Below, piece after piece: positions 1 to 64,000 of a stretch of DNA of 64,000 nt (position 1 is the first letter of the stretch; each line of letters starts with the position of its first letter). The stretch spans positions 18,666 to 82,665 of the forward strand of contig CANGBK010000003.1 of the NCBI GenBank assembly GCA_947452235.1. Direction: 5' to 3'. Under the pieces are notes generated by a model that saw only the letters and a program-made list of their open reading frames with translations, did not search any database and was not told the DNA's origin. The DNA comes from Micrococcales bacterium. GTDB lineage: Bacteria; Actinomycetota; Actinomycetes; Actinomycetales; Microbacteriaceae. The position numbers and the translations under genes are program-made.

Positions 1-69
1 AACGACGACGAAGGTAGAGCACTTTTGGTAGCTCTAGGTTTCCCTTTCAAGTCGAAAGATGACAACTAA
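1..69 (+). CDS. rplE: 50S ribosomal protein L5, C-terminal fragment (gene starts before window)
   Basis: Frame 1 reads NDDEGRALLVALGFPFKSKDDN*, a typical L5 C-terminus, directly upstream of rpsH. Confidence 0.85.
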   Translation, partial: NDDEGRALLVALGFPFKSKDDN

Positions 70-134
70 CTAATTGGATAGGTCTGTTAGCTCGTAAAGC
101 TTTCAGAAACCGACAAGAAAAGGAATAAAAACAA

Positions 135-533
135 ATGACAATGACAGACCCGGTAGCAGACTTCCTGACCCGGCTGCGCAATGCCAACTCAGCGTTCCAC
201 GAGGAGATTAACTTGCCTTACAGCAAGCTAAAGGCAAACATCGCAGAGATTCTAAAGTCTGAAGGTTACATCGCATCAGTTAAGGTTGTTGACGCAGAAG
301 TCGGTAAGACTCTAAACGTTGAACTAAAGTATGGCCCTAACCGCGAGCGTTCAATCTCAGGTATCAAGCGTGTTTCTAAGCCTGGCTTGCGTGTTTACGC
401 AAAGTCAACTGAGATCCCTCGTGTTCTTGGTGGTTTGGGTATCGCAATCTTGTCCACATCTTCAGGTCTTCTAACTGACCGTCAAGCATCCAAGAAGGGA
501 GTAGGCGGAGAAGTTATCGCCTACGTTTGGTAA
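135..533 (+). CDS. rpsH: 30S ribosomal protein S8
   Basis: Protein [18 protein letters not shown]...; spc operon position. Confidence 0.98.
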
Positions 534-539
534 TCGACG

Positions 540-1076
540 ATGTCACGTATTGGAAAAATGCCTATTGCGATTCCTTCGGGAGTCGAACTAAAAATTGATG
601 GTGCAAACATCGAAGTGAAGGGTCCTAAGGGAACCTTGACTCACGTTGTTCCTTCACCTATCTCAGTTGTTATTGAAGACAACACCGTTTTGGTAACCCG
701 TCCAGATGACGAGAGAGATTCTCGTTCACTTCACGGTCTAACCAGAACACTTATTGCTAACAAGATCGAAGGCGTTACTGCTGGTTTCAGCAAGGGTCTA
801 GAAATCGTTGGTACTGGTTACCGTGTAACAGCTAAGGGTGCAGCTCTTGAGTTCGCTCTTGGTTACTCTCACCCAATCGTGGTTGAGCCACCAGTTGGAA
901 TTTCTTTCCAGGTGGAAGGTAACACCAAAATCACCGTGCTTGGAATTGACAAGCAGGCTGTTGGTGAAGTTGCAGCTAACCTACGTAAGCTACGTAAGCC
1001 AGAGCCATACAAGGGCAAGGGTGTTCGTTACGCCGGCGAAGTTGTTCGTCGCAAGGCCGGAAAGTCAGGTAAGTAA
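540..1076 (+). CDS. rplF: 50S ribosomal protein L6
   Basis: [16 protein letters not shown]...; operon context. Confidence 0.98.
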
Positions 1077-1078
1077 TC

Positions 1079-1456
1079 ATGGGACTAACTCCTAAGACTC
1101 GCGGTAAGAGCAAATCAGCCGCTCGTGGTCGTCGTCACCTACGTCTTCGCAAGAAGATTGAAGGTAGCGCATCACGTCCTCGTCTAGTAGTAACTCGTTC
1201 AGCTCGTCACGTTTTCGTTCAGATCGTTGACGACTCTAAGGGTCACACTCTAGTTTCAGCTTCAACAATGGAAGCAGATCTACGTAAGTCATCTGACGAC
1301 AAGTCAGCTAAATCAAAGGCTGTTGGTCTGCTTCTTGCAGAGCGCGCTAAAGCTGCTGGAATCTCTGAGGTTGTTTTCGACCGCGGTGGTAACAAGTACG
1401 CAGGTCGCGTAGCAGCTATCGCTGATGGTGCACGTGAAGGTGGTTTGGTTCTGTGA
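1079..1456 (+). CDS. rplR: 50S ribosomal protein L18
   Basis: [21 protein letters not shown]...; operon context. Confidence 0.97.
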
Positions 1457-2142
1457 GTAACGAAAACAAGGAGCAAGAGTTGTCTACTGAGTCAACTGAG
1501 AATGTTGCAGCAGCAACCGCTGTAGCAACTGAGACCAACGAGCGCGATGCTCGTCGTGGTTCACGTGAGCGCGCACCTCGTGGCGAGCGTCGTGACCGCG
1601 AAGACACCAAGAGTCCTTTCTTAGAGCGCGTTGTTGCTATCAACCGTGTTTCTAAGGTGGTCCAGGGTGGTCGTCGTTTCTCTTTCACCGCACTAGTTGT
1701 TGTTGGTGACGGTAACGGAATGGTTGGCGTTGGTTACGGTAAGGCTAAGGAAGTTCCAGCCGCTATCGCTAAGGGTGTTGAAGAAGCTAAGAAGTCTTTC
1801 TTCCGCGTACCTAGAATCGGTGGAACCATCCCTCACCCAGTTCAAGGTGAAGCAGCAGCAGGTGTTGTTTTGCTTCGTCCAGCAGCAGCTGGTACCGGTG
1901 TTATCGCTGGTGGTCCAGTTCGTGCTGTTCTTGAGTGTGCAGGTGTTAACGATGTGCTTTCTAAGTCATTGGGATCAGCTAACACAATCAACATTGTCCA
2001 TGCGACAGTAGCAGCGTTGAAGCAGCTTGAAGAGCCTTCAGCAGTTGCAGCTCGTCGTGGTCTAACGCTTGAAGAAGTTGCACCTAAGGGTCTGCTTCGA
2101 GCTCAAGCCGCAGCAAAAGAAGCAGCTAAGGCAGGTGCCTAA
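1453..2142 (+). CDS. rpsE: 30S ribosomal protein S5 with charged N-terminal extension
   Basis: [31 protein letters not shown] core; GTG start overlapping the rplR stop. Confidence 0.97.
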
Positions 2143-2144
2143 TC

Positions 2145-2330
2145 ATGGCAGCTCGTTTGAAAGTAACTCAAGTTAAGAGTGGTGTTGGCAATAGCCAGCG
2201 TCAGCGCGATACTCTACGTACTCTTGGTCTTAAAAGAATTGGCGACATTGTTGTCAAGGAAGACAGCCAGGTTCTTCGTGGTCTAGTTCGTGCAGTTGCA
2301 CACCTAGTTAAGGTTGAGGAGATCAACTAA
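2145..2330 (+). CDS. rpmD: 50S ribosomal protein L30
   Basis: [25 protein letters not shown]...; 61 aa. Confidence 0.97.
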
Positions 2331-2839
2331 TGGCAGAAGAAAAGAAGACTGCAGCTGAAAAGACTGTAGCTAAGAAGACTGTTGCACCTCAGGAGAAGAG
2401 CAATCTTCTAAAGTTGCACCACCTACGTCCAGCTCCTGGAGCCAAGAAAGACCGTATTCGTTTCGGTCGTGGTGAGGGTTCTAAGGGTAAGACAGCAGGT
2501 CGTGGTACCAAGGGTACTAAGGCTCGTTACCAGGTTCGTCCAGGTTTCGAAGGTGGTGGTGTTCGTCTAGTAATGCGTACACCTAAGCTTCGTGGTTTCA
2601 AGAACCCGTTCAGAGTTGAATACCAGGTAGTTAACATCGAGACTCTAGTTGAGTTGTTCCCTCAGGGTGGCGAAGTTACAATTGCAGCTTTGGTTGCTAA
2701 GGGTGCTGTTCGCAAGAATGAGAAGGTCAAGGTTCTTGGCCAGGGCGAGACAACCGTTAAACTGGACGTCAAGGTTGACAAAGTGTCTGAGTCTGCCAAG
2801 GCAAAGATTCTTGCTGCCGGCGGCTCAGTAACTGAGTAA
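2330..2839 (+). CDS. rplO: 50S ribosomal protein L15 with Lys/Ala-rich N-terminal extension
   Basis: [36 protein letters not shown]. Confidence 0.96.
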
Positions 2840-2870
2840 TAAGTAAAGCCAAGCCACAGGAGGCAAAGTA

Positions 2871-4187
2871 ATGTTTAGTGCAATCAAACGTGCTTTCACC
2901 ACGCCAGATTTGCGTAACAAGCTTTTGTTCACACTAGCTATTGTTGCCATCTATCGTTTGGGATCTTTCATCCCTGCCCCGTTTGTGAACTTCGCTAACG
3001 TTCAAGCTTGTTTGAACAATGGCACCACAAGCACTTCAGGTATCTACGAACTGGTGAACTTGTTCTCCGGTGGTGCTCTACTTCAACTTTCGATCTTTGC
3101 TCTAGGTATCATGCCTTACATCACAGCATCGATCATCACTCAGCTGCTACGTGTTGTTATTCCTCGCTTCGAAACTCTTTATAAAGAGGGTCAAGCAGGT
3201 CAGGCAAAGCTAACCCAATACACTCGTTACCTAACTATTGCTCTAGGTCTTTTGCAGTCAACAACTTTGATTGCAGTTGCAAGACAGGGTGCACTGTTTG
3301 GTTCGAACTGTGCTAGCAACGTTTTCAGTGATAACTCTTGGTGGGCCATCTCTTTGATGATCATCACCATGACTGCTGGAACTGGAATGATCATGTGGCT
3401 AGCTGAGCTAGTAACAGAGCACGGTATCGGTAACGGTATGTCTCTTTTGATCTTCACATCTATTGCAGCTCGTTTCCCTTCAAGCTTGGGCTCAATCGCT
3501 CAGACTAAGGGTGTTCAGACTCTGCTAGGTGTAATCCTGGTCGGTATCGTAATCATTCTTTTGGTTATCTTGGTTGAGCAATCTCAACGAAGAATTCCTG
3601 TTCAATACGCAAAGCGTATGGTCGGTAAGAGAACTTACGGTGGTCAAGCAACCTACCTACCTATCAAGGTAAACATGGCTGGTGTTGTTCCGGTTATCTT
3701 TGCTTCAAGCCTGCTTTACTTGCCTGGACTTATTGCTCAGTTCAATGGCCCAGACAAGAACGGAAAGATTGCTGACTGGGTTATCTGGATCAACAACAAC
3801 CTAACCAAGGGTGATCACCCGCTTTACATGCTTATGTATTTCTTATTGATCATTGCTTTCACATACTTCTACGTTTCAATTACCTTCAACCCTGAAGAAG
3901 TTTCAGAGAACATGAAGCAGTATGGTGGCTTTATTCCTGGTATCCGTGCCGGTAAGCCAACCACTGAATACCTTGAGTATGTTCTAAGCAGAATCACCCT
4001 TCCAGGTGCTTTGTATCTAGGTCTTGTTGCCTTGATTCCGCTGCTAGCTTTGAACCTTTTGAATGCAAACCAGAACTTCCCGTTCGGTGGAACCTCGATC
4101 CTGATTATCGTTGGTGTTGGTCTTGAGACTGTGAAGCAGATCTCAGCTCAGATGCAGCAACGTAACTACGAAGGTCTTCTGAAGTGA
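2871..4187 (+). CDS. secY: Preprotein translocase subunit SecY
   Basis: Multi-TM protein, MFSAIKRAFTTPDLRNKLLFTLAIVAIYRLGSFIPAP; position after rplO. Confidence 0.98.
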   Translation: MFSAIKRAFTTPDLRNKLLFTLAIVAIYRLGSFIPAPFVNFANVQACLNNGTTSTSGIYELVNLFSGGALLQLSIFALGIMPYITASIITQLLRVVIPRFETLYKEGQAGQAKLTQYTRYLTIALGLLQSTTLIAVARQGALFGSNCASNVFSDNSWWAISLMIITMTAGTGMIMWLAELVTEHGIGNGMSLLIFTSIAARFPSSLGSIAQTKGVQTLLGVILVGIVIILLVILVEQSQRRIPVQYAKRMVGKRTYGGQATYLPIKVNMAGVVPVIFASSLLYLPGLIAQFNGPDKNGKIADWVIWINNNLTKGDHPLYMLMYFLLIIAFTYFYVSITFNPEEVSENMKQYGGFIPGIRAGKPTTEYLEYVLSRITLPGALYLGLVALIPLLALNLLNANQNFPFGGTSILIIVGVGLETVKQISAQMQQRNYEGLLK

Positions 4188-4771
4188 GCCGTTTTCTCTT
4201 GATCGGCCCTCCGGGTGCCGGCAAGGGAACTCAAGCTTCTCTTCTTGCTGACGCTTACGGTATCCCGGCTATCTCAACTGGAGATATTTTCAGAGCGAAC
4301 GTCAAAGCTGAAACTGAATTAGGTTTACTAGCTAAATCCTTCATGGATAAAGGCGAGTATGTTCCTGACTCTGTTACCAATGATTTGGTTAGAGATCGTC
4401 TAAGTCACGAGGATGCTCAAAGAGGTTTCCTTCTAGATGGTTATCCAAGAACTCGTGATCAGGTTTTGAAACTTGATGACATCCTGCATGCAAGCAATCA
4501 AAAACTGGATGCTGTTGTTTTGCTAACTGCAGACACGGATGAATTGGTCAAAAGATTGTTGAACCGAGCCCAAGAACAAAACAGAGCCGATGATACTGAA
4601 GAAGTTATTCGTCATCGTCAACACTTATACCTGGAACAAACTCAACCCCTAATTGAAATCTATTCTTCAAGAGACATGGTTATCGAGATTGATGGGCTAG
4701 GTCAGGTTTCTGAGGTTACTGAAAGAATTCTCAACGCTCTAACTAAACTCGGACTTAGCCCGGCTAACTAA
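4184..4771 (+). CDS. adk: Adenylate kinase
   Basis: LLIGPPGAGKGTQA P-loop, DGYPRT motif. Confidence 0.98.
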   Translation: MSRFLLIGPPGAGKGTQASLLADAYGIPAISTGDIFRANVKAETELGLLAKSFMDKGEYVPDSVTNDLVRDRLSHEDAQRGFLLDGYPRTRDQVLKLDDILHASNQKLDAVVLLTADTDELVKRLLNRAQEQNRADDTEEVIRHRQHLYLEQTQPLIEIYSSRDMVIEIDGLGQVSEVTERILNALTKLGLSPAN

Positions 4772-5607
4772 TGGCACGCGAACGTATTTCGCATAAATCA
4801 GATTCAGAGATTCTGCTAATGCGTGAGGCAGGTCTAATCACTGCTGCGGCACTGAATGCAGTTAGAGAAGCTATTCGCCCTGGAGTTTCAACTTTGGAGC
4901 TCGATCAGATTGCAGATGCGAAAATCAAATCGCTCGGTGGCTCAAGTAATTTCAAATTGGTGCCCGGTTACCATCACACTATTTGTTCTTCTATAAACGA
5001 CGAAGTGGTTCACGGTATCCCATCTAAAGATCGTATTTTGGAAGCTGGAGACATCATCTCCATTGATTGCGGCGCTATCATTCCTTCTGGCTGGAATGGT
5101 GATTCAGCATTCAGTTTTGTGGTTCCGGGGGGAGACCCTGAGCTTATGGCTAAAAGGCAAGCTCTTAGTGATGCTTGTGAAGGTTCGCTTTGGGCTGGAA
5201 TTGCGGCTTTGGCTTCAGCAACCAGGTTGAATGAGGTTGGTCGAGCTGTTGAGAAGGCGATTAGGTCTAAAGGAGCTTTTGGCATCCTGCAGGATTACAT
5301 TGGCCACGGGGTTGGTCGTTCAATGCATGAAGATCCGGCTGTTTTCAACTACCAGACCAGAGATTTGGGCCCTGTTGTTGAAAATGGGCTAGTTATAGCC
5401 ATTGAGCCTATGATTACCGCGGGGAGTCAGTCTGTAAAGATTCTGGCTGATGATTGGACTGTTTCGACTAAAGATGGCTCGGATTCAAGCCACTGGGAGC
5501 ACACCGTTGCCCGCCATTCTGGTGGTATTTGGGTTCTCACCGCTGAAGATGGTGGGGCAGCGGGTCTAGCACCCTATGGAATTACCCCAGTTCCGGTGAA
5601 ATCTTAA
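4771..5607 (+). CDS. map: Methionine aminopeptidase type I
   Basis: GYHHTICSSINDEVVHGIP; GHGVGRSMHEDP; IEPM motif. Confidence 0.97.
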   Translation: MARERISHKSDSEILLMREAGLITAAALNAVREAIRPGVSTLELDQIADAKIKSLGGSSNFKLVPGYHHTICSSINDEVVHGIPSKDRILEAGDIISIDCGAIIPSGWNGDSAFSFVVPGGDPELMAKRQALSDACEGSLWAGIAALASATRLNEVGRAVEKAIRSKGAFGILQDYIGHGVGRSMHEDPAVFNYQTRDLGPVVENGLVIAIEPMITAGSQSVKILADDWTVSTKDGSDSSHWEHTVARHSGGIWVLTAEDGGAAGLAPYGITPVPVKS

Positions 5608-5631
5608 CTAGCATATAAAGCCAAATTGTCC

Positions 5632-5649
5632 TAAGATTAACTCTTGGTG
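5632..5649 (+). promoter_or_regulatory. Putative infA-operon promoter -10 (TAAGAT) plus initial transcribed CTTGGTG
   Basis: TAAGAT at 5632-5637 with weak TAGCAT -35 at 5609-5614; CTTGGTG at 5643-5649 has the same spacing from the -10 as in the rplM promoter. Confidence 0.4.
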
Positions 5650-5731
5650 TCTTGGCACGTAAATCCCATTTTAATTGAGTGGTTTTTTCGCGTGTTTAGG
5701 GGACTAAAAAAGCAAAAAGATAAGTGAGTAT

Positions 5732-5953
5732 ATGGCCAACAAAGACGGCGTCATCGAGATCGAAGGCACGGTTGACGAGGCTCTTCCGAACGCGATGTTC
5801 AGAGTTGAGTTGACTAACGGGCACAAGGTCTTAGCGCACATCTCAGGAAAGATGCGTCAGCATTACATTCGCATCCTGCCAGGAGATCGCGTGATTGTTG
5901 AGCTGAGCACCTACGACCTAAATCGTGGGCGCATCATTTATCGCTACAAATAA
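5732..5953 (+). CDS. infA: Translation initiation factor IF-1
   Basis: [35 protein letters not shown]. Confidence 0.98.
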
Positions 5954-5993
5954 AAACGGTTTTGAATAAAAACCACGAGCAGAAAAAGTAGAC

Positions 5994-6107
5994 ATGAAGG
6001 TTAACCCAAGCGTCAAGAAGATTTGTGACAAGTGCAAAGTCATTCGTCGTCACGGTCGCGTGATGGTCATCTGTGAGAACCCTCGTCACAAACAGCGTCA
6101 GGGCTAA
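5994..6107 (+). CDS. rpmJ: 50S ribosomal protein L36 (37 aa; absent from ORF track because it is short)
   Basis: ATG at 5994 reads [37 protein letters not shown]. Confidence 0.97.
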
Positions 6108-6149
6108 TCACAGAGCTTTTGCAACACCTATAACTAAATAAAAAACCAA

Positions 6150-6236
6150 AGCAGTGTTCAAGATTTTTAATCTGGCACCTCTCGAGAAGGCGAGAGCTCA
6201 AATAAATATTTGAGATAACACTGTTGCAGACCTTCT
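6150..6236 (+). ncRNA. Candidate structured 5' leader of rpsM (4-way junction plus possible pseudoknot)
   Basis: Closing stem 6150-6158/6217-6225; hairpins 6161-6173, 6179-6196, 6197-6214; hairpin loop AGAAGG 6185-6190 complementary to CCTTCT 6231-6236. Confidence 0.5.
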
Positions 6237-6256
6237 AAACATCAGGAGAAATCCAA

Positions 6257-6637
6257 ATGGCACGTATTGCCGGAGTCGATATTCCTCGCGACAAGCGAGT
6301 TGAAATCGCCCTAACTTATATCTATGGAATCGGTCGCACACGCAGTGTGAAAGTTTTGACCGACACCCAAATCGACAAGAACACTCGCGTTAAAGATCTT
6401 TCAGATGACCAGTTGGTTGTTCTTCGTGATTACATCGAAGGTAACTACAAGGTCGAAGGTGATCTTCGCCGTGATGTTGCAGCTGATATCCGTCGCAAGG
6501 TTGAGATCGGTTCATACGAAGGTATTCGTCACCGTAAGGGACTACCTGTTCGTGGTCAGCGCACCAAGACTAACGCTCGTACTCGTAAGGGTCCAAAGCG
6601 CACTGTAGCCGGTAAGAAGAAGGCGGCACGCAAGTAG
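6257..6637 (+). CDS. rpsM: 30S ribosomal protein S13
   Basis: [30 protein letters not shown]. Confidence 0.98.
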
Positions 6638-6678
6638 CCCCGGCTCTCGCGTTCGTATAAGGATTTAGGAGAAAACTC

Positions 6679-7089
6679 ATGGCAGCACCTAAGGCAAAGG
6701 CAACGAGCACAGCTCGCAAGCCTCGTCGTAAAGAAAAGAAAAACGTCGTTAACGGTCAGGCTCACATCAAGAGCACTTTCAACAACACCATCGTGTCTAT
6801 CACTGACTCAACCGGTGCCGTTATCTCATGGTCATCATCTGGTGATGTTGGCTTCAAGGGTTCACGTAAGTCAACCCCGTTCGCAGCTCAGATGGCAGCG
6901 GAAGCAGCAGCTCGTAAGGCTCAAGAGCACGGTTTGAAGAAGGTAGATGTTTTCGTGAAGGGCCCAGGCTCTGGTCGCGAAACAGCTATCCGTTCACTTC
7001 AGGCTGCCGGTCTTGAAGTTGGTTCGATTTCAGATGTGACCCCACAGGCTCACAACGGATGTCGTCCACCTAAGCGCCGTCGCCTCTAA
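6679..7089 (+). CDS. rpsK: 30S ribosomal protein S11
   Basis: [40 protein letters not shown]-type end. Confidence 0.98.
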
Positions 7090-7128
7090 TAGAAGTTTTT
7101 GCAACACCAGCTTTCACAACTTAATAGC

Positions 7129-7152
7129 GCTGTTTAGTGGCCACTAAATAGC
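7129..7152. promoter_or_regulatory. Perfect 16-bp palindrome TTTAGTGGCCACTAAA (7133-7148) extended to 24 nt by GCT/AGC
   Basis: Read directly: GCTGTTTAGTGGCCACTAAATAGC; further arms GTTTTTG 7095-7101 / CAAAAAC 7159-7165. Confidence 0.6.
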
Positions 7153-7205
7153 AAACCCCAAAAACGAGATATCAAATAGTGGATGTCTCAATGAAAGGAA
7201 CCAAC

Positions 7206-8201
7206 GTGCTAATTGCACAGATCCCTGTTCTGCACGAAGAAATTGACAACAATTTCCCTAACCGCGCTCGCTTTACTCTAGATCCACTAGAGCCTGGTTT
7301 CGGTTACACCCTAGGTAACTCACTTCGTCGTACCTTGCTTTCATCTATTCCTGGTGCAGCTGTTACCAGCATCAAGATTGAAGGCATCTCACACGAATTC
7401 GCACCTATCGATGGTGTGAAGGAAGATGTTACTGAACTTATCTTGAACGTTAAAGACATTGTTGTGTCTTTGGATGCAGATGAGCCAGTTATCGTTCGTC
7501 TTAAAGGCGGCGTTGGCGAAGTTAAGGCTGGAGACATTTCAACCGACCCTCGCGTTACTATTCACAACCCAGAGCTAGTTATCGCTCACGTCAACAAGGG
7601 CAACCTAGACATGACTCTAACTATCGAAGCTGGACGTGGTTACGTTACTGCTGCACAGAACCGTCAGCCAGATCACGCTAACAACGGAATCATTCCGGTT
7701 GACTCAATTTATTCACCAGTTCTAAAAGTTTCTTACCGTGTTGAGGCAACTCGTGCCGGTGAGTTCACCAACTTCGACAAGCTAATTGTTGATGTTGAGA
7801 CCAAGGGTTCAATCTCTCCTCGCGAAGCTATCGCTTCTGCAGGTAAGACTTTGGTTAACCTATTCGGTCTAGCTGCTGCTCTAGATGAGAACGCTGAAGG
7901 TATTGACCTTCCTGTTTCTAGCGCTCCAGTTGATCTTCCACCAGCATTGGCAAAGCCTATTGAAGAACTAGATCTAACAGTTCGTTCATACAACTGCCTA
8001 AAGCGTGAAGGTATCAACACCGTAAGCGAACTAATCAACCTAACTGAAGACCAGTTGATGAACATCCGTAACTTCGGATCTAAGTCAGTTGATGAGGTTC
8101 GCGACAAGCTAACTTCTATGGGCTTGCGTTTCCGTGACGCAGTTCCAGGATTCGATGCTGCATACTTCAGCTCAAGTTTTAACCAGGACGACCAGGCGTA
8201 A
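7206..8201 (+). CDS. rpoA: DNA-directed RNA polymerase subunit alpha
   Basis: [14 protein letters not shown]... and [25 protein letters not shown] at 7206 is preceded by AAAGGA at good spacing, so I prefer it to the 7179 start of the ORF track. Confidence 0.95.
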
Positions 8202-8232
8202 GCCCGGGTTTAGAAAGTAAGAGGAGAAACAC

Positions 8233-8850
8233 ATGCCACGCCCAACTAAGGGTCCTCGTCTCGGAGGATCTCCAGCTCACGAGCGTTTGATGCTAAACAA
8301 CTTGGCTTCATCGCTAGTGACCCACAAGGCGATTACTACTACTGAGACTAAGGCTAAGCGCGTTCAGCCAGTTGCGGAGAAGCTAGTTACTCTAGCTAAG
8401 CGCGGCGACCTTCACGCTCGTCGTCAGGTTATGGCCGACATCACAGACAAGAATGTTGTCCACGAGTTGTTCACTAACGTTGCACCTCTAGTTCAGGACC
8501 GTAATGGTGGATACACCAGAATCACCAAGCTTGGTTTCCGTAAGGGTGACAACGCTCCTATGGCTTTGATCGAACTTGTTCTTGAGCCTGTTGTTGCTAA
8601 GCCTTCGAGAACTAAGACCAAGCTAACCAACGCAATCAAAGGCACTGCAGCTGCAGCTGTTGTTGAGGAAGTGCTCGAGCACACTGAGCCTGAAACTGTT
8701 GTTGACGAGAACATCGTTGAAGAAGCAGTTGTTGAAGCACCAGTAGTCGAAGAAGCTGCTGTTGTTGAGGAAGCTCCTGTTGTTGAAGAGGCAGTTGCTG
8801 AAGAAGCTCCTGCAGCTGAAGAAGCTCCTAAGGCCGACGAGGCCGAGTAA
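8233..8850 (+). CDS. rplQ: 50S ribosomal protein L17 with long acidic C-terminal repeat tail
   Basis: [28 protein letters not shown]; tail VVEEA/APVVEEA repeats. Confidence 0.97.
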
Positions 8851-8870
8851 TCTCGACTAACACAAATCTC

Positions 8871-9737
8871 ATGAATCAAGCCGTTGACCAATTGGTTGAC
8901 GGCTTGACTCGTTTTCGGATTGATCTAAGTTACGACGGAACCGATTTCACTGGTTGGGCTAAACAACCTGGCCTTCGAACAGTTCACGGTGAAGTTGTTG
9001 CTGTGATGAACAAAATCTTTGGTGATTCAAATAATGATTTTGGTCTAAGGGTTGCTGGAAGAACTGATGCAGGGGTTCATGCTGAGCATCAGGTTATTCA
9101 CGTTGATTTGAGTAAAGGGCAATTAAAGCGTTTGGGTCGTAATCCAGATATGCGCCTGAAAATGAATTCTTTGTTGGATCCAGATATTCGGATCAACAAG
9201 GTAACTGAAGTCCCTGCTGTATTCCATGCTCGATATGCCGCTACTCACAGACGCTATCGATACACCATCGCCGATGCTACTTCAGGCTGGAATCCACTTA
9301 GGGCTCGCTTTAATCTCTGGCTCAAATATCCTTTAGATGTTGAAGCGATGCAGGCTGCGAGCAAGGAGTTTCTAGGTCTGCATGATTTTGCGGCTTTTAG
9401 TAAGCCAAAGCCTAAAGCTACGACCATTCGTAATTTGCAGGTTATTACGGTCTCCAGAAACAAGCATTTGGGCAATGTTATTGAGATTGAGCTCATGGCC
9501 GATGCTTTTGCCCATAACATGGTCAGATCCATTGTTGGGGCCCTAATCAAGGTAGGAGCAGGCAGAGCTACCCCTAAAGACGTTGCAAAAGCCCTGAAAT
9601 CGCGCTCTAGGCACCATCCGTTCAAGGTTGTTACTCCTGAGGGTCTAAGCCTTATTGAGGTCGGATATCCGGCTGAAAAGGACTATGGCAAGCAGGTTTT
9701 GATAACTCAGCACACCCGGTCTTTGGATGATAACTAG
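8871..9737 (+). CDS. truA: tRNA pseudouridine(38-40) synthase TruA
   Basis: LSYDGTDFTGWAKQPGLRTVHGE; RVAGRTDAGVHA motif. Confidence 0.96.
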   Translation: MNQAVDQLVDGLTRFRIDLSYDGTDFTGWAKQPGLRTVHGEVVAVMNKIFGDSNNDFGLRVAGRTDAGVHAEHQVIHVDLSKGQLKRLGRNPDMRLKMNSLLDPDIRINKVTEVPAVFHARYAATHRRYRYTIADATSGWNPLRARFNLWLKYPLDVEAMQAASKEFLGLHDFAAFSKPKPKATTIRNLQVITVSRNKHLGNVIEIELMADAFAHNMVRSIVGALIKVGAGRATPKDVAKALKSRSRHHPFKVVTPEGLSLIEVGYPAEKDYGKQVLITQHTRSLDDN

Positions 9738-9761
9738 GGGATTTTAGGCTTAAACCCAGGG

Positions 9762-9803
9762 TTGCATAAAAGGGATGTTTCGGGCTAAACTTGACCCTTG
9801 GTG
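9762..9803 (+). promoter_or_regulatory. Putative rplM promoter TTGCAT-N18-TAAACT
   Basis: -35-like 9762-9767, -10-like 9786-9791, followed 5 nt later by CTTGGTG as at infA. Confidence 0.45.
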
Positions 9804-9837
9804 CCTGTTCTCAGGCAAATAAGTGAATTCATTCACT
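9802..9837 (+). promoter_or_regulatory. Tandem small hairpins / inverted repeats in rplM leader
   Basis: TGCCTG-TTCT-CAGGCA (9802-9817) and AGTGAA-TTCA-TTCACT (9822-9837). Confidence 0.5.
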
Positions 9838-9870
9838 AACACTCCGTAAAGAAACAGAAAGCATTTTAAC

Positions 9871-10314
9871 GTGCGTACATATTCACCTAAGGCTCACGAG
9901 CTGCAGAACGACTGGCTAGTTATCGATGCCACTGACGTTGTTCTTGGCCGTCTAGCTGCTACTGCTGCTTCACTTCTACGTGGAAAGCACAAGCCTACTT
10001 TTGCTCCTCACATGGACAACGGTGACTTCGTTGTGATCATCAACGCAGACAAGGTTGCTCTAACAGGAACTAAGTTGCAGAAGAAGAACGCATACCGTCA
10101 CTCTGGTTACCCAGGTGGTCTAACTGCAACTACTTACGCTGAGCTTCTAGAGAAGTCTCCAGAGAAGGCAGTTGAGAAGGCTATTCGCGGAATGCTTCCT
10201 AAGAACACTCTTGGTCGCGACCAGCTTGCAAAGCTTAAGGTTTATCGCGGTAGCGAGCACCCACATGCTGCTCAGTCTCCAAAGACATACGTAATCTCTC
10301 AGGTAGCGCAGTAA
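9871..10314 (+). CDS. rplM: 50S ribosomal protein L13
   Basis: [50 protein letters not shown] start. Confidence 0.98.
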
Positions 10315-10336
10315 GCGCATTAGGTAATAGGAAAAC

Positions 10337-10834
10337 ATGCCAACTAAGAAAACCGCTGAAGCTGTAGAAGCTGCACCATCATCTTTCACAACCGAAACTC
10401 CTGCTGCTAAAGAAACTAAGCCAGCTAAGTCTCGTGCACCGCTAACTGTTCCTGGTGCTGGTCTTGGTCGCCGTAAGGAAGCTGTTGCTCGTGTTCGCAT
10501 CAAGCCTGGTACTGGAGTTATCAAGGTTAATGGTCGTGAACTTTCAGAGTACTTCCCAAACAAGTTGCACCAGCAGCTAGTTACCGATCCTTTCAAGGTT
10601 CTAGGTCTTCAGGATTCTTACGACGTTACTGCACGCATCCAGGGTGGTGGAGTTGCCGGTCAAGCTGGTGCTCTTCGCCTAGGTATCTCTCGTGCGCTTA
10701 ACGAGATCGACAGAGACAACAACCGTCCAGCTTTGAAGAAGGCAGGCTTCCTATCTCGTGACGCACGTGTCATCGAGCGTAAGAAGGCTGGTCTTAAGAA
10801 GGCTCGTAAGGCTTCGCAGTTCTCTAAGCGTTAA
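10337..10834 (+). CDS. rpsI: 30S ribosomal protein S9 with N-terminal extension
   Basis: [19 protein letters not shown] core; C-term [12 protein letters not shown]. Confidence 0.98.
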
Positions 10835-10870
10835 TACGCTTCGAGCACATGCTCGGTTAGTCTTTAAACC

Positions 10871-12217
10871 ATGGCCCGCTTGTTTGGTACCGATGGTGTT
10901 CGTGGAGTTGCGAATCGTGACCTCACTGTTAATCTCGCTCTAAAACTTTCTCAAGCCGCTGCCAACGTTCTTGGCGAAAAAGCACGCAACGAAGGTCGTC
11001 GCCCTATTGCTGTTATTGGTCGCGATCCACGTATCTCAGGTGAATATTTAGCAGCAGCAGTTGCTTCAGGTTTAGCCTCGTCAGGTGTTGATGTTTTTGA
11101 TGCCGGTGTTATTCCAACTCCTGCAACAGCTTTTCTAACTGCAGATTTCGATGCTGATTTTGGTGTGATGATTTCTGCTTCACACAACCCAGCTCCAGAT
11201 AACGGAATCAAGTTTTTTGCTGCCGGCGGCCATAAACTTCCAGATCACATTGAAGATCAAATAGAAGCAGCTATGAATCAAGAAGCTCTAAGCCCGATAG
11301 GTGCTGGTGTTGGTCGAGTTCAAAGATTCGCTGATGCCGAAGATCGATACCTAGTTCATTTGCTTGGTGCCATCCCTAATTCTCTTGAGGGTTTGAAGAT
11401 AGTTATTGACTGTGCGCATGGCGCAGCTTCGGCTATTTCTCCTCAGGTGTTTGCTGACTCTGGTGCTCAAATAATCGTTATCGGTAATGACCCTGATGGC
11501 CTAAACATCAATGCGGGTTATGGTTCAACACACATGAGTGCTTTGCAGTCTGCTGTTTTAGAACATGAAGCAGACATGGGTTTTGCTCATGATGGCGACG
11601 CTGATAGATGTTTGGCAGTTGATCAGACCGGTCAAATAGTTGATGGTGATCAACTTATGGCCATCCTGGCTTTATCTTTGAAAGCTCGTGGAGAGCTAGC
11701 TCGTAATACTTTGGTTGCAACTGTTATGAGTAATCTTGGTCTTCGTATTTGCATGCAGGAAGCCGGCATTGAAATGATTGAGACAAAAGTTGGCGACCGT
11801 TATGTTTTAGAGCAGATTCGCGAAGGTGGATACACCTTAGGCGGTGAGCAGTCTGGGCACATTATCTTTAGTCGTTTCGCAACTACCGGTGACGGTATCC
11901 TAACTGGATTGATGATTGCTGCTGAAGTGAACCGGACTGGTAAAACTTTGCAGGAGTTAGCTAACCAGATGAAGACCTATCCTCAGGTTCTCATCAACAT
12001 AAAAAACGTTGATAAATCGCGTGTTGATTCAGACCCTGGATTACAGCAGATCGTCAGTGAAGCAACAGCTGAACTTGGTTCAACCGGCCGTGTTCTGCTT
12101 AGAGCTTCTGGAACCGAAAGTTTGGTTCGCGTAATGGTTGAAGCTAGCGATGAGGGAACAGCTCACTCTTGGGCTGACCGTATTGCTCGGGTCGTTGAGA
12201 AGAATTTAGCTAACTAG
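10871..12217 (+). CDS. glmM: Phosphoglucosamine mutase
   Basis: [35 protein letters not shown] active-site motif. Confidence 0.98.
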
Positions 12218-13167
12218 ATTTTTCGAAGCAGAACGCGTTCAACGCGATGCTTGATACCTTTTTGAAGAACCAGGGTTGCCCTCGATTTGGTTGAAATGAT
12301 GTTCTCTTCAAGGTTCGGTAAGTTTATGGTTCGCCAAATCTCTTTAGCTCTATCTAAAGCTTTAGTTTCATTCATCTGGGCATAGCGATGAAAATAGGAT
12401 GCTGGGTTTTGGAAAGCTGAATCACGTAATGCTTCGAATCTAGCTAGATACCAGTTCTCAATTTCCGCTGTTGGCGCATCAACATAGATCTTGAAATCAA
12501 AGTAATCGCTTAGCGCAACTTCTTGACCGATTGAAGGTGGCTGCAAAACATTCAAACCCTCGATGATGACAACATCAGGTGATTCAACTATTACTTCTTC
12601 ACCTTGAACGATGTCATAACTTAGGTGAGAGTAAAGGGGTGCGGCTACGTTTTCTTTACCGGATTTAATATCTGAAACAAATTTGATAAGGGCTAGACGA
12701 TCATAGGATTCAGGGAAACCTTTACGAGCCATAAGTCCTTTTTGCTCTAAAACAGCATTTGGATAGAGAAAACCATCAGTGGTTACTAAAGCAACCTTAG
12801 GTGTGGTTGGCCATCTGGACAGAAGTTCTTTTAGCAATCTAGAAACAGTTGATTTACCAACAGCAACCGATCCGGCAACGCCGATAATGAATGGAGTTCT
12901 TTTAGGGGATTTATCTAAAAAGTTTTTGGTGACCGAGTGAAGCTGCTGGGTTTGGGTCACATACAGGTTCAATAACTGAGATAGCGGGAGATAAATATCT
13001 GTGACCTCTTGAAGGTCAAGGAAATCACCTAAACCGCGGATCTTTTCAATCTCTTCTTGAGTCAGTGGAGTTTCGCTTGTTTTGGCTAGTTCTGCCCACT
13101 CTGCTCGTGAAATCTCTACGAAAGGGCTGACCGCCTCGGCATCGTTAAGGTAATTGACTGCGGTCAC
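12214..13167 (-). CDS. coaA: Pantothenate kinase type I
   Basis: [19 protein letters not shown]-loop; [10 protein letters not shown]. Confidence 0.96.
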
Positions 13168-13194
13168 ATCCCCATTCTGCCTTAAACTAGAGGT

Positions 13195-15048
13195 ATGTGT
13201 GGAATCGTCGGCTATGTAGGACCTAAATCAACGGTCGATGTCTTACTTGGTGGCCTAAAAAGACTTGAATACCGTGGCTACGACAGTGCTGGTGTCTCAG
13301 TCATCAATAACTCAGGAACCCTAGAAACTCGTAAACGTGCAGGCAAGCTATCTGTTCTAGTTGAAGATATCGAGGCCACACCTCTTGGAGATGCACAAAT
13401 AGGTATTGGTCACACCCGTTGGGCAACGCACGGCGCTCCAACTGATGGAAATGCCCACCCACATCTAGGTGGAGATACCCAAAAGCTAAGCCTGATCCAC
13501 AACGGAATTATTGAGAACTTCGCTGAACTGAAATCAGAACTTATGGAGGCTGGTGTTTCTTTCGCCAGTGAGACAGACACAGAAGTTGCAGCTCACCTGA
13601 TTGCACGTGAATACGACAAAACCAAGAACCTTATCGAATCTTTTAGAACTGTGGTTAGAAGACTGCACGGTGCTTTCACCATCCTGGTCATGCATGAGGA
13701 CGAGCCAGGTGTTGTTCTAGCGGCTAGAAGAAACGCTCCGCTGGTTATCGGTTTGGGTGAAGGTGAAAACTTTCTAGGCAGTGACGTTGCTGCCTTCGTC
13801 GAACACACTAAGCGCGCTATTTCAGTTGGCCAAGACGAGATTGTTATCTTACGCAAAGATTCTGTTGAGATTGAAAACTTTGCCGGTCACAAGATTGAAC
13901 GCGATGAGTTCCTGATTGACTGGGATGCTAGCGCTGCTAGCAAAGGCGGCTGGCCTAGCTTCATGGCTAAAGAAATTGCAGATCAACCTCAATCTGTTGC
14001 AGACACTTTGATGTCTCGAGTTTCAAGCGATGGTAGCGTTCACCTTGAAGAGCTTGCTCCGCTAACTCACCTGTTACCTAAAGTTGATCGAATCATTATG
14101 GTTGCCTGCGGTACTGCAGCTTATGCAGCAGAAGTTGGTAAGTATGCAATTGAAAGCTGGGCACGTATTCCAGTTAGCGTTGAGCTTTCACACGAATTCA
14201 GATATCGTGATCCGATTTTGACACCAAACACTTTGGTTGTTGCTGTTAGCCAATCAGGTGAAACCATGGATACCCTGATGGCAACTCGTTATGCCAAAGA
14301 AGCAGGAGCTACTGTTTTAACTATTTGTAATACTCAGGGAGCGACTCTGGCTCGTGAAGCAGATGCAGTTCTCTATACTCACGCGGGACCTGAGGTTGCT
14401 GTTGCTTCAACCAAGGCTTTCACTTCACAAATAGTTTCAATGTATTTGTTGGCGTTACATGTTGCCAAGGTCCGTAACACTAGATCACTTGGTGAATTAC
14501 AAGAAACCGGTAGAAACCTGCTGAAGCTTCCAGCTCAGATAGCCGATGTTTTGGCTGGTAGCGCTGGCATCAGAGAGCTAGCCAAGAGCTTTAAGGATGC
14601 TAAGACAGTTCTATTCTTAGGTCGTAACGTAGGCTTCCCGATTGCCCTTGAAGGTGCTCTAAAGCTCAAAGAGCTTGCCTATATTCACTCTGAAGGCTTT
14701 GCGGCCGGTGAACTAAAGCACGGCCCGATAGCACTTATTGAAGCAGGTCAACCGGTAATTGTTATTGTTCCATCAAAGGATGACCCTGACTCTTTGCATG
14801 CAAAGGTTATTAGCAACATAGAGGAGATTAGATCTCGTGGAGCCAAAGTTATTGCGGTCGCTGAAGAGGGCGATGAGCGAGTTGCCAAGCATGCTGAAGA
14901 AGTTTTCTTTATTCCTAAAGTTCAACAGATGCTAGCTCCGGTTCTTGCTGTTGTTCCACTACAGATCTTTGCTCTTGAACTTTCATCAGCTAAAGGTCTT
15001 GATGTTGACCAGCCACGTAACCTAGCTAAATCGGTGACTGTCGAGTAA
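13195..15048 (+). CDS. glmS: Glutamine--fructose-6-phosphate aminotransferase (isomerizing)
   Basis: MCGIVGYVG N-terminus; SIS domains; C-term QPRNLAKSVTVE. Confidence 0.98.
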   Translation: MCGIVGYVGPKSTVDVLLGGLKRLEYRGYDSAGVSVINNSGTLETRKRAGKLSVLVEDIEATPLGDAQIGIGHTRWATHGAPTDGNAHPHLGGDTQKLSLIHNGIIENFAELKSELMEAGVSFASETDTEVAAHLIAREYDKTKNLIESFRTVVRRLHGAFTILVMHEDEPGVVLAARRNAPLVIGLGEGENFLGSDVAAFVEHTKRAISVGQDEIVILRKDSVEIENFAGHKIERDEFLIDWDASAASKGGWPSFMAKEIADQPQSVADTLMSRVSSDGSVHLEELAPLTHLLPKVDRIIMVACGTAAYAAEVGKYAIESWARIPVSVELSHEFRYRDPILTPNTLVVAVSQSGETMDTLMATRYAKEAGATVLTICNTQGATLAREADAVLYTHAGPEVAVASTKAFTSQIVSMYLLALHVAKVRNTRSLGELQETGRNLLKLPAQIADVLAGSAGIRELAKSFKDAKTVLFLGRNVGFPIALEGALKLKELAYIHSEGFAAGELKHGPIALIEAGQPVIVIVPSKDDPDSLHAKVISNIEEIRSRGAKVIAVAEEGDERVAKHAEEVFFIPKVQQMLAPVLAVVPLQIFALELSSAKGLDVDQPRNLAKSVTVE

Positions 15049-15050
15049 TC

Positions 15051-15404
15051 ATGATTGTTGGTGTCGGAGTAGACCTGGTCGATCTGACCCGCTTTGAGCG
15101 CAAGCTAACTGAAACAGCCGGGCTTTCTGAAAAGATCTTTACAGCAACCGAACGAGAAGCTAATGCACAATCCCTTGCAGGGTTTTGGGCAGCTAAAGAA
15201 TCTGTCATCAAAGCTATCGGTAATCCGCAAGGTTTAGCTTGGCATGATATAGAAATCACTAAAGACGAATTGGGTAAGCCTAAACTAAACATCACTGGTG
15301 CCACCAAGAATAGAGCAGATGAAATGGGGATAACTTCATGGCATCTATCCATAAGTCATGATGGTGGCATGGCAACAGCTTTTGTTATTGCGGAAGGTAA
15401 CTAA
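15051..15404 (+). CDS. acpS: Holo-[acyl-carrier-protein] synthase
   Basis: MIVGVGVDLVDLTRFE; WAAKESVIKA motif. Confidence 0.95.
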   Translation: MIVGVGVDLVDLTRFERKLTETAGLSEKIFTATEREANAQSLAGFWAAKESVIKAIGNPQGLAWHDIEITKDELGKPKLNITGATKNRADEMGITSWHLSISHDGGMATAFVIAEGN

Positions 15405-16507
15405 TGAGAAAACTAACTATTGATTTAGGTGCTCTAGCTAATAACCTTTCGACCATGCGAAAACTTGTTAACTCTGACCGAGAAACAAAAGTTCTCGGCG
15501 TTGTTAAAGCAAATGCTTACGGTCACGGAATGCTTGAAGTTGCAAAGCGCTTAGAGCAAGAGGGAATTGATTTCCTGGGTGTTGCTGATCTTGAAGAAGC
15601 TAGGACGCTGAGAAGTGCCGGTATCACTTCAAGAATTCTTGCTTGGCTACACGATCCATCCGATGATTTTGTTTTTGCTGTTAAACATGATGTTGACCTA
15701 GCCGTTTCTTCAGCAGATCAACTGATGAGAATTACAAAGGCAAGCGACTCTTTAGCTAAGCCTTGCCGCATTCACATCAAGGTTGACACTGGTCTCTCAC
15801 GTAACGGTGTGACTCTAACGGATCTTGATGAGCTGCTTGCTTTAATCAAGACCGCGGTTGATCAAGGCAAGGTTATTGCTAGTGGTATCTTCTCGCATTT
15901 ATCTTCAACCGGAGTTCAAGAGGATTTAGCGCAGATAGCTCGATTTGATGAGGCTTTGGCTAAGGCAGAATCCCATGGCCTTAACTTTGAAGTTAGACAT
16001 CTAACAGCAAGCGATGGCACTCTTAGCTACCCACAGGCTAGATACGACATGGTTCGTATTGGTGTTGCCCTCTATGGTCTTTCACCGTTTAGCGATAACC
16101 GAGCTAAAGAGTTTGGTCTAAAACCTGTGATGAAGGCAACTGCAAGCGTGGTTCAAACTAAGCGAGTTCCTGCTGGGGAGGGTGTTAGTTACGGTTATCT
16201 TTATAAAACTAGCCGTGAGACCACACTTGCGTTAGTTCCGGTTGGCTATGCCGAAGGGCTTCCACGAAATGCTTCAACTAAGGCCAAAGTTTTAATTAAC
16301 GGGAAAGAGCATTTCATCCAATCAAGGATTGCTATGGATCAGTTCGTGGTTGATGTTGGTGATGCCTCAGTGAGCCCAGGGGATGAAGTTATTCTCTTTG
16401 GAACGGATAACCTAACAGCTGATGATCTTGCTAATGCTGCCGAGACCATCAACTATGAGATTGTTACCCGTATGGGTGGACGCTTTATCCGCGAATACGT
16501 AGGTTAA
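15404..16507 (+). CDS. alr: Alanine racemase
   Basis: VVKANAYGHGMLEVA PLP-lysine motif; C-term TRMGGRFIREYVG. Confidence 0.96.
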   Translation: MRKLTIDLGALANNLSTMRKLVNSDRETKVLGVVKANAYGHGMLEVAKRLEQEGIDFLGVADLEEARTLRSAGITSRILAWLHDPSDDFVFAVKHDVDLAVSSADQLMRITKASDSLAKPCRIHIKVDTGLSRNGVTLTDLDELLALIKTAVDQGKVIASGIFSHLSSTGVQEDLAQIARFDEALAKAESHGLNFEVRHLTASDGTLSYPQARYDMVRIGVALYGLSPFSDNRAKEFGLKPVMKATASVVQTKRVPAGEGVSYGYLYKTSRETTLALVPVGYAEGLPRNASTKAKVLINGKEHFIQSRIAMDQFVVDVGDASVSPGDEVILFGTDNLTADDLANAAETINYEIVTRMGGRFIREYVG

Positions 16508-16510
16508 ATC

Positions 16511-16966
16511 TTGACTGTTTTGCTCAACCAGGTCATTCCTGATGCCGAAGCCATGGACGAACTTGGGTTTCGTATCTCTAAAGAATTTAGGGCAGGGGAC
16601 CTAATCCTCTTGATTGGTCCATTAGGTGCAGGAAAAACAACTTTGGCTAGAGGTATAGGTAGGGGACTTCAAGTTGAGGGTAACGTTTCAAGCCCAACTT
16701 TCGTTATCGCTAGAACGCATCAAAGACAAGGTGCGCCTCTAGTTCACGTTGATGCATACAGGCTCGCTTCGGCTTATGAACTTGATGACCTAGATATTCC
16801 TTTTGCTAGTTCAATCGTTTTAGTTGAGTGGGGGAAAGGGCTAACCGAAGATATTGCCGATAGTTGGCTGGAGATTCAAATAGATCGTGACAGTTCAGGC
16901 CAAACTGAAGAACGTCAAATAACTATTACCGGTTTCGGTGAGCGTTGGGCTGGGGTGAACTTCTAA
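16511..16966 (+). CDS. tsaE: tRNA t6A biosynthesis ATPase TsaE
   Basis: GPLGAGKTTLARGIGRGL; SSPTFVIA; HVDAYRL. Confidence 0.95.
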   Translation: MTVLLNQVIPDAEAMDELGFRISKEFRAGDLILLIGPLGAGKTTLARGIGRGLQVEGNVSSPTFVIARTHQRQGAPLVHVDAYRLASAYELDDLDIPFASSIVLVEWGKGLTEDIADSWLEIQIDRDSSGQTEERQITITGFGERWAGVNF

Positions 16967-17595
16967 TGTTCTCTATTGCTCTAGATACCTCAGCTGGAAC
17001 CACGGTCGCGGTTTTGAAAGATGATGTTGTTCTAAGTGAATTGAACTTCGATGAGAACATGACCCATGCCGAACGCATCGGTCAAACTCTAAGTGACGCT
17101 TTGACCAAAGCCGGGATAAGAGCTAAAGAGATAGATCGAGTGGTGGTTGGTGCTGGGCCAGGGCCTTTCACCGGTCTTCGTGTTGGTTTAGCTGCTGCGA
17201 GATTCTTCGCATTAGGGGCCAATGCTGAACTTGTTGGTGTTTGTTCACTAGATGCTATAGCGCTCCAGTTTTACAAGCAAAATCCATCAGCTGGTTCACT
17301 TTTGGTAACCACCGATGCCAGAAGAAAAGAAGTTTTCTGGGCAGCATACTCTGGTGTTTCTAATGGAATCCCAACTCGAGTTATTGGCCCTAATGTCAAC
17401 AAAGAGCAAGACATAAAAGACTTCATTGATATTGAATCACATTTGAGAACTGACCTGTTGGCAACTGCCGCAGCCCTTGGGCAAATTGCTTTCAGTGAAA
17501 CCAATACAGAGCTAGGCCCTAATTACGATGTGAGCCCAATCTATCTTCGTGAACCGGATGCGGTTCCGGGTAAAGGTAAGCGGGTGAGCGGCTAA
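16966..17595 (+). CDS. tsaB: tRNA t6A biosynthesis protein TsaB
   Basis: [35 protein letters not shown] 16966 preferred over the 16945 start of the track. Confidence 0.93.
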
Positions 17596-19082
17596 TGCTA
17601 ATTCGCGAAGCAACAGAAAAAGATTTGTCTGGCATCATGGCCATTGAACATGAGTGCTTCATCAATGACGCTTGGTCTGAAGATGTAATGCTCAGTGAAG
17701 TTGTGGCATCACACACCTTCTATGTTGTTGTTATTGAGGAAGATCAAATTGTTGGCTATGCAGGCTTGAGTAAACTGCCTGGTAGTAATCAAGCAGATAT
17801 TCAAACAATTGCCACCAAACCTTCTGTTAGAGGCAAAGGTTTTGGTCGGGCTTTGATGAACACCCTAACCAGTAAAGCTAAAGAACTGGGTGCAACTGAA
17901 ATCTTCTTGGAGGTAAGAGCAGATAACACTGTTGCCCAGAAGCTTTATAACGTCTTTGGCTTCAAAAAGATTGGTGTTCGCAAGAACTACTATCAACCGG
18001 ATAACGTCGATGCTTTCGTGATGCAAACAGCCATCAATCACAAGGAGCCAATCGTTCTTGGTATTGAGAGTTCCTGTGATGAGACTGGGATTGGAATTGT
18101 TAGAGGTAATCAACTACTTGCCAATGTGATCTCATCTTCAATGGATCAGCATGCGATATTTGGTGGTGTTGTTCCTGAGGTAGCGGCCAGAGCTCACCTT
18201 GAAGCCCTAACCCCCGTATTAGATGACGCTTTAGAAAAAGCTAACCTCAGCCTTGATGACATCGATGCTATCGCTGTTACTAATGGACCTGGTTTAGCTG
18301 GCGCTTTGATGGTTGGTATTTCGGCGGCTAAAGCACTCTCTGTTGCTACCGGCAAGCCTATCTATGCGGTTAACCACTTGGTTGGTCACGTTGCAGCTGA
18401 CATTCTTGCAAATGGAGAAGTGGCAACACCAACTATTGCACTTTTAGTTTCTGGTGGTCACACCTCTTTATTGTTAGTTAGAGATTTGCTAACCGATGTC
18501 ACACTGCTTGGTGAAACGATTGATGATGCCGCTGGTGAAGCTTTCGATAAGGTGGCAAGAGTTCTAGGGCTTCCATATCCTGGTGGGCCGCAGATTGATC
18601 GGGTGGCTAAAGAGGGTAATCCAACTGCGATTAGATTCCCTAGGGGGCTAACTCTTCCTAAAGATATGGCAGAGCATCGCTATGACTTTAGTTTCTCTGG
18701 TCTAAAGACAGCTGTTGCAAGACATGTTGAGGTTCTAGAAGACAAAGGTGAAGACATTCAGTTAGCTGATGTTGCGGCCAGCTTCCGTGAAGCTGTTGTT
18801 GATGTTTTAGTTTCTAAGGCGATTAACGCTTGCAAGGAACATGATGTTCCAAGGCTTCTATTGGGTGGCGGTGTTACAGCTAATGCTCGCTTACGTGAAG
18901 TTGCTCAGGCTAGATGCTTAGAAGCAGGCGTTGAACTTCGTATTCCACCTTTTGATTTGTGTACTGATAATGGAGCGATGATTGCTGTTCTTGGCGCACA
19001 GTTGATTATGAGTGGTGCTGCCCCTAGCGATCTAGCCTTTGGGGCTAATTCAACCCTCCAGGTCACCAAAGTTCAGTCTTAG
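17595..19082 (+). CDS. Fusion protein: RimI-type N-acetyltransferase (N-terminal ~145 aa) + TsaD t6A threonylcarbamoyltransferase (C-terminal)
   Basis: One ORF with GNAT motif [18 protein letters not shown], then [16 protein letters not shown] and [13 protein letters not shown]; no stop between them. Confidence 0.93.
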
Positions 19083-19177
19083 ACTCCAATTTAAAACACA
19101 CCCCAAATTCAGGTGACTCCCAGTTTCAATTGCTCTAATAAGTCCATAACAAGTTCCAACTATCTTAAGGAGATTTG

Positions 19178-19546
19178 ATGGCTGAGTCCAACAAATACGA
19201 TTTCACCAAGCTAAACACCTTGGCTGTTGTTTCACTAGCCTCAGGCCTAACACTGCTAGGTTCTGTTGCCGCAGTGATCACCGGTCACATTGCTCTAGCT
19301 CAACTAAAAGACAGCAAAGAAAACGGTCGTGGTTTTGCTATTGCAGGTATAGTTTTAGGTTACGCGGGAGTAGCTTTTGGAATCCTGTTCACAATCTTGA
19401 ATGTCGTTTTAGAAGCAAGACATGGGATGCACCGAATCGATGACTTCCCAATGCCATACCGCGGGCCAATCAATAACTTTGATGACAACGGTGGTTTCGT
19501 GCCACCAGTTGGAACCCCAACCGCAACTCCGGTTCCTAACAACTAG
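19178..19546 (+). CDS. Small membrane protein, DUF4190-like
   Basis: LAVVSLASGLTLLGSVAAVITGHIALAQLKDSKENGRGFAIAGIVLGYAGVAFGI, typical DUF4190; SD AAGGAG upstream of ATG 19178. Confidence 0.75.
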   Translation: MAESNKYDFTKLNTLAVVSLASGLTLLGSVAAVITGHIALAQLKDSKENGRGFAIAGIVLGYAGVAFGILFTILNVVLEARHGMHRIDDFPMPYRGPINNFDDNGGFVPPVGTPTATPVPNN

Positions 19547-19568
19547 AGACACCGGTCAAGTAACAACG

Positions 19569-19608
19569 GTAAACCCTTCATTCCCTTCGCTGACAGCGAG
19601 GGGTTTAC
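19569..19608. terminator. Shared bidirectional terminator-like hairpin
   Basis: CCCTTCGCT-GAC-AGCGAGGGG core inside GTAAACCC...GGGTTTAC; overlaps the stop of the convergent minus-strand gene. Confidence 0.65.
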
Positions 19609-20786
19609 TGTTTAACCGGTTCAACTACCAAGACGCGGTGTTGATCTTGAACTCTGGTCACGATGATGGTTGCCGGTTTTGTTCCCTTGAGGTTTAGCTC
19701 ACGCCTGAGTTGCTCAGGGGTGATATCTGCACCACGTTTTTTGATTTCAAGGGGACCAACATTTAGTTCTTTGAGATAAGCCTTTAGTTTCTTTCTATCG
19801 AAGGCCAATGAGTCTATTAGTTTGTATTTTTTGAGCCAAGGGGAGTCAACTGAATCTCCTGATAGATAAGCAATCTCGTTAGCTATAAGTTTCAGATTCA
19901 GTTGAAATGCAAGGTCACCTATGAGATGTGATCTGATGATGCTGTTATCCGGCTCATAGATGTATTCACCTAGTTCACCTAGTTCTGCATCGGTTCGAGC
20001 TTTATTTGCTGAAGTTAGCTCATGAAAACCATTGCTGGTTATCAATAGAGCAGCTCTAGAAACTTCAGTTCGTTTCACTTTGCCAAAATATAGAGCAACT
20101 TCAACTAGTTCACCGTCAACGGAAACCCAAACGGCTTCAGCATCGTCAGGGATAAGATCATGGTCCATACCTGGACCTAATTTAACTATGGTTGGTTTTT
20201 TTCTAGCGCTTTCAAGAACGAAGTCATAGTTCGGTGTGAAATCTATTGGATCGAACTTACGTTTGCGCTCATCCCGTCTAGCCGGGTCAAGGAAAAGACC
20301 ATCGTATTTATCTAAATCAAGTTTTGTGACATCTTCCTGTTCAACGGTGACATTAGAGAAGTTAGCTAGGTTATACGTTGCGATGGCGGCGGTTACTTCA
20401 TCCAGCTCAAAAGCTGAGACTAGTAAATCTAAGCTGGCTAAAGCTAGAGATTCTGCCCCTATCCCACAACCCAGATCAGCAATATGGGTAAGCCCTGAAG
20501 ATCTGAATCTTCCAGCGTGAATGGCCGCTACCTGCAATCTGGATGCTTGTTCCAAACCGGCTTGCGTGAAGAGCATGCTTTTAGCAAAATCACCGAACTT
20601 AGCTTCAGCTTTTCTTCTTAGTTTGACCTGGGTTAGAACATCACCTACGAGCTCTGGATTGTGACCTGCTTTACGCAGTTTCGCCACCAGCTTGACCACA
20701 TCGGTCTTAGAGTCGATTTCGCCAACAGAATCCAGCAAAGCTAGGCCCTCACGGCTGATTAGGTTTAGGAAAGATTGGCGGTCCAC
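19605..20786 (-). CDS. Class I SAM-dependent methyltransferase, THUMP-like C-terminal domain
   Basis: HIADLGCGIGAESLALASLDLLVSAFELDE SAM-binding motif; FLDPARRDE; C-term KKRGADITPEQLRRELNLKG. Confidence 0.8.
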   Translation of the reverse strand: MDRQSFLNLISREGLALLDSVGEIDSKTDVVKLVAKLRKAGHNPELVGDVLTQVKLRRKAEAKFGDFAKSMLFTQAGLEQASRLQVAAIHAGRFRSSGLTHIADLGCGIGAESLALASLDLLVSAFELDEVTAAIATYNLANFSNVTVEQEDVTKLDLDKYDGLFLDPARRDERKRKFDPIDFTPNYDFVLESARKKPTIVKLGPGMDHDLIPDDAEAVWVSVDGELVEVALYFGKVKRTEVSRAALLITSNGFHELTSANKARTDAELGELGEYIYEPDNSIIRSHLIGDLAFQLNLKLIANEIAYLSGDSVDSPWLKKYKLIDSLAFDRKKLKAYLKELNVGPLEIKKRGADITPEQLRRELNLKGTKPATIIVTRVQDQHRVLVVEPVKQ

Positions 20787-20810
20787 CCATCAACGCTAAC
20801 AGCCCAAGGG

Positions 20811-20837
20811 TTAGCACTCATGGCTTGAGAGTGCTAA
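20811..20837. promoter_or_regulatory. CIRCE element (HrcA operator)
   Basis: Perfect TTAGCACTC-N9-GAGTGCTAA. Confidence 0.97.
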
Positions 20838-20891
20838 TATGAAAGCACGTCAAAAGACGAAAATTCCCAAAACAAATAGAAGAGGTTCAAC

Positions 20892-21188
20892 GTGTCGGTT
20901 TCAATTAAGCCACTTGAAGATCGCATTGTTGTTCTGCCAGTTGAGGCAGAGCAGGTCACCGCTTCGGGTCTGGTAATTCCAGACACCGCTAAAGAGAAGC
21001 CTCAGGAAGCTGAAGTTATTGCTGTTGGCCCAGGCCGCATCGATGACAACGGTAACCGTGTTCCACTGGACATTGCTGTTGGCGACAGAGTTATCTTCTC
21101 TAAGTATGGTGGCACCGAGCTAAAGATGAATGGCAAGGAATACCTTGTCCTTTCAGCTCGAGACATCCTGGCTGTAATCGTTCGCTAG
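20892..21188 (+). CDS. groES: Co-chaperonin GroES
   Basis: [39 protein letters not shown] start. Confidence 0.97.
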
Positions 21189-21211
21189 GTCACATTTCTA
21201 TAAACTCAAGT

Positions 21212-21240
21212 AAGCCCCGAGATTCTCGGGGCTTATCTGT
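21212..21240 (+). terminator. Rho-independent-like terminator after groES
   Basis: AAGCCCCGAG-ATT-CTCGGGGCTT hairpin, then ATCTGTTT. Confidence 0.8.
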
Positions 21241-21298
21241 TTAACTTGGGGTCATCTTGGCAATAGTATTTTTAGTAACTAACGGTTAGGTAGTTCCA

Positions 21299-22195
21299 AT
21301 GGCTGAAGAAGAGTTCAACAGCGACGACGTCGTTGCGGTGCCACTGCGCCACCCATGGCGTTGGGTCTTCGGTGGGGTTGCCTCGGCTCTATTACTGGGT
21401 TTCATATGGGCCATTTATTCAGCCAAATCAATTCAGCACGAGATAGTCGTGCAGTTCATGCTGGATCCTAGAATCCTTGAAGGTATGTTTGTCACCCTTT
21501 GGGTAACAGTGGTTTGTATGTTTATCGCCACTGTTCTAGCAACAATTTTGGCGATCATGAAGCTAAGCGAAAACCCACTGCAAAGATGGTTGGCAACAGG
21601 TTTCATTGAATTCTTCCGTGGAACACCTTTGCTGCTGCAAATCGTGTTCTGGGGTTACCTGGGAATTATCTTCCCAAACCTTTTTGTTGGTATTCCTTTT
21701 ACAGACATCATCTTCTTTAGCGGTCAGACCAGCCAACTGATTCCAGCGATCATGGCGGGTATCATCGCTCTTTCACTAAACGAAGCTGCCTACTCTGCGG
21801 AAATTGTTAGAGCGGGTATCTTGGCTGTTGATTCAGGTCAGGTTGAAGCTGCTAAGTCTTTAGGTATGTCTGGTGGATACACCATGAGAAGAATTGTTTT
21901 ACCTCAAGCCATGCGTGTAATCATCCCGCCTATGGGTAACGAATTTATTGGAATGTTAAAGAACACCTCGTTGTTGCAGGTAATCGCTGTTGCAGAGCTT
22001 TATACCCAGGCAAGCACCATATCTTCAGCTAACCTAGCTCAGATTGAATTGCTCATGGTTTCTGGTTTCTGGTATTTGGTTATGACGACTGTTCTCGGTT
22101 TCCCGCAAAGAGCTTTAGAGCGCAAGTACGGTAAAGGTTTTGCGGTTGTTGGTGCCAGAAGCGAAGGCAGAGCGTTTAAGGTGGGTAAGCGCTGA
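21299..22195 (+). CDS. Amino acid ABC transporter permease
   Basis: MetI-type; [14 protein letters not shown] and [30 protein letters not shown] motif. Confidence 0.93.
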
Positions 22196-22959
22196 TGACT
22201 AATGTGATGGTTGACGCTCGTTCAGTTAGGAAGCGTTACGGATCTAACGAAGTTCTAAAAGGTATTAGCCTGACGGTTGAACAAGGTGAAGTGCTTTGTA
22301 TTATTGGTCCTTCAGGTTCAGGTAAGTCAACGTTCTTAAGATGCCTAAACCACCTCGAATCAATCAATGGTGGCCGCATCATCGTCAACGGTGAGCTCAT
22401 GGGTTATCGCCAAGTAGGCAATGTTTTGCACGAAATGAAACCTTCCGAGATTGCACGTCAAAGACAGTCAATCGGTATGGTTTTCCAGCGTTTCAACCTT
22501 TTCCCACACATGACTGCACTGCAGAATGTGATTGAAGCACCTATAGGAGTCTCTAAGGTTTCAGCTGCGGAAGCTAAGAAACTAGGCCAGGAGCTTTTAG
22601 CTCAGGTGGGCTTAGCCGAGAAAGCTGATCACTATCCTTCACAGTTATCTGGTGGCCAACAGCAACGTGTTGCTATTGCTAGAGCGTTGGCTATGAAACC
22701 AACTTTGATGCTTTTTGATGAACCGACCTCAGCTTTAGATCCAGAGCTGGTTGGAGATGTTTTAGATGTTATGAAAGGTCTAGCCAAGGCTGGAATGACT
22801 ATGATTGTTGTAACTCATGAGATGGGCTTCGCTCGTGAAGTTGCAGACAAAGTCGTCTTCATCGACAAGGGTCAAATTGTTGAGATGGGTACTCCGAAAG
22901 AGGTTCTAGATAAACCTCAAGAAGCGAGAACAAAAGCCTTCCTCAACAAAGTCCTTTAG
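22195..22959 (+). CDS. Amino acid ABC transporter ATP-binding protein
   Basis: [44 protein letters not shown]. Confidence 0.95.
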
Positions 22960-22995
22960 ATAATGAAGCGAAATAACTAATGAGAGCGAGTAAAA

Positions 22996-23895
22996 ATGGC
23001 TAACAAGAAAATAGGTCTAGTTGCAGCTGTTGCAGCCGGATTACTACTATTGGCTGGATGTTCATCTTCAGTCAGCAACGGTGTAGACCAGTCAAAAGTT
23101 GACAAGGCTGCACAGGCACTTCTGCCAGCTAAGTACCTAGACAAGGGCATCAATGTTGCTAGCGACATTCCTTGGGAACCGTTCGAGTACAACGATGCAA
23201 GCGGCAAGCTAGTTGGTTTTGACGTTGAACTTGGTGCACTTATCGGTCAGAAGCTTGGTGTGAATGTTACATTCAACAAGCAGGCATTCGACAGCATCAT
23301 CCCATCTCTAGAAGCTGGAACTCACGACATCATCATCAGCGACATGAACGACACCATCGAGCGTCAGGCTAAGGTCGACTTCGTTGACTACCTAATCGCT
23401 GGTTCACAGATGATCGTAAACAAAGGCAACCCAGATAACATCAAGAGCGCAACCGACCTTTGTGGTAAGACCGCTATTGCTGAAAAGGGAACTTCACAGA
23501 TTGATCTTTACGCAACTATGAGCGCAACCTGTAAGACCAACGGTATGCAGGCAATCAACGTAATCACTCTGCCAGATGCACCAAGCGCATACAACGCGCT
23601 ACGTGCAAACAAGGGTGTTGCTGTCATGCTTGACGCTCAGGTAGCTGCTTCAGCTGCTAAGACTGCTGGTAACGGCGAGTACTTCGAGGTTGTTAACGAC
23701 CCAGCTGCCCCTCACGGTTACGGTACTGCTCTTGTGGGTATCGCAACTCTAAAGGCAGATAGCAAGCTACGCGATGCAATCCAGGCTGCACTAAAGTCTT
23801 TGATTGCTGACGGTCAGTATGCAACTCTGTTGGCTAACTACGACATGCAAACCTCGGGTATTGCTGACGCAACTATCAACGGAACCACTAACTAA
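22996..23895 (+). CDS. Amino acid ABC transporter substrate-binding lipoprotein
   Basis: Lipobox LLLLAGCSSS; NVASDIPWEPFEYNDASGKLVGFDVEL. Confidence 0.93.
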   Translation: MANKKIGLVAAVAAGLLLLAGCSSSVSNGVDQSKVDKAAQALLPAKYLDKGINVASDIPWEPFEYNDASGKLVGFDVELGALIGQKLGVNVTFNKQAFDSIIPSLEAGTHDIIISDMNDTIERQAKVDFVDYLIAGSQMIVNKGNPDNIKSATDLCGKTAIAEKGTSQIDLYATMSATCKTNGMQAINVITLPDAPSAYNALRANKGVAVMLDAQVAASAAKTAGNGEYFEVVNDPAAPHGYGTALVGIATLKADSKLRDAIQAALKSLIADGQYATLLANYDMQTSGIADATINGTTN

Positions 23896-23910
23896 TAGCT
23901 TCAAAAGATC

Positions 23911-23943
23911 ACGGGTCGGCTAATAACCGGCCCGTTTTCTTTT
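23911..23943 (+). terminator. Rho-independent terminator
   Basis: ACGGGTCGG-CTAATAA-CCGGCCCGT hairpin followed by TTTCTTTT. Confidence 0.85.
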
Positions 23944-23993
23944 AACTGGGGATAACTAAAACTTGGGATAGGCGTTTTGTTTATTCTCATGTC

Positions 23994-25100
23994 ATGTCTA
24001 AACGGATAGTTATTTCTTTTGTTGCAGTTTTATTAGGTGCCTTATTTGTTGGGGTTAGTTATGCCAAGCCTTTAGCTCCGACGATACGCATTGGTGTTTT
24101 GACCACTTCTTCCGGGCCACTTTATTTCGCGGGTGCAGTTCAGAAGGCGGCAACAAAACTAGCTGCAGAGGATCTCTTTGATGATGGGGTGAAAACTTCC
24201 TTGTTCTATGAAGAAATAGGCTCGGCAGATCCAAAGGCAGCACTTCGCAGACTAAAGGCAGACGATGTTGATGTTGTTATTGGACCTATTGATTCTGTCT
24301 CCACTAAAACAGTTCTTCAGGCGAATATCAAAGACCCGGTTTCAATAATCTCGGCTTCGCAGATAGCCGACGAGATAGATGGTTCGGTTGATGGAACCAA
24401 CTGGATTTTTCGAACAGCCACCACAATAAGCCAAGACAACAATGCTTTGGTTGAGCTTTTGGCTAGAGATAAGAAAAGTTCGGTGGCTCTAGTAACAGGA
24501 ACTGACAGCTATTCGTTAGCGGCTCGCAGAACCCTGGCTTTTGGCTTGACTTTTAGTGGAGTGAATAATCTCTCTTTGTTTTCGATGAATGAGCTCAAAG
24601 CGCTAAGGAAAACTAGGCCGGATGTTTTAGTAATTGCAACCATGGAGGAATCCGTTCCGTTTATGAACCAGATGGCTGACTGGGTCGATGGCGTAAAGAA
24701 GGTTTATTTGATTCCAGGAAACATGGCGAATTACTCAATGTTTCCATGGGTAGAAAATCTTGCAGGGGCTCAAGGCATAGCTCCGACTGACGCGGCCTCT
24801 TCTAGCTTCAGGTCTCGGCTAGCTTCTGCTATGGATAAGCCATATTTAGTGAATAGTTCAAATTCTCTAGTTTTTGCCTTGGGTAAGCGAATCTACGACT
24901 CGATCATGCTTGCTGGTGGTGCTTATCGATCGGGGGATAGTGCTTTGGGATTTAGGAATAGGTTGGCTCAGGCTAAGGCAGATAACAGGCTCCTTTTCAG
25001 CTCAGATGGCTACTACAGGGCTCAGAAATACACCATTTACCGCTACGGGTCTGGAGGCTTATTCGCCCCTGTGGGCATTTTCGAGAGAGATACCCCTTAG
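23994..25100 (+). CDS. Secreted periplasmic-binding-fold protein (branched-chain amino acid ABC SBP-like), orphan
   Basis: Signal peptide ...VGVSYAKP; IRIGVLTTSSGPLYFAGAVQKAATKLAAEDL typical of type I SBPs. Confidence 0.75.
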   Translation: MSKRIVISFVAVLLGALFVGVSYAKPLAPTIRIGVLTTSSGPLYFAGAVQKAATKLAAEDLFDDGVKTSLFYEEIGSADPKAALRRLKADDVDVVIGPIDSVSTKTVLQANIKDPVSIISASQIADEIDGSVDGTNWIFRTATTISQDNNALVELLARDKKSSVALVTGTDSYSLAARRTLAFGLTFSGVNNLSLFSMNELKALRKTRPDVLVIATMEESVPFMNQMADWVDGVKKVYLIPGNMANYSMFPWVENLAGAQGIAPTDAASSSFRSRLASAMDKPYLVNSSNSLVFALGKRIYDSIMLAGGAYRSGDSALGFRNRLAQAKADNRLLFSSDGYYRAQKYTIYRYGSGGLFAPVGIFERDTP

Positions 25101-25147
25101 CCAGAGGGCTTATGTTCGGGTAGAATTGCCTAATCGCATCTTTTTGA

Positions 25148-26665
<1,518 letters not shown>

Positions 26666-26676
26666 GAGATAACTGA

Positions 26677-27795
26677 ATGAGTGAGATCGAGATTGGTCGC
26701 GGTAAACGCGGTAACCGTAGCTGGGCTTTTGACGATGTTGCAGTAGTTCCTTCAAGAAGAACTCGTGACCCTAGAGATGTTTCAACCAGTTGGAACATCG
26801 ATGCATACAGTTTCTCTTTACCAGTTCTTGCTGCACCAATGGACTCTGTTGTTTCTCCTGACACAGCCATCGCTATCGGAAAACTCGGTGGTCTTGGTGT
26901 TCTTGACCTGGAAGGTCTTTGGACCAGATATGAATATCCAGCCAAACAATTGGATGAGATTGCAAAGCTTTCAGGATCAGAAGCTACCAAGCGTATGCAG
27001 CAGATTTACTCTGAGCCAATCAAGGCAGAGCTAATCAAAGAGCGTATTTCATACATCCGTAAATCTGGTGTGACTGTTGCTGGAGCCTTATCTCCCCAGA
27101 ACACTAAAGAGTATGCCAAAGCTGTTATTGCAGCTGGAGTTGATCTGTTTGTGATTCGTGGAACCACCGTGTCTGCTGAACACGTTTCTAAGACTCAAGA
27201 AGCTTTGAACCTAAAAGAGTTCATCTATGAATTAGATGTTCCGGTGATCGTTGGCGGCGCTGCCACATACACAGCAGCCCTTCACCTAATGAGAACCGGT
27301 GCTGCCGGTGTTCTAGTTGGCTTTGGTGGTGGAGCAGCGTCAACTACCCGTAAAGTGCTTGGTATTCATGCTCCGATGGCAACAGCTGTTGCTGATGTTG
27401 CTGGTGCTAGAAGAGATTACCTGGATGAATCTGGTGGCCGTTACGTTCACGTAATTGCCGATGGGGGACTCGGAACTTCAGGAGATATCGTCAAGGCTGT
27501 TGCCTGTGGTGCTGATGCAGTAATGCTTGGTTCTGTTCTTGCTCGTGCAACTGAAGCGCCAGGTCAGGGTTGGCACTGGGGTCCTGAGAGTTATAACCCT
27601 GAACTTGTTCGAGGTGAAAGAGTTCAAGTTGGAACTTCTGGTTCACTAGAGCAGATCTTGCAAGGGCCATCTAATGCAGCAGATGGCAGAACAAACTTGA
27701 TGGGTGCCCTTCGTAAAGCTATGGCAACAACCGGATACAGCGACCTTAAGGAATTCCAAAAGGTTGACACTGTTGTTGCTCCATATGATGCATAA
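26677..27795 (+). CDS. GuaB3 family IMP dehydrogenase-related protein
   Basis: EIGRGKRGNRSWAFDDVAVVPSRRTRDP; IMPDH fold without CBS domains, adjacent to guaB. Confidence 0.92.
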   Translation: MSEIEIGRGKRGNRSWAFDDVAVVPSRRTRDPRDVSTSWNIDAYSFSLPVLAAPMDSVVSPDTAIAIGKLGGLGVLDLEGLWTRYEYPAKQLDEIAKLSGSEATKRMQQIYSEPIKAELIKERISYIRKSGVTVAGALSPQNTKEYAKAVIAAGVDLFVIRGTTVSAEHVSKTQEALNLKEFIYELDVPVIVGGAATYTAALHLMRTGAAGVLVGFGGGAASTTRKVLGIHAPMATAVADVAGARRDYLDESGGRYVHVIADGGLGTSGDIVKAVACGADAVMLGSVLARATEAPGQGWHWGPESYNPELVRGERVQVGTSGSLEQILQGPSNAADGRTNLMGALRKAMATTGYSDLKEFQKVDTVVAPYDA

Positions 27796-27799
27796 CTAG

Positions 27800-28585
27800 A
27801 TGCTAAAACTTGCGCTAACAGTTAAGTGGATATCTGGGTTGATGCTCAGTTTGCTACTCGCAGTTGGATTTGCACTTTTAGCTCAGTGGCAGGTTGAAAG
27901 ATCTGTTGTTGCAAATTCAGATACCGTGAAATCCTTTGCGGTTGCAACAAACAAGCTAAGTAATGTTGCCAAACCTGGTAAGCCGTTCACTTTTAGTGAA
28001 CTAGAAACATCTGGTCAGATGGGTTTCCTAACTCAGGTTGAAACGAAAGCAGTTCTTTCACCTAGTGGTGCTGTTCTTGTTGAAAAGCGATTCCAAGAAA
28101 ATGGAACTGAAGGTTATTGGGTCCTTGTTCCAGCTAACACCTCCGAAGGAAATCTCTTTGTTGTTGTTGGATTCTCTAAGAGTCAAGTCTTAGCAAATGA
28201 GGCTCTAGAAAACATTGTGAAGCAACCAAAGGTGGCAGTAACGCTTGTTGGTAGGTATCTTCCCTCTGAAGCTCCGGTAGCTAAGAGTGCTGATGGAAAT
28301 TATGCTTCACTTTCAGTTGCGCAACTAATTAATGATGTTGCCTGGGGCTTCAAAGACACTAAGACCTATGCAGGGTTCCTAGCGGACACCACTAAGAACG
28401 TTTATGTAAAGAATGTTGGGTTAGATCAGCTAAAGATTGGACTTCCTAAGACTGATAGTCAGGTCAACTGGCTCTCCTCTTTCTATGCAATTGAGTGGAC
28501 CGTCTTCGCAGGTTTCGCTGTGTTTATGTGGTGGCGCTTGCTAGCCGATTCATACAGAAAGCAGCAGGAAGAGCTCCTCGCTTAG
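27800..28585 (+). CDS. SURF1 family protein
   Basis: N-term TM plus LLLAVGFALLAQWQVERSV; C-term TM, FYAIEWTVFAGFAVFMWWRLL. Confidence 0.8.
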   Translation: MLKLALTVKWISGLMLSLLLAVGFALLAQWQVERSVVANSDTVKSFAVATNKLSNVAKPGKPFTFSELETSGQMGFLTQVETKAVLSPSGAVLVEKRFQENGTEGYWVLVPANTSEGNLFVVVGFSKSQVLANEALENIVKQPKVAVTLVGRYLPSEAPVAKSADGNYASLSVAQLINDVAWGFKDTKTYAGFLADTTKNVYVKNVGLDQLKIGLPKTDSQVNWLSSFYAIEWTVFAGFAVFMWWRLLADSYRKQQEELLA

Positions 28586-28658
28586 TTCTTTAGAGCATGA
28601 ATCGCCTGTATTAGGGTTATTTTCCCTATTTTCCTAAAGATAACGATATTGGGATAAT

Positions 28659-28746
28659 TGCCTGTTTCTGCCTGTTTTTGCCTGATATCGCTGTTTTGTT
28701 CTGCTAACTTACCTAAAGAAGCGGTTTTGTCATGCCTTTCAGGCAT
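28659..28746. promoter_or_regulatory. Candidate DeoR-family operator array (phased TGCCTG half-sites plus inverted repeat)
   Basis: TGCCTG at 28659, 28669, 28679 (10-bp phasing); ATGCCT-TTC-AGGCAT at 28732-28746. Confidence 0.5.
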
Positions 28747-28779
28747 AAAACCACTTTGAACTTAGGAGACTACTTGATC

Positions 28780-29538
28780 ATGTTGGCAGAGGAACGCCGG
28801 ATGCAGTTGGCCGAATGGTCACGCGTTGAGGGCCGTATCGACGCCATTTCAGCCGCTAAACGCCTAGATTGCGCAGTTGAGACGGTTAGACGTGACCTTG
28901 AAGTTCTTCAAAGAAGAGGCATCGTTCGCCGTGTTCACGGTGGTGCCATCTCAACTGAGCGTTTAGCTAAAGAGTTCAATTTCACGGAGCGCAAGCAATC
29001 TAACCCTTCATCAAAGCGTGAAATAGCCAAAGTTGCCGCCAAATTCATTCCGGCTGCTGGCTGTGTTTTTGTTGATGGTGGAAGCACTACCGAGTATTTG
29101 GCAGAAGCGCTGAAGAATAAGCCAGACCTTTTGGTTGTAACAGCAAGTCTGAACCTTGCTTCTCAGATTGCTGGAACAGGAACTCCGGTAATCATGCTTG
29201 GAGGCCGTGTTCGAGGAACTTCACTTAGCGCTGTTGGTCAACAGGCAGCTAAAGAGCTTTCAGCGTTCCACGCTCAGGTTGCTTTCCTAGGAGCTAACGG
29301 AATCAGTTTGGATGCAGGGTTCACCACTGCAGATCAAGATGAAGCTTTGGTTAAGCGCATGATGATTGCCAATTCAACAGAAACAGTTCTACTTGCTGAT
29401 AACAGCAAGTTTGGCGCAGCCTATCCTTCAGTTTTTGCAAAATTCAATGAGGTTGACCGTGTGGTCACCGACATGAATGCACCACAAGAATATTTGGATG
29501 CATTCCAGGCAGCTGACACCGAGGCGGTGTTGGCATGA
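28780..29538 (+). CDS. DeoR/GlpR family transcriptional regulator
   Basis: ISAAKRLDCAVETVRRDLEVLQRRGIVRRVHGGA HTH. ATG 28780 preferred (AGGAG upstream); the track start at 28732 lies inside the inverted repeat. Confidence 0.9.
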   Translation: MLAEERRMQLAEWSRVEGRIDAISAAKRLDCAVETVRRDLEVLQRRGIVRRVHGGAISTERLAKEFNFTERKQSNPSSKREIAKVAAKFIPAAGCVFVDGGSTTEYLAEALKNKPDLLVVTASLNLASQIAGTGTPVIMLGGRVRGTSLSAVGQQAAKELSAFHAQVAFLGANGISLDAGFTTADQDEALVKRMMIANSTETVLLADNSKFGAAYPSVFAKFNEVDRVVTDMNAPQEYLDAFQAADTEAVLA

Positions 29539-29669
29539 GCCCAAAGATTTCAACTGCAGCAAGCAGATTGAGAAAGAGTTCTGTAACCGAGAAGGAGTTC
29601 TCTCCTTTCGAGACTCGGAAACAGAACGGTAGTACCCCTATCCCTAACATGACTGCTACAGAGAGGTAG
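29535..29669 (+). CDS. Possible 44-aa small ORF between the DeoR regulator and PTS IIC (ATGA overlap)
   Basis: MSPKISTAASRLRKSSVTEKEFSPFETRKQNGSTPIPNMTATER*; contains a long hairpin; coding status uncertain. Confidence 0.3.
   Translation: MSPKISTAASRLRKSSVTEKEFSPFETRKQNGSTPIPNMTATER
29579..29626 (+). promoter_or_regulatory. Long imperfect hairpin upstream of PTS IIC
   Basis: TTCTGT/ACAGAA, CCGAG/CTCGG, AAGGAG-TTCT-CTCCTT stacked with a 2x2 internal loop and a 6-nt bulge. Confidence 0.55.
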
Positions 29670-29676
29670 TTCATAA

Positions 29677-30777
29677 ATGAGTAACATAATCGCAGGAGAC
29701 GCCAACGCAACTGGCTGGCGCTCAGCAATGCAAAAGTTCGGTGGTTTCTTAGCCGGAATGGTGATCCCAAACATCGGTGCGTTCATCGCATGGGGTTTGT
29801 TGACCGCCCTATTCATCCCAACAGGTTGGCTTCCAAATGAAGATCTAGCCAAGCTTGTTGGTCCAATGATTCTAAACTTGCTTCCACTACTTATTGCTTA
29901 CACCGGTGGTCGTCTAGTTCACGGTCAGCGCGGTGCTGTTATTGGTGCCATCGCAGGTATCGGTGTAATCGTTGGTACTTCAATCCCAATGTTCCTAGGC
30001 GCAATGATTGTTGGTCCTTTGGCAGCATGGATCCTAAAGCAGGTTGACAAGGTCTTAGACCCAATCACTCCGGTTGGTTTCGAGATGCTAATTGGTAACT
30101 TCTCACTAGGTATCCTAGGTCTTGGCTCTGCTCTTGGTGCATACAAGGGTATTGGTCCAGTAGTTACTTGGATCTCAGACCGCCTAGGTGAAGTTGTTGC
30201 AAACTTGGTTTCAAGCCACTTGCTTCCACTTCTATCTGTGATCGTTGAACCAGCTAAGGTTCTTTTCTTGAACAACGCAATCAACCACGGTGTGCTTGCT
30301 CCTCTTGGAGTTCAGCAGGCTGCAGCTGAAGGCAAGTCAATCTTGTTCATGATCGAATCAAACCCTGGCCCAGGTCTAGGTATCTTGGTTGCATTCTGGT
30401 TGTTTGGTCCTAAGGTTCTTCGTGGATCAGTTCCAGGCGCAATCATCATCCACTTCCTTGGTGGTATCCACGAAATCTACTTCCCATACATCTTGATGCG
30501 CCCCGTAATGATCATTGCTGCAATTCTTGGTGGAGCTACAGGTGTTACAACCTTCATGCTTTTGGGTGCAGGTCTAGTTGCTACACCATCACCAGGTTCG
30601 ATCTTCGCTTACTTCGCTATGACCCCTAAGGACGGATACTTCCAGATGCTAGCCGGTGTATTGCTATCAGCTGTGGTTTCATTCCTAGTTGGTTCATTCT
30701 TGCTACGTCTTAGCAAGGCTGGAAGCGACGACCTAGAGGAAGCAACTGCTACTTCTAAGAAGCTCAAGAAGGGCTAA
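29677..30777 (+). CDS. PTS mannitol-type transporter subunit IIC
   Basis: MQKFGGFLAGMVIPNIGAFIAWGLLTALFIPTGWLPNE; NHGVLAPLG; GGIHEIYFPYILM, as in MtlA. Confidence 0.93.
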   Translation: MSNIIAGDANATGWRSAMQKFGGFLAGMVIPNIGAFIAWGLLTALFIPTGWLPNEDLAKLVGPMILNLLPLLIAYTGGRLVHGQRGAVIGAIAGIGVIVGTSIPMFLGAMIVGPLAAWILKQVDKVLDPITPVGFEMLIGNFSLGILGLGSALGAYKGIGPVVTWISDRLGEVVANLVSSHLLPLLSVIVEPAKVLFLNNAINHGVLAPLGVQQAAAEGKSILFMIESNPGPGLGILVAFWLFGPKVLRGSVPGAIIIHFLGGIHEIYFPYILMRPVMIIAAILGGATGVTTFMLLGAGLVATPSPGSIFAYFAMTPKDGYFQMLAGVLLSAVVSFLVGSFLLRLSKAGSDDLEEATATSKKLKKG

Positions 30778-30785
30778 ATAGGGTA

Positions 30786-31100
30786 ATGTCGAAAATTTCC
30801 GGAAGCGAAGTAACTCGCCTGATTATCGCCTGTGAAGCAGGTATGGGCTCGAGCGTCATGGTTGCAGGGATGGTTAAAAAGGCCCTGAAGAAAACCAACG
30901 TTTCAGTCAGCCATTCACCGGTGAACCAACTGGCAGGTGAGAACCCTGATGTGGTTCTCTGTCAGCGTGGTTTATCAGGCCGAGCTAAACAAGCTGTTCC
31001 TGAAGTTCCAGTCATTGCATTTGATATGTTCCTTGGTGATCCAGCGATCGCTAAAGTCATTGACGCTGTATTGAATGGAACCATGATTAGTGATGAGTAG
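30786..31100 (+). CDS. PTS mannitol-type IIB subunit
   Basis: LIIACEAGMGSSVMVAGMVKKALK: IIB cysteine loop C-E-A-G-M-G-S-S. Confidence 0.92.
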   Translation: MSKISGSEVTRLIIACEAGMGSSVMVAGMVKKALKKTNVSVSHSPVNQLAGENPDVVLCQRGLSGRAKQAVPEVPVIAFDMFLGDPAIAKVIDAVLNGTMISDE

Positions 31101-31533
31101 TCCACTAATCCAGGCTGCCGGAATTCGTATTGATGCTGCGGCCTCCTCTCGCGAGGAGGCCGTGGCACTCTGCGGCAAAACACTTTTGGAACTCGGAGCC
31201 GTTTCAGAAGCGTATGTTCCTGCAATGTGGGAGCGCGAACAAATAATCTCAAGTTTCATGGGTGAAGGCGTGGCAATGCCTCACGGAACTGACGAGGCTC
31301 GTAAATTTGTGAAATTTGACCAGTTAGTTTTCCTCAGGTTCACTAACGAAATTGACTGGGATGGTGTTCCAGTTAGAGCATGTATTGGCATTGCGGCCAA
31401 TGGGGATGCTCATGGACAAATCCTTGGCAACCTAGCTGAGGTGCTCATCGATGATGAGAAGCGGGAAGAACTTTTTGCAACCGATTCGGTTGAAAGAATT
31501 TTGAGTTTATTAGAAACAACTGAAGAGGAATAG
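31090..31533 (+). CDS. PTS mannitol/fructose-type IIA subunit
   Basis: GEGVAMPHGTDEARKFV: IIA phospho-His motif; start may be slightly downstream (31096 GTG or similar). Confidence 0.9.
   Translation: MMSSPLIQAAGIRIDAAASSREEAVALCGKTLLELGAVSEAYVPAMWEREQIISSFMGEGVAMPHGTDEARKFVKFDQLVFLRFTNEIDWDGVPVRACIGIAANGDAHGQILGNLAEVLIDDEKREELFATDSVERILSLLETTEEE
31135..31166 (+). other. Strong GC-rich hairpin inside the IIA coding sequence
   Basis: GCTGCGGCCTCCTC-TCGC-GAGGAGGCCGTGGC, 14 pairs including two G-U. Confidence 0.7.
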
Positions 31534-31539
31534 TTAGAA

Positions 31540-32592
31540 ATGAAAGCAGCAATCTACCGCGGTCCAGGAGACCTAAAGGTCGAGCAGGTTGATGAGCCAC
31601 AAGCCAAAGCCGGTCAACTAAAACTAAAGATCCACGCTTGCGCTACCTGTGGCACTGATGCAAAGATTTTCCATTCAGGTCACCCTCGCCTAACTCCACC
31701 TCAGATTATCGGGCACGAAATTGCCGGTGAGATTGTTGAAATCGGTGAAGGTGTTACTGGTTTCAAACTAGGAGACCGCGTTCAGGTTATCGCTGCTATC
31801 CCTTGTGGCAAATGCTGGGCTTGTCTTGAAGGTCGCATGACTGTTTGCCCTAACCAGCTATCGATGGGTTACCAATTCCCTGGTGGGTTTGCAGAATACA
31901 TGATTGTTCCAGAAGAAGTTCTAAATGTTGATGGTGTGAACCACATCCCGGAAAATGTTTCATACATTGAAGCAGCAGTGGTTGAACCTTTCGCTTGTGT
32001 TCTAAATGCTCAACAGTTAGCCAAAGTTGGCGAAGGTGACACAGTTTTGGTTATGGGTGCAGGACCTATTGGTTGCTTGCATGTTCGCTTGGCTAGATCC
32101 CTTGGAGCAAAGCAAGTCTTCCTTGCAGATATCAACGGTGACCGCTTGAAGATATCAGCAGATGTTGTTAAACCTGATGCAGCTATAGACATGTCTAAAG
32201 TCGACTTGGCCGAAGAGATTAAGAATCTAACCGGAGGCAAAGGCCCGACCGTGATCATCACAGCCGCACCTTCAGGTCAAGCTCAGGAGCAAGCAATTGC
32301 TATGGCTGCTCCGGGTGGAAGAATCTCATTCTTTGGTGGCCTACCAAAAGATAAGCCAATCATCCAGGCAGATAGCAATCTTATCCACTACAAAGAATTA
32401 ACTATTCTTGGTGCCAACGGTTCAAGCCCAGCCCAGAACCGTCAGGCTCTTGGCCTTATTGCGTCAGGTGCCGTAAAGGTTGCAGATCTGGTTACTCACC
32501 AGGTTTCACTTGATGATGTTGAAAAAGCGATCGACTATGTGATCAGCGGAGAGTCAATCAAGGTTGTTGTTCTGCCAAATGGAGCAAACTAA
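31540..32592 (+). CDS. Zinc-dependent medium-chain alcohol/polyol dehydrogenase
   Basis: CATCGTDAKIFHSGHPRLTPPQIIGHEIAGEIVEIGEGV; GAGPIGCLHVRLARSLGA; structural Zn cysteines CGKCWACLEGRMTVC. Confidence 0.9.
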   Translation: MKAAIYRGPGDLKVEQVDEPQAKAGQLKLKIHACATCGTDAKIFHSGHPRLTPPQIIGHEIAGEIVEIGEGVTGFKLGDRVQVIAAIPCGKCWACLEGRMTVCPNQLSMGYQFPGGFAEYMIVPEEVLNVDGVNHIPENVSYIEAAVVEPFACVLNAQQLAKVGEGDTVLVMGAGPIGCLHVRLARSLGAKQVFLADINGDRLKISADVVKPDAAIDMSKVDLAEEIKNLTGGKGPTVIITAAPSGQAQEQAIAMAAPGGRISFFGGLPKDKPIIQADSNLIHYKELTILGANGSSPAQNRQALGLIASGAVKVADLVTHQVSLDDVEKAIDYVISGESIKVVVLPNGAN

Positions 32593-32868
32593 TTGATTAC
32601 CAAGACCCTAACTGTTACCGCCAAAGTTGGTCTTCATGCAAGACCGGTAGCGCTTTTATCTAAGCTGGCAACCGAACTAGGTGGCGAAGGTATTTCTGTA
32701 AAGATAGGCAGAAATGCAGATCAATTAGTTGCAGCCAACTCTTCACTACGCATGTTAACTCTAAAGATAACCTCAGGTGAACAGGTGCTTGTTGAGTTAG
32801 GCACCGAAGATGCAGAACGGGCCGAAGGTATCTTTGCTCAGGTGGCAGAAGCTCTAGCAGCCGACTAA
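32593..32868 (+). CDS. ptsH: Phosphocarrier protein HPr
   Basis: VTAKVGLHARPVALLSKLA; TTG start. Confidence 0.92.
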   Translation: MITKTLTVTAKVGLHARPVALLSKLATELGGEGISVKIGRNADQLVAANSSLRMLTLKITSGEQVLVELGTEDAERAEGIFAQVAEALAAD

Positions 32869-32896
32869 CCTTATATTTAGTCGAAGTGAGTTAAAG

Positions 32897-34513
32897 ATGT
32901 CTGAACTAAAAAGATTTACCGGTATTGGTGTTGGTGATTCCAGCACCTGGGGTATTGCGTACGTTCTAGCCCCTAGGCCTAAAGCACCAGTTGAAGCTAA
33001 ATCAAAGTTGGGAGCTGACACCGAGTCAAAGAGACTTCAAGAAGCTATCAGTTTTGTGGTTGAACAAATGAGCGAAACAGCTTCTAAAGCCGATGAAACC
33101 ACCGCCGATATTCTTCATGCACTTCTAGCCATGCTTGAAGATCCAGCCCTAGTTGAAGAAGCGTCAGTTCACATCCAACAAGGTTGGGATGCTGAAACCA
33201 GCATTCAGCGAGCCATGAACGGCTTCACAGAATTACTGGCCGGCGATGACTTATTCGGGGAGAGAGTCGCAGATCTTCAAGACCTTTCGCTGCGAGTCGT
33301 GGCAAAGCTAACCAACCTGCAATGGTCAATGACTTTACCTAAGGTTGGTCCAGTAGTTGTAGTTGCTGAAGATCTTTCACCTGCAGAAACAGCTCAGTTC
33401 ACTGACGTTGTTGTTGGTGTTATCACCGAAGGCGGAGGACCAACTTCTCACACTGCCATCATTTGCCGTCAAAGAAACATTCCAGCAATTGTTGCTGTTT
33501 CAGGTGCCATGAGTATCCCTACCGGCGAAGGCGTCCTTGTGGAGGCATTCAAAGGCGAGGCAACCTTATCCGAAAAGCCTGGAAATTTTGATAACCAGAA
33601 AACTCAGAGACCACGCATCGGAGAACCTGTTGCTGAAGTTAAGGGAAACGTGGGCAGCGTTCAGGATGCAATAGCTCTTGCTGAAACTGAAGCTACCGGT
33701 GTTGGCCTAATGCGAACAGAACTTTTGTTCTTATCCAGGTCGAGCGCTCCAAGCCTTGAAGAGCAAACAGAACTTTATTCAGGTGTTCTCAAAGAAGCAC
33801 CTGAAGGAGAAGTTATTTTCAGAACTCTTGATGCTGGAAGTGATAAACCTCTTCCATATCTTGGTATCGGTAAAGAGGAGAATCCATCGCTTGGTGTTCG
33901 CGGCTATCGAATCAATAGCATCGACGAAGATATTCTGAACACCCAACTAAAAGCATTGGCTTTAGCTCAAGAGAAAACCGGGAGACCGGTTTCTGTTATG
34001 GCTCCTATGATCGCAACGGTTGAAGAAGCAACTGCATTTGCCAAGCAGGCTAGAAGTTTTGGAATTCAAACCGTTGGCGTCATGGTTGAAACTCCTTCTA
34101 TCTGTGTTGTTTTAGATCAGCTTCAAGGAATAGTCGATTTTGTGAGTATCGGCACCAACGATTTGTCACAGTATCTTTTCGCAGCCGACCGTCAAAACTC
34201 AGGTGTTGCAACACTATTGAACCCTTGGCAACCAGCACTGCTTAAAACCATTTCAAGGATCTGTGTTGATGCGCAAGCTGTTGGCATCAAGGTTGGAGTT
34301 TGCGGTGAGGCAGCAGCCGATCCGCTCCTTTCAGTAGTTCTAGCAGGATTGGGAGTGAAGTCAGTATCTATGGCTGCACCTGCTGTTGCTAAAGCTAAGG
34401 ACTATCTTTGCTCTGTAACTAAGGACCAGGCTAAAGCCGTTGCCGAGGCTGCGTTGACCGGTAAAACCCCATTTGAAGCCAAGGAACTGGCTCTAGCCGC
34501 CCTACCTAACTAG
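32897..34513 (+). CDS. ptsI: PTS enzyme I (phosphoenolpyruvate-protein phosphotransferase)
   Basis: GGGPTSHTAIICRQRNIPAIV phospho-His motif; GLMRTELLFL; FVSIGTNDLSQYLFAADR. Confidence 0.96.
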   Translation: MSELKRFTGIGVGDSSTWGIAYVLAPRPKAPVEAKSKLGADTESKRLQEAISFVVEQMSETASKADETTADILHALLAMLEDPALVEEASVHIQQGWDAETSIQRAMNGFTELLAGDDLFGERVADLQDLSLRVVAKLTNLQWSMTLPKVGPVVVVAEDLSPAETAQFTDVVVGVITEGGGPTSHTAIICRQRNIPAIVAVSGAMSIPTGEGVLVEAFKGEATLSEKPGNFDNQKTQRPRIGEPVAEVKGNVGSVQDAIALAETEATGVGLMRTELLFLSRSSAPSLEEQTELYSGVLKEAPEGEVIFRTLDAGSDKPLPYLGIGKEENPSLGVRGYRINSIDEDILNTQLKALALAQEKTGRPVSVMAPMIATVEEATAFAKQARSFGIQTVGVMVETPSICVVLDQLQGIVDFVSIGTNDLSQYLFAADRQNSGVATLLNPWQPALLKTISRICVDAQAVGIKVGVCGEAAADPLLSVVLAGLGVKSVSMAAPAVAKAKDYLCSVTKDQAKAVAEAALTGKTPFEAKELALAALPN

Positions 34514-34533
34514 CCTTTGGGTAAACTAGGGTA

Positions 34534-34923
34534 ATGGAAACCCTGAAATCAGCCCTCTCTTTCTATCGCGTCTGTGCCCTTATTACAGGTTCATTCTTGC
34601 TTCTAGTCGTTCTTGAGATGGTGCTCAAGTACGCCTTTGGTCAGACCATCTGGTCTGGTGGTAACGTCGGGCTCATTGGTTTAGTCCCTAACCCGGTTGA
34701 TGACACTGGTCTTCCAGCCGATGGAATTGACCTAAGCAGACTGCTTCTTCAGATTCACGGTTTGCTATACGTGATCTATCTGTTCGCTGATTTCAGAGTG
34801 TGGCGTCTAGCTAATCTGAAGTTCAAAGACTTCCTAGTTATCGCTATGGGTGGAGTTATCCCGGTAACCTCATTCATCATTGAACGTAAGTACCACACGC
34901 AACTAACCAAGGCGGCTAAATAA
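34534..34923 (+). CDS. DUF3817 family membrane protein
   Basis: ~129 aa, 3 [26 protein letters not shown]; next to guaA. Confidence 0.8.
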
Positions 34924-34925
34924 AC

Positions 34926-36488
34926 ATGAGTTCAAACCGTCCAGTTCTTGTTGTTGATTTTGGAGCTCAGTACGCTCAACTGATTGCCAGACGTGTTCGT
35001 GAAGCTGGTGTTTATAGTGAAATCGTTCACCACAATGTTTCTGCTCAAGAAGTAAAGATTAAGAACCCGCTAGCCATAATTCTTTCTGGTGGGCCTTCGA
35101 GTGTTTATGAAGAAAACTCACCTCAGCTAGACAAAGCTATTTTGGAACTGGGAGTGCCAGTTCTTGGTATCTGCTACGGTTTCCAGATTCTTGCCCAGAA
35201 CCTTGGTGGAAGAGTTGATAAGACTGGTTTGCGTGAATACGGTGCCACCGATCTTTCTGTTTCTAATCCTTCGGGCATTCTTGCTGGTCAACCATCAGCT
35301 CAGATTTGTTGGATGAGTCATGGTGACCAGGTCATGGTTGCTCCAGATGGCTTTGATGTCTTAGCAAGCACCGCAACAACACCGGTGGCAGCTTTCGGTA
35401 GTGCTGAGAGAAAGATTTATGGTGTTCAATGGCACCCTGAAGTTAAGCACTCAGAGTTTGGCCAAAACGTTCTAGAGAATTTCCTTCACAACGTTGCAGG
35501 GATTCCAGCCGATTGGAACAGCGGAAACGTTATCGCTGATCAAGTAGCAAAGATAAAAGAGCAGGTTGGATCAGCCAGAGTTATTTGCGGTCTATCCGGT
35601 GGTGTTGACTCAGCAGTGGCAGCAGCCCTAGTGCACAAAGCTGTTGGAGACCAGCTGGTCTGTGTCTTTGTGAACCACGGGTTATTACGTCAAGGTGAAG
35701 TTCAGCAGGTCGAGAAGGACTATGTTGCTGCAACTGGCATCAGATTGGTTACCGTCGATGCAGAAGAACGTTTCCTAACTGCTCTTGCCGGTGTTAGTGA
35801 CCCAGAGACTAAACGCAAGATTATTGGTCGTGAGTTCATTAGAGTCTTTGAGGATGCTCAGGCAGCTCTGGTTGCTGAGTCAAAGGCAGATAACCAACCA
35901 ATCAAATTCCTAGTTCAAGGAACGCTATACCCAGATGTTGTTGAATCTGGCGGTGGTGTCACGGCAGGAATCAAGAGCCACCATAACGTAGGTGGATTAC
36001 CCGATGACCTTCAATTTGAACTTGTTGAACCACTTAGAACCCTTTTCAAAGATGAGGTTCGTGCTATCGGTTATGAACTGGGCCTTCCTAAAGAAATCGT
36101 GTCAAGACAACCATTCCCAGGTCCTGGTCTTGGTATTCGTATAGTTGGTGAAGTTACAAAAGAGCGACTAGATCTTCTTAGGCAAGCAGACGAAATAGTA
36201 AGACATGAACTAACGAACGCTGGTTTAGACCAAGAGATTTGGCAGTGCCCAGTAGTGCTCCTAGCTGATGTTAGATCTGTTGGAGTTCAAGGTGATGGCA
36301 GAAGCTATGGCCACCCAATCGTTCTTCGCCCGGTTTCGTCAGAGGATGCAATGACCGCAGACTGGTCACGACTTCCATATGATCTTCTAGCTAAGATTTC
36401 AAACCGAATCACAAATGAGGTTGCCGGTGTTAACCGAGTGGTGCTTGATGTAACAAGTAAGCCACCTGGCACTATCGAATGGGAGTAA
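34926..36488 (+). CDS. guaA: GMP synthase (glutamine-hydrolysing)
   Basis: [39 protein letters not shown]-term [13 protein letters not shown]. Confidence 0.98.
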
Positions 36489-36491
36489 AGA

Positions 36492-36520
36492 AAAAGGCCA
36501 CCTATTTCTAGGTGGCCTTT
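36492..36520. terminator. Bidirectional terminator between guaA and the giant repeat gene
   Basis: AAAGGCCACC-TATTTCTA-GGTGGCCTTT; U-tract mainly on the minus-strand side. Confidence 0.8.
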
Positions 36521-36534
36521 CTACTTATCTTTAC

Positions 36535-39500
36535 TTATCCAAGAGTCAAGTAGACAACACGAAGCTGAGTCGTGATTGGCTTCTTGGTCTTAGCGTTGAT
36601 TGGTAAGTAAGTGGTTGGGTACATTCTGTAACGAGTGATGGTCACCTTCACACTCAAACCAACATACCCAGCCTTTAGTGCCTTGTAAGCAGCAGCTTCT
36701 GTCTTGGCGTTACAGAATGGGGCGGCAGCCTTGAAGGTCTTCTTGGCCATCGCAAGCTTTAGCTGAGCTGGAGTCTTTGAAGCCATAGCCTTCAAAATAC
36801 CGAAGTCAACTGAACACTTGTATGCCTTGCCCGCAATTGTGAACTCGCTAACTGCGTTGATCTTTCCAATCCAGATACCGTAGGTCTCAACCGATAGGGC
36901 AGCCAGTTTCTTATTCCAAGTGAAACCAATGTCACCCATCTTGTTTAGAGCTCCATTAGCCAGAGAAGTTGGGTGAAGCGGGTCACCGTTATCTACTGTT
37001 GGCTGGCCAGAATCAGCTGTGATGTCGAACTCCATTTTTGTTGATGCGATTGGAGCGAAACGGTTATCTCCAGCCTGTGTGATGTTGACAACACAGTGGC
37101 CAGGTTTGATTCCGGACACGTGACCATCGTCTGTAACATCACAGATGTCTGGAGTTGCACTCACGAATGACGGTGTTAGGCCTGAGCTGGCTGTGACAGC
37201 CAAGTCGAAACCATCTGCTGAGTCTGTTGCAGCCGTTGCTGGAACAGTATCCTTTGGAAGAACTATTGCCAGAGTCTGAGAAGACTTAGTAACGTTCAGG
37301 CTTACAGTTGCACTTGTCGCTGCATTGAAAGCACCGTTAGCGGCTGTTGCGGCACCCAAGGTACAAGTACCAGCCGTTACGAAGGTTAGCTGATCTCCAG
37401 AAACTGTACAAACTGCAGTTGTCTTTGATGTGTAGGTTACTGGAAGAGTTACCGGACCTGTTACGCCCACGGCAGTAATGGATGCTGTAAGTGTTCTCGG
37501 TGTTTCACCCGCACCAGCTGCAGTATTTCCAGCGTTTAGCACAACTGTTGGAGTAACTTTTGCTTGACCTGTGTAGGTGAAAGTTCCTCCGTCAATTGTT
37601 CCTTGAGCGTAGATCAAGCTAATTGGCACAGCTCCAGCCACGGTAGCGTTAGGAACTTCTAGCGTGATAGCTGTTGAGCTCTTGGAAGAAATCTTGACTG
37701 TAGTACCGCCAATAATTGCAGCAGTAATTAGGTCAAGGTTCAAACCGCCGATTGTTACCTTTGTTCCAGCAGGAACAGTGTTGGTACCAAAGCCAGCAGC
37801 TGGTGCAGTTACAAACGGTGCTGGTGCAATTGACCCGGAGTAAACCTGGCTAGTTGAACCTGCAGAGTTGTATGCAGACACAGTGAATGAATAAGCGCCA
37901 ACTCCAGTTGGAATACCTGTAATAGCGCCGGTGTCAGGGTTTAGTGTCAAACCAGCAGGAAGGTCTCCGGCTGAGATTGTGTAAGTAACAGCTGGGAATC
38001 CAACTGCAGTTACCTGATCTGAGAATGACTTACCTGTCTGCAATCCAGCGATAGTTGTCTTGTTGAAAGCAGTTGGTGCTTTGTTTACGATGAAGTTTGC
38101 ATCCTCACCTGAAACATCGTTATTGCTTGCATCGCTATCAGGAGTCGCTGAGCTTAGAACTGCACGTCCACCAGTTGTGAAGTTACCGCCAACCAGAGAT
38201 CCAGCCAATGCAATCGGAATAGTGAACTTCACTTTTGCACCTACCTGAAGTAGAGCTGAAGTTACACAAGTTATCGTCGTGACATTGGTCAGAGTACAGC
38301 CAGCAGATAGACCAGCAAGGGCAGTGGTTCCGGTTGGTAATGTGTAAACCAAAGAAGCACCGTTAGCCTTAGCTGGACCATTGTTAGTGATAGTCAAGTC
38401 AATTGCACCTTGACCACCTGCAACTGCTTTACCCACACTTTCAACTGTTACTGAAAGGTCAGTCGCAGCACTTGACACTGTAAGCGTTGTAGTAAATGGA
38501 GCTGAAACTAAGAATGCGTAGTCGCTTGCCTTAGTAACAGTAAATGAACAGGTTCCAGCGGCAATTGCTGTCACGTTCACTCGCTGGCCAACTAGAACTA
38601 GCGAACAGATGCTTGTTGAGTTGTTAACCAAGCTCAAAGCTCCGTAGCCATCACCACCAGTGATTACAACTTGGGTAGTTGTGGCACCGTTCCACTGTGG
38701 GCTTGCAATAGAACCGCTGGCAATCTTTGAGATCAAAGTTGATTGAGCGGCTTTAGCAATCACTATTGTTGTGGTTGCGGTTGCAGCGTTGAAGTAAGGG
38801 TCCGCTGCCTTAGTAGCTGTGATTACACAGTTACCAGGAAGCAATACAGTCACAACGTTGCCTGCCACAGAACAGAAGGACGCGCTAGATGCGTTTACAG
38901 AGTAAGTGACTTCTCCAGTACCTGAACCGCCTGTTGTGCTAAGTGTTGTTGTAACATCAGCGTCTGGGTTATAGGTCAGAGTCTGAGAAGCAGCAGATTC
39001 GGTGAAAGTGCTCTGGTTAGCTTTAGCGATGTTTACAGTAACCGTTGCGGTCGCATCAGCATAGTTGCTGTCGCCGGCCTTAGTAACTAGAACAACACAA
39101 TCTCCACCAGTAATAGCAGTGATAGTGCGGTCTGAGATTGAACAGATGGTGCTCGACAATTCAGAGATCGATAAAGTGACCGCTCCGGTACCAGAACCAC
39201 CTGAAACAGTGATTAGCGCTGTCGCAGGAGTGTTAGCTGAGTAAACCAGGGATGTCGGATTACTTGTAGCACTCAGGGTGGCCTGCTTGCTCTTTAGGAC
39301 AGTGAGAGATACTGAACCGCTGTAGTCATTGAATATCGCATTACCTGACTTGGTGTAGTTGATTAGACATTCACCAACTGCTAGAGCAGTCATTGTGATC
39401 TTGTTACCAACTACTGCAACTGAACAGTTTGCGGCAGTTGAAGAATCAACTGAAGCAGTGATTGTTGAGCCAGAGATACCACCAGCAATTGTTATTACAT

Positions 39501-42500
39501 CTGTAGCCGCTGGGGTTGAGAAGTAAACAGAGGTAGTTGCAGGCGTAGCTGTTACACCAGTTTGGTCACCCTTGACGATGGTGAGAGTTGCAACTGCGCT
39601 TGATGCAATCAAGGTTCCGTCGGAAGCCTTAGAAACATCAATAACCAGAATGCTACATAGGCCTACAGCCAACGATGTAACTGTGGCTGATGTACCGTTA
39701 CCGGAAACGCTACAAATGTTCTTGCTTGAAGCATCAACTGAGTAGCTGATCACGTCGTTTGGAAGCGAGCCTTCAACAGTAACTGTTGAAACAGTTCCAG
39801 GTGCAGCAACAAAACCAACTGTTGTGCTAGGAACAGTTGCCGCTATCTGGGTACCAGGAAGAGCAATACGGATTGTTGCCGTTGCTGTTGCAGAATCGTA
39901 GGTAGCGTCCGCAGCCTTAGTAGCTGTAACAACACAGAAGCCATAGTAGTTAGCTGTCACAACAGGAACGTTGTTAACGATGGCAACTGAACAGATACTT
40001 GAAGCACCTGGATCAACTGCATATGTGACCGCACCTGAACCGGAACCACCAGCAAGTGTCAACGGAGTTGTTCCCTTAGGAGACTCCGTGTACATCAACT
40101 GTGGATATGTCGCTGCAAGAGTTAGTTTTGCTTGAGCTGTCTTAGCAATTACGACTCGAAGCTTTGTGCTCTGAACAAGGAATAGCCCGTCTGCACCTGC
40201 GGCCTTTGTGATAGTTAAATCACATACGCCTGGAGCAAGAGCAGTGATCTGCTTTGTTACATCGTTGTATGAACAGATAGCGGTTGAACCTGAGTCAACA
40301 ACAGTGGTCAGAGCGCCGTTACCTGAACCACCTGTAACTGCAACAGTTGAGGTGGCCTTAGGGCTTAACACATATGTCAATGCTCCAGGAGTTGCAGTGG
40401 CAAAAAGTGCAGCCTGCGTTCCCTTGGTGATTGAAATGGTGATCTGTCCAGAGGTAATGACGGTGTATCCAGAATCGGTTGCCTTGGTTACTGTCAGTAG
40501 ACAGTTACCAATACCAATAGTCTTTACGGTCAAAGGACCGCCGGCTACAGTTGCGTCAGCACAAATAGCTGCCGAGGCAGGTGCAATGTTTATGTTCAAT
40601 GCTCCAGTACCTGAACCGCCTGTGGTTGTCACAGTGAAGGTTGCGGCTGGTGCATTGAAGTACTGAATAGTTGAAACAGAAGCGGTAGCAGTAAGAGTAG
40701 CCTGAGCAGCCTTTACGATAGGGAAGCTTGAGACAACTGTGTTTGAGTTCTCCCACGCAGTGCCACCGCTCTTGTAAACGGAAATAGTACAAGTACCAGA
40801 ACCGACTGCGAACACTTGAATGTGTGATGGAACACCTGGACGCATTGCTGCACGGTTACAAACCTGAGCCGATGCTGGATCAATGCTGAATACCAAATCT
40901 CCAGAACCTGTTCCACCACCCCAAACGAACGCGTTGATTAGAGATGTATCAAGGGCAGTAGCAGGACTGTAAACAACGGATGCCCAGTACGGGGTGACTA
41001 CAAGCGCTGCTTGGTTACCTTTGGTGACAGTTAGCTTCACTGTTGCTGAAGCCACGTTGTAGTTCACATCAGCAGCCTTGGTTGCAACCACAGTACAGTC
41101 ACCAGGAGCCAAGCCAGTAACGGTGCTTCCAGAGATGGAACACACGGTTAGGCTGTCCGCTGCGATCGTGTAAGTAACTGCACCTGTGCCAGTTCCACCG
41201 GCAGCTGTAACAGTTGTTGTGTCAAGCGCAGAAGTCGTTGCCTTAAGTGCAAGCTTTGCTGCAGTAAGTGTTAGCGCAGCTTGGTCAATCTTTGTGAAGG
41301 TTATCGTTACAGTCTTTGGAGAAGACTCCAAGTATGTAGTGTCGGTTAGGCGCTTGACAATGATCAAACAGGTTCCAGCAGTAATGTCTGTAACAACACC
41401 GGTGGTTAGGTTCACTGAACAAACGGTCGAGGATGTTGGGTCAACTGTGTAGTTGAATACTCCTGTTCCAGAACCGGCAGCACCAGTAACTGTAGCTGTT
41501 GCCTTAGGCGTTGCAACGAAAGGCATAGTAGCTGAACCAGCTGTAATAGATGCAGTGATGTCTGCCTGAGTTGCTTTACCGATAGTAAAGCTTGCAGTTC
41601 CATTGACCACAGCGTTGAAGTTCACATCACCCAACTTGCTGTATTGCAAAGTACAGGTTCCATCATCGAGAGCAGTAACAGTGATTTTGTTGGTTAGGTC
41701 ACTGGTTGCTGTGAAGGTTGCAGGAACAGCCGCGCTGTCACCACCGCCAGTGATAGTACAAACCAACGGTGTAGCGCTAACAATCTTGGTGAAGTTACCA
41801 GTGCCTGTATAGGCAACACCAATAACAAGAACTGAGGTGTTTGCAGGACCTGAAGCAGCTAATTTGAAATCAGCGTTAGGGGTTAATGTGATAACTGCCT
41901 GGTTGATCTTCGCGATGGTCAGGTTCAGAACAACAGCGTTAGAAGCTGCTACGTTGTCATCGCCATCACGAGTAACAGTTACCTTACAGGTTCCAACAGT
42001 TGTTGAAGTCACGTTACCGTTGGTCTGGTCGACAACACATGAGCTTGTGCTGGTTGGATCTACCACGTAGTGGTTGGCTCCAGTACCAGCAGGGTTAGTC
42101 ACGGTGATAGTTGTAACAACATCAGGGATTACCTTGAACCAGAGGCTTGTTCCGTTAGAGGAAGTCGCGCCAATGGTCTGAACCATCTTGGTTATGTTAA
42201 CACCGATGAATGCACGCTGTTCGTTGTAGTTAACATCGGCTGCCTGCACCACGGTGATCAAACAAACACCTGCGAGGTTCCCGTTTACCAGAATCTGAGT
42301 TGCTCGAATAGTCGCGATTGAACAGTACTCTTCAGTCATCGGATCGATGTAGAAGGTGAATGCACCGCTTGAGGATGCGCCACCGGCAACAGTCACCCAA
42401 GTCTGAACCTTGTTAGCTGCATTCGTGTAAGCAATGGTTGCTGGTGCAGCAGACAGAGTAATCGCAGCTGCATTAATCTTCGTGAACACTACAGTAACTG

Positions 42501-45500
42501 TGTCGGTAATTACTGAGTAGTTAGTGTCAGCAGCCTTAGTGGCAATAACAATACAGGTGCCTGCAGTTATGTCTGTGATCAATCCATTAGAAGCGTTAAC
42601 AGAACAAACTGTTGAGCTTGATGGGTCAACCGCATACGTTACTGCACCGGTACCTGCGCCACCTGAAGTAGTGATTTGGTTTGTAGCTTTTGGTGACCAA
42701 ACGAAAGGTTTCGAAGCATTCGCTGGTTCGGAAACTAATTCCGCTTGGCTCAGCTTATTGAAGACAACAGTCACCTGAGCGGTTTGAACTAGATAGTTCG
42801 TATCTGCAGCTTTCGTGACTGTAATCACACAAGTTCCAGCAGTCTTATCTGTGATCAAGCCATTGGCATCCACAGAACACACTGTTGTGCTGGTGTTCAG
42901 AACAGCATAGGTAACTGCGCCAGTACCGAGACCACCAGTAACAGTCAACTGATCTTTAGCTGCAGTAGTTGGATCTGAAATGGTTGTTGGCACGAAGTCC
43001 ATGCTTGGGTTGGCAGGAGTTACTACAAGTGCGGTCTGGTTTCCAGCCGGAATATAGAACTGGAAAGTTGTGCTCTGCACGTTGTAGTTTGTGTCTGCAG
43101 CCTTAGTTATGGTGATGGTACACCAACCGACACCAGCACCAGTTGGAGCAGCTGATACATATGCTGTTGCACCTGCTCCGATAACAACACAACCGCTTGC
43201 ATTGCTCGCTACATAGCCATATGCCCCTGTTCCAGCTCCACCAGTGGTAGTTAGAACAGCCAAGTATGTTGGGTTAGCAGCATATTGAACGTTGCTGTTG
43301 TACGCAATGGCAACACCCGAAGGGGTAGCACCAGTAGTAGTCAAAGCGGGTTGGTTGATGACGTTAATCAACCAGGTTAGGGCAGGGGATGTTGCAGGGT
43401 TGTAGTTGATGTCACCTGCTTTGTACGCAGTTACAGTACATGTTCCTGCGCTCTTCGCGGTTAGAACGGTTCCGTTCATGGAACAAGTCGCTGCACTTGC
43501 AGGATCAAGAGTGTAAGTAACAGCTCCAGTACCCGATCCTCCACCAGTGCTTAGGTTGTAGGTCGGAGGAGTAGCCGCGTTCCAGTTTGACGCTCCATTG
43601 TTCACAACGTATAAAGCAGTTTGAGTTGTTTTACCAATTCCAAAAGTGTAAGTAGTTGTTTGTGGAAGGAAATACAAGTCTCCCGCTTTAGTTACGTTAA
43701 CCACACATGTACCTGATGTTGAAAGTGTTGGGTACATGTTGTTTCCGCTGAGGGAAAAGATTCCACAAACTGACGAGCTTGACGCGTCGATTGCCCATGA
43801 GAAAGCTCCAGTTCCAGAACCACCAGTTCCTCTAAGCCATGTTGATGCACCCGCATAGGTAAGGGGGGTTGCATCTGGAGTTATCACCAGAGCGGCGCTC
43901 TGAGCAGCTTTGTTAACTGGAATAGTAATGGTTGCCTTTGATGCAGCGAAACCTGCATCGGCAGCTTTGGTTCCAACAATCACACAGTTACCTGCAGCAA
44001 TAACTGTCATGGTTGCTGTGTTCGCGGTTGCCGGTGCAACTGAACAGATGCCGGTTGCTGATGGGTCAACAGCGAAGCTGTATGCGCCATTGCCTGATCC
44101 ACCGGTTGCGGTAACAGTTGCAGTTACAGTAGTGCCCTGAACGATAATGACTGAGCTCTTATCTGAAGATAGGTTGAACGCAACTGGAGCTTTCGCAGCA
44201 ATAGACATGTGAATGACATCAACTGCTGAACCTAGAGAGTTAGTTGCTTTTATAGCAAAAACGTATGCACCAGTCTTAGTCGGAGTTCCGCTAAGAGTTG
44301 CTGTTGTTGGGTTGAAGGTTAAACCTTCTGGAAGAGCCATGGTTTCGAATGAGCTTGCACATGTACTTGCGTAGGTTACACATGCAGGGATGGTGGCTAA
44401 ATCGGTTTTCAGTTCATAGGTAGCTGCAAGATATGCAGCAGTTGTGAACACGAAGTCGGTGATCGCAGTTCCAACACGAATTGGATTGGTAACACGGTTC
44501 ACTGATTGCAGGATTGAGTCATCGCTTGTAAATACAGGGGCTTTACCAACAATAAGAGTTAGCTCAACAGTTTCATCTGTACCAGCTTCGTTAGTTACCT
44601 TGACTTTGTATTTGTAAGTTCCGGTCGCAGTTGAAGTACCAGAGAGAACACCAGTAGAAGGGTTGAGGGTAATGCCAGCAGGTAGAGTTCCTGAAGAAAT
44701 TGTGTAAACATCGCGGTAACCTGTAGCAACAAAGGTATAGCCAGCGTATGCAGTGTTCACTGTAGTGCTTGCCGCAGCATCAGCTGGTGACTCTGCAGTA
44801 AATACCGGGACTCCAGTGATCTGAAGTGAAGGAAGTGATCCCCAGGTTAAAGTACTGTTGGAATCCGTAGCGTCCTCTGCGAATCGAACATATTTGCCTA
44901 CATCGCCAGCAGCAATTGTGTAATTACCTGAAGTAATAGGAGAGATGTCAGTCCAAGTAATTCCATCTGCTGAAATTTGCCAACGCTTGTTTGAAACAGT
45001 AACTGTTCCTGCTGATGCTACGAAGACACCATCTGCTGGGGTTAGAACTTGACCCACTTTAGCAATAGTTGAGTCAGTAAAGCTCGGACGAGTTGAGGCT
45101 GAAGGACCATTCGGCCACGTAATGGTGATTGATCCATTACCGGTGTTGATGTTAGAAGTTGAAGATCCTCGTGAGGCTAGTGGGAATGAAGATTTTCCAG
45201 CTACACCACCTCGACCAGCAGGCGAGCCACCATCTCCAACTGCAGCGCCTCCAGCTCCACCGGTGAAGCCACCACCTCCACCACCTCCACCGGAACCATC
45301 TCCGCCGAAGTCTTGCCCGTTTGCGCCAGTTGTTGTTGCAGTCTGAGTTCCTGTGTCATCGCCACCGTTAGTTCCGTTTGAGTTGATGTTTGCACCACCA
45401 CCACCAGCTCCACCACCGGCGATACCGATAACACCTGTCTTGTCTCCAGTTGACACTACTGAGGCAGCACCACCAGCACCACCGGCACCAGAAGATCCAG

Positions 45501-45930
45501 TACAACCAGGGTATCCACCACGTCCACCGTTATAAATTGTCCAAGGGTTCGAACCAAGCACACCTGCGTTGGCACATGAACCGCCGCCTCCATTACCACC
45601 GGCTGCTCCGACATAGAGATATAAAGGAGAAGTACTTGTGGTCACGTAATCAAATGACACCCTTGATCCACCAGAGCCAGTTCCACCGCCACCACCAGCG
45701 TCACCACCACCGTGTCCACCGCCACCACCGTTGACGGTGAATGTCAATGTGACGCCAGTTGAATTTGGCAAGAATGTCTGAGCTGCACCTGTGTATGCAA
45801 AAGTTTGTGTACAGGTATTGCCAGAACAGGTAGCCGCAGCTTGAGCTGGGCTTACTGTTGGTATGAAGGTCAATACTCCAACGCTCAATAGGAAGGTTGT
45901 GAATATTGATAACCGCTTGGACTGTTTCAT
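36535..45930 (-). CDS. Giant secreted repeat protein (3131 aa): signal peptide, glycine-rich domain, putative Ig domains, ~20 tandem Cys-paired Ig-like repeats, DUF11-like, IPT/TIG-like regions
   Basis: MKQSKRLSIFTTFLLSVGVLTFIPTVSPAQAAA signal; recurrent GGSGTGAVTYAVDPSSSTVCSV...GTCxVxxTKAADTNY units; ANGASLVYTLPTGTTALAGLSAGC DUF11-like. Confidence 0.93.
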   Translation of the reverse strand: MKQSKRLSIFTTFLLSVGVLTFIPTVSPAQAAATCSGNTCTQTFAYTGAAQTFLPNSTGVTLTFTVNGGGGGHGGGDAGGGGGTGSGGSRVSFDYVTTSTSPLYLYVGAAGGNGGGGSCANAGVLGSNPWTIYNGGRGGYPGCTGSSGAGGAGGAASVVSTGDKTGVIGIAGGGAGGGGANINSNGTNGGDDTGTQTATTTGANGQDFGGDGSGGGGGGGGFTGGAGGAAVGDGGSPAGRGGVAGKSSFPLASRGSSTSNINTGNGSITITWPNGPSASTRPSFTDSTIAKVGQVLTPADGVFVASAGTVTVSNKRWQISADGITWTDISPITSGNYTIAAGDVGKYVRFAEDATDSNSTLTWGSLPSLQITGVPVFTAESPADAAASTTVNTAYAGYTFVATGYRDVYTISSGTLPAGITLNPSTGVLSGTSTATGTYKYKVKVTNEAGTDETVELTLIVGKAPVFTSDDSILQSVNRVTNPIRVGTAITDFVFTTAAYLAATYELKTDLATIPACVTYASTCASSFETMALPEGLTFNPTTATLSGTPTKTGAYVFAIKATNSLGSAVDVIHMSIAAKAPVAFNLSSDKSSVIIVQGTTVTATVTATGGSGNGAYSFAVDPSATGICSVAPATANTATMTVIAAGNCVIVGTKAADAGFAASKATITIPVNKAAQSAALVITPDATPLTYAGASTWLRGTGGSGTGAFSWAIDASSSSVCGIFSLSGNNMYPTLSTSGTCVVNVTKAGDLYFLPQTTTYTFGIGKTTQTALYVVNNGASNWNAATPPTYNLSTGGGSGTGAVTYTLDPASAATCSMNGTVLTAKSAGTCTVTAYKAGDINYNPATSPALTWLINVINQPALTTTGATPSGVAIAYNSNVQYAANPTYLAVLTTTGGAGTGAYGYVASNASGCVVIGAGATAYVSAAPTGAGVGWCTITITKAADTNYNVQSTTFQFYIPAGNQTALVVTPANPSMDFVPTTISDPTTAAKDQLTVTGGLGTGAVTYAVLNTSTTVCSVDANGLITDKTAGTCVITVTKAADTNYLVQTAQVTVVFNKLSQAELVSEPANASKPFVWSPKATNQITTSGGAGTGAVTYAVDPSSSTVCSVNASNGLITDITAGTCIVIATKAADTNYSVITDTVTVVFTKINAAAITLSAAPATIAYTNAANKVQTWVTVAGGASSSGAFTFYIDPMTEEYCSIATIRATQILVNGNLAGVCLITVVQAADVNYNEQRAFIGVNITKMVQTIGATSSNGTSLWFKVIPDVVTTITVTNPAGTGANHYVVDPTSTSSCVVDQTNGNVTSTTVGTCKVTVTRDGDDNVAASNAVVLNLTIAKINQAVITLTPNADFKLAASGPANTSVLVIGVAYTGTGNFTKIVSATPLVCTITGGGDSAAVPATFTATSDLTNKITVTALDDGTCTLQYSKLGDVNFNAVVNGTASFTIGKATQADITASITAGSATMPFVATPKATATVTGAAGSGTGVFNYTVDPTSSTVCSVNLTTGVVTDITAGTCLIIVKRLTDTTYLESSPKTVTITFTKIDQAALTLTAAKLALKATTSALDTTTVTAAGGTGTGAVTYTIAADSLTVCSISGSTVTGLAPGDCTVVATKAADVNYNVASATVKLTVTKGNQAALVVTPYWASVVYSPATALDTSLINAFVWGGGTGSGDLVFSIDPASAQVCNRAAMRPGVPSHIQVFAVGSGTCTISVYKSGGTAWENSNTVVSSFPIVKAAQATLTATASVSTIQYFNAPAATFTVTTTGGSGTGALNINIAPASAAICADATVAGGPLTVKTIGIGNCLLTVTKATDSGYTVITSGQITISITKGTQAALFATATPGALTYVLSPKATSTVAVTGGSGNGALTTVVDSGSTAICSYNDVTKQITALAPGVCDLTITKAAGADGLFLVQSTKLRVVIAKTAQAKLTLAATYPQLMYTESPKGTTPLTLAGGSGSGAVTYAVDPGASSICSVAIVNNVPVVTANYYGFCVVTATKAADATYDSATATATIRIALPGTQIAATVPSTTVGFVAAPGTVSTVTVEGSLPNDVISYSVDASSKNICSVSGNGTSATVTSLAVGLCSILVIDVSKASDGTLIASSAVATLTIVKGDQTGVTATPATTSVYFSTPAATDVITIAGGISGSTITASVDSSTAANCSVAVVGNKITMTALAVGECLINYTKSGNAIFNDYSGSVSLTVLKSKQATLSATSNPTSLVYSANTPATALITVSGGSGTGAVTLSISELSSTICSISDRTITAITGGDCVVLVTKAGDSNYADATATVTVNIAKANQSTFTESAASQTLTYNPDADVTTTLSTTGGSGTGEVTYSVNASSASFCSVAGNVVTVLLPGNCVITATKAADPYFNAATATTTIVIAKAAQSTLISKIASGSIASPQWNGATTTQVVITGGDGYGALSLVNNSTSICSLVLVGQRVNVTAIAAGTCSFTVTKASDYAFLVSAPFTTTLTVSSAATDLSVTVESVGKAVAGGQGAIDLTITNNGPAKANGASLVYTLPTGTTALAGLSAGCTLTNVTTITCVTSALLQVGAKVKFTIPIALAGSLVGGNFTTGGRAVLSSATPDSDASNNDVSGEDANFIVNKAPTAFNKTTIAGLQTGKSFSDQVTAVGFPAVTYTISAGDLPAGLTLNPDTGAITGIPTGVGAYSFTVSAYNSAGSTSQVYSGSIAPAPFVTAPAAGFGTNTVPAGTKVTIGGLNLDLITAAIIGGTTVKISSKSSTAITLEVPNATVAGAVPISLIYAQGTIDGGTFTYTGQAKVTPTVVLNAGNTAAGAGETPRTLTASITAVGVTGPVTLPVTYTSKTTAVCTVSGDQLTFVTAGTCTLGAATAANGAFNAATSATVSLNVTKSSQTLAIVLPKDTVPATAATDSADGFDLAVTASSGLTPSFVSATPDICDVTDDGHVSGIKPGHCVVNITQAGDNRFAPIASTKMEFDITADSGQPTVDNGDPLHPTSLANGALNKMGDIGFTWNKKLAALSVETYGIWIGKINAVSEFTIAGKAYKCSVDFGILKAMASKTPAQLKLAMAKKTFKAAAPFCNAKTEAAAYKALKAGYVGLSVKVTITRYRMYPTTYLPINAKTKKPITTQLRVVYLTLG

Positions 45931-45955
45931 GATGGTGGATTTCCCTTATGTTTAT

Positions 45956-45972
45956 TAGCGTTAAGAACGCTA
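45956..45972 (-). promoter_or_regulatory. Perfect 7-bp inverted repeat in 5' UTR of giant gene
   Basis: TAGCGTT-AAG-AACGCTA. Confidence 0.5.
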
Positions 45973-46018
45973 GGCACCTGAAAATCCTATAAATCTAGCC
46001 TGATACTGGGACTGAAAC

Positions 46019-46034
46019 ATTCGCTAATGCGAAT
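46019..46034. promoter_or_regulatory. Inverted repeat in divergent intergenic region
   Basis: ATTCGC-TAAT-GCGAAT. Confidence 0.45.
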
Positions 46035-46089
46035 AACTTTGAACTAGATAATCTGTGTATAAGTAGTGTTTATTCGGAAAGGCGAACAT

Positions 46090-46968
46090 ATGGCTAAACC
46101 AGTTGTAATTGCCCACCGAGGCGCTAGCGGATACAGGCCTGAAAACACTTTGGCGGCCTTCGAGTTAGGTATCCAACAGGGTGCTGATGGAATTGAGTTT
46201 GATCTAGTTGCGACCAAGGATGACCATCTGGTTATTCGCCACGAGAACGCGTTAAGCAGTACCACAAACATTTCCAGGCTTCCCGAATTCGCCAAGCATC
46301 AACGTGCTGGCATAGTCGAGGAGGTCCAAGTAACGGACTGGTTTTCTGAGGATTTAAGTCTTGATGAGATAAAAAAACTTCGAGCTATTGAACGAATTCC
46401 AGATCTTCGCCCTGGAAGTGCAAAATTTGATGAGCAATTTTCGATTCCAGCGCTCAACGAAGTTCTAAACTCTGAATTCCTCTCACATAAAACTATGGTT
46501 GTTGAAATCAAACGTGGTTCGCACACAGAAAAATTGAGTTTACATATTGGTCAACTTGCAGCCCAAGAAATTTTGAAGTCAAAAGTTTATGAACACAATG
46601 TGAATTTGATTATCGAGTCGTTTGATCATGAAATTCTCATGGGTGCTAAGAAATCCATGGAAGCTCTAAATCTTGAAGCTAAATATTTCTTTGCGTTAGA
46701 TGACACCAAACTTGCTGAAGTAGATATCGTGAAGCTTTCTATGGGTTTAGACGGCTTAGCAATATCTATGCCTATGCTTTTTAGTTCAGATTCATGGGTT
46801 AGAGCAGCTCACGGTGTTGGTTTGGATATTTGGGTTTACACCGCGAGGGCAGAGCAAGCACAAACCTCTATAGAGGAATACTACGAACACATCATTCAGA
46901 CTGGTGTTGATGGTATTTTTGCTGACCAGCCGGATCTTCTTGCCCGTGTCTTAGCTGACCGTGGCTAG
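46090..46968 (+). CDS. Glycerophosphodiester phosphodiesterase
   Basis: VIAHRGASGYRPENTLAAFELGIQQGADGIEFDLVATKDDHLVIRHE; ATG 46090 preferred over 46066. Confidence 0.93.
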   Translation: MAKPVVIAHRGASGYRPENTLAAFELGIQQGADGIEFDLVATKDDHLVIRHENALSSTTNISRLPEFAKHQRAGIVEEVQVTDWFSEDLSLDEIKKLRAIERIPDLRPGSAKFDEQFSIPALNEVLNSEFLSHKTMVVEIKRGSHTEKLSLHIGQLAAQEILKSKVYEHNVNLIIESFDHEILMGAKKSMEALNLEAKYFFALDDTKLAEVDIVKLSMGLDGLAISMPMLFSSDSWVRAAHGVGLDIWVYTARAEQAQTSIEEYYEHIIQTGVDGIFADQPDLLARVLADRG

Positions 46969-47003
46969 GAAAGTCGGCTCTTGAGCCTAAGATACTTAAA
47001 GTC

Positions 47004-49253
47004 ATGTCAGGGAATCTAGAAGAACTCGTTACCGGTCTTAACCCGCAACAGCGCGCCGCTGTTGAGTTCCGTGGCCCTGCCCTTTTGATTGTTGCGGGTG
47101 CTGGATCAGGTAAAACTAGGGTGCTGACCCACAGAATCGCTCATTTACTTGCCAATAGAGAAGCCTGGCCATCTCAAATCCTGGCTATTACCTTCACAAA
47201 CAAGGCTGCTAATGAGATGCGTGAGCGTATTAGGCATTTGGTTGGCGACCCAGAGGGCATGTGGATTAGAACGTTTCACTCAGCCTGTTTACAGATTCTA
47301 AGAAGAGAAGCTGAACGCCTTGGGCATAACTCTAGCTTCACTGTTTATGACACTGGCGATACTAGAGCGTTACTAAAGAGGCTGATCCGAGCTGGTGGGT
47401 ATGACATCGACAAGATGAAGCCTCAGGCTGTTGCTGCTGTTATTAGCAAAGCTAAAAATGAACTGCAAACAGCAGATGATTTTGAAGGTAACCAGGATTC
47501 AAAGAACCCTAAGGCAACTGCCTATGCCGAATTGTTTAGAGCTTACGAATCAGAGAAGAGCAGAAACAATGCTTTTGACTTTGATGATTTGATTGCTGAA
47601 ACTGTTCACCTCTTTAGGGCTTTCCCTGAAGTTGCAGATCAATACAGAAGGAAGTTCCGTCACATCCTGGTCGATGAATATCAAGACACCAACCATGCTC
47701 AATATGCCTTGATTCGAGAGTTCACTAAACCGGTAACCACACCGGATCCAAAAACTGGTGAGATGGTTAGCCCAGCTTCGCTAACTGTGGTTGGTGACAG
47801 CGATCAATCTATTTATGCTTTCCGTGGAGCGGACATCAGAAATATTTCTGAGTTTGGTAAAGATTTCACTGGAGCTCAGACCATTCTTTTGGAACAGAAT
47901 TACCGTTCCACTCAAAACATTCTTTCTGCAGCTAACGCAGTTATTTCAAAGAATTTTGATAGGCCAGAGAAAAACCTTTGGACTGAAGCCGGTAGTGGGG
48001 AAAAAATAGTTCAGTTCACTGCTGTTGATGAAAGACATGAAGCGGGCTTTATAGTTGATCAGATAGTTGAACATCATGGCAATGGAGTCAACTACAGTCA
48101 GATGGCTATCCTTTACAGGACTAACGCGCTAACCCCATCGATTGAAGCTGAACTCAAATCACAAAGAGTGCCATATGCGGTTATCGGTGGTTTGAAGTTT
48201 TATGAGCGCAAAGAAATCAAAGATGCTCTGGCTTATCTAACTGCTCTATCTAACACGCGTAACGATGAGGCGATTAGAAGAATCTTGAATGAGCCGGGTC
48301 GAGGCATCGGGGAGAAAACTGAACTAAAGATTGCTGAGCTTGCTCGTAAAAACAACATGAGTTTTAGAGATGCTTTAGCTCACAGTTCAGAACTAGGGCT
48401 TGGGCCAAAACTCACTGAAGCAATAAAGTCATTCTCAGATTTGCTGGACTCTCTTGAGGCTCAGGTTGACACAGCAAAAATCAGTGACATCTTGATTGAG
48501 GCTTTAGTTAGATCTGGTTACCGCTACCAACTTGAAATGAGTCGCGATCCTCAAGATGAGGCTCGAGTTGAGAACCTTGATGCGTTGGTTGGTCAGGTTG
48601 TTGAATATCAACTTCGTAATCCTGATGCCAAACTTGCTGATTATTTGGCTGAAATCACTTTGGCTGCAGCCGCCGATGAGATTGATGATGGCTCAGGGCA
48701 GGTTTCGCTCATGACTTTGCATACGGCTAAGGGTCTTGAATACCCAGTAGTTTTCATTGCTGGTTTAGAGCAGGGAACTTTGCCTCACATGAGATCTTTC
48801 GAAGAGGTCGGTGGCTTAGCTGAAGAGCGCAGACTTTTCTATGTTGGGATCACTAGAGCCATGAAGGTGCTTTATCTAACCTTGGCACTTCAGAGAACCC
48901 TGTTTGGTCAGATGAATTCGACTATGCCTTCTAACTTTTTGATGGATGTCCCGGCAGATCTATTGGACCAGAGAGGCGCTGAACGGCAATCCAGTGAGGT
49001 CAAGAGGTATCAACCTAGATCTATTACCGATGGCCCTCGGGAAAAGAAGGTTTGGAATAACTCGATTACTACGGTTAGAAACAACGAGGGGCTCGTTTTA
49101 GCTGTTGGAGATAAGGTCAAGCACGATGACTTTGGCCAGGGAACCGTGGTGGCCACCACTGGCGAGGGGGCTAGGCAAACAGCTGAGATTCGGTTTGAAT
49201 CTGTTGGGACCAAGCGCCTAATGGTGCGAGTGGCTCCTATCGAGAGGCTCTAA
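47004..49253 (+). CDS. ATP-dependent DNA helicase, UvrD/PcrA family
   Basis: LNPQQRAAVEFRGPALLIVAGAGSGKTRVLTHRI; LVDEYQDTNHAQY; SLMTLHTAKGLEYPVVF. Confidence 0.95.
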   Translation: MSGNLEELVTGLNPQQRAAVEFRGPALLIVAGAGSGKTRVLTHRIAHLLANREAWPSQILAITFTNKAANEMRERIRHLVGDPEGMWIRTFHSACLQILRREAERLGHNSSFTVYDTGDTRALLKRLIRAGGYDIDKMKPQAVAAVISKAKNELQTADDFEGNQDSKNPKATAYAELFRAYESEKSRNNAFDFDDLIAETVHLFRAFPEVADQYRRKFRHILVDEYQDTNHAQYALIREFTKPVTTPDPKTGEMVSPASLTVVGDSDQSIYAFRGADIRNISEFGKDFTGAQTILLEQNYRSTQNILSAANAVISKNFDRPEKNLWTEAGSGEKIVQFTAVDERHEAGFIVDQIVEHHGNGVNYSQMAILYRTNALTPSIEAELKSQRVPYAVIGGLKFYERKEIKDALAYLTALSNTRNDEAIRRILNEPGRGIGEKTELKIAELARKNNMSFRDALAHSSELGLGPKLTEAIKSFSDLLDSLEAQVDTAKISDILIEALVRSGYRYQLEMSRDPQDEARVENLDALVGQVVEYQLRNPDAKLADYLAEITLAAAADEIDDGSGQVSLMTLHTAKGLEYPVVFIAGLEQGTLPHMRSFEEVGGLAEERRLFYVGITRAMKVLYLTLALQRTLFGQMNSTMPSNFLMDVPADLLDQRGAERQSSEVKRYQPRSITDGPREKKVWNNSITTVRNNEGLVLAVGDKVKHDDFGQGTVVATTGEGARQTAEIRFESVGTKRLMVRVAPIERL

Positions 49254-49307
49254 ACTTATACTCGGTGCACATTCCTCCGTGCCCAATTTCATTGAATGGA
49301 TTCATAA

Positions 49308-50465
49308 GTGGACTTATTTGAGTATCAAGCGCGCGATTTATTTGAAAGTTACGGCGTCCCAGTTCTACAGGGTCTAATTGCAGACACCCCAGAAGAGGCA
49401 GCCGCAGCGGCAGCCAAGATTGGCGGAACAGTTGTTGTTAAGGCTCAGGTTAAAGCTGGTGGCCGTGGTAAAGCTGGTGGTGTGAAGTTAGCTCACACAC
49501 CAGAAGAAGCTGCAACTGCTGCGGAAGCTATCTTGCAGTTGACCATTAAGGGTCTAAAGGTTAAGCGTGTGATGGTAGCTCAAGGAGCTGCTATTGATAA
49601 GGAGTATTACTTCTCTGTATTAGTGGACAGAAGTAATAGAACTTTCCTTTCACTTTGCTCTGTTGAAGGTGGAATGGAGATTGAACAGCTAGCTGAAGAG
49701 CGTCCTGAAGCTTTAGCTAAAGTTCCTGTTGATGCTCTTCGTGGTATTGATCTTGCTAAGGCAACAGAGATTGCTTTAGCCGGTGGTTTTGATGCAGAGA
49801 TTGCAGCAAAGGTTGCCCCTGTCTTCGTGAAGCTTTATGAAGTCTTTGTTAAAGAAGATGCGACCCTGGTTGAAGTGAACCCACTTATTCTTTCTAAGAA
49901 TGGCGAGATCATCGCTCTTGATGGCAAGGTTTCTCTTGATGACAACGCTGAGTTCAGACACGAGCGTGAATCAATGGAGAGAGATGAACTTGACCCGCTA
50001 GAAGCTAAGGCTAAAGCGTCTGATCTAAACTACGTGAAGCTTGATGGTGAAGTTGGAATCATCGGTAACGGCGCAGGTCTGGTTATGTCAACCCTTGACG
50101 TTGTTGCTTACGCAGGTGAACGTCACGGTGGTGTGAAGCCAGCTAACTTCCTAGATATCGGTGGCGGAGCTTCAGCTGAAGTTATGGCCGCTGGTCTTGA
50201 CGTTATTCTTGGTGACCCTCAGGTGAAGAGTGTTTTTGTTAACGTCTTCGGTGGTATCACTGCCTGTGATGCTGTTGCTAATGGAATTGTTGGAGCGCTA
50301 GCAAAACTAGGTTCAGCCGCAACTAAGCCTCTGGTTGTTCGTTTGGACGGTAACAACGTAGCTGAAGGCCGCAAGATTTTGGCTGATGCTAATCACCCAC
50401 TGGTCACAGTGGTTGACACCATGGATGAAGCCGCTGATAAAGCTGCTGAGCTTGCGAACAAGTAG
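49308..50465 (+). CDS. sucC: Succinyl-CoA synthetase beta subunit
   Basis: [36 protein letters not shown] start. Confidence 0.97.
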
Positions 50466-50476
50466 GAGAGATTTAG

Positions 50477-51364
50477 ATGTCAATTTTCTTAGATAAGAAC
50501 AGCAAGATTATTGTCCAGGGTATGACTGGATCTGAAGGTATGAAGCACACCAAGCGCATGCTTGCTGGTGGTTCAAACATCGTTGGTGGAGTTAACCCTC
50601 GTAAGGCTGGTGAAACCGTTGATGTTGACGGAACTTCATTACCTGTTTTCGGTTCTGTTGCTGATGCTATGGCTGCTACCGGTGCAAACGTTTCTGTTAT
50701 CTTCGTTCCACCTGCTTTCGCTAAGTCAGCGGTTATGGAAGCTATCGATGCAGAGATTGAACTAGCAGTTGTTATTACAGAAGGTATTCCAGTTCACGAC
50801 AGCGCTTCATTCTGGGAATACAGCATTCAGAAGGGTAACAAGACCAGAATCATCGGCCCTAACTGCCCGGGTATCATCAGCCCAGGAAAATCAAATGCTG
50901 GTATTACACCTTGGAACATTTCTGGTGCTGGTCCTATCGGTCTTGTTTCTAAGTCGGGTACTTTGACCTACCAGATGATGTTTGAGCTTAGAGAGATTGG
51001 TATCTCAACAGCTATCGGTATTGGCGGAGACCCAATCATTGGAACCACACACATCGATGCTCTAGCTGCTTTTGAAGCAGACCCAGAAACCAAGGCAATT
51101 GTTTTGATTGGTGAAATTGGTGGAGACAGCGAAGAAAAAGCTGCCAACTACATCAAGGATCACGTTTCTAAGCCAGTTGTTGCTTATGTTGCTGGTTTCA
51201 CTGCGCCTGAAGGTAAGACTATGGGTCACGCTGGAGCGATTGTCTCTGGTTCAGCTGGAACTGCTCAGGCTAAGAAAGAAGCGTTCGAAGCTGTTGGCGT
51301 CAAAGTTGGCAAGACACCTAGTGAGACTGCTGCTTTGATGCGCGGTGTTATCGCTAGCCTGTAA
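50477..51364 (+). CDS. sucD: Succinyl-CoA synthetase alpha subunit
   Basis: [27 protein letters not shown] phospho-His motif. Confidence 0.97.
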
Positions 51365-51367
51365 TCT

Positions 51368-52609
51368 ATGCGATTAAAGGCTTTAGCGTTAGGTGCCATT
51401 CAGGCTAGTTACGTTATTGCGCTCGGTTTTGTCAGCATCTTTCTGCTAAACCTAATTACCTGGTTAGTTGAACAAACCCAAGGTGAAAGCTTCCAAGGTG
51501 TTCTTCAGGTTTCTTCACGCATCTGGCTAAACGCTCAATTTGTTCCTTTGCATTTGGCTTCAGGTAACATAGCTGGAATTAAGTCACCAGCCTACGACTT
51601 TGACCTTGTTCCTCTAGGTTTTAGCCTTCTGATTGGTTGGTTGATCTTTAGAGCTGGAAGACAAATGGCTCAAGAAGAAAATCTTGGTGCTGCTTGGTTC
51701 GGAGCAATTACCCTTTATCTTTTAATAGCAATTGCCCTTACCAGCGCTTCTTTCTCTAAAAAGATTTATGTTGCTGACTGGCAGGGAACCTTTCTGCCAA
51801 CAGTTCTTTTTGCCTTCATTTTGATTCTGGCTTCCATAACAGGTGAAGTTGATAGCGAAGGTAATCTTCGAGCAAGACTAAGAGTTTTTCTAACAGATCG
51901 CTATGAGAAACTACCTTGGGCAATTAAGCCTTTAGTTTCACCTGCTCTTAGGGCAGGCACGAGTGTGGTTGCTGGCTTGATTGCAATCTCTGCTTTAGTA
52001 GTCAGCGTTCTGCTTATTATCAACTGGGTTGAAATTATCAGACTCTATCAATCACTCCAGTTGTCATTCCTTGGAACCGTAACGGTTAGTGCAGGGCAGT
52101 TAGCACTATTACCAAACGTTTTGGTTTATGTTTCTTCCTGGTTTACCGGAGTTGGTTTCAGCCTTGGTCAAGGCTCAATGGTTAGCCCTATAGCTAACGA
52201 GCTAGGGCCACTTCCAGCAATTCCGATGCTTGCAGCCCTTCCTTCCGAGACTAGCTCAATGATGATTGTTTTTGTTTTGGTTCCAGTTCTGCTCGGCTTT
52301 GGTGCAACGCTTATGATCAAATCTCACACAGCAGACCTTAGATTCAATTACGCATCCGCAACATCAGCAGCTATTGGTCTAGGAATAGCAATTGGTTTAG
52401 TTGCAGCTCTTGAGATGGCGCTATTAGCAGATCTGACTGGTGGTTCTATAGGTCCTGCACGTATGAACACCATAGGAGTTAATCCTTTGCTGGTATTCGT
52501 TGTTACCTTCGTTGAAGTTAGCAGCGCGAGCATCTTGGCAGCCTTTTTCAGTGCTAGACCTGAAGGCGTAGACACCGAACTCATCTCCCGTATTCGACGG
52601 GTAAAATAG
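51368..52609 (+). CDS. Multi-TM membrane protein, DUF6350-like
   Basis: ~413 aa, many TM helices; located between sucD and purN as is usual for the actinobacterial DUF6350 protein. Confidence 0.65.
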   Translation: MRLKALALGAIQASYVIALGFVSIFLLNLITWLVEQTQGESFQGVLQVSSRIWLNAQFVPLHLASGNIAGIKSPAYDFDLVPLGFSLLIGWLIFRAGRQMAQEENLGAAWFGAITLYLLIAIALTSASFSKKIYVADWQGTFLPTVLFAFILILASITGEVDSEGNLRARLRVFLTDRYEKLPWAIKPLVSPALRAGTSVVAGLIAISALVVSVLLIINWVEIIRLYQSLQLSFLGTVTVSAGQLALLPNVLVYVSSWFTGVGFSLGQGSMVSPIANELGPLPAIPMLAALPSETSSMMIVFVLVPVLLGFGATLMIKSHTADLRFNYASATSAAIGLGIAIGLVAALEMALLADLTGGSIGPARMNTIGVNPLLVFVVTFVEVSSASILAAFFSARPEGVDTELISRIRRVK

Positions 52610-52613
52610 TTAC

Positions 52614-53192
52614 GTGCTATCTGTTGTCGTACTCATCTCAGGCAGCGGAACCAATCTTCAAGCCTTACTAAAGGCAACAGATAATCCGCTTTTCCCAGCC
52701 AAAATTGTTGCCGTTGGCTCAGATAAAGACGCAACTGGTCTAACTCATGCAGAACTATACGAGATTGACACTTTTGTTGTTGAACCTGAACGATTTAGTT
52801 CAAGACAAGCGTGGGCTGAAACTCTTTTAGCTTCAGTTCAACACCACCAACCTGATTTGGTTGTGCTTGCAGGTTTCATGAGAATCCTTCCAGCTAATTT
52901 TGTGAATGCTCTAAAAGGCAAACTAATCAATACCCATCCATCTCTTCTTCCTTTATATCCAGGTGCTCACGCAGTTAGAGATGCACTTCAGGATCAAGCA
53001 AAGGTTACGGGTGTAACCATTCACAAAGTTGATGAAGGCGTTGACACAGGGGAGATCATTGTTCAACAGAGTGTTCCAGTTGAAACTAATGACACCGAAG
53101 CAACACTTCACGAGAAGATCAAAGTTGTTGAGCGCGAACTTCTAGTTCAATGTGTTGAAGATATTGCCAATAAGAAAATAGTTTTAGCCTAA
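52614..53192 (+). CDS. purN: Phosphoribosylglycinamide formyltransferase
   Basis: VVLISGSGTNLQALL; NTHPSLLPLYPG; GTG start. Confidence 0.97.
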   Translation: MLSVVVLISGSGTNLQALLKATDNPLFPAKIVAVGSDKDATGLTHAELYEIDTFVVEPERFSSRQAWAETLLASVQHHQPDLVVLAGFMRILPANFVNALKGKLINTHPSLLPLYPGAHAVRDALQDQAKVTGVTIHKVDEGVDTGEIIVQQSVPVETNDTEATLHEKIKVVERELLVQCVEDIANKKIVLA

Positions 53193-53204
53193 GAAAGGGC
53201 AGTT

Positions 53205-54854
53205 ATGTCAGCGAATAACCAGTACTCTCCAGCGGATTACCGTCACAGAGATCGCATTGACGTTAGACGTGCTCTTATATCTGTCAGCGATAAAACGGGG
53301 CTACTAGATCTTGCTAAAGCTCTAAACGAGAAGGCAGTTACCATCGTTTCAACTGGCTCAACTGCCGCTACCATTCGTGATGCGGGCATCCCGGTAACCG
53401 AGGTCGTAGAAATTACAGGTTTTGCTGAAGCTCTAGATGGTCGTGTGAAGACTCTGCACCCTAAGATTCACGGTGGTTTATTGGCAGATCTGCGTTTGGT
53501 AAACCACGAAGAACAGATCAAGAATCTAGGGATTGAACCGTTTGAACTTGTTGTTGTGAACCTGTATCCATTTGTTCAAACAGTTGCATCAGGCGCAAAG
53601 GGCGATGCTGTTATTGACCAGATAGATATTGGTGGTCCTGCAATGGTTCGCGCATCAGCTAAAAACTTTGCGAATGTGGCTATCGTTGTGAACCCAGATA
53701 GTTATGGCGAGATTATTTCTTCTTTGAATGAGGGTGGAACAACTCTGACCCAGAGAAGAGAACTAGCAGCCGATGCTTTTACTCACACCTCTCGATATGA
53801 CACAGCGGTTGCCAGTTGGTTTGCTACTGAAGTTCAAGAGAAGGCCATGCCAGCAGGTTCAGACAAGAAAGAACTGAAGAACCCTGGTTTTGAGAGGAGC
53901 ATTCAAGTTCAGGCTGAACTGCTTTCTGTTCTTCGTTACGGTGAGAACTCACATCAGTCAGCTGCTATCTATAAGGATGTCTCTGCTGGAGCTGTTTCCG
54001 GTATTGCCCAAGCTAAACAGCATTCAGGTAAAGAGATGTCTTTCAATAATTACATCGATGCCGATGCTGCTGTTCGTGCAGCTTATGACTTCAATGAACC
54101 AGCAGTTGCAATCATTAAGCACGCTAACCCTTGCGGTATTGCCATAGCCCCTAAAGGCGCAACCGATCCAATTGCTGAAGCACACATGCTTGCTCTATTG
54201 TGTGATCAGGTGAGTGCTTACGGTGGTGTGGTTGCCGCTAACCGAACAGTGACATTGGCTATGGCTCAGAACCTATTGGCTGGGTTCACAGAAGTTTTGA
54301 TTGCACCGGGATTTGAACTTGAGGCATTGCGTCTTTTGGTTGAGAACCGAAAGAACATGAGGATCCTGGAACTTCCTAGAAACTACTCTCGTGAAACACA
54401 TGAGCTCAAACAAATCTCTGGCGGTTACTTGTATCAAGAGATAGATGAGTTCTCTAAATTCACTTCAAAGAAATGGAAACTAGTTAGCGGATCTCGCCCT
54501 GATGAAGACACTATGAAAGACCTTGAGTTTGCATGGCGTGCTGTTAGAGCAGTTAAGTCAAACGGAATTCTCTTAGCAAAAAACGGTGCTTCTATCGGTG
54601 TTGGTATGGGGCAGGTTAACCGTGTTGACTCTTGCAAGTTAGCAGTTGAGCGTGGTGTTGTTCAGGTGGTTGGCTCAGTTGCAGCCAGCGACGCTTTCTT
54701 CCCATTCGCAGATGGTTTAGAAATTCTGATTAGAGCTGGCGTCAAAGCTGTAGTTCAACCTGGTGGATCTATTCGCGATGAAGAAGTTATCGCAGCAGCA
54801 GAGGCAGCTAACTTACCGATGTTCTTTACCGGTGAGCGCCACTTCTATCACTAA
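53205..54854 (+). CDS. purH: Bifunctional AICAR transformylase / IMP cyclohydrolase
   Basis: [42 protein letters not shown]. Confidence 0.98.
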
Positions 54855-55807
54855 AGAGTTTCGACGTCTGCTTGCTTAGTTCTAACAGCCTCAGCAGCAA
54901 CCTTTAGGGCAGCTAGCTCATCGTCGGTTAGTGGTGTTTCAACAACCTGCTTGATTCCACCCTTACCTAGCTTGGCTTCAACACCAAGGTAAACGCCTGA
55001 GATTCCGAATTCGCCATCAACCCAAGCACAAACAGGATATGTTGCACCTGAATCTTCATGAACTGCTTTAGCCATACGTGCAACCGCAGCACTAGGTGCA
55101 TAGTATGCAGAACCGGTCTTTAGTAGCTCAACGATCTCTGCACCACCGTTGCGGGTTCTGGTTACAAGCTCATCAACTTTTTCTTTACCTAGAACGTCGA
55201 TGATTGGCTTGCCGTTCACTGTTGAAACAGATGGAACTGGAACCATGGTCTCACCGTGTGAACCTAGGGTTAGGGTTCTAACATCACCAACGTGAGCACC
55301 GGTAGCTTCGGCAACGAAGTGGGTGAAACGTGCTGTGTCTAGAACACCAGCCTGACCAATTACACGTTCCTTAGGGAAACCTGAAGCCTTTTGAGCAAGA
55401 GCAGTCATTTCATCTAGTGGGTTAGAAACAACCAGGATCACAGCGTTAGGTGCATACTTTGCTACGTTTTTAGCAACACCACCGACGATACCTGCGTTGA
55501 TGGCAAGAAGGTCCATGCGAGTCATGCCTGGTTTTCTTGGAAGACCAGCTGTGATGATTACGATGTCTGAATCAGCGATAGCCTCATAACCCTGACCATC
55601 AGCAGTAGTGGTAGCGCCAACAATCTTGGTTTCAAAACCTTCAATAGATCTTGACTGGTTGATGTCCAAAGCAACACCTTCAGGCTTGCCTTCAAGAATG
55701 TCGGTTAGGACAACAGTTTCGAAGATGTCATATTCAGCTAGACGCTGTGCTGTTGTGGTTCCGTAGAAACCTGAGCCGATTACCGAGACTTTACCGTGGC
55801 GTGCCAT
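54851..55807 (-). CDS. mdh: Malate dehydrogenase (LDH-like)
   Basis: [49 protein letters not shown]. Confidence 0.95.
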
Positions 55808-55844
55808 GTTGAATTACTCCTTGTGGGATGGAATTGGGTATCTT

Positions 55845-55866
55845 TATAAGGGTGTTAACCCTTATA
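55845..55866. promoter_or_regulatory. Perfect inverted repeat in mdh / ABC exporter divergent promoter region
   Basis: TATAAGGG-TGTTAA-CCCTTATA. Confidence 0.55.
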
Positions 55867-55954
55867 TAGCCTACCTGTTTCAGATAGACTGAAAGGCTTT
55901 GTGGCCTTTGTTGCAAGCATTCGATTTTCAAAAGATTAGGTAAATGGACTAACC

Positions 55955-57745
55955 ATGCAAAAAATGGGTACCGTTCGCACGTTACTGCGTATTTTCCCTT
56001 ACGCCAAAAGTGCCCTACCGAGAGTGGTGCTGGGAACTGTGGCAGCTCTTATGGGTCACATGTTCGCTTTGGCTATCCCGAGACTGCTTCAGTCTCTAGT
56101 TGACCAGCTGGGTAAGGCTAAAACTACAGATCTTCTACTTCCAGCCGTTGCAGCTGTCTTAGGTATGGGTCTTCTAGAAGCTTCCATGGTGCTTCTAAGA
56201 AGATGGTTGGTGCTAACTCCTGGAACTCACGTTGAAGCTGGTTTGAGAAAAACTCTTTACGCAAAACTTCAAGATCTGCCGGTAGCTTTCCACGACAAGT
56301 GGCCTAGCGGTCAGTTGCTTTCTCGTGTAACTGGAGATTTGAGCCTGATTAGAAGATGGCTTTCCTTTGGAATTGTTTTGTTGGTTGCCAACATCATCAC
56401 CATCATTGTTGGCTTCCTAGTTCTATTTGCTTATAACTGGTTGTTGGCAACGATCTTCTTGTTGATTATGTCTCCACTTTGGGTGCTTGGCTTCAAGTTC
56501 GAGAAGGACTATCACGTAACCGCTCGTATGAGCCAGGACCAAGCTGGAGATCTAGCTACCAGTGTTGAAGAAAGCGTTCATGGTATTCGTGTTCTAAAGG
56601 CTTTCGGTCGTGGCTCTTTCATGACAGAGAAATTCGCTAAAGATGCACTAAAGCTTCGTGGAACTGAGCTTAAGAAAGCAAAGATGGTTTCTGGTCTTTG
56701 GTTCTACTTCAGCACCATTCCTGACATTGCTCTTGGTGTTTGTTTGGTCATTGGTATCTTGCAGATGACTGATGTCATTCATATTTCTGAGACACCTATG
56801 ACTCTTGGAACTATCTCAGCTTTTATTTTGACTACCAGAGTTATGCGCTGGCCGATTGACTCGATTGGCTTCTTGTTGTCTATGACCATCGATGCAAGAA
56901 CCGCTGTTGAGCGTTTCTTTGAAGTTATCGATACCAAAGTGGACATCTCTGATCCTGAGACACCGGTGAAGCTTGATGAAGCCAAGGGAAGATTGAGTTT
57001 CGAAGATGTGCACTTCAGATATGCTGATGCTCCAGATACACAAGCCGATCTACTAAATGGAATAAATCTAGAGATTGAACCGGGAGAGTCCATTGCACTT
57101 ATTGGTATTACCGGTTCCGGTAAAACATCTTTGACAGCATTAGCTACAAGATTGTATGAAGTTAGTTCAGGTTCAGTGAAACTTGATGGCGTTGACATTA
57201 GAGATTTTACTCGTGAAGAACTTCGATCACACATCGCTATGGCTTTCGAAGATTCAACTCTGTTTAGTGACACCATCAGAAACAACGTTCTCCTTGGAAG
57301 ACCAGAGAGCACTGAGGAAGAGCTAGCTCAGGCCCTAGCTATTGCTCAGGCTCAGTTTGTGTATGACCTACCTGAAGGTTTAGAAACCAAGATTGGTGAA
57401 GAAGGGCTGTCCCTATCAGGTGGTCAAAGACAGCGTCTTGCTCTAGCTAGAGCGGTAGCGGCTAAGCCTGCTGTTCTAGTTCTCGATGATCCGCTTTCAG
57501 CGCTTGATGTTGATACCGAAGCCATGGTTGAGGATGCTCTTAGAACTGTCCTCAAGGCAACAACAGCTTTGATTGTTGCTCACCGACCTTCAACTGTTCA
57601 ACTAGCAGACCGAGTTGCACTACTTGAAAATGGCAAGATAACTGCTGTTGGTAAACACAGTGATCTTTTGGCCAACAATGAGCACTATAGGTATGTAATC
57701 AGTAGCCTCGATGCTGCAGGGAAAATGATTGAGGTGACTGACTAA
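55955..57745 (+). CDS. ABC exporter half-transporter (TMD-NBD), degenerate-site subunit
   Basis: GITGSGKTS Walker [23 protein letters not shown] (Asp replaces catalytic Glu); [12 protein letters not shown]-loop variant. Confidence 0.93.
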
Positions 57746-59550
57746 TGAGTATGCACGGTGTTCAAGACGAAGAGAAGATTCACCTAAATAAAGAAGAGCA
57801 GGCACGGATTAGAGCTCGAAGCTTGAAGCTTCTAGGCGAAATCGTAAAGCCAGTTCAAAAAAGACTTATTGGAAGCCTGGCGCTTGTTTTCACCAGCCAA
57901 GCTCTAAAGGTCTCTGGTCCGTGGCTTATCGCACTTATCTTGGATAATTCTTTGCCGTTGGCTATGAAAGGTGATTACTCATCTTTGATCTGGACTATCT
58001 CAACTTTTTTTGCTGTGAACCTAGCTTCAGGTTTCATCATTGCTTTCTTCATGAGGTATTCAGCGAAGCTAAGCCAAGACATCATGTTTGGTATTCGCAA
58101 GAGACTGTTCCGTCACACGCAGCGTCTGTCTATTGAATTCCATGAGACATACACCTCTGGTCGTGTGATTGCTCGTCAAACCAGCGACCTGGATTCAATC
58201 AAAGAACTCCTTGATTCTGGTGGTTCAGAGATGATCTCTGGAATCCTATACATGGTCTTCACCGCTATCGCATTGATTACTTTGGATGCACCATCGTTCC
58301 TAATCATGTTGGTGAGCTTTATCCCGCTGTTCTTCCTTACCCGTTGGTTCCAGAGAAACACCAAGATCAACTACCGTAAGACGCGTGTTGCTTCAGCGAA
58401 GCTGATTGTTCATTTTGTTGAAACCATGACTGGTATTCGTGCAGTTAAGGCTTTCCGCAAGGAAAAGCGCAATGAAGAAACCTATAAGGACCTGGTTGAG
58501 GATTATCGTAACGTCAACGCCAAGGTTATTCAGCTGTTTGGTATTTATGATCCAGGTTTGATAATGATAGGTAACATCACTGTTGCTTTCGTATTGTTCT
58601 GGGGTGGCTTTAGAGTCATCGATGGATCATTAGGTGTTGGTGTTCTTATCTCTGCGATTTTGTATGCGAGAAGCTTCTATGACCCGATGGAAAACATCGC
58701 TATGTTCTATAACGCCTACCAGTCAGCTAACTCGGCTCTCGAGAAGATCTCCGGTGTTCTAGAAGAAGAACCTTCTGTTCCAGAAGCTACTAATCCAGTT
58801 GAGCTTGTAGCTCACTCAGGTGAACTGAAGTTCAAGGACGTTGAGTTTGCATATTCAAACGGCAAGATTGTTCTTCCTAAGTTCAACCTTGATATTCCTG
58901 GTGGGCAGACCATTGCTCTGGTTGGAACTACCGGTGCCGGTAAGTCAACTATGGCTAAATTGATTTCGAGATTCTATGACCCAACCAAGGGAACCATCGA
59001 GCTTGATGGAGTTGACCTCACTAAGGTAAGCGATGATGATCTTCGTCGAGCAGTTGTTATGGTTACCCAAGAGGCTTACCTGTTCTCTGGAACTGTTGCA
59101 GAGAACATTGCTCTGGGTAAACCGGATGCTAGTCAGGAAGATGTTGAGCAGGCTGCTAAGGCTGTTGGTGCTCATGAGTTCATCTTGACTCTGCCAGATG
59201 GCTATGACACTGATGTGAATAAGCGCGGAGGCCGTGTTTCAGCAGGTCAACGACAGCTGATCTCTTTCGCCCGTGCTTTCATTGCGGACCCGGAGGTTCT
59301 GATTCTTGACGAGGCAACCTCATCACTGGATATCCCTAGCGAACGCATGGTTCAACGAGGACTGCAGACTCTATTGGCTGGTCGAACAGCGATTATTATC
59401 GCTCACAGGCTTTCAACCGTGTCTATTGCTGATCGTGTGATTGTCATGGAACACGGCCAAATCATTGAAGATGATGCTCCAGCAGTGCTTATTGCTGGTT
59501 CCGGTAAGTTTGCCAAGATGCACAAGGCTTGGCGTGAATCTCTGGTCTAG
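57745..59550 (+). CDS. ABC exporter half-transporter (TMD-NBD), consensus-site subunit
   Basis: [17 protein letters not shown] signature; [12 protein letters not shown]. Confidence 0.93.
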
Positions 59551-59586
59551 GCTAGAAGTAAACCAAAACAAATAGAGGGCATAACT

Positions 59587-60804
59587 ATGCAGAAAATCAA
59601 GGTTCAGGGAACAGTCGTTGAATTAGACGGCGATGAGATGACCAGAATCATCTGGCAAAACATCAAAGATCAGCTAATTCTTCCTTTTCTAGATGTTGAC
59701 CTAGAGTATTACGACCTTTCAGTTGAGCACCGCGACGAGACCGAAGACAAGGTTACTATCGATGCAGCTAACGCTATTAAGAAGCACGGTGTTGGTGTTA
59801 AGTGTGCAACGATCACACCTGACGAGGCTCGTGTTGTTGAATTCGGTTTGAAGAAGATGTGGAAGTCTCCTAACGGAACTATCCGTAACATCCTTGACGG
59901 TGTTGTCTTCCGTGAACCAATCATCATCTCAAACGTTCCACGTTTGGTGCCTGGTTGGACTAAGCCAATCATCATCGGTCGTCACGCTCACGGTGATCAA
60001 TACAAGGCAACTGATTTCAAAGTTCCAGGTGCTGGAACAGTAACTATTACCTACACACCTGCTGATGGATCACCAGCACAGACTATGACTGTTGCTGAAT
60101 ATCCTGAACACGGTGGTGTTGCCATGGGTATGTATAACTACATGGACTCTATCCGTGACTTTGCTCGAGCATCTTTCAACTACGGTCTTTCAAGAAATTA
60201 CCCGGTTTACCTTTCAACCAAGAACACCATCTTGAAGGCATACGATGGTGCATTCAAGGATGCTTTCCAGGAGATCTTCGATGCCGAATACAAGGCAAGA
60301 TTTGATGCTGCAGGTCTAACCTACGAGCACCGTCTAATCGATGACATGGTTGCCGCTGCTTTGAAGTGGGAAGGTGGCTACGTATGGGCGTGTAAGAACT
60401 ATGACGGTGACGTTCAGTCAGACACTGTAGCTCAAGGTTTTGGTTCCCTGGGGCTGATGACTTCTGTTCTAACTACACCTGATGGTAAGACCTGTCTTGC
60501 TGAAGCTGCTCACGGAACTGTTACAAGACACTACCGTGATTACCAGGCTGGTAAGAAGACTTCAACTAATCCAATCGCATCTATCTATGCCTGGACTCGT
60601 GCGCTTATGCACAGAGCCAAGCTAGATAACACTGCTGATGTTCAGCACTTCGCTGAGACTTTGGAAGATGTTGTTATCAAGACTGTTGAGTCAGGTCACA
60701 TGACTAAGGACCTAGCAGCTTTGGTTGGCAATGGTCAGGCATACCAAACTACCGATGAGTTCATGGCAACACTTGCCGAGAACCTGAAGGCACGTCTTGG
60801 CTAA
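59587..60804 (+). CDS. icd: NADP-dependent isocitrate dehydrogenase (homodimeric, eukaryote-like type)
   Basis: [65 protein letters not shown]. Confidence 0.96.
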
Positions 60805-60837
60805 CTGTTTATAACCCAATAGTTTGTTGGGCTGTGT

Positions 60838-60866
60838 AAAACTCCAGCGGTAAATCCGTTGGAGTT
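60838..60866 (+). terminator. Rho-independent terminator after icd
   Basis: AAACTCCAGCGG-TAAAT-CCGTTGGAGTTT followed by TACTTT. Confidence 0.8.
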
Positions 60867-60879
60867 TTACTTTAACCTA

Positions 60880-62982
60880 ATGCATGTTAAAAAACTCATC
60901 AGGTGGCCAAAGCTAACAGCATTGGTCCTATTTATTTCGCTATTACTTGGAATCAACTTCGTTCCAAATGTTTTAGCTCAGTCGCAAGCCCCGACTGCTG
61001 TTTGTAATGCAACTAAAACTAGTTGCACCATTACATTCCCTTATTCCGGTGACTACTATCAGTGGAGCCCACCCGCTGATGTTAGAAACATGAGTTTCAC
61101 CATGAGTGGAGCTCAAGGTGGAAGAGCTGGAGGTAACGGTTCTAAAACAGCCGGAACATTCAAAACTATTCCAACAACACCGCTATACATTTTTGTTGGC
61201 GGTCAAGGATCGTCAGGAAACAATGCTGCCGGTGGTTACAACGGTGGTGGAGCTGCTGGTCAAGGCCATAACGATGAAGGTTCCGGTGGAGGAGCAACAG
61301 ACATCCGAACAGGTCTATTGCTAACCGACCGCATCGCCGTTGCCGGTGGTGGCGGTGGAACCGGTGGTTGGGTTGGTGGCGCTGGTGGTGGAGCTGGTGG
61401 AACCTCGGGGCTTAGCGGAGGCGCTGGTCAAGGTGGAGCAGGTGCAGGTGGAACGCCAAGCGCTGGTGGTACCGGAGGATTATCGAATGGAGCTGCAACA
61501 ACTGCGGGAACCGCAGGATCGCTTGGTCAAGGTGGCTCCGGCGGTAGTGCTAACACTCCTGGAACCCAGGTCTCTGGTGGCGGTGGAGGCGGTGGCGGCT
61601 ACTACGGAGGTGGTGGCGGTGGAGCAGACACCGATCCCATTGGTGTTGACGGTGGCGGTGGAGGTGGAGGTTCAAGCTATGTGAACTCAACTAAGTTCCA
61701 ATCAGTCTCTTATAACGTTGCCTACCAGGTTGGCGATGGTGTCGCCAGCATTACCTATCTTCTAGGGCCAACAGTGAATTCATTCACTGCGCCAAGTTCA
61801 CCAAGCAATGCTGTTTCACCCGTGTTCAACATCACCTTTGGTCAGAGTGTTACCGGTTTAACAGCCGATGACTTCACTATTTCAGGTAGTGCTGCTAACT
61901 GCTATGTTTCTCTGTTGACTGGTTCTGGTGCCAACTATGCAGCAACCGTTGCCGGTTGTTCTGATGGAACTATTTCACTTACCTTAAAAGCAGACACCGT
62001 AACAGGAAATGCTATTGGTCCAGTTAGAGCGGTTAGTACTACTCCGATTACTTTGGATAGAACTCTTCCCGAACTCAATAACCTAACCAAGCAACCGAGT
62101 TCTAATGACACGATTATCTATAAAGCAACATTCACTGAAACAGTTTCAGGTCTTGCTGGTGATAGCACCGATTGGCTTGTTAAAGGTGATGGCTGCCAAA
62201 TAGGTTCACTTACTGGATCAAACACTGACTATGTCATCACCTTGACTGGATGTCTTGATGGGCACCTAGCTGGTTTGGTTTTGAATTCGATGTCTGTGAT
62301 TGATACAGCAGGAAATATTGGCCCTAGCCTCAACAACCAAACTGTGGTTACCAAGATAGATACCAGTGCACCTGTTATTCACGTGACAGATATCACTGCA
62401 CCCGGTCTTGGAAGTATTCCAACTTTTGTATTTGACAGCGAAGAGCCAGTTACGGGAATGTCTAGTTCAAAATTTATTTTCAGTGGAACGGCAACTGGAT
62501 GTTCTATGAACTACAGCGTTCTTAGAACGGGTTTGGGTTGGCAAATCAGTTTGACCAACTGTTCACTCGGTTCAACCAAAGTTAGTTTGCTAGCTAACTC
62601 AGTTTCGGATGCGGCAGGTAACCTAGGCCCAAGCACAGCGGTTATCTCTAATGAAGTTCTGTTGCTTTCTGATGAAGTTGTGAACCAGACGATTACCAAC
62701 CCAACCGGCAACCAAGGAGCTTCCGTTAAAGGAAATAAAACAACTCCTATCAAGGCTTCTCAAGGCAAGATCAAACGTAGCGTGAAAAACGTGTATCCAA
62801 TCACGAAGGTGAGTGAAGTGCCTAAAGAAGTGAAGGTTATTGAACCGAAGCAAGAAGAACTAGATGCAACTGTTGATTCAGTTACTCAGCAGCCTCTAGT
62901 TCTGTTGTTTATTTCGCTTGCGCTAGTTCTAGCCTGTGTGGCTTTGGCTGGGGGAAGGCGTCATAGGGGAAAGAGGCACTAA
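60880..62982 (+). CDS. Secreted/membrane-anchored glycine-rich (ALK/LTK-type Gly-rich) protein with Ig-like domains and C-terminal TM
   Basis: Signal peptide LTALVLFISLLLGINFVPNVLAQ; GGGATDIRTG; FTAPSSPSNAVSPVFNITFGQSVTGLTADDFTISGSA Ig-like; C-term TM plus GRRHRGKRH. ATG 60880 preferred; the track TTG at 60859 is inside the icd terminator. Confidence 0.85.
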   Translation: MHVKKLIRWPKLTALVLFISLLLGINFVPNVLAQSQAPTAVCNATKTSCTITFPYSGDYYQWSPPADVRNMSFTMSGAQGGRAGGNGSKTAGTFKTIPTTPLYIFVGGQGSSGNNAAGGYNGGGAAGQGHNDEGSGGGATDIRTGLLLTDRIAVAGGGGGTGGWVGGAGGGAGGTSGLSGGAGQGGAGAGGTPSAGGTGGLSNGAATTAGTAGSLGQGGSGGSANTPGTQVSGGGGGGGGYYGGGGGGADTDPIGVDGGGGGGGSSYVNSTKFQSVSYNVAYQVGDGVASITYLLGPTVNSFTAPSSPSNAVSPVFNITFGQSVTGLTADDFTISGSAANCYVSLLTGSGANYAATVAGCSDGTISLTLKADTVTGNAIGPVRAVSTTPITLDRTLPELNNLTKQPSSNDTIIYKATFTETVSGLAGDSTDWLVKGDGCQIGSLTGSNTDYVITLTGCLDGHLAGLVLNSMSVIDTAGNIGPSLNNQTVVTKIDTSAPVIHVTDITAPGLGSIPTFVFDSEEPVTGMSSSKFIFSGTATGCSMNYSVLRTGLGWQISLTNCSLGSTKVSLLANSVSDAAGNLGPSTAVISNEVLLLSDEVVNQTITNPTGNQGASVKGNKTTPIKASQGKIKRSVKNVYPITKVSEVPKEVKVIEPKQEELDATVDSVTQQPLVLLFISLALVLACVALAGGRRHRGKRH

Positions 62983-62985
62983 TTA

Positions 62986-63054
62986 GAGGGTTAGACCCTC
63001 GGCCAAAGAAAGTTGAGATTCTGAGCAAGCTCAGCACCTATTTGACCGAGGGTC
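62986..63054. terminator. Large nested inverted repeat between convergent genes, probable bidirectional terminator
   Basis: GACCCTCGGCCAAA (62994-63007) / TTTGACCGAGGGTC (63041-63054), one mismatch; inner CTGAGC-AA-GCTCAG 63021-63034; competing GAGGG-TTAGA-CCCTC 62986-63000. Confidence 0.55.
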
Positions 63055-63067
63055 CACTCTTACCCGA

Positions 63068-63196
63068 CTATTGATCTAGCGGGAGCTTGGAAGCTTTGTC
63101 TCGTTTCTTATAACTAACAGCCTGAATAATGACGAATACGCCTAAAAGGACGCCGGTCCCAATCATTGCTAAGGCAATAACTGTTGTGCTTGGCAT
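63068..63196 (-). CDS. Putative 42-aa single-TM small protein
   Basis: MPSTTVIALAMIGTGVLLGVFVIIQAVSYKKRDKASKLPLDQ*; AAGGGA SD-like sequence just upstream of the ATG (minus strand). Confidence 0.65.
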   Translation of the reverse strand: MPSTTVIALAMIGTGVLLGVFVIIQAVSYKKRDKASKLPLDQ

Positions 63197-63329
63197 AAGG
63201 TCCCTTGTTTATTGATACGTTCGTCTGTGCTCATATAAGGATACAAAATATTCGCATACGAGAACCTTTTTACTGGACACCGTGTCTAATTAGGGCCTTG
63301 TTTCTAGTGGTCTAAGCCTCCGTTAGAAT

Positions 63330-63402
63330 AGAGATATCGCAACTGGCGCTAAAGATGGGTTTCCATCAGGGAGCGAAGGCAGTTTGGTCGTGCGCCTGGG
63401 CC
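63330..63402 (+). ncRNA. ZTP riboswitch (pfl motif) upstream of glyA
   Basis: CAACTGGCG ... ATCAGGGAGCGAAGGC ... GTGCGCCTGGGCC, the characteristic conserved blocks of the pfl motif. Confidence 0.88.
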
Positions 63403-63431
63403 AAAACTTCAAGCCATATAGGAGTTCCCAA

Positions 63432-64000
63432 ATGAGTAATTTACCGTCCACTTTCACTTCACCTCTAGCCGAGACTGATCCAGAGATTGCTGCTGTTTTG
63501 CAGGCAGAGCTCGATAGACAGCGCAACTTCCTTGAGATGATCGCTAGCGAGAACTTTGTTTCTCGCGGCGTTCTTGAAGCTCAAGGCTCAGTACTCACTA
63601 ACAAATACGCTGAAGGTTATCCAGGTAAGCGTTATTACGGTGGTTGTGAAGCCGTTGACATCGCCGAGAACCTCGCTCGCGATCGCGCTAAAGAACTGTT
63701 CGGTGCCGAACACGCCAACGTTCAACCACATTCAGGTGCTAGTGCTAACGCAGCAGTTTTGATGGCACTAGCGAACCCAGGAGACAGGATCTTAGGTCTT
63801 GAGCTTGCTCACGGTGGTCACCTAACCCACGGTATGAAGCTGAACTTCTCAGGCAAGATGTATGAAGCACATGCATATGGTCTAAACCCAGAGACTTTCC
63901 TAATTGACATGGACATTGTTCGTCAGCGTGCCCACGAAGTGAAGCCAACAGTTTTGATTGCTGGTTGGTCAGCTTATTCACGTCATCTTGATTTTGCTGA
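63432..64000 (+). CDS. glyA: Serine hydroxymethyltransferase, N-terminal part (continues beyond window)
   Basis: ATG 63432: [73 protein letters not shown]. Confidence 0.97.

Follow-up and report, generated by a model that had tools for sequence, protein, structure and literature searches.

A candidate ribosomal-protein leader RNA with a pseudoknotted four-way junction upstream of rpsM in the class Actinomycetes

The spacer between rpmJ and rpsM in a 64,000-nucleotide stretch of DNA from a member of the Microbacteriaceae (hereafter the window) was found to carry a structured element. We interpret it as a cis-acting ribosomal-protein leader RNA that controls rpsM translation throughout the class Actinomycetes, and we put the probability of this reading at about two in three. 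The rpsM leader of Actinomycetes is best read as an undescribed ribosomal-protein leader family, which probably acts as a feedback switch for the synthesis of ribosome parts. Its location before ribosomal-protein genes and its covariation-supported structure are the general marks of such leaders.

Results

Structure of the leader in the window

A sequence-only reading of the window had proposed a four-way junction in the rpsM leader, with a pseudoknot between a hairpin loop and a strand further downstream. The positions it gave for the stems, the loop, CCTTCT and the Shine-Dalgarno (SD) sequence all agree with the window sequence (Table 1). The first gene 3' of the leader is rpsM, in the operon rpsM-rpsK-rpoA-rplQ. 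When the segment 6149-6230 was folded alone, the four-way junction was obtained both as the minimum free energy (MFE) structure and as the centroid (-24.3 kcal/mol, z = -3.16), and 1 of 200 shuffles gave an equally good fold. The third hairpin, P4, lies where it had been placed, but it folds with 7 bp and the loop AAAU, not with the 8 bp and loop AA assigned to it. With more upstream sequence included (6120-6250) the MFE structure has a competing outer stem, TGCAACA/TGTTGCA, which by inspection is not kept in the spacers of relatives, whereas P1 is. Three separate lineages gave the same junction on folding (z between -3.7 and -4.6). A mycobacterial locus is among those that fold in this way; it was assigned by its S13, which is closest to PDB 5v93 and 5o5j, the ribosomes of M. 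tuberculosis and M. smegmatis.

The rpmJ-rpsM spacer of the window was scanned for terminators and promoters; no intrinsic terminator was detected, and the promoter scan gave nothing convincing. In the genus, UCC is conserved after the SD (AGGAGAAAUCC, AGGAGUAAUCC, AGGAGUUCC; 6244-6254 in the window) and could make a tiny hairpin over it.

Table 1. Positions of the rpsM leader, its parts and the flanking genes in the window
Feature	Position	Strand	Basis
rpmJ (L36), 5' neighbour gene of the leader	5994..6107	+	ORF list; spacer defined from rpmJ
AACTNAATA element directly 5' of the leader	6132..6140	+	pattern count in spacers
P1 closing stem, 5' strand	6150..6158	+	sequence check, fold, class-wide alignment
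P2 hairpin, length varies among relatives	6161..6173	+	fold, class-wide alignment
P3 hairpin, most conserved part; class consensus ACCCCCGGUCGGAGGCCGGGGCC	6179..6196	+	class-wide alignment
P3 loop AGAAGG, pseudoknot 5' strand	6185..6190	+	genus and class covariation
P4 hairpin	6197..6214	+	class-wide alignment, sequences of relatives, folds
P1 closing stem, 3' strand (one G-U in P1)	6217..6225	+	sequence, alignment, fold
CCTTCT, pseudoknot 3' strand	6231..6236	+	pairing and co-adaptation with P3 loop
Shine-Dalgarno AGGAG of rpsM	6244..6248	+	sequence
rpsM (S13), ATG at 6257	6257..6637	+	ORF list; homology in relatives

Covariation in the genus and in the class

In the genus, rpsM was located in 46 further genomes, and each of these has the leader in its rpmJ-rpsM spacer. 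Thirty of these 46 relatives were aligned, and 87.3% of the pair cells held standard pairs, as compared to 74.2% in shuffled alignments and 47.5% at the best slide. Both sides had changed in 24 of 33 pairs, and compensatory changes occurred in every stem. The pseudoknot helix was 100% paired in this alignment, and its variants compensate, GAAGG/CCTTC being replaced by AAAGG/CCTTT and by GAATG/CATTC.

Class-wide, 46 sequences were aligned with a model of the nested structure, and 92.6% were paired (70.9% shuffled), with changes on both sides in 28 of 33 pairs; this alignment is biased towards the nested structure by its model, from which the pseudoknot is absent. The covariation score was 0.454, against 0.147 after shuffling and at most 0.103 after sliding. 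Both-side changes were present in 8 of 9 pairs of P1 and in all counted pairs of P2, and P3 had 99.6% of its cells paired with compensatory changes in 4 of its 6 pairs. The five pairs of the pseudoknot are intact in every one of the 46 rows, three of them with changes on both sides, and a pairing of at least 5 bp was present in 120 of 124 sequences aligned by a covariance model without the pseudoknot. Twenty-four of the 28 distinct combinations of loop and strand can pair, while 2000 reassignments of the strands gave a mean of 14.8 and a maximum of 21. The loop:strand duplex energy was -9.44 kcal/mol as compared to -6.57 kcal/mol (sd 0.11) when permuted, in a test that picked pairs by complementarity, so that the strand reassignment is the cleaner of the two. 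Thus all the helices, and the proposed AGAAGG/CCTTCT pairing with them, covary in relatives.

Distribution and position

A covariance model built from the genus only, with no pseudoknot included, gave matches before the rpsM genes of Glutamicibacter (E = 2e-8), Arthrobacter, Pseudarthrobacter and Nocardiopsis, and also of a 9.5-Mb member of the class (E = 7e-6). Two family-level matches of this model (L063/L064) lie away from rpsM and seem to be due to chance. By inspection, the leader is present in nearly all of the approximately 78 other genera of Microbacteriaceae sampled. In most of these a short linker replaces P4, giving a three-way junction, and the pseudoknot is GGAGG/CCTCC; GGAGG is also the P3 loop in most of the class. 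P4 is present in the genus of the window, in Micrococcaceae, in the 9.5-Mb class member and in the mycobacterial loci. Carriers in other families include Micromonospora, Lentzea, Rhodococcus, Winkia and Xylanimonas, and the pseudoknot of Lentzea, UUCCAGG/CCUGGAA, is an independent compensatory switch.

A strict scan detected the hairpin together with the pseudoknot in 195 of 213 distinct rpsM upstream regions of the class, a set weighted towards the genus and family of the window, as compared to 6.6 in dinucleotide shuffles. Outside the class Actinomycetes the two were found together in 3 of 59 sequences, and there rpmJ usually abuts rpsM. A second model (R2) gave one match per genome in at least 188 of 297 class genomes (E ≤ 0.01, strict filters); this is a lower bound, as some R2-negative genomes carry the leader (e.g. 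G388/G475, loci L256/L263). The differently shaped actinobacterial leader of the sequence-only reading thus reaches further than Microbacteriaceae, into the whole class. The window genome has one convincing match; its next-best R2 match (E = 0.017) is antisense inside clpP and was rejected as a second copy. The leader is dispensable in places: 18 of the 213 class sequences failed the strict scan, and it is absent from a 0.9-Mb reduced genome of the same family (L134, G080), where rpmJ is close to rpsM.

All 29 class loci checked sit approximately 20 nt before rpsM. Over the class, the median distance from the end of the pseudoknot to the AUG is 22 nt (quartiles 21-23), and the median gap between pseudoknot and SD is 9 nt.

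Relation to known RNAs

Rfam 15 was searched with the window leader and with class-wide loci, and no match above chance or threshold was obtained. Alpha_RBS (RF00140) scored weakly, with 18.5 bits (threshold 38); membership was rejected, as this score comes mainly from the conserved rpsM start region. Neither of the outcomes by which the sequence-only reading said it would be refuted, missing covariation and an Rfam hit, was therefore seen. In openly licensed literature, searches on rpsM or S13 leaders found no description of the structure, and an earlier description elsewhere is possible. Within that scope, the claim that the architecture is undescribed held.

Twenty ribosomal-protein leaders are listed by Eckert and Weinberg 2020 (PMC7247131), where those of rpsM are in Clostridia and Fusobacteriales and none is in Actinobacteria. 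The predicted S4 leaders of Clostridia and Fusobacteriales likewise precede rpsM, in the operon rpsM-rpsK-rpsD-rpoA-rplQ. In M. tuberculosis, Arnvig 2011 (PMC3207917) describes a highly expressed rpsM 5' UTR of 216 nt, and an rpoA 5' UTR homologous to it; both are suggested there to be regulatory. That UTR comes from the spacer that holds the leader reported here, again within Actinomycetes; the text describes for it neither a secondary structure or pseudoknot nor covariation or a class-wide family. The mycobacterial rpsO leader, in which a pseudoknot is required for autogenous control by S15 (PMC8470358), is also an actinobacterial ribosomal-protein leader, for another gene and another protein.

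The S4 site of the E. coli alpha operon (RF00140) and the present leader both lie before rpsM and have a pseudoknot near the ribosome-binding site. Translational control, which we propose here, would be a further point in common. Unlike the E. coli site, the leader has a four-way junction, its pseudoknot ends approximately 9 nt before the SD and does not contain it, and rpsD is usually absent from the Actinomycetes operons that carry it.

Other elements in the operon

The element AACTNAATA directly before the leader occurs again at 7118-7126 before rpoA. Its pattern was present in 108 of 216 rpmJ-rpsM spacers, as compared to 4.0 expected from shuffles. It is similar to GAGAACTCAACAG of the 16S rRNA leader in the same genus; the 16S of the window genome was not found in its assembly, and the comparison was made with 16S leaders of relatives. 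On this resemblance AACTNAATA may, speculatively, be boxA-like.

A second class-wide hairpin lies in the rpsK-rpoA spacer, directly before the ribosome-binding site of rpoA (GAGATATC-AAATAGTG-GATGTCTC, 7166-7189). It has a GYGUC/GRCRC-like stem with many variants and the loop AUAURGCG. Of the sequences from the class, 145 of 152 carry it, as compared to 0 of 21 from outside; it has no match in Rfam 15. A palindromic hairpin, TTTAGTGGCCACTAAA, is also located between rpsK and rpoA (approximately 7133-7148); in the genus its flanks vary and AGTGGCCACT is mostly constant. Between rpsK and rpoA there is no rpsD gene (window 6679-8201).

Discussion

The fixed spacing before rpsM and the lack of an intrinsic terminator suggest that the leader acts on translation initiation; with no terminator, control is most likely exerted at translation. 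The predicted ligand is most likely a protein of the operon. In the mechanism that we propose, an operon protein that exceeds its rRNA sites would bind the leader junction, with S13 as the first candidate and then S11 or S4. Once bound, the protein would lock the pseudoknot in place at the border of the 30S landing site, so that rpsM and, through coupling, the genes downstream would be translated less. Such a mode would resemble the E. coli alpha-operon pseudoknot, on an unrelated scaffold. S4 is lowered among the candidates since rpsD is in only 19 of the 125 leader-bearing operons and, in the window genome, lies elsewhere with no leader, which leaves S13 and S11; L17 is less likely than these two. 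S13 and S11 are not named as leader ligands in the cited studies of ribosomal-protein leaders, and a search for rRNA mimicry by shared words gave only 7-8-mer matches to 16S, which assign no ribosomal protein. We hold the fullest version of the proposal only tentatively, at somewhat less than even odds: that an undescribed class-wide leader senses S13 or S11 through a four-way junction, with a pseudoknot of an SD-like loop at the edge of the landing site, and that the rpoA hairpin is a second leader.

The sequence-only reading had compared the leader to the S4 site of E. coli. The leader and its pseudoknot stand; the least secure element of that reading is the analogy to S4, as neither this operon nor most leader-bearing ones contain rpsD. 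We think it unlikely that the leader binds S4 and corresponds in actinomycetes to the alpha-operon site, with repression in trans where rpsD has moved. In favour of S4, other alpha-operon leaders have it as their confirmed ligand (PMC7247131, PMC10931766), and rpsD is third in the leader-bearing operon of Micromonospora, Lentzea, Rhodococcus and the mycobacterial loci, which is probably the ancestral state. Against it, 106 of the 125 leader-bearing loci with enough sequence have no rpsD in the operon, and in the window genome this gene is on another contig with no copy of the rpsM leader there, so that no feedback by S4 on rpsD would be possible. In addition, the conserved unpaired GUAA by which the S4 leaders of Firmicutes and Fusobacteria mimic the S4 site of 16S was not seen in the class-wide alignment on inspection. 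The idea that the leader is an on/off switch, in which CCUUC/CCUCC pairs either with the P3 loop, leaving the SD free, or with the SD, hiding it, appears improbable as well. The loop of P3 resembles an SD sequence and the strand downstream an anti-SD, and the MFE structure of 6120-6250 does pair CUUCU with AGGAG. However, co-adaptation is seen between the strand and the loop (-9.4 kcal/mol, against -6.6 after permutation) and not between the strand and the SD (-5.50, against -5.59 after permutation); we rejected the latter as a selected pairing, and it may be a by-product.

The leader could also have no ribosomal-protein partner. A constitutive element without a protein ligand, serving as a translation standby site, for mRNA stabilisation or as a processing site, would suit a highly expressed operon in need of a structured spacer, and regulation is here something that we infer. 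We consider it quite improbable, as a conserved junction with a covarying pseudoknot, set at a constant spacing from the AUG and only before a ribosomal-protein operon, is the pattern of known ribosomal-protein leaders (PMC7247131). A chance fold or coding-sequence artefact could draw on the weak Alpha_RBS score (18.5 bits, threshold 38), which comes from the conserved rpsM start; it is refuted by the 195 of 213 detections against 6.6 expected and by covariation far above shuffles and slides, and its probability is negligible.

For the preferred reading, a ribosomal-protein leader controlling rpsM translation, the setting is one in which almost no information exists on ribosomal-protein control in the phylum (PMC8470358). 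Very little work has been done on the way in which Actinomycetes keep the products of this operon, namely S13, S11, in some cases S4, RNA polymerase alpha and L17, in balance. The reach of the leader exceeds that of most ribosomal-protein leaders, which are usually narrow (PMC7247131), and Rfam would gain a family. With a structured leader conserved across the class, mycobacteria included, there is now a defined element in which the mutations to be tried are clear.
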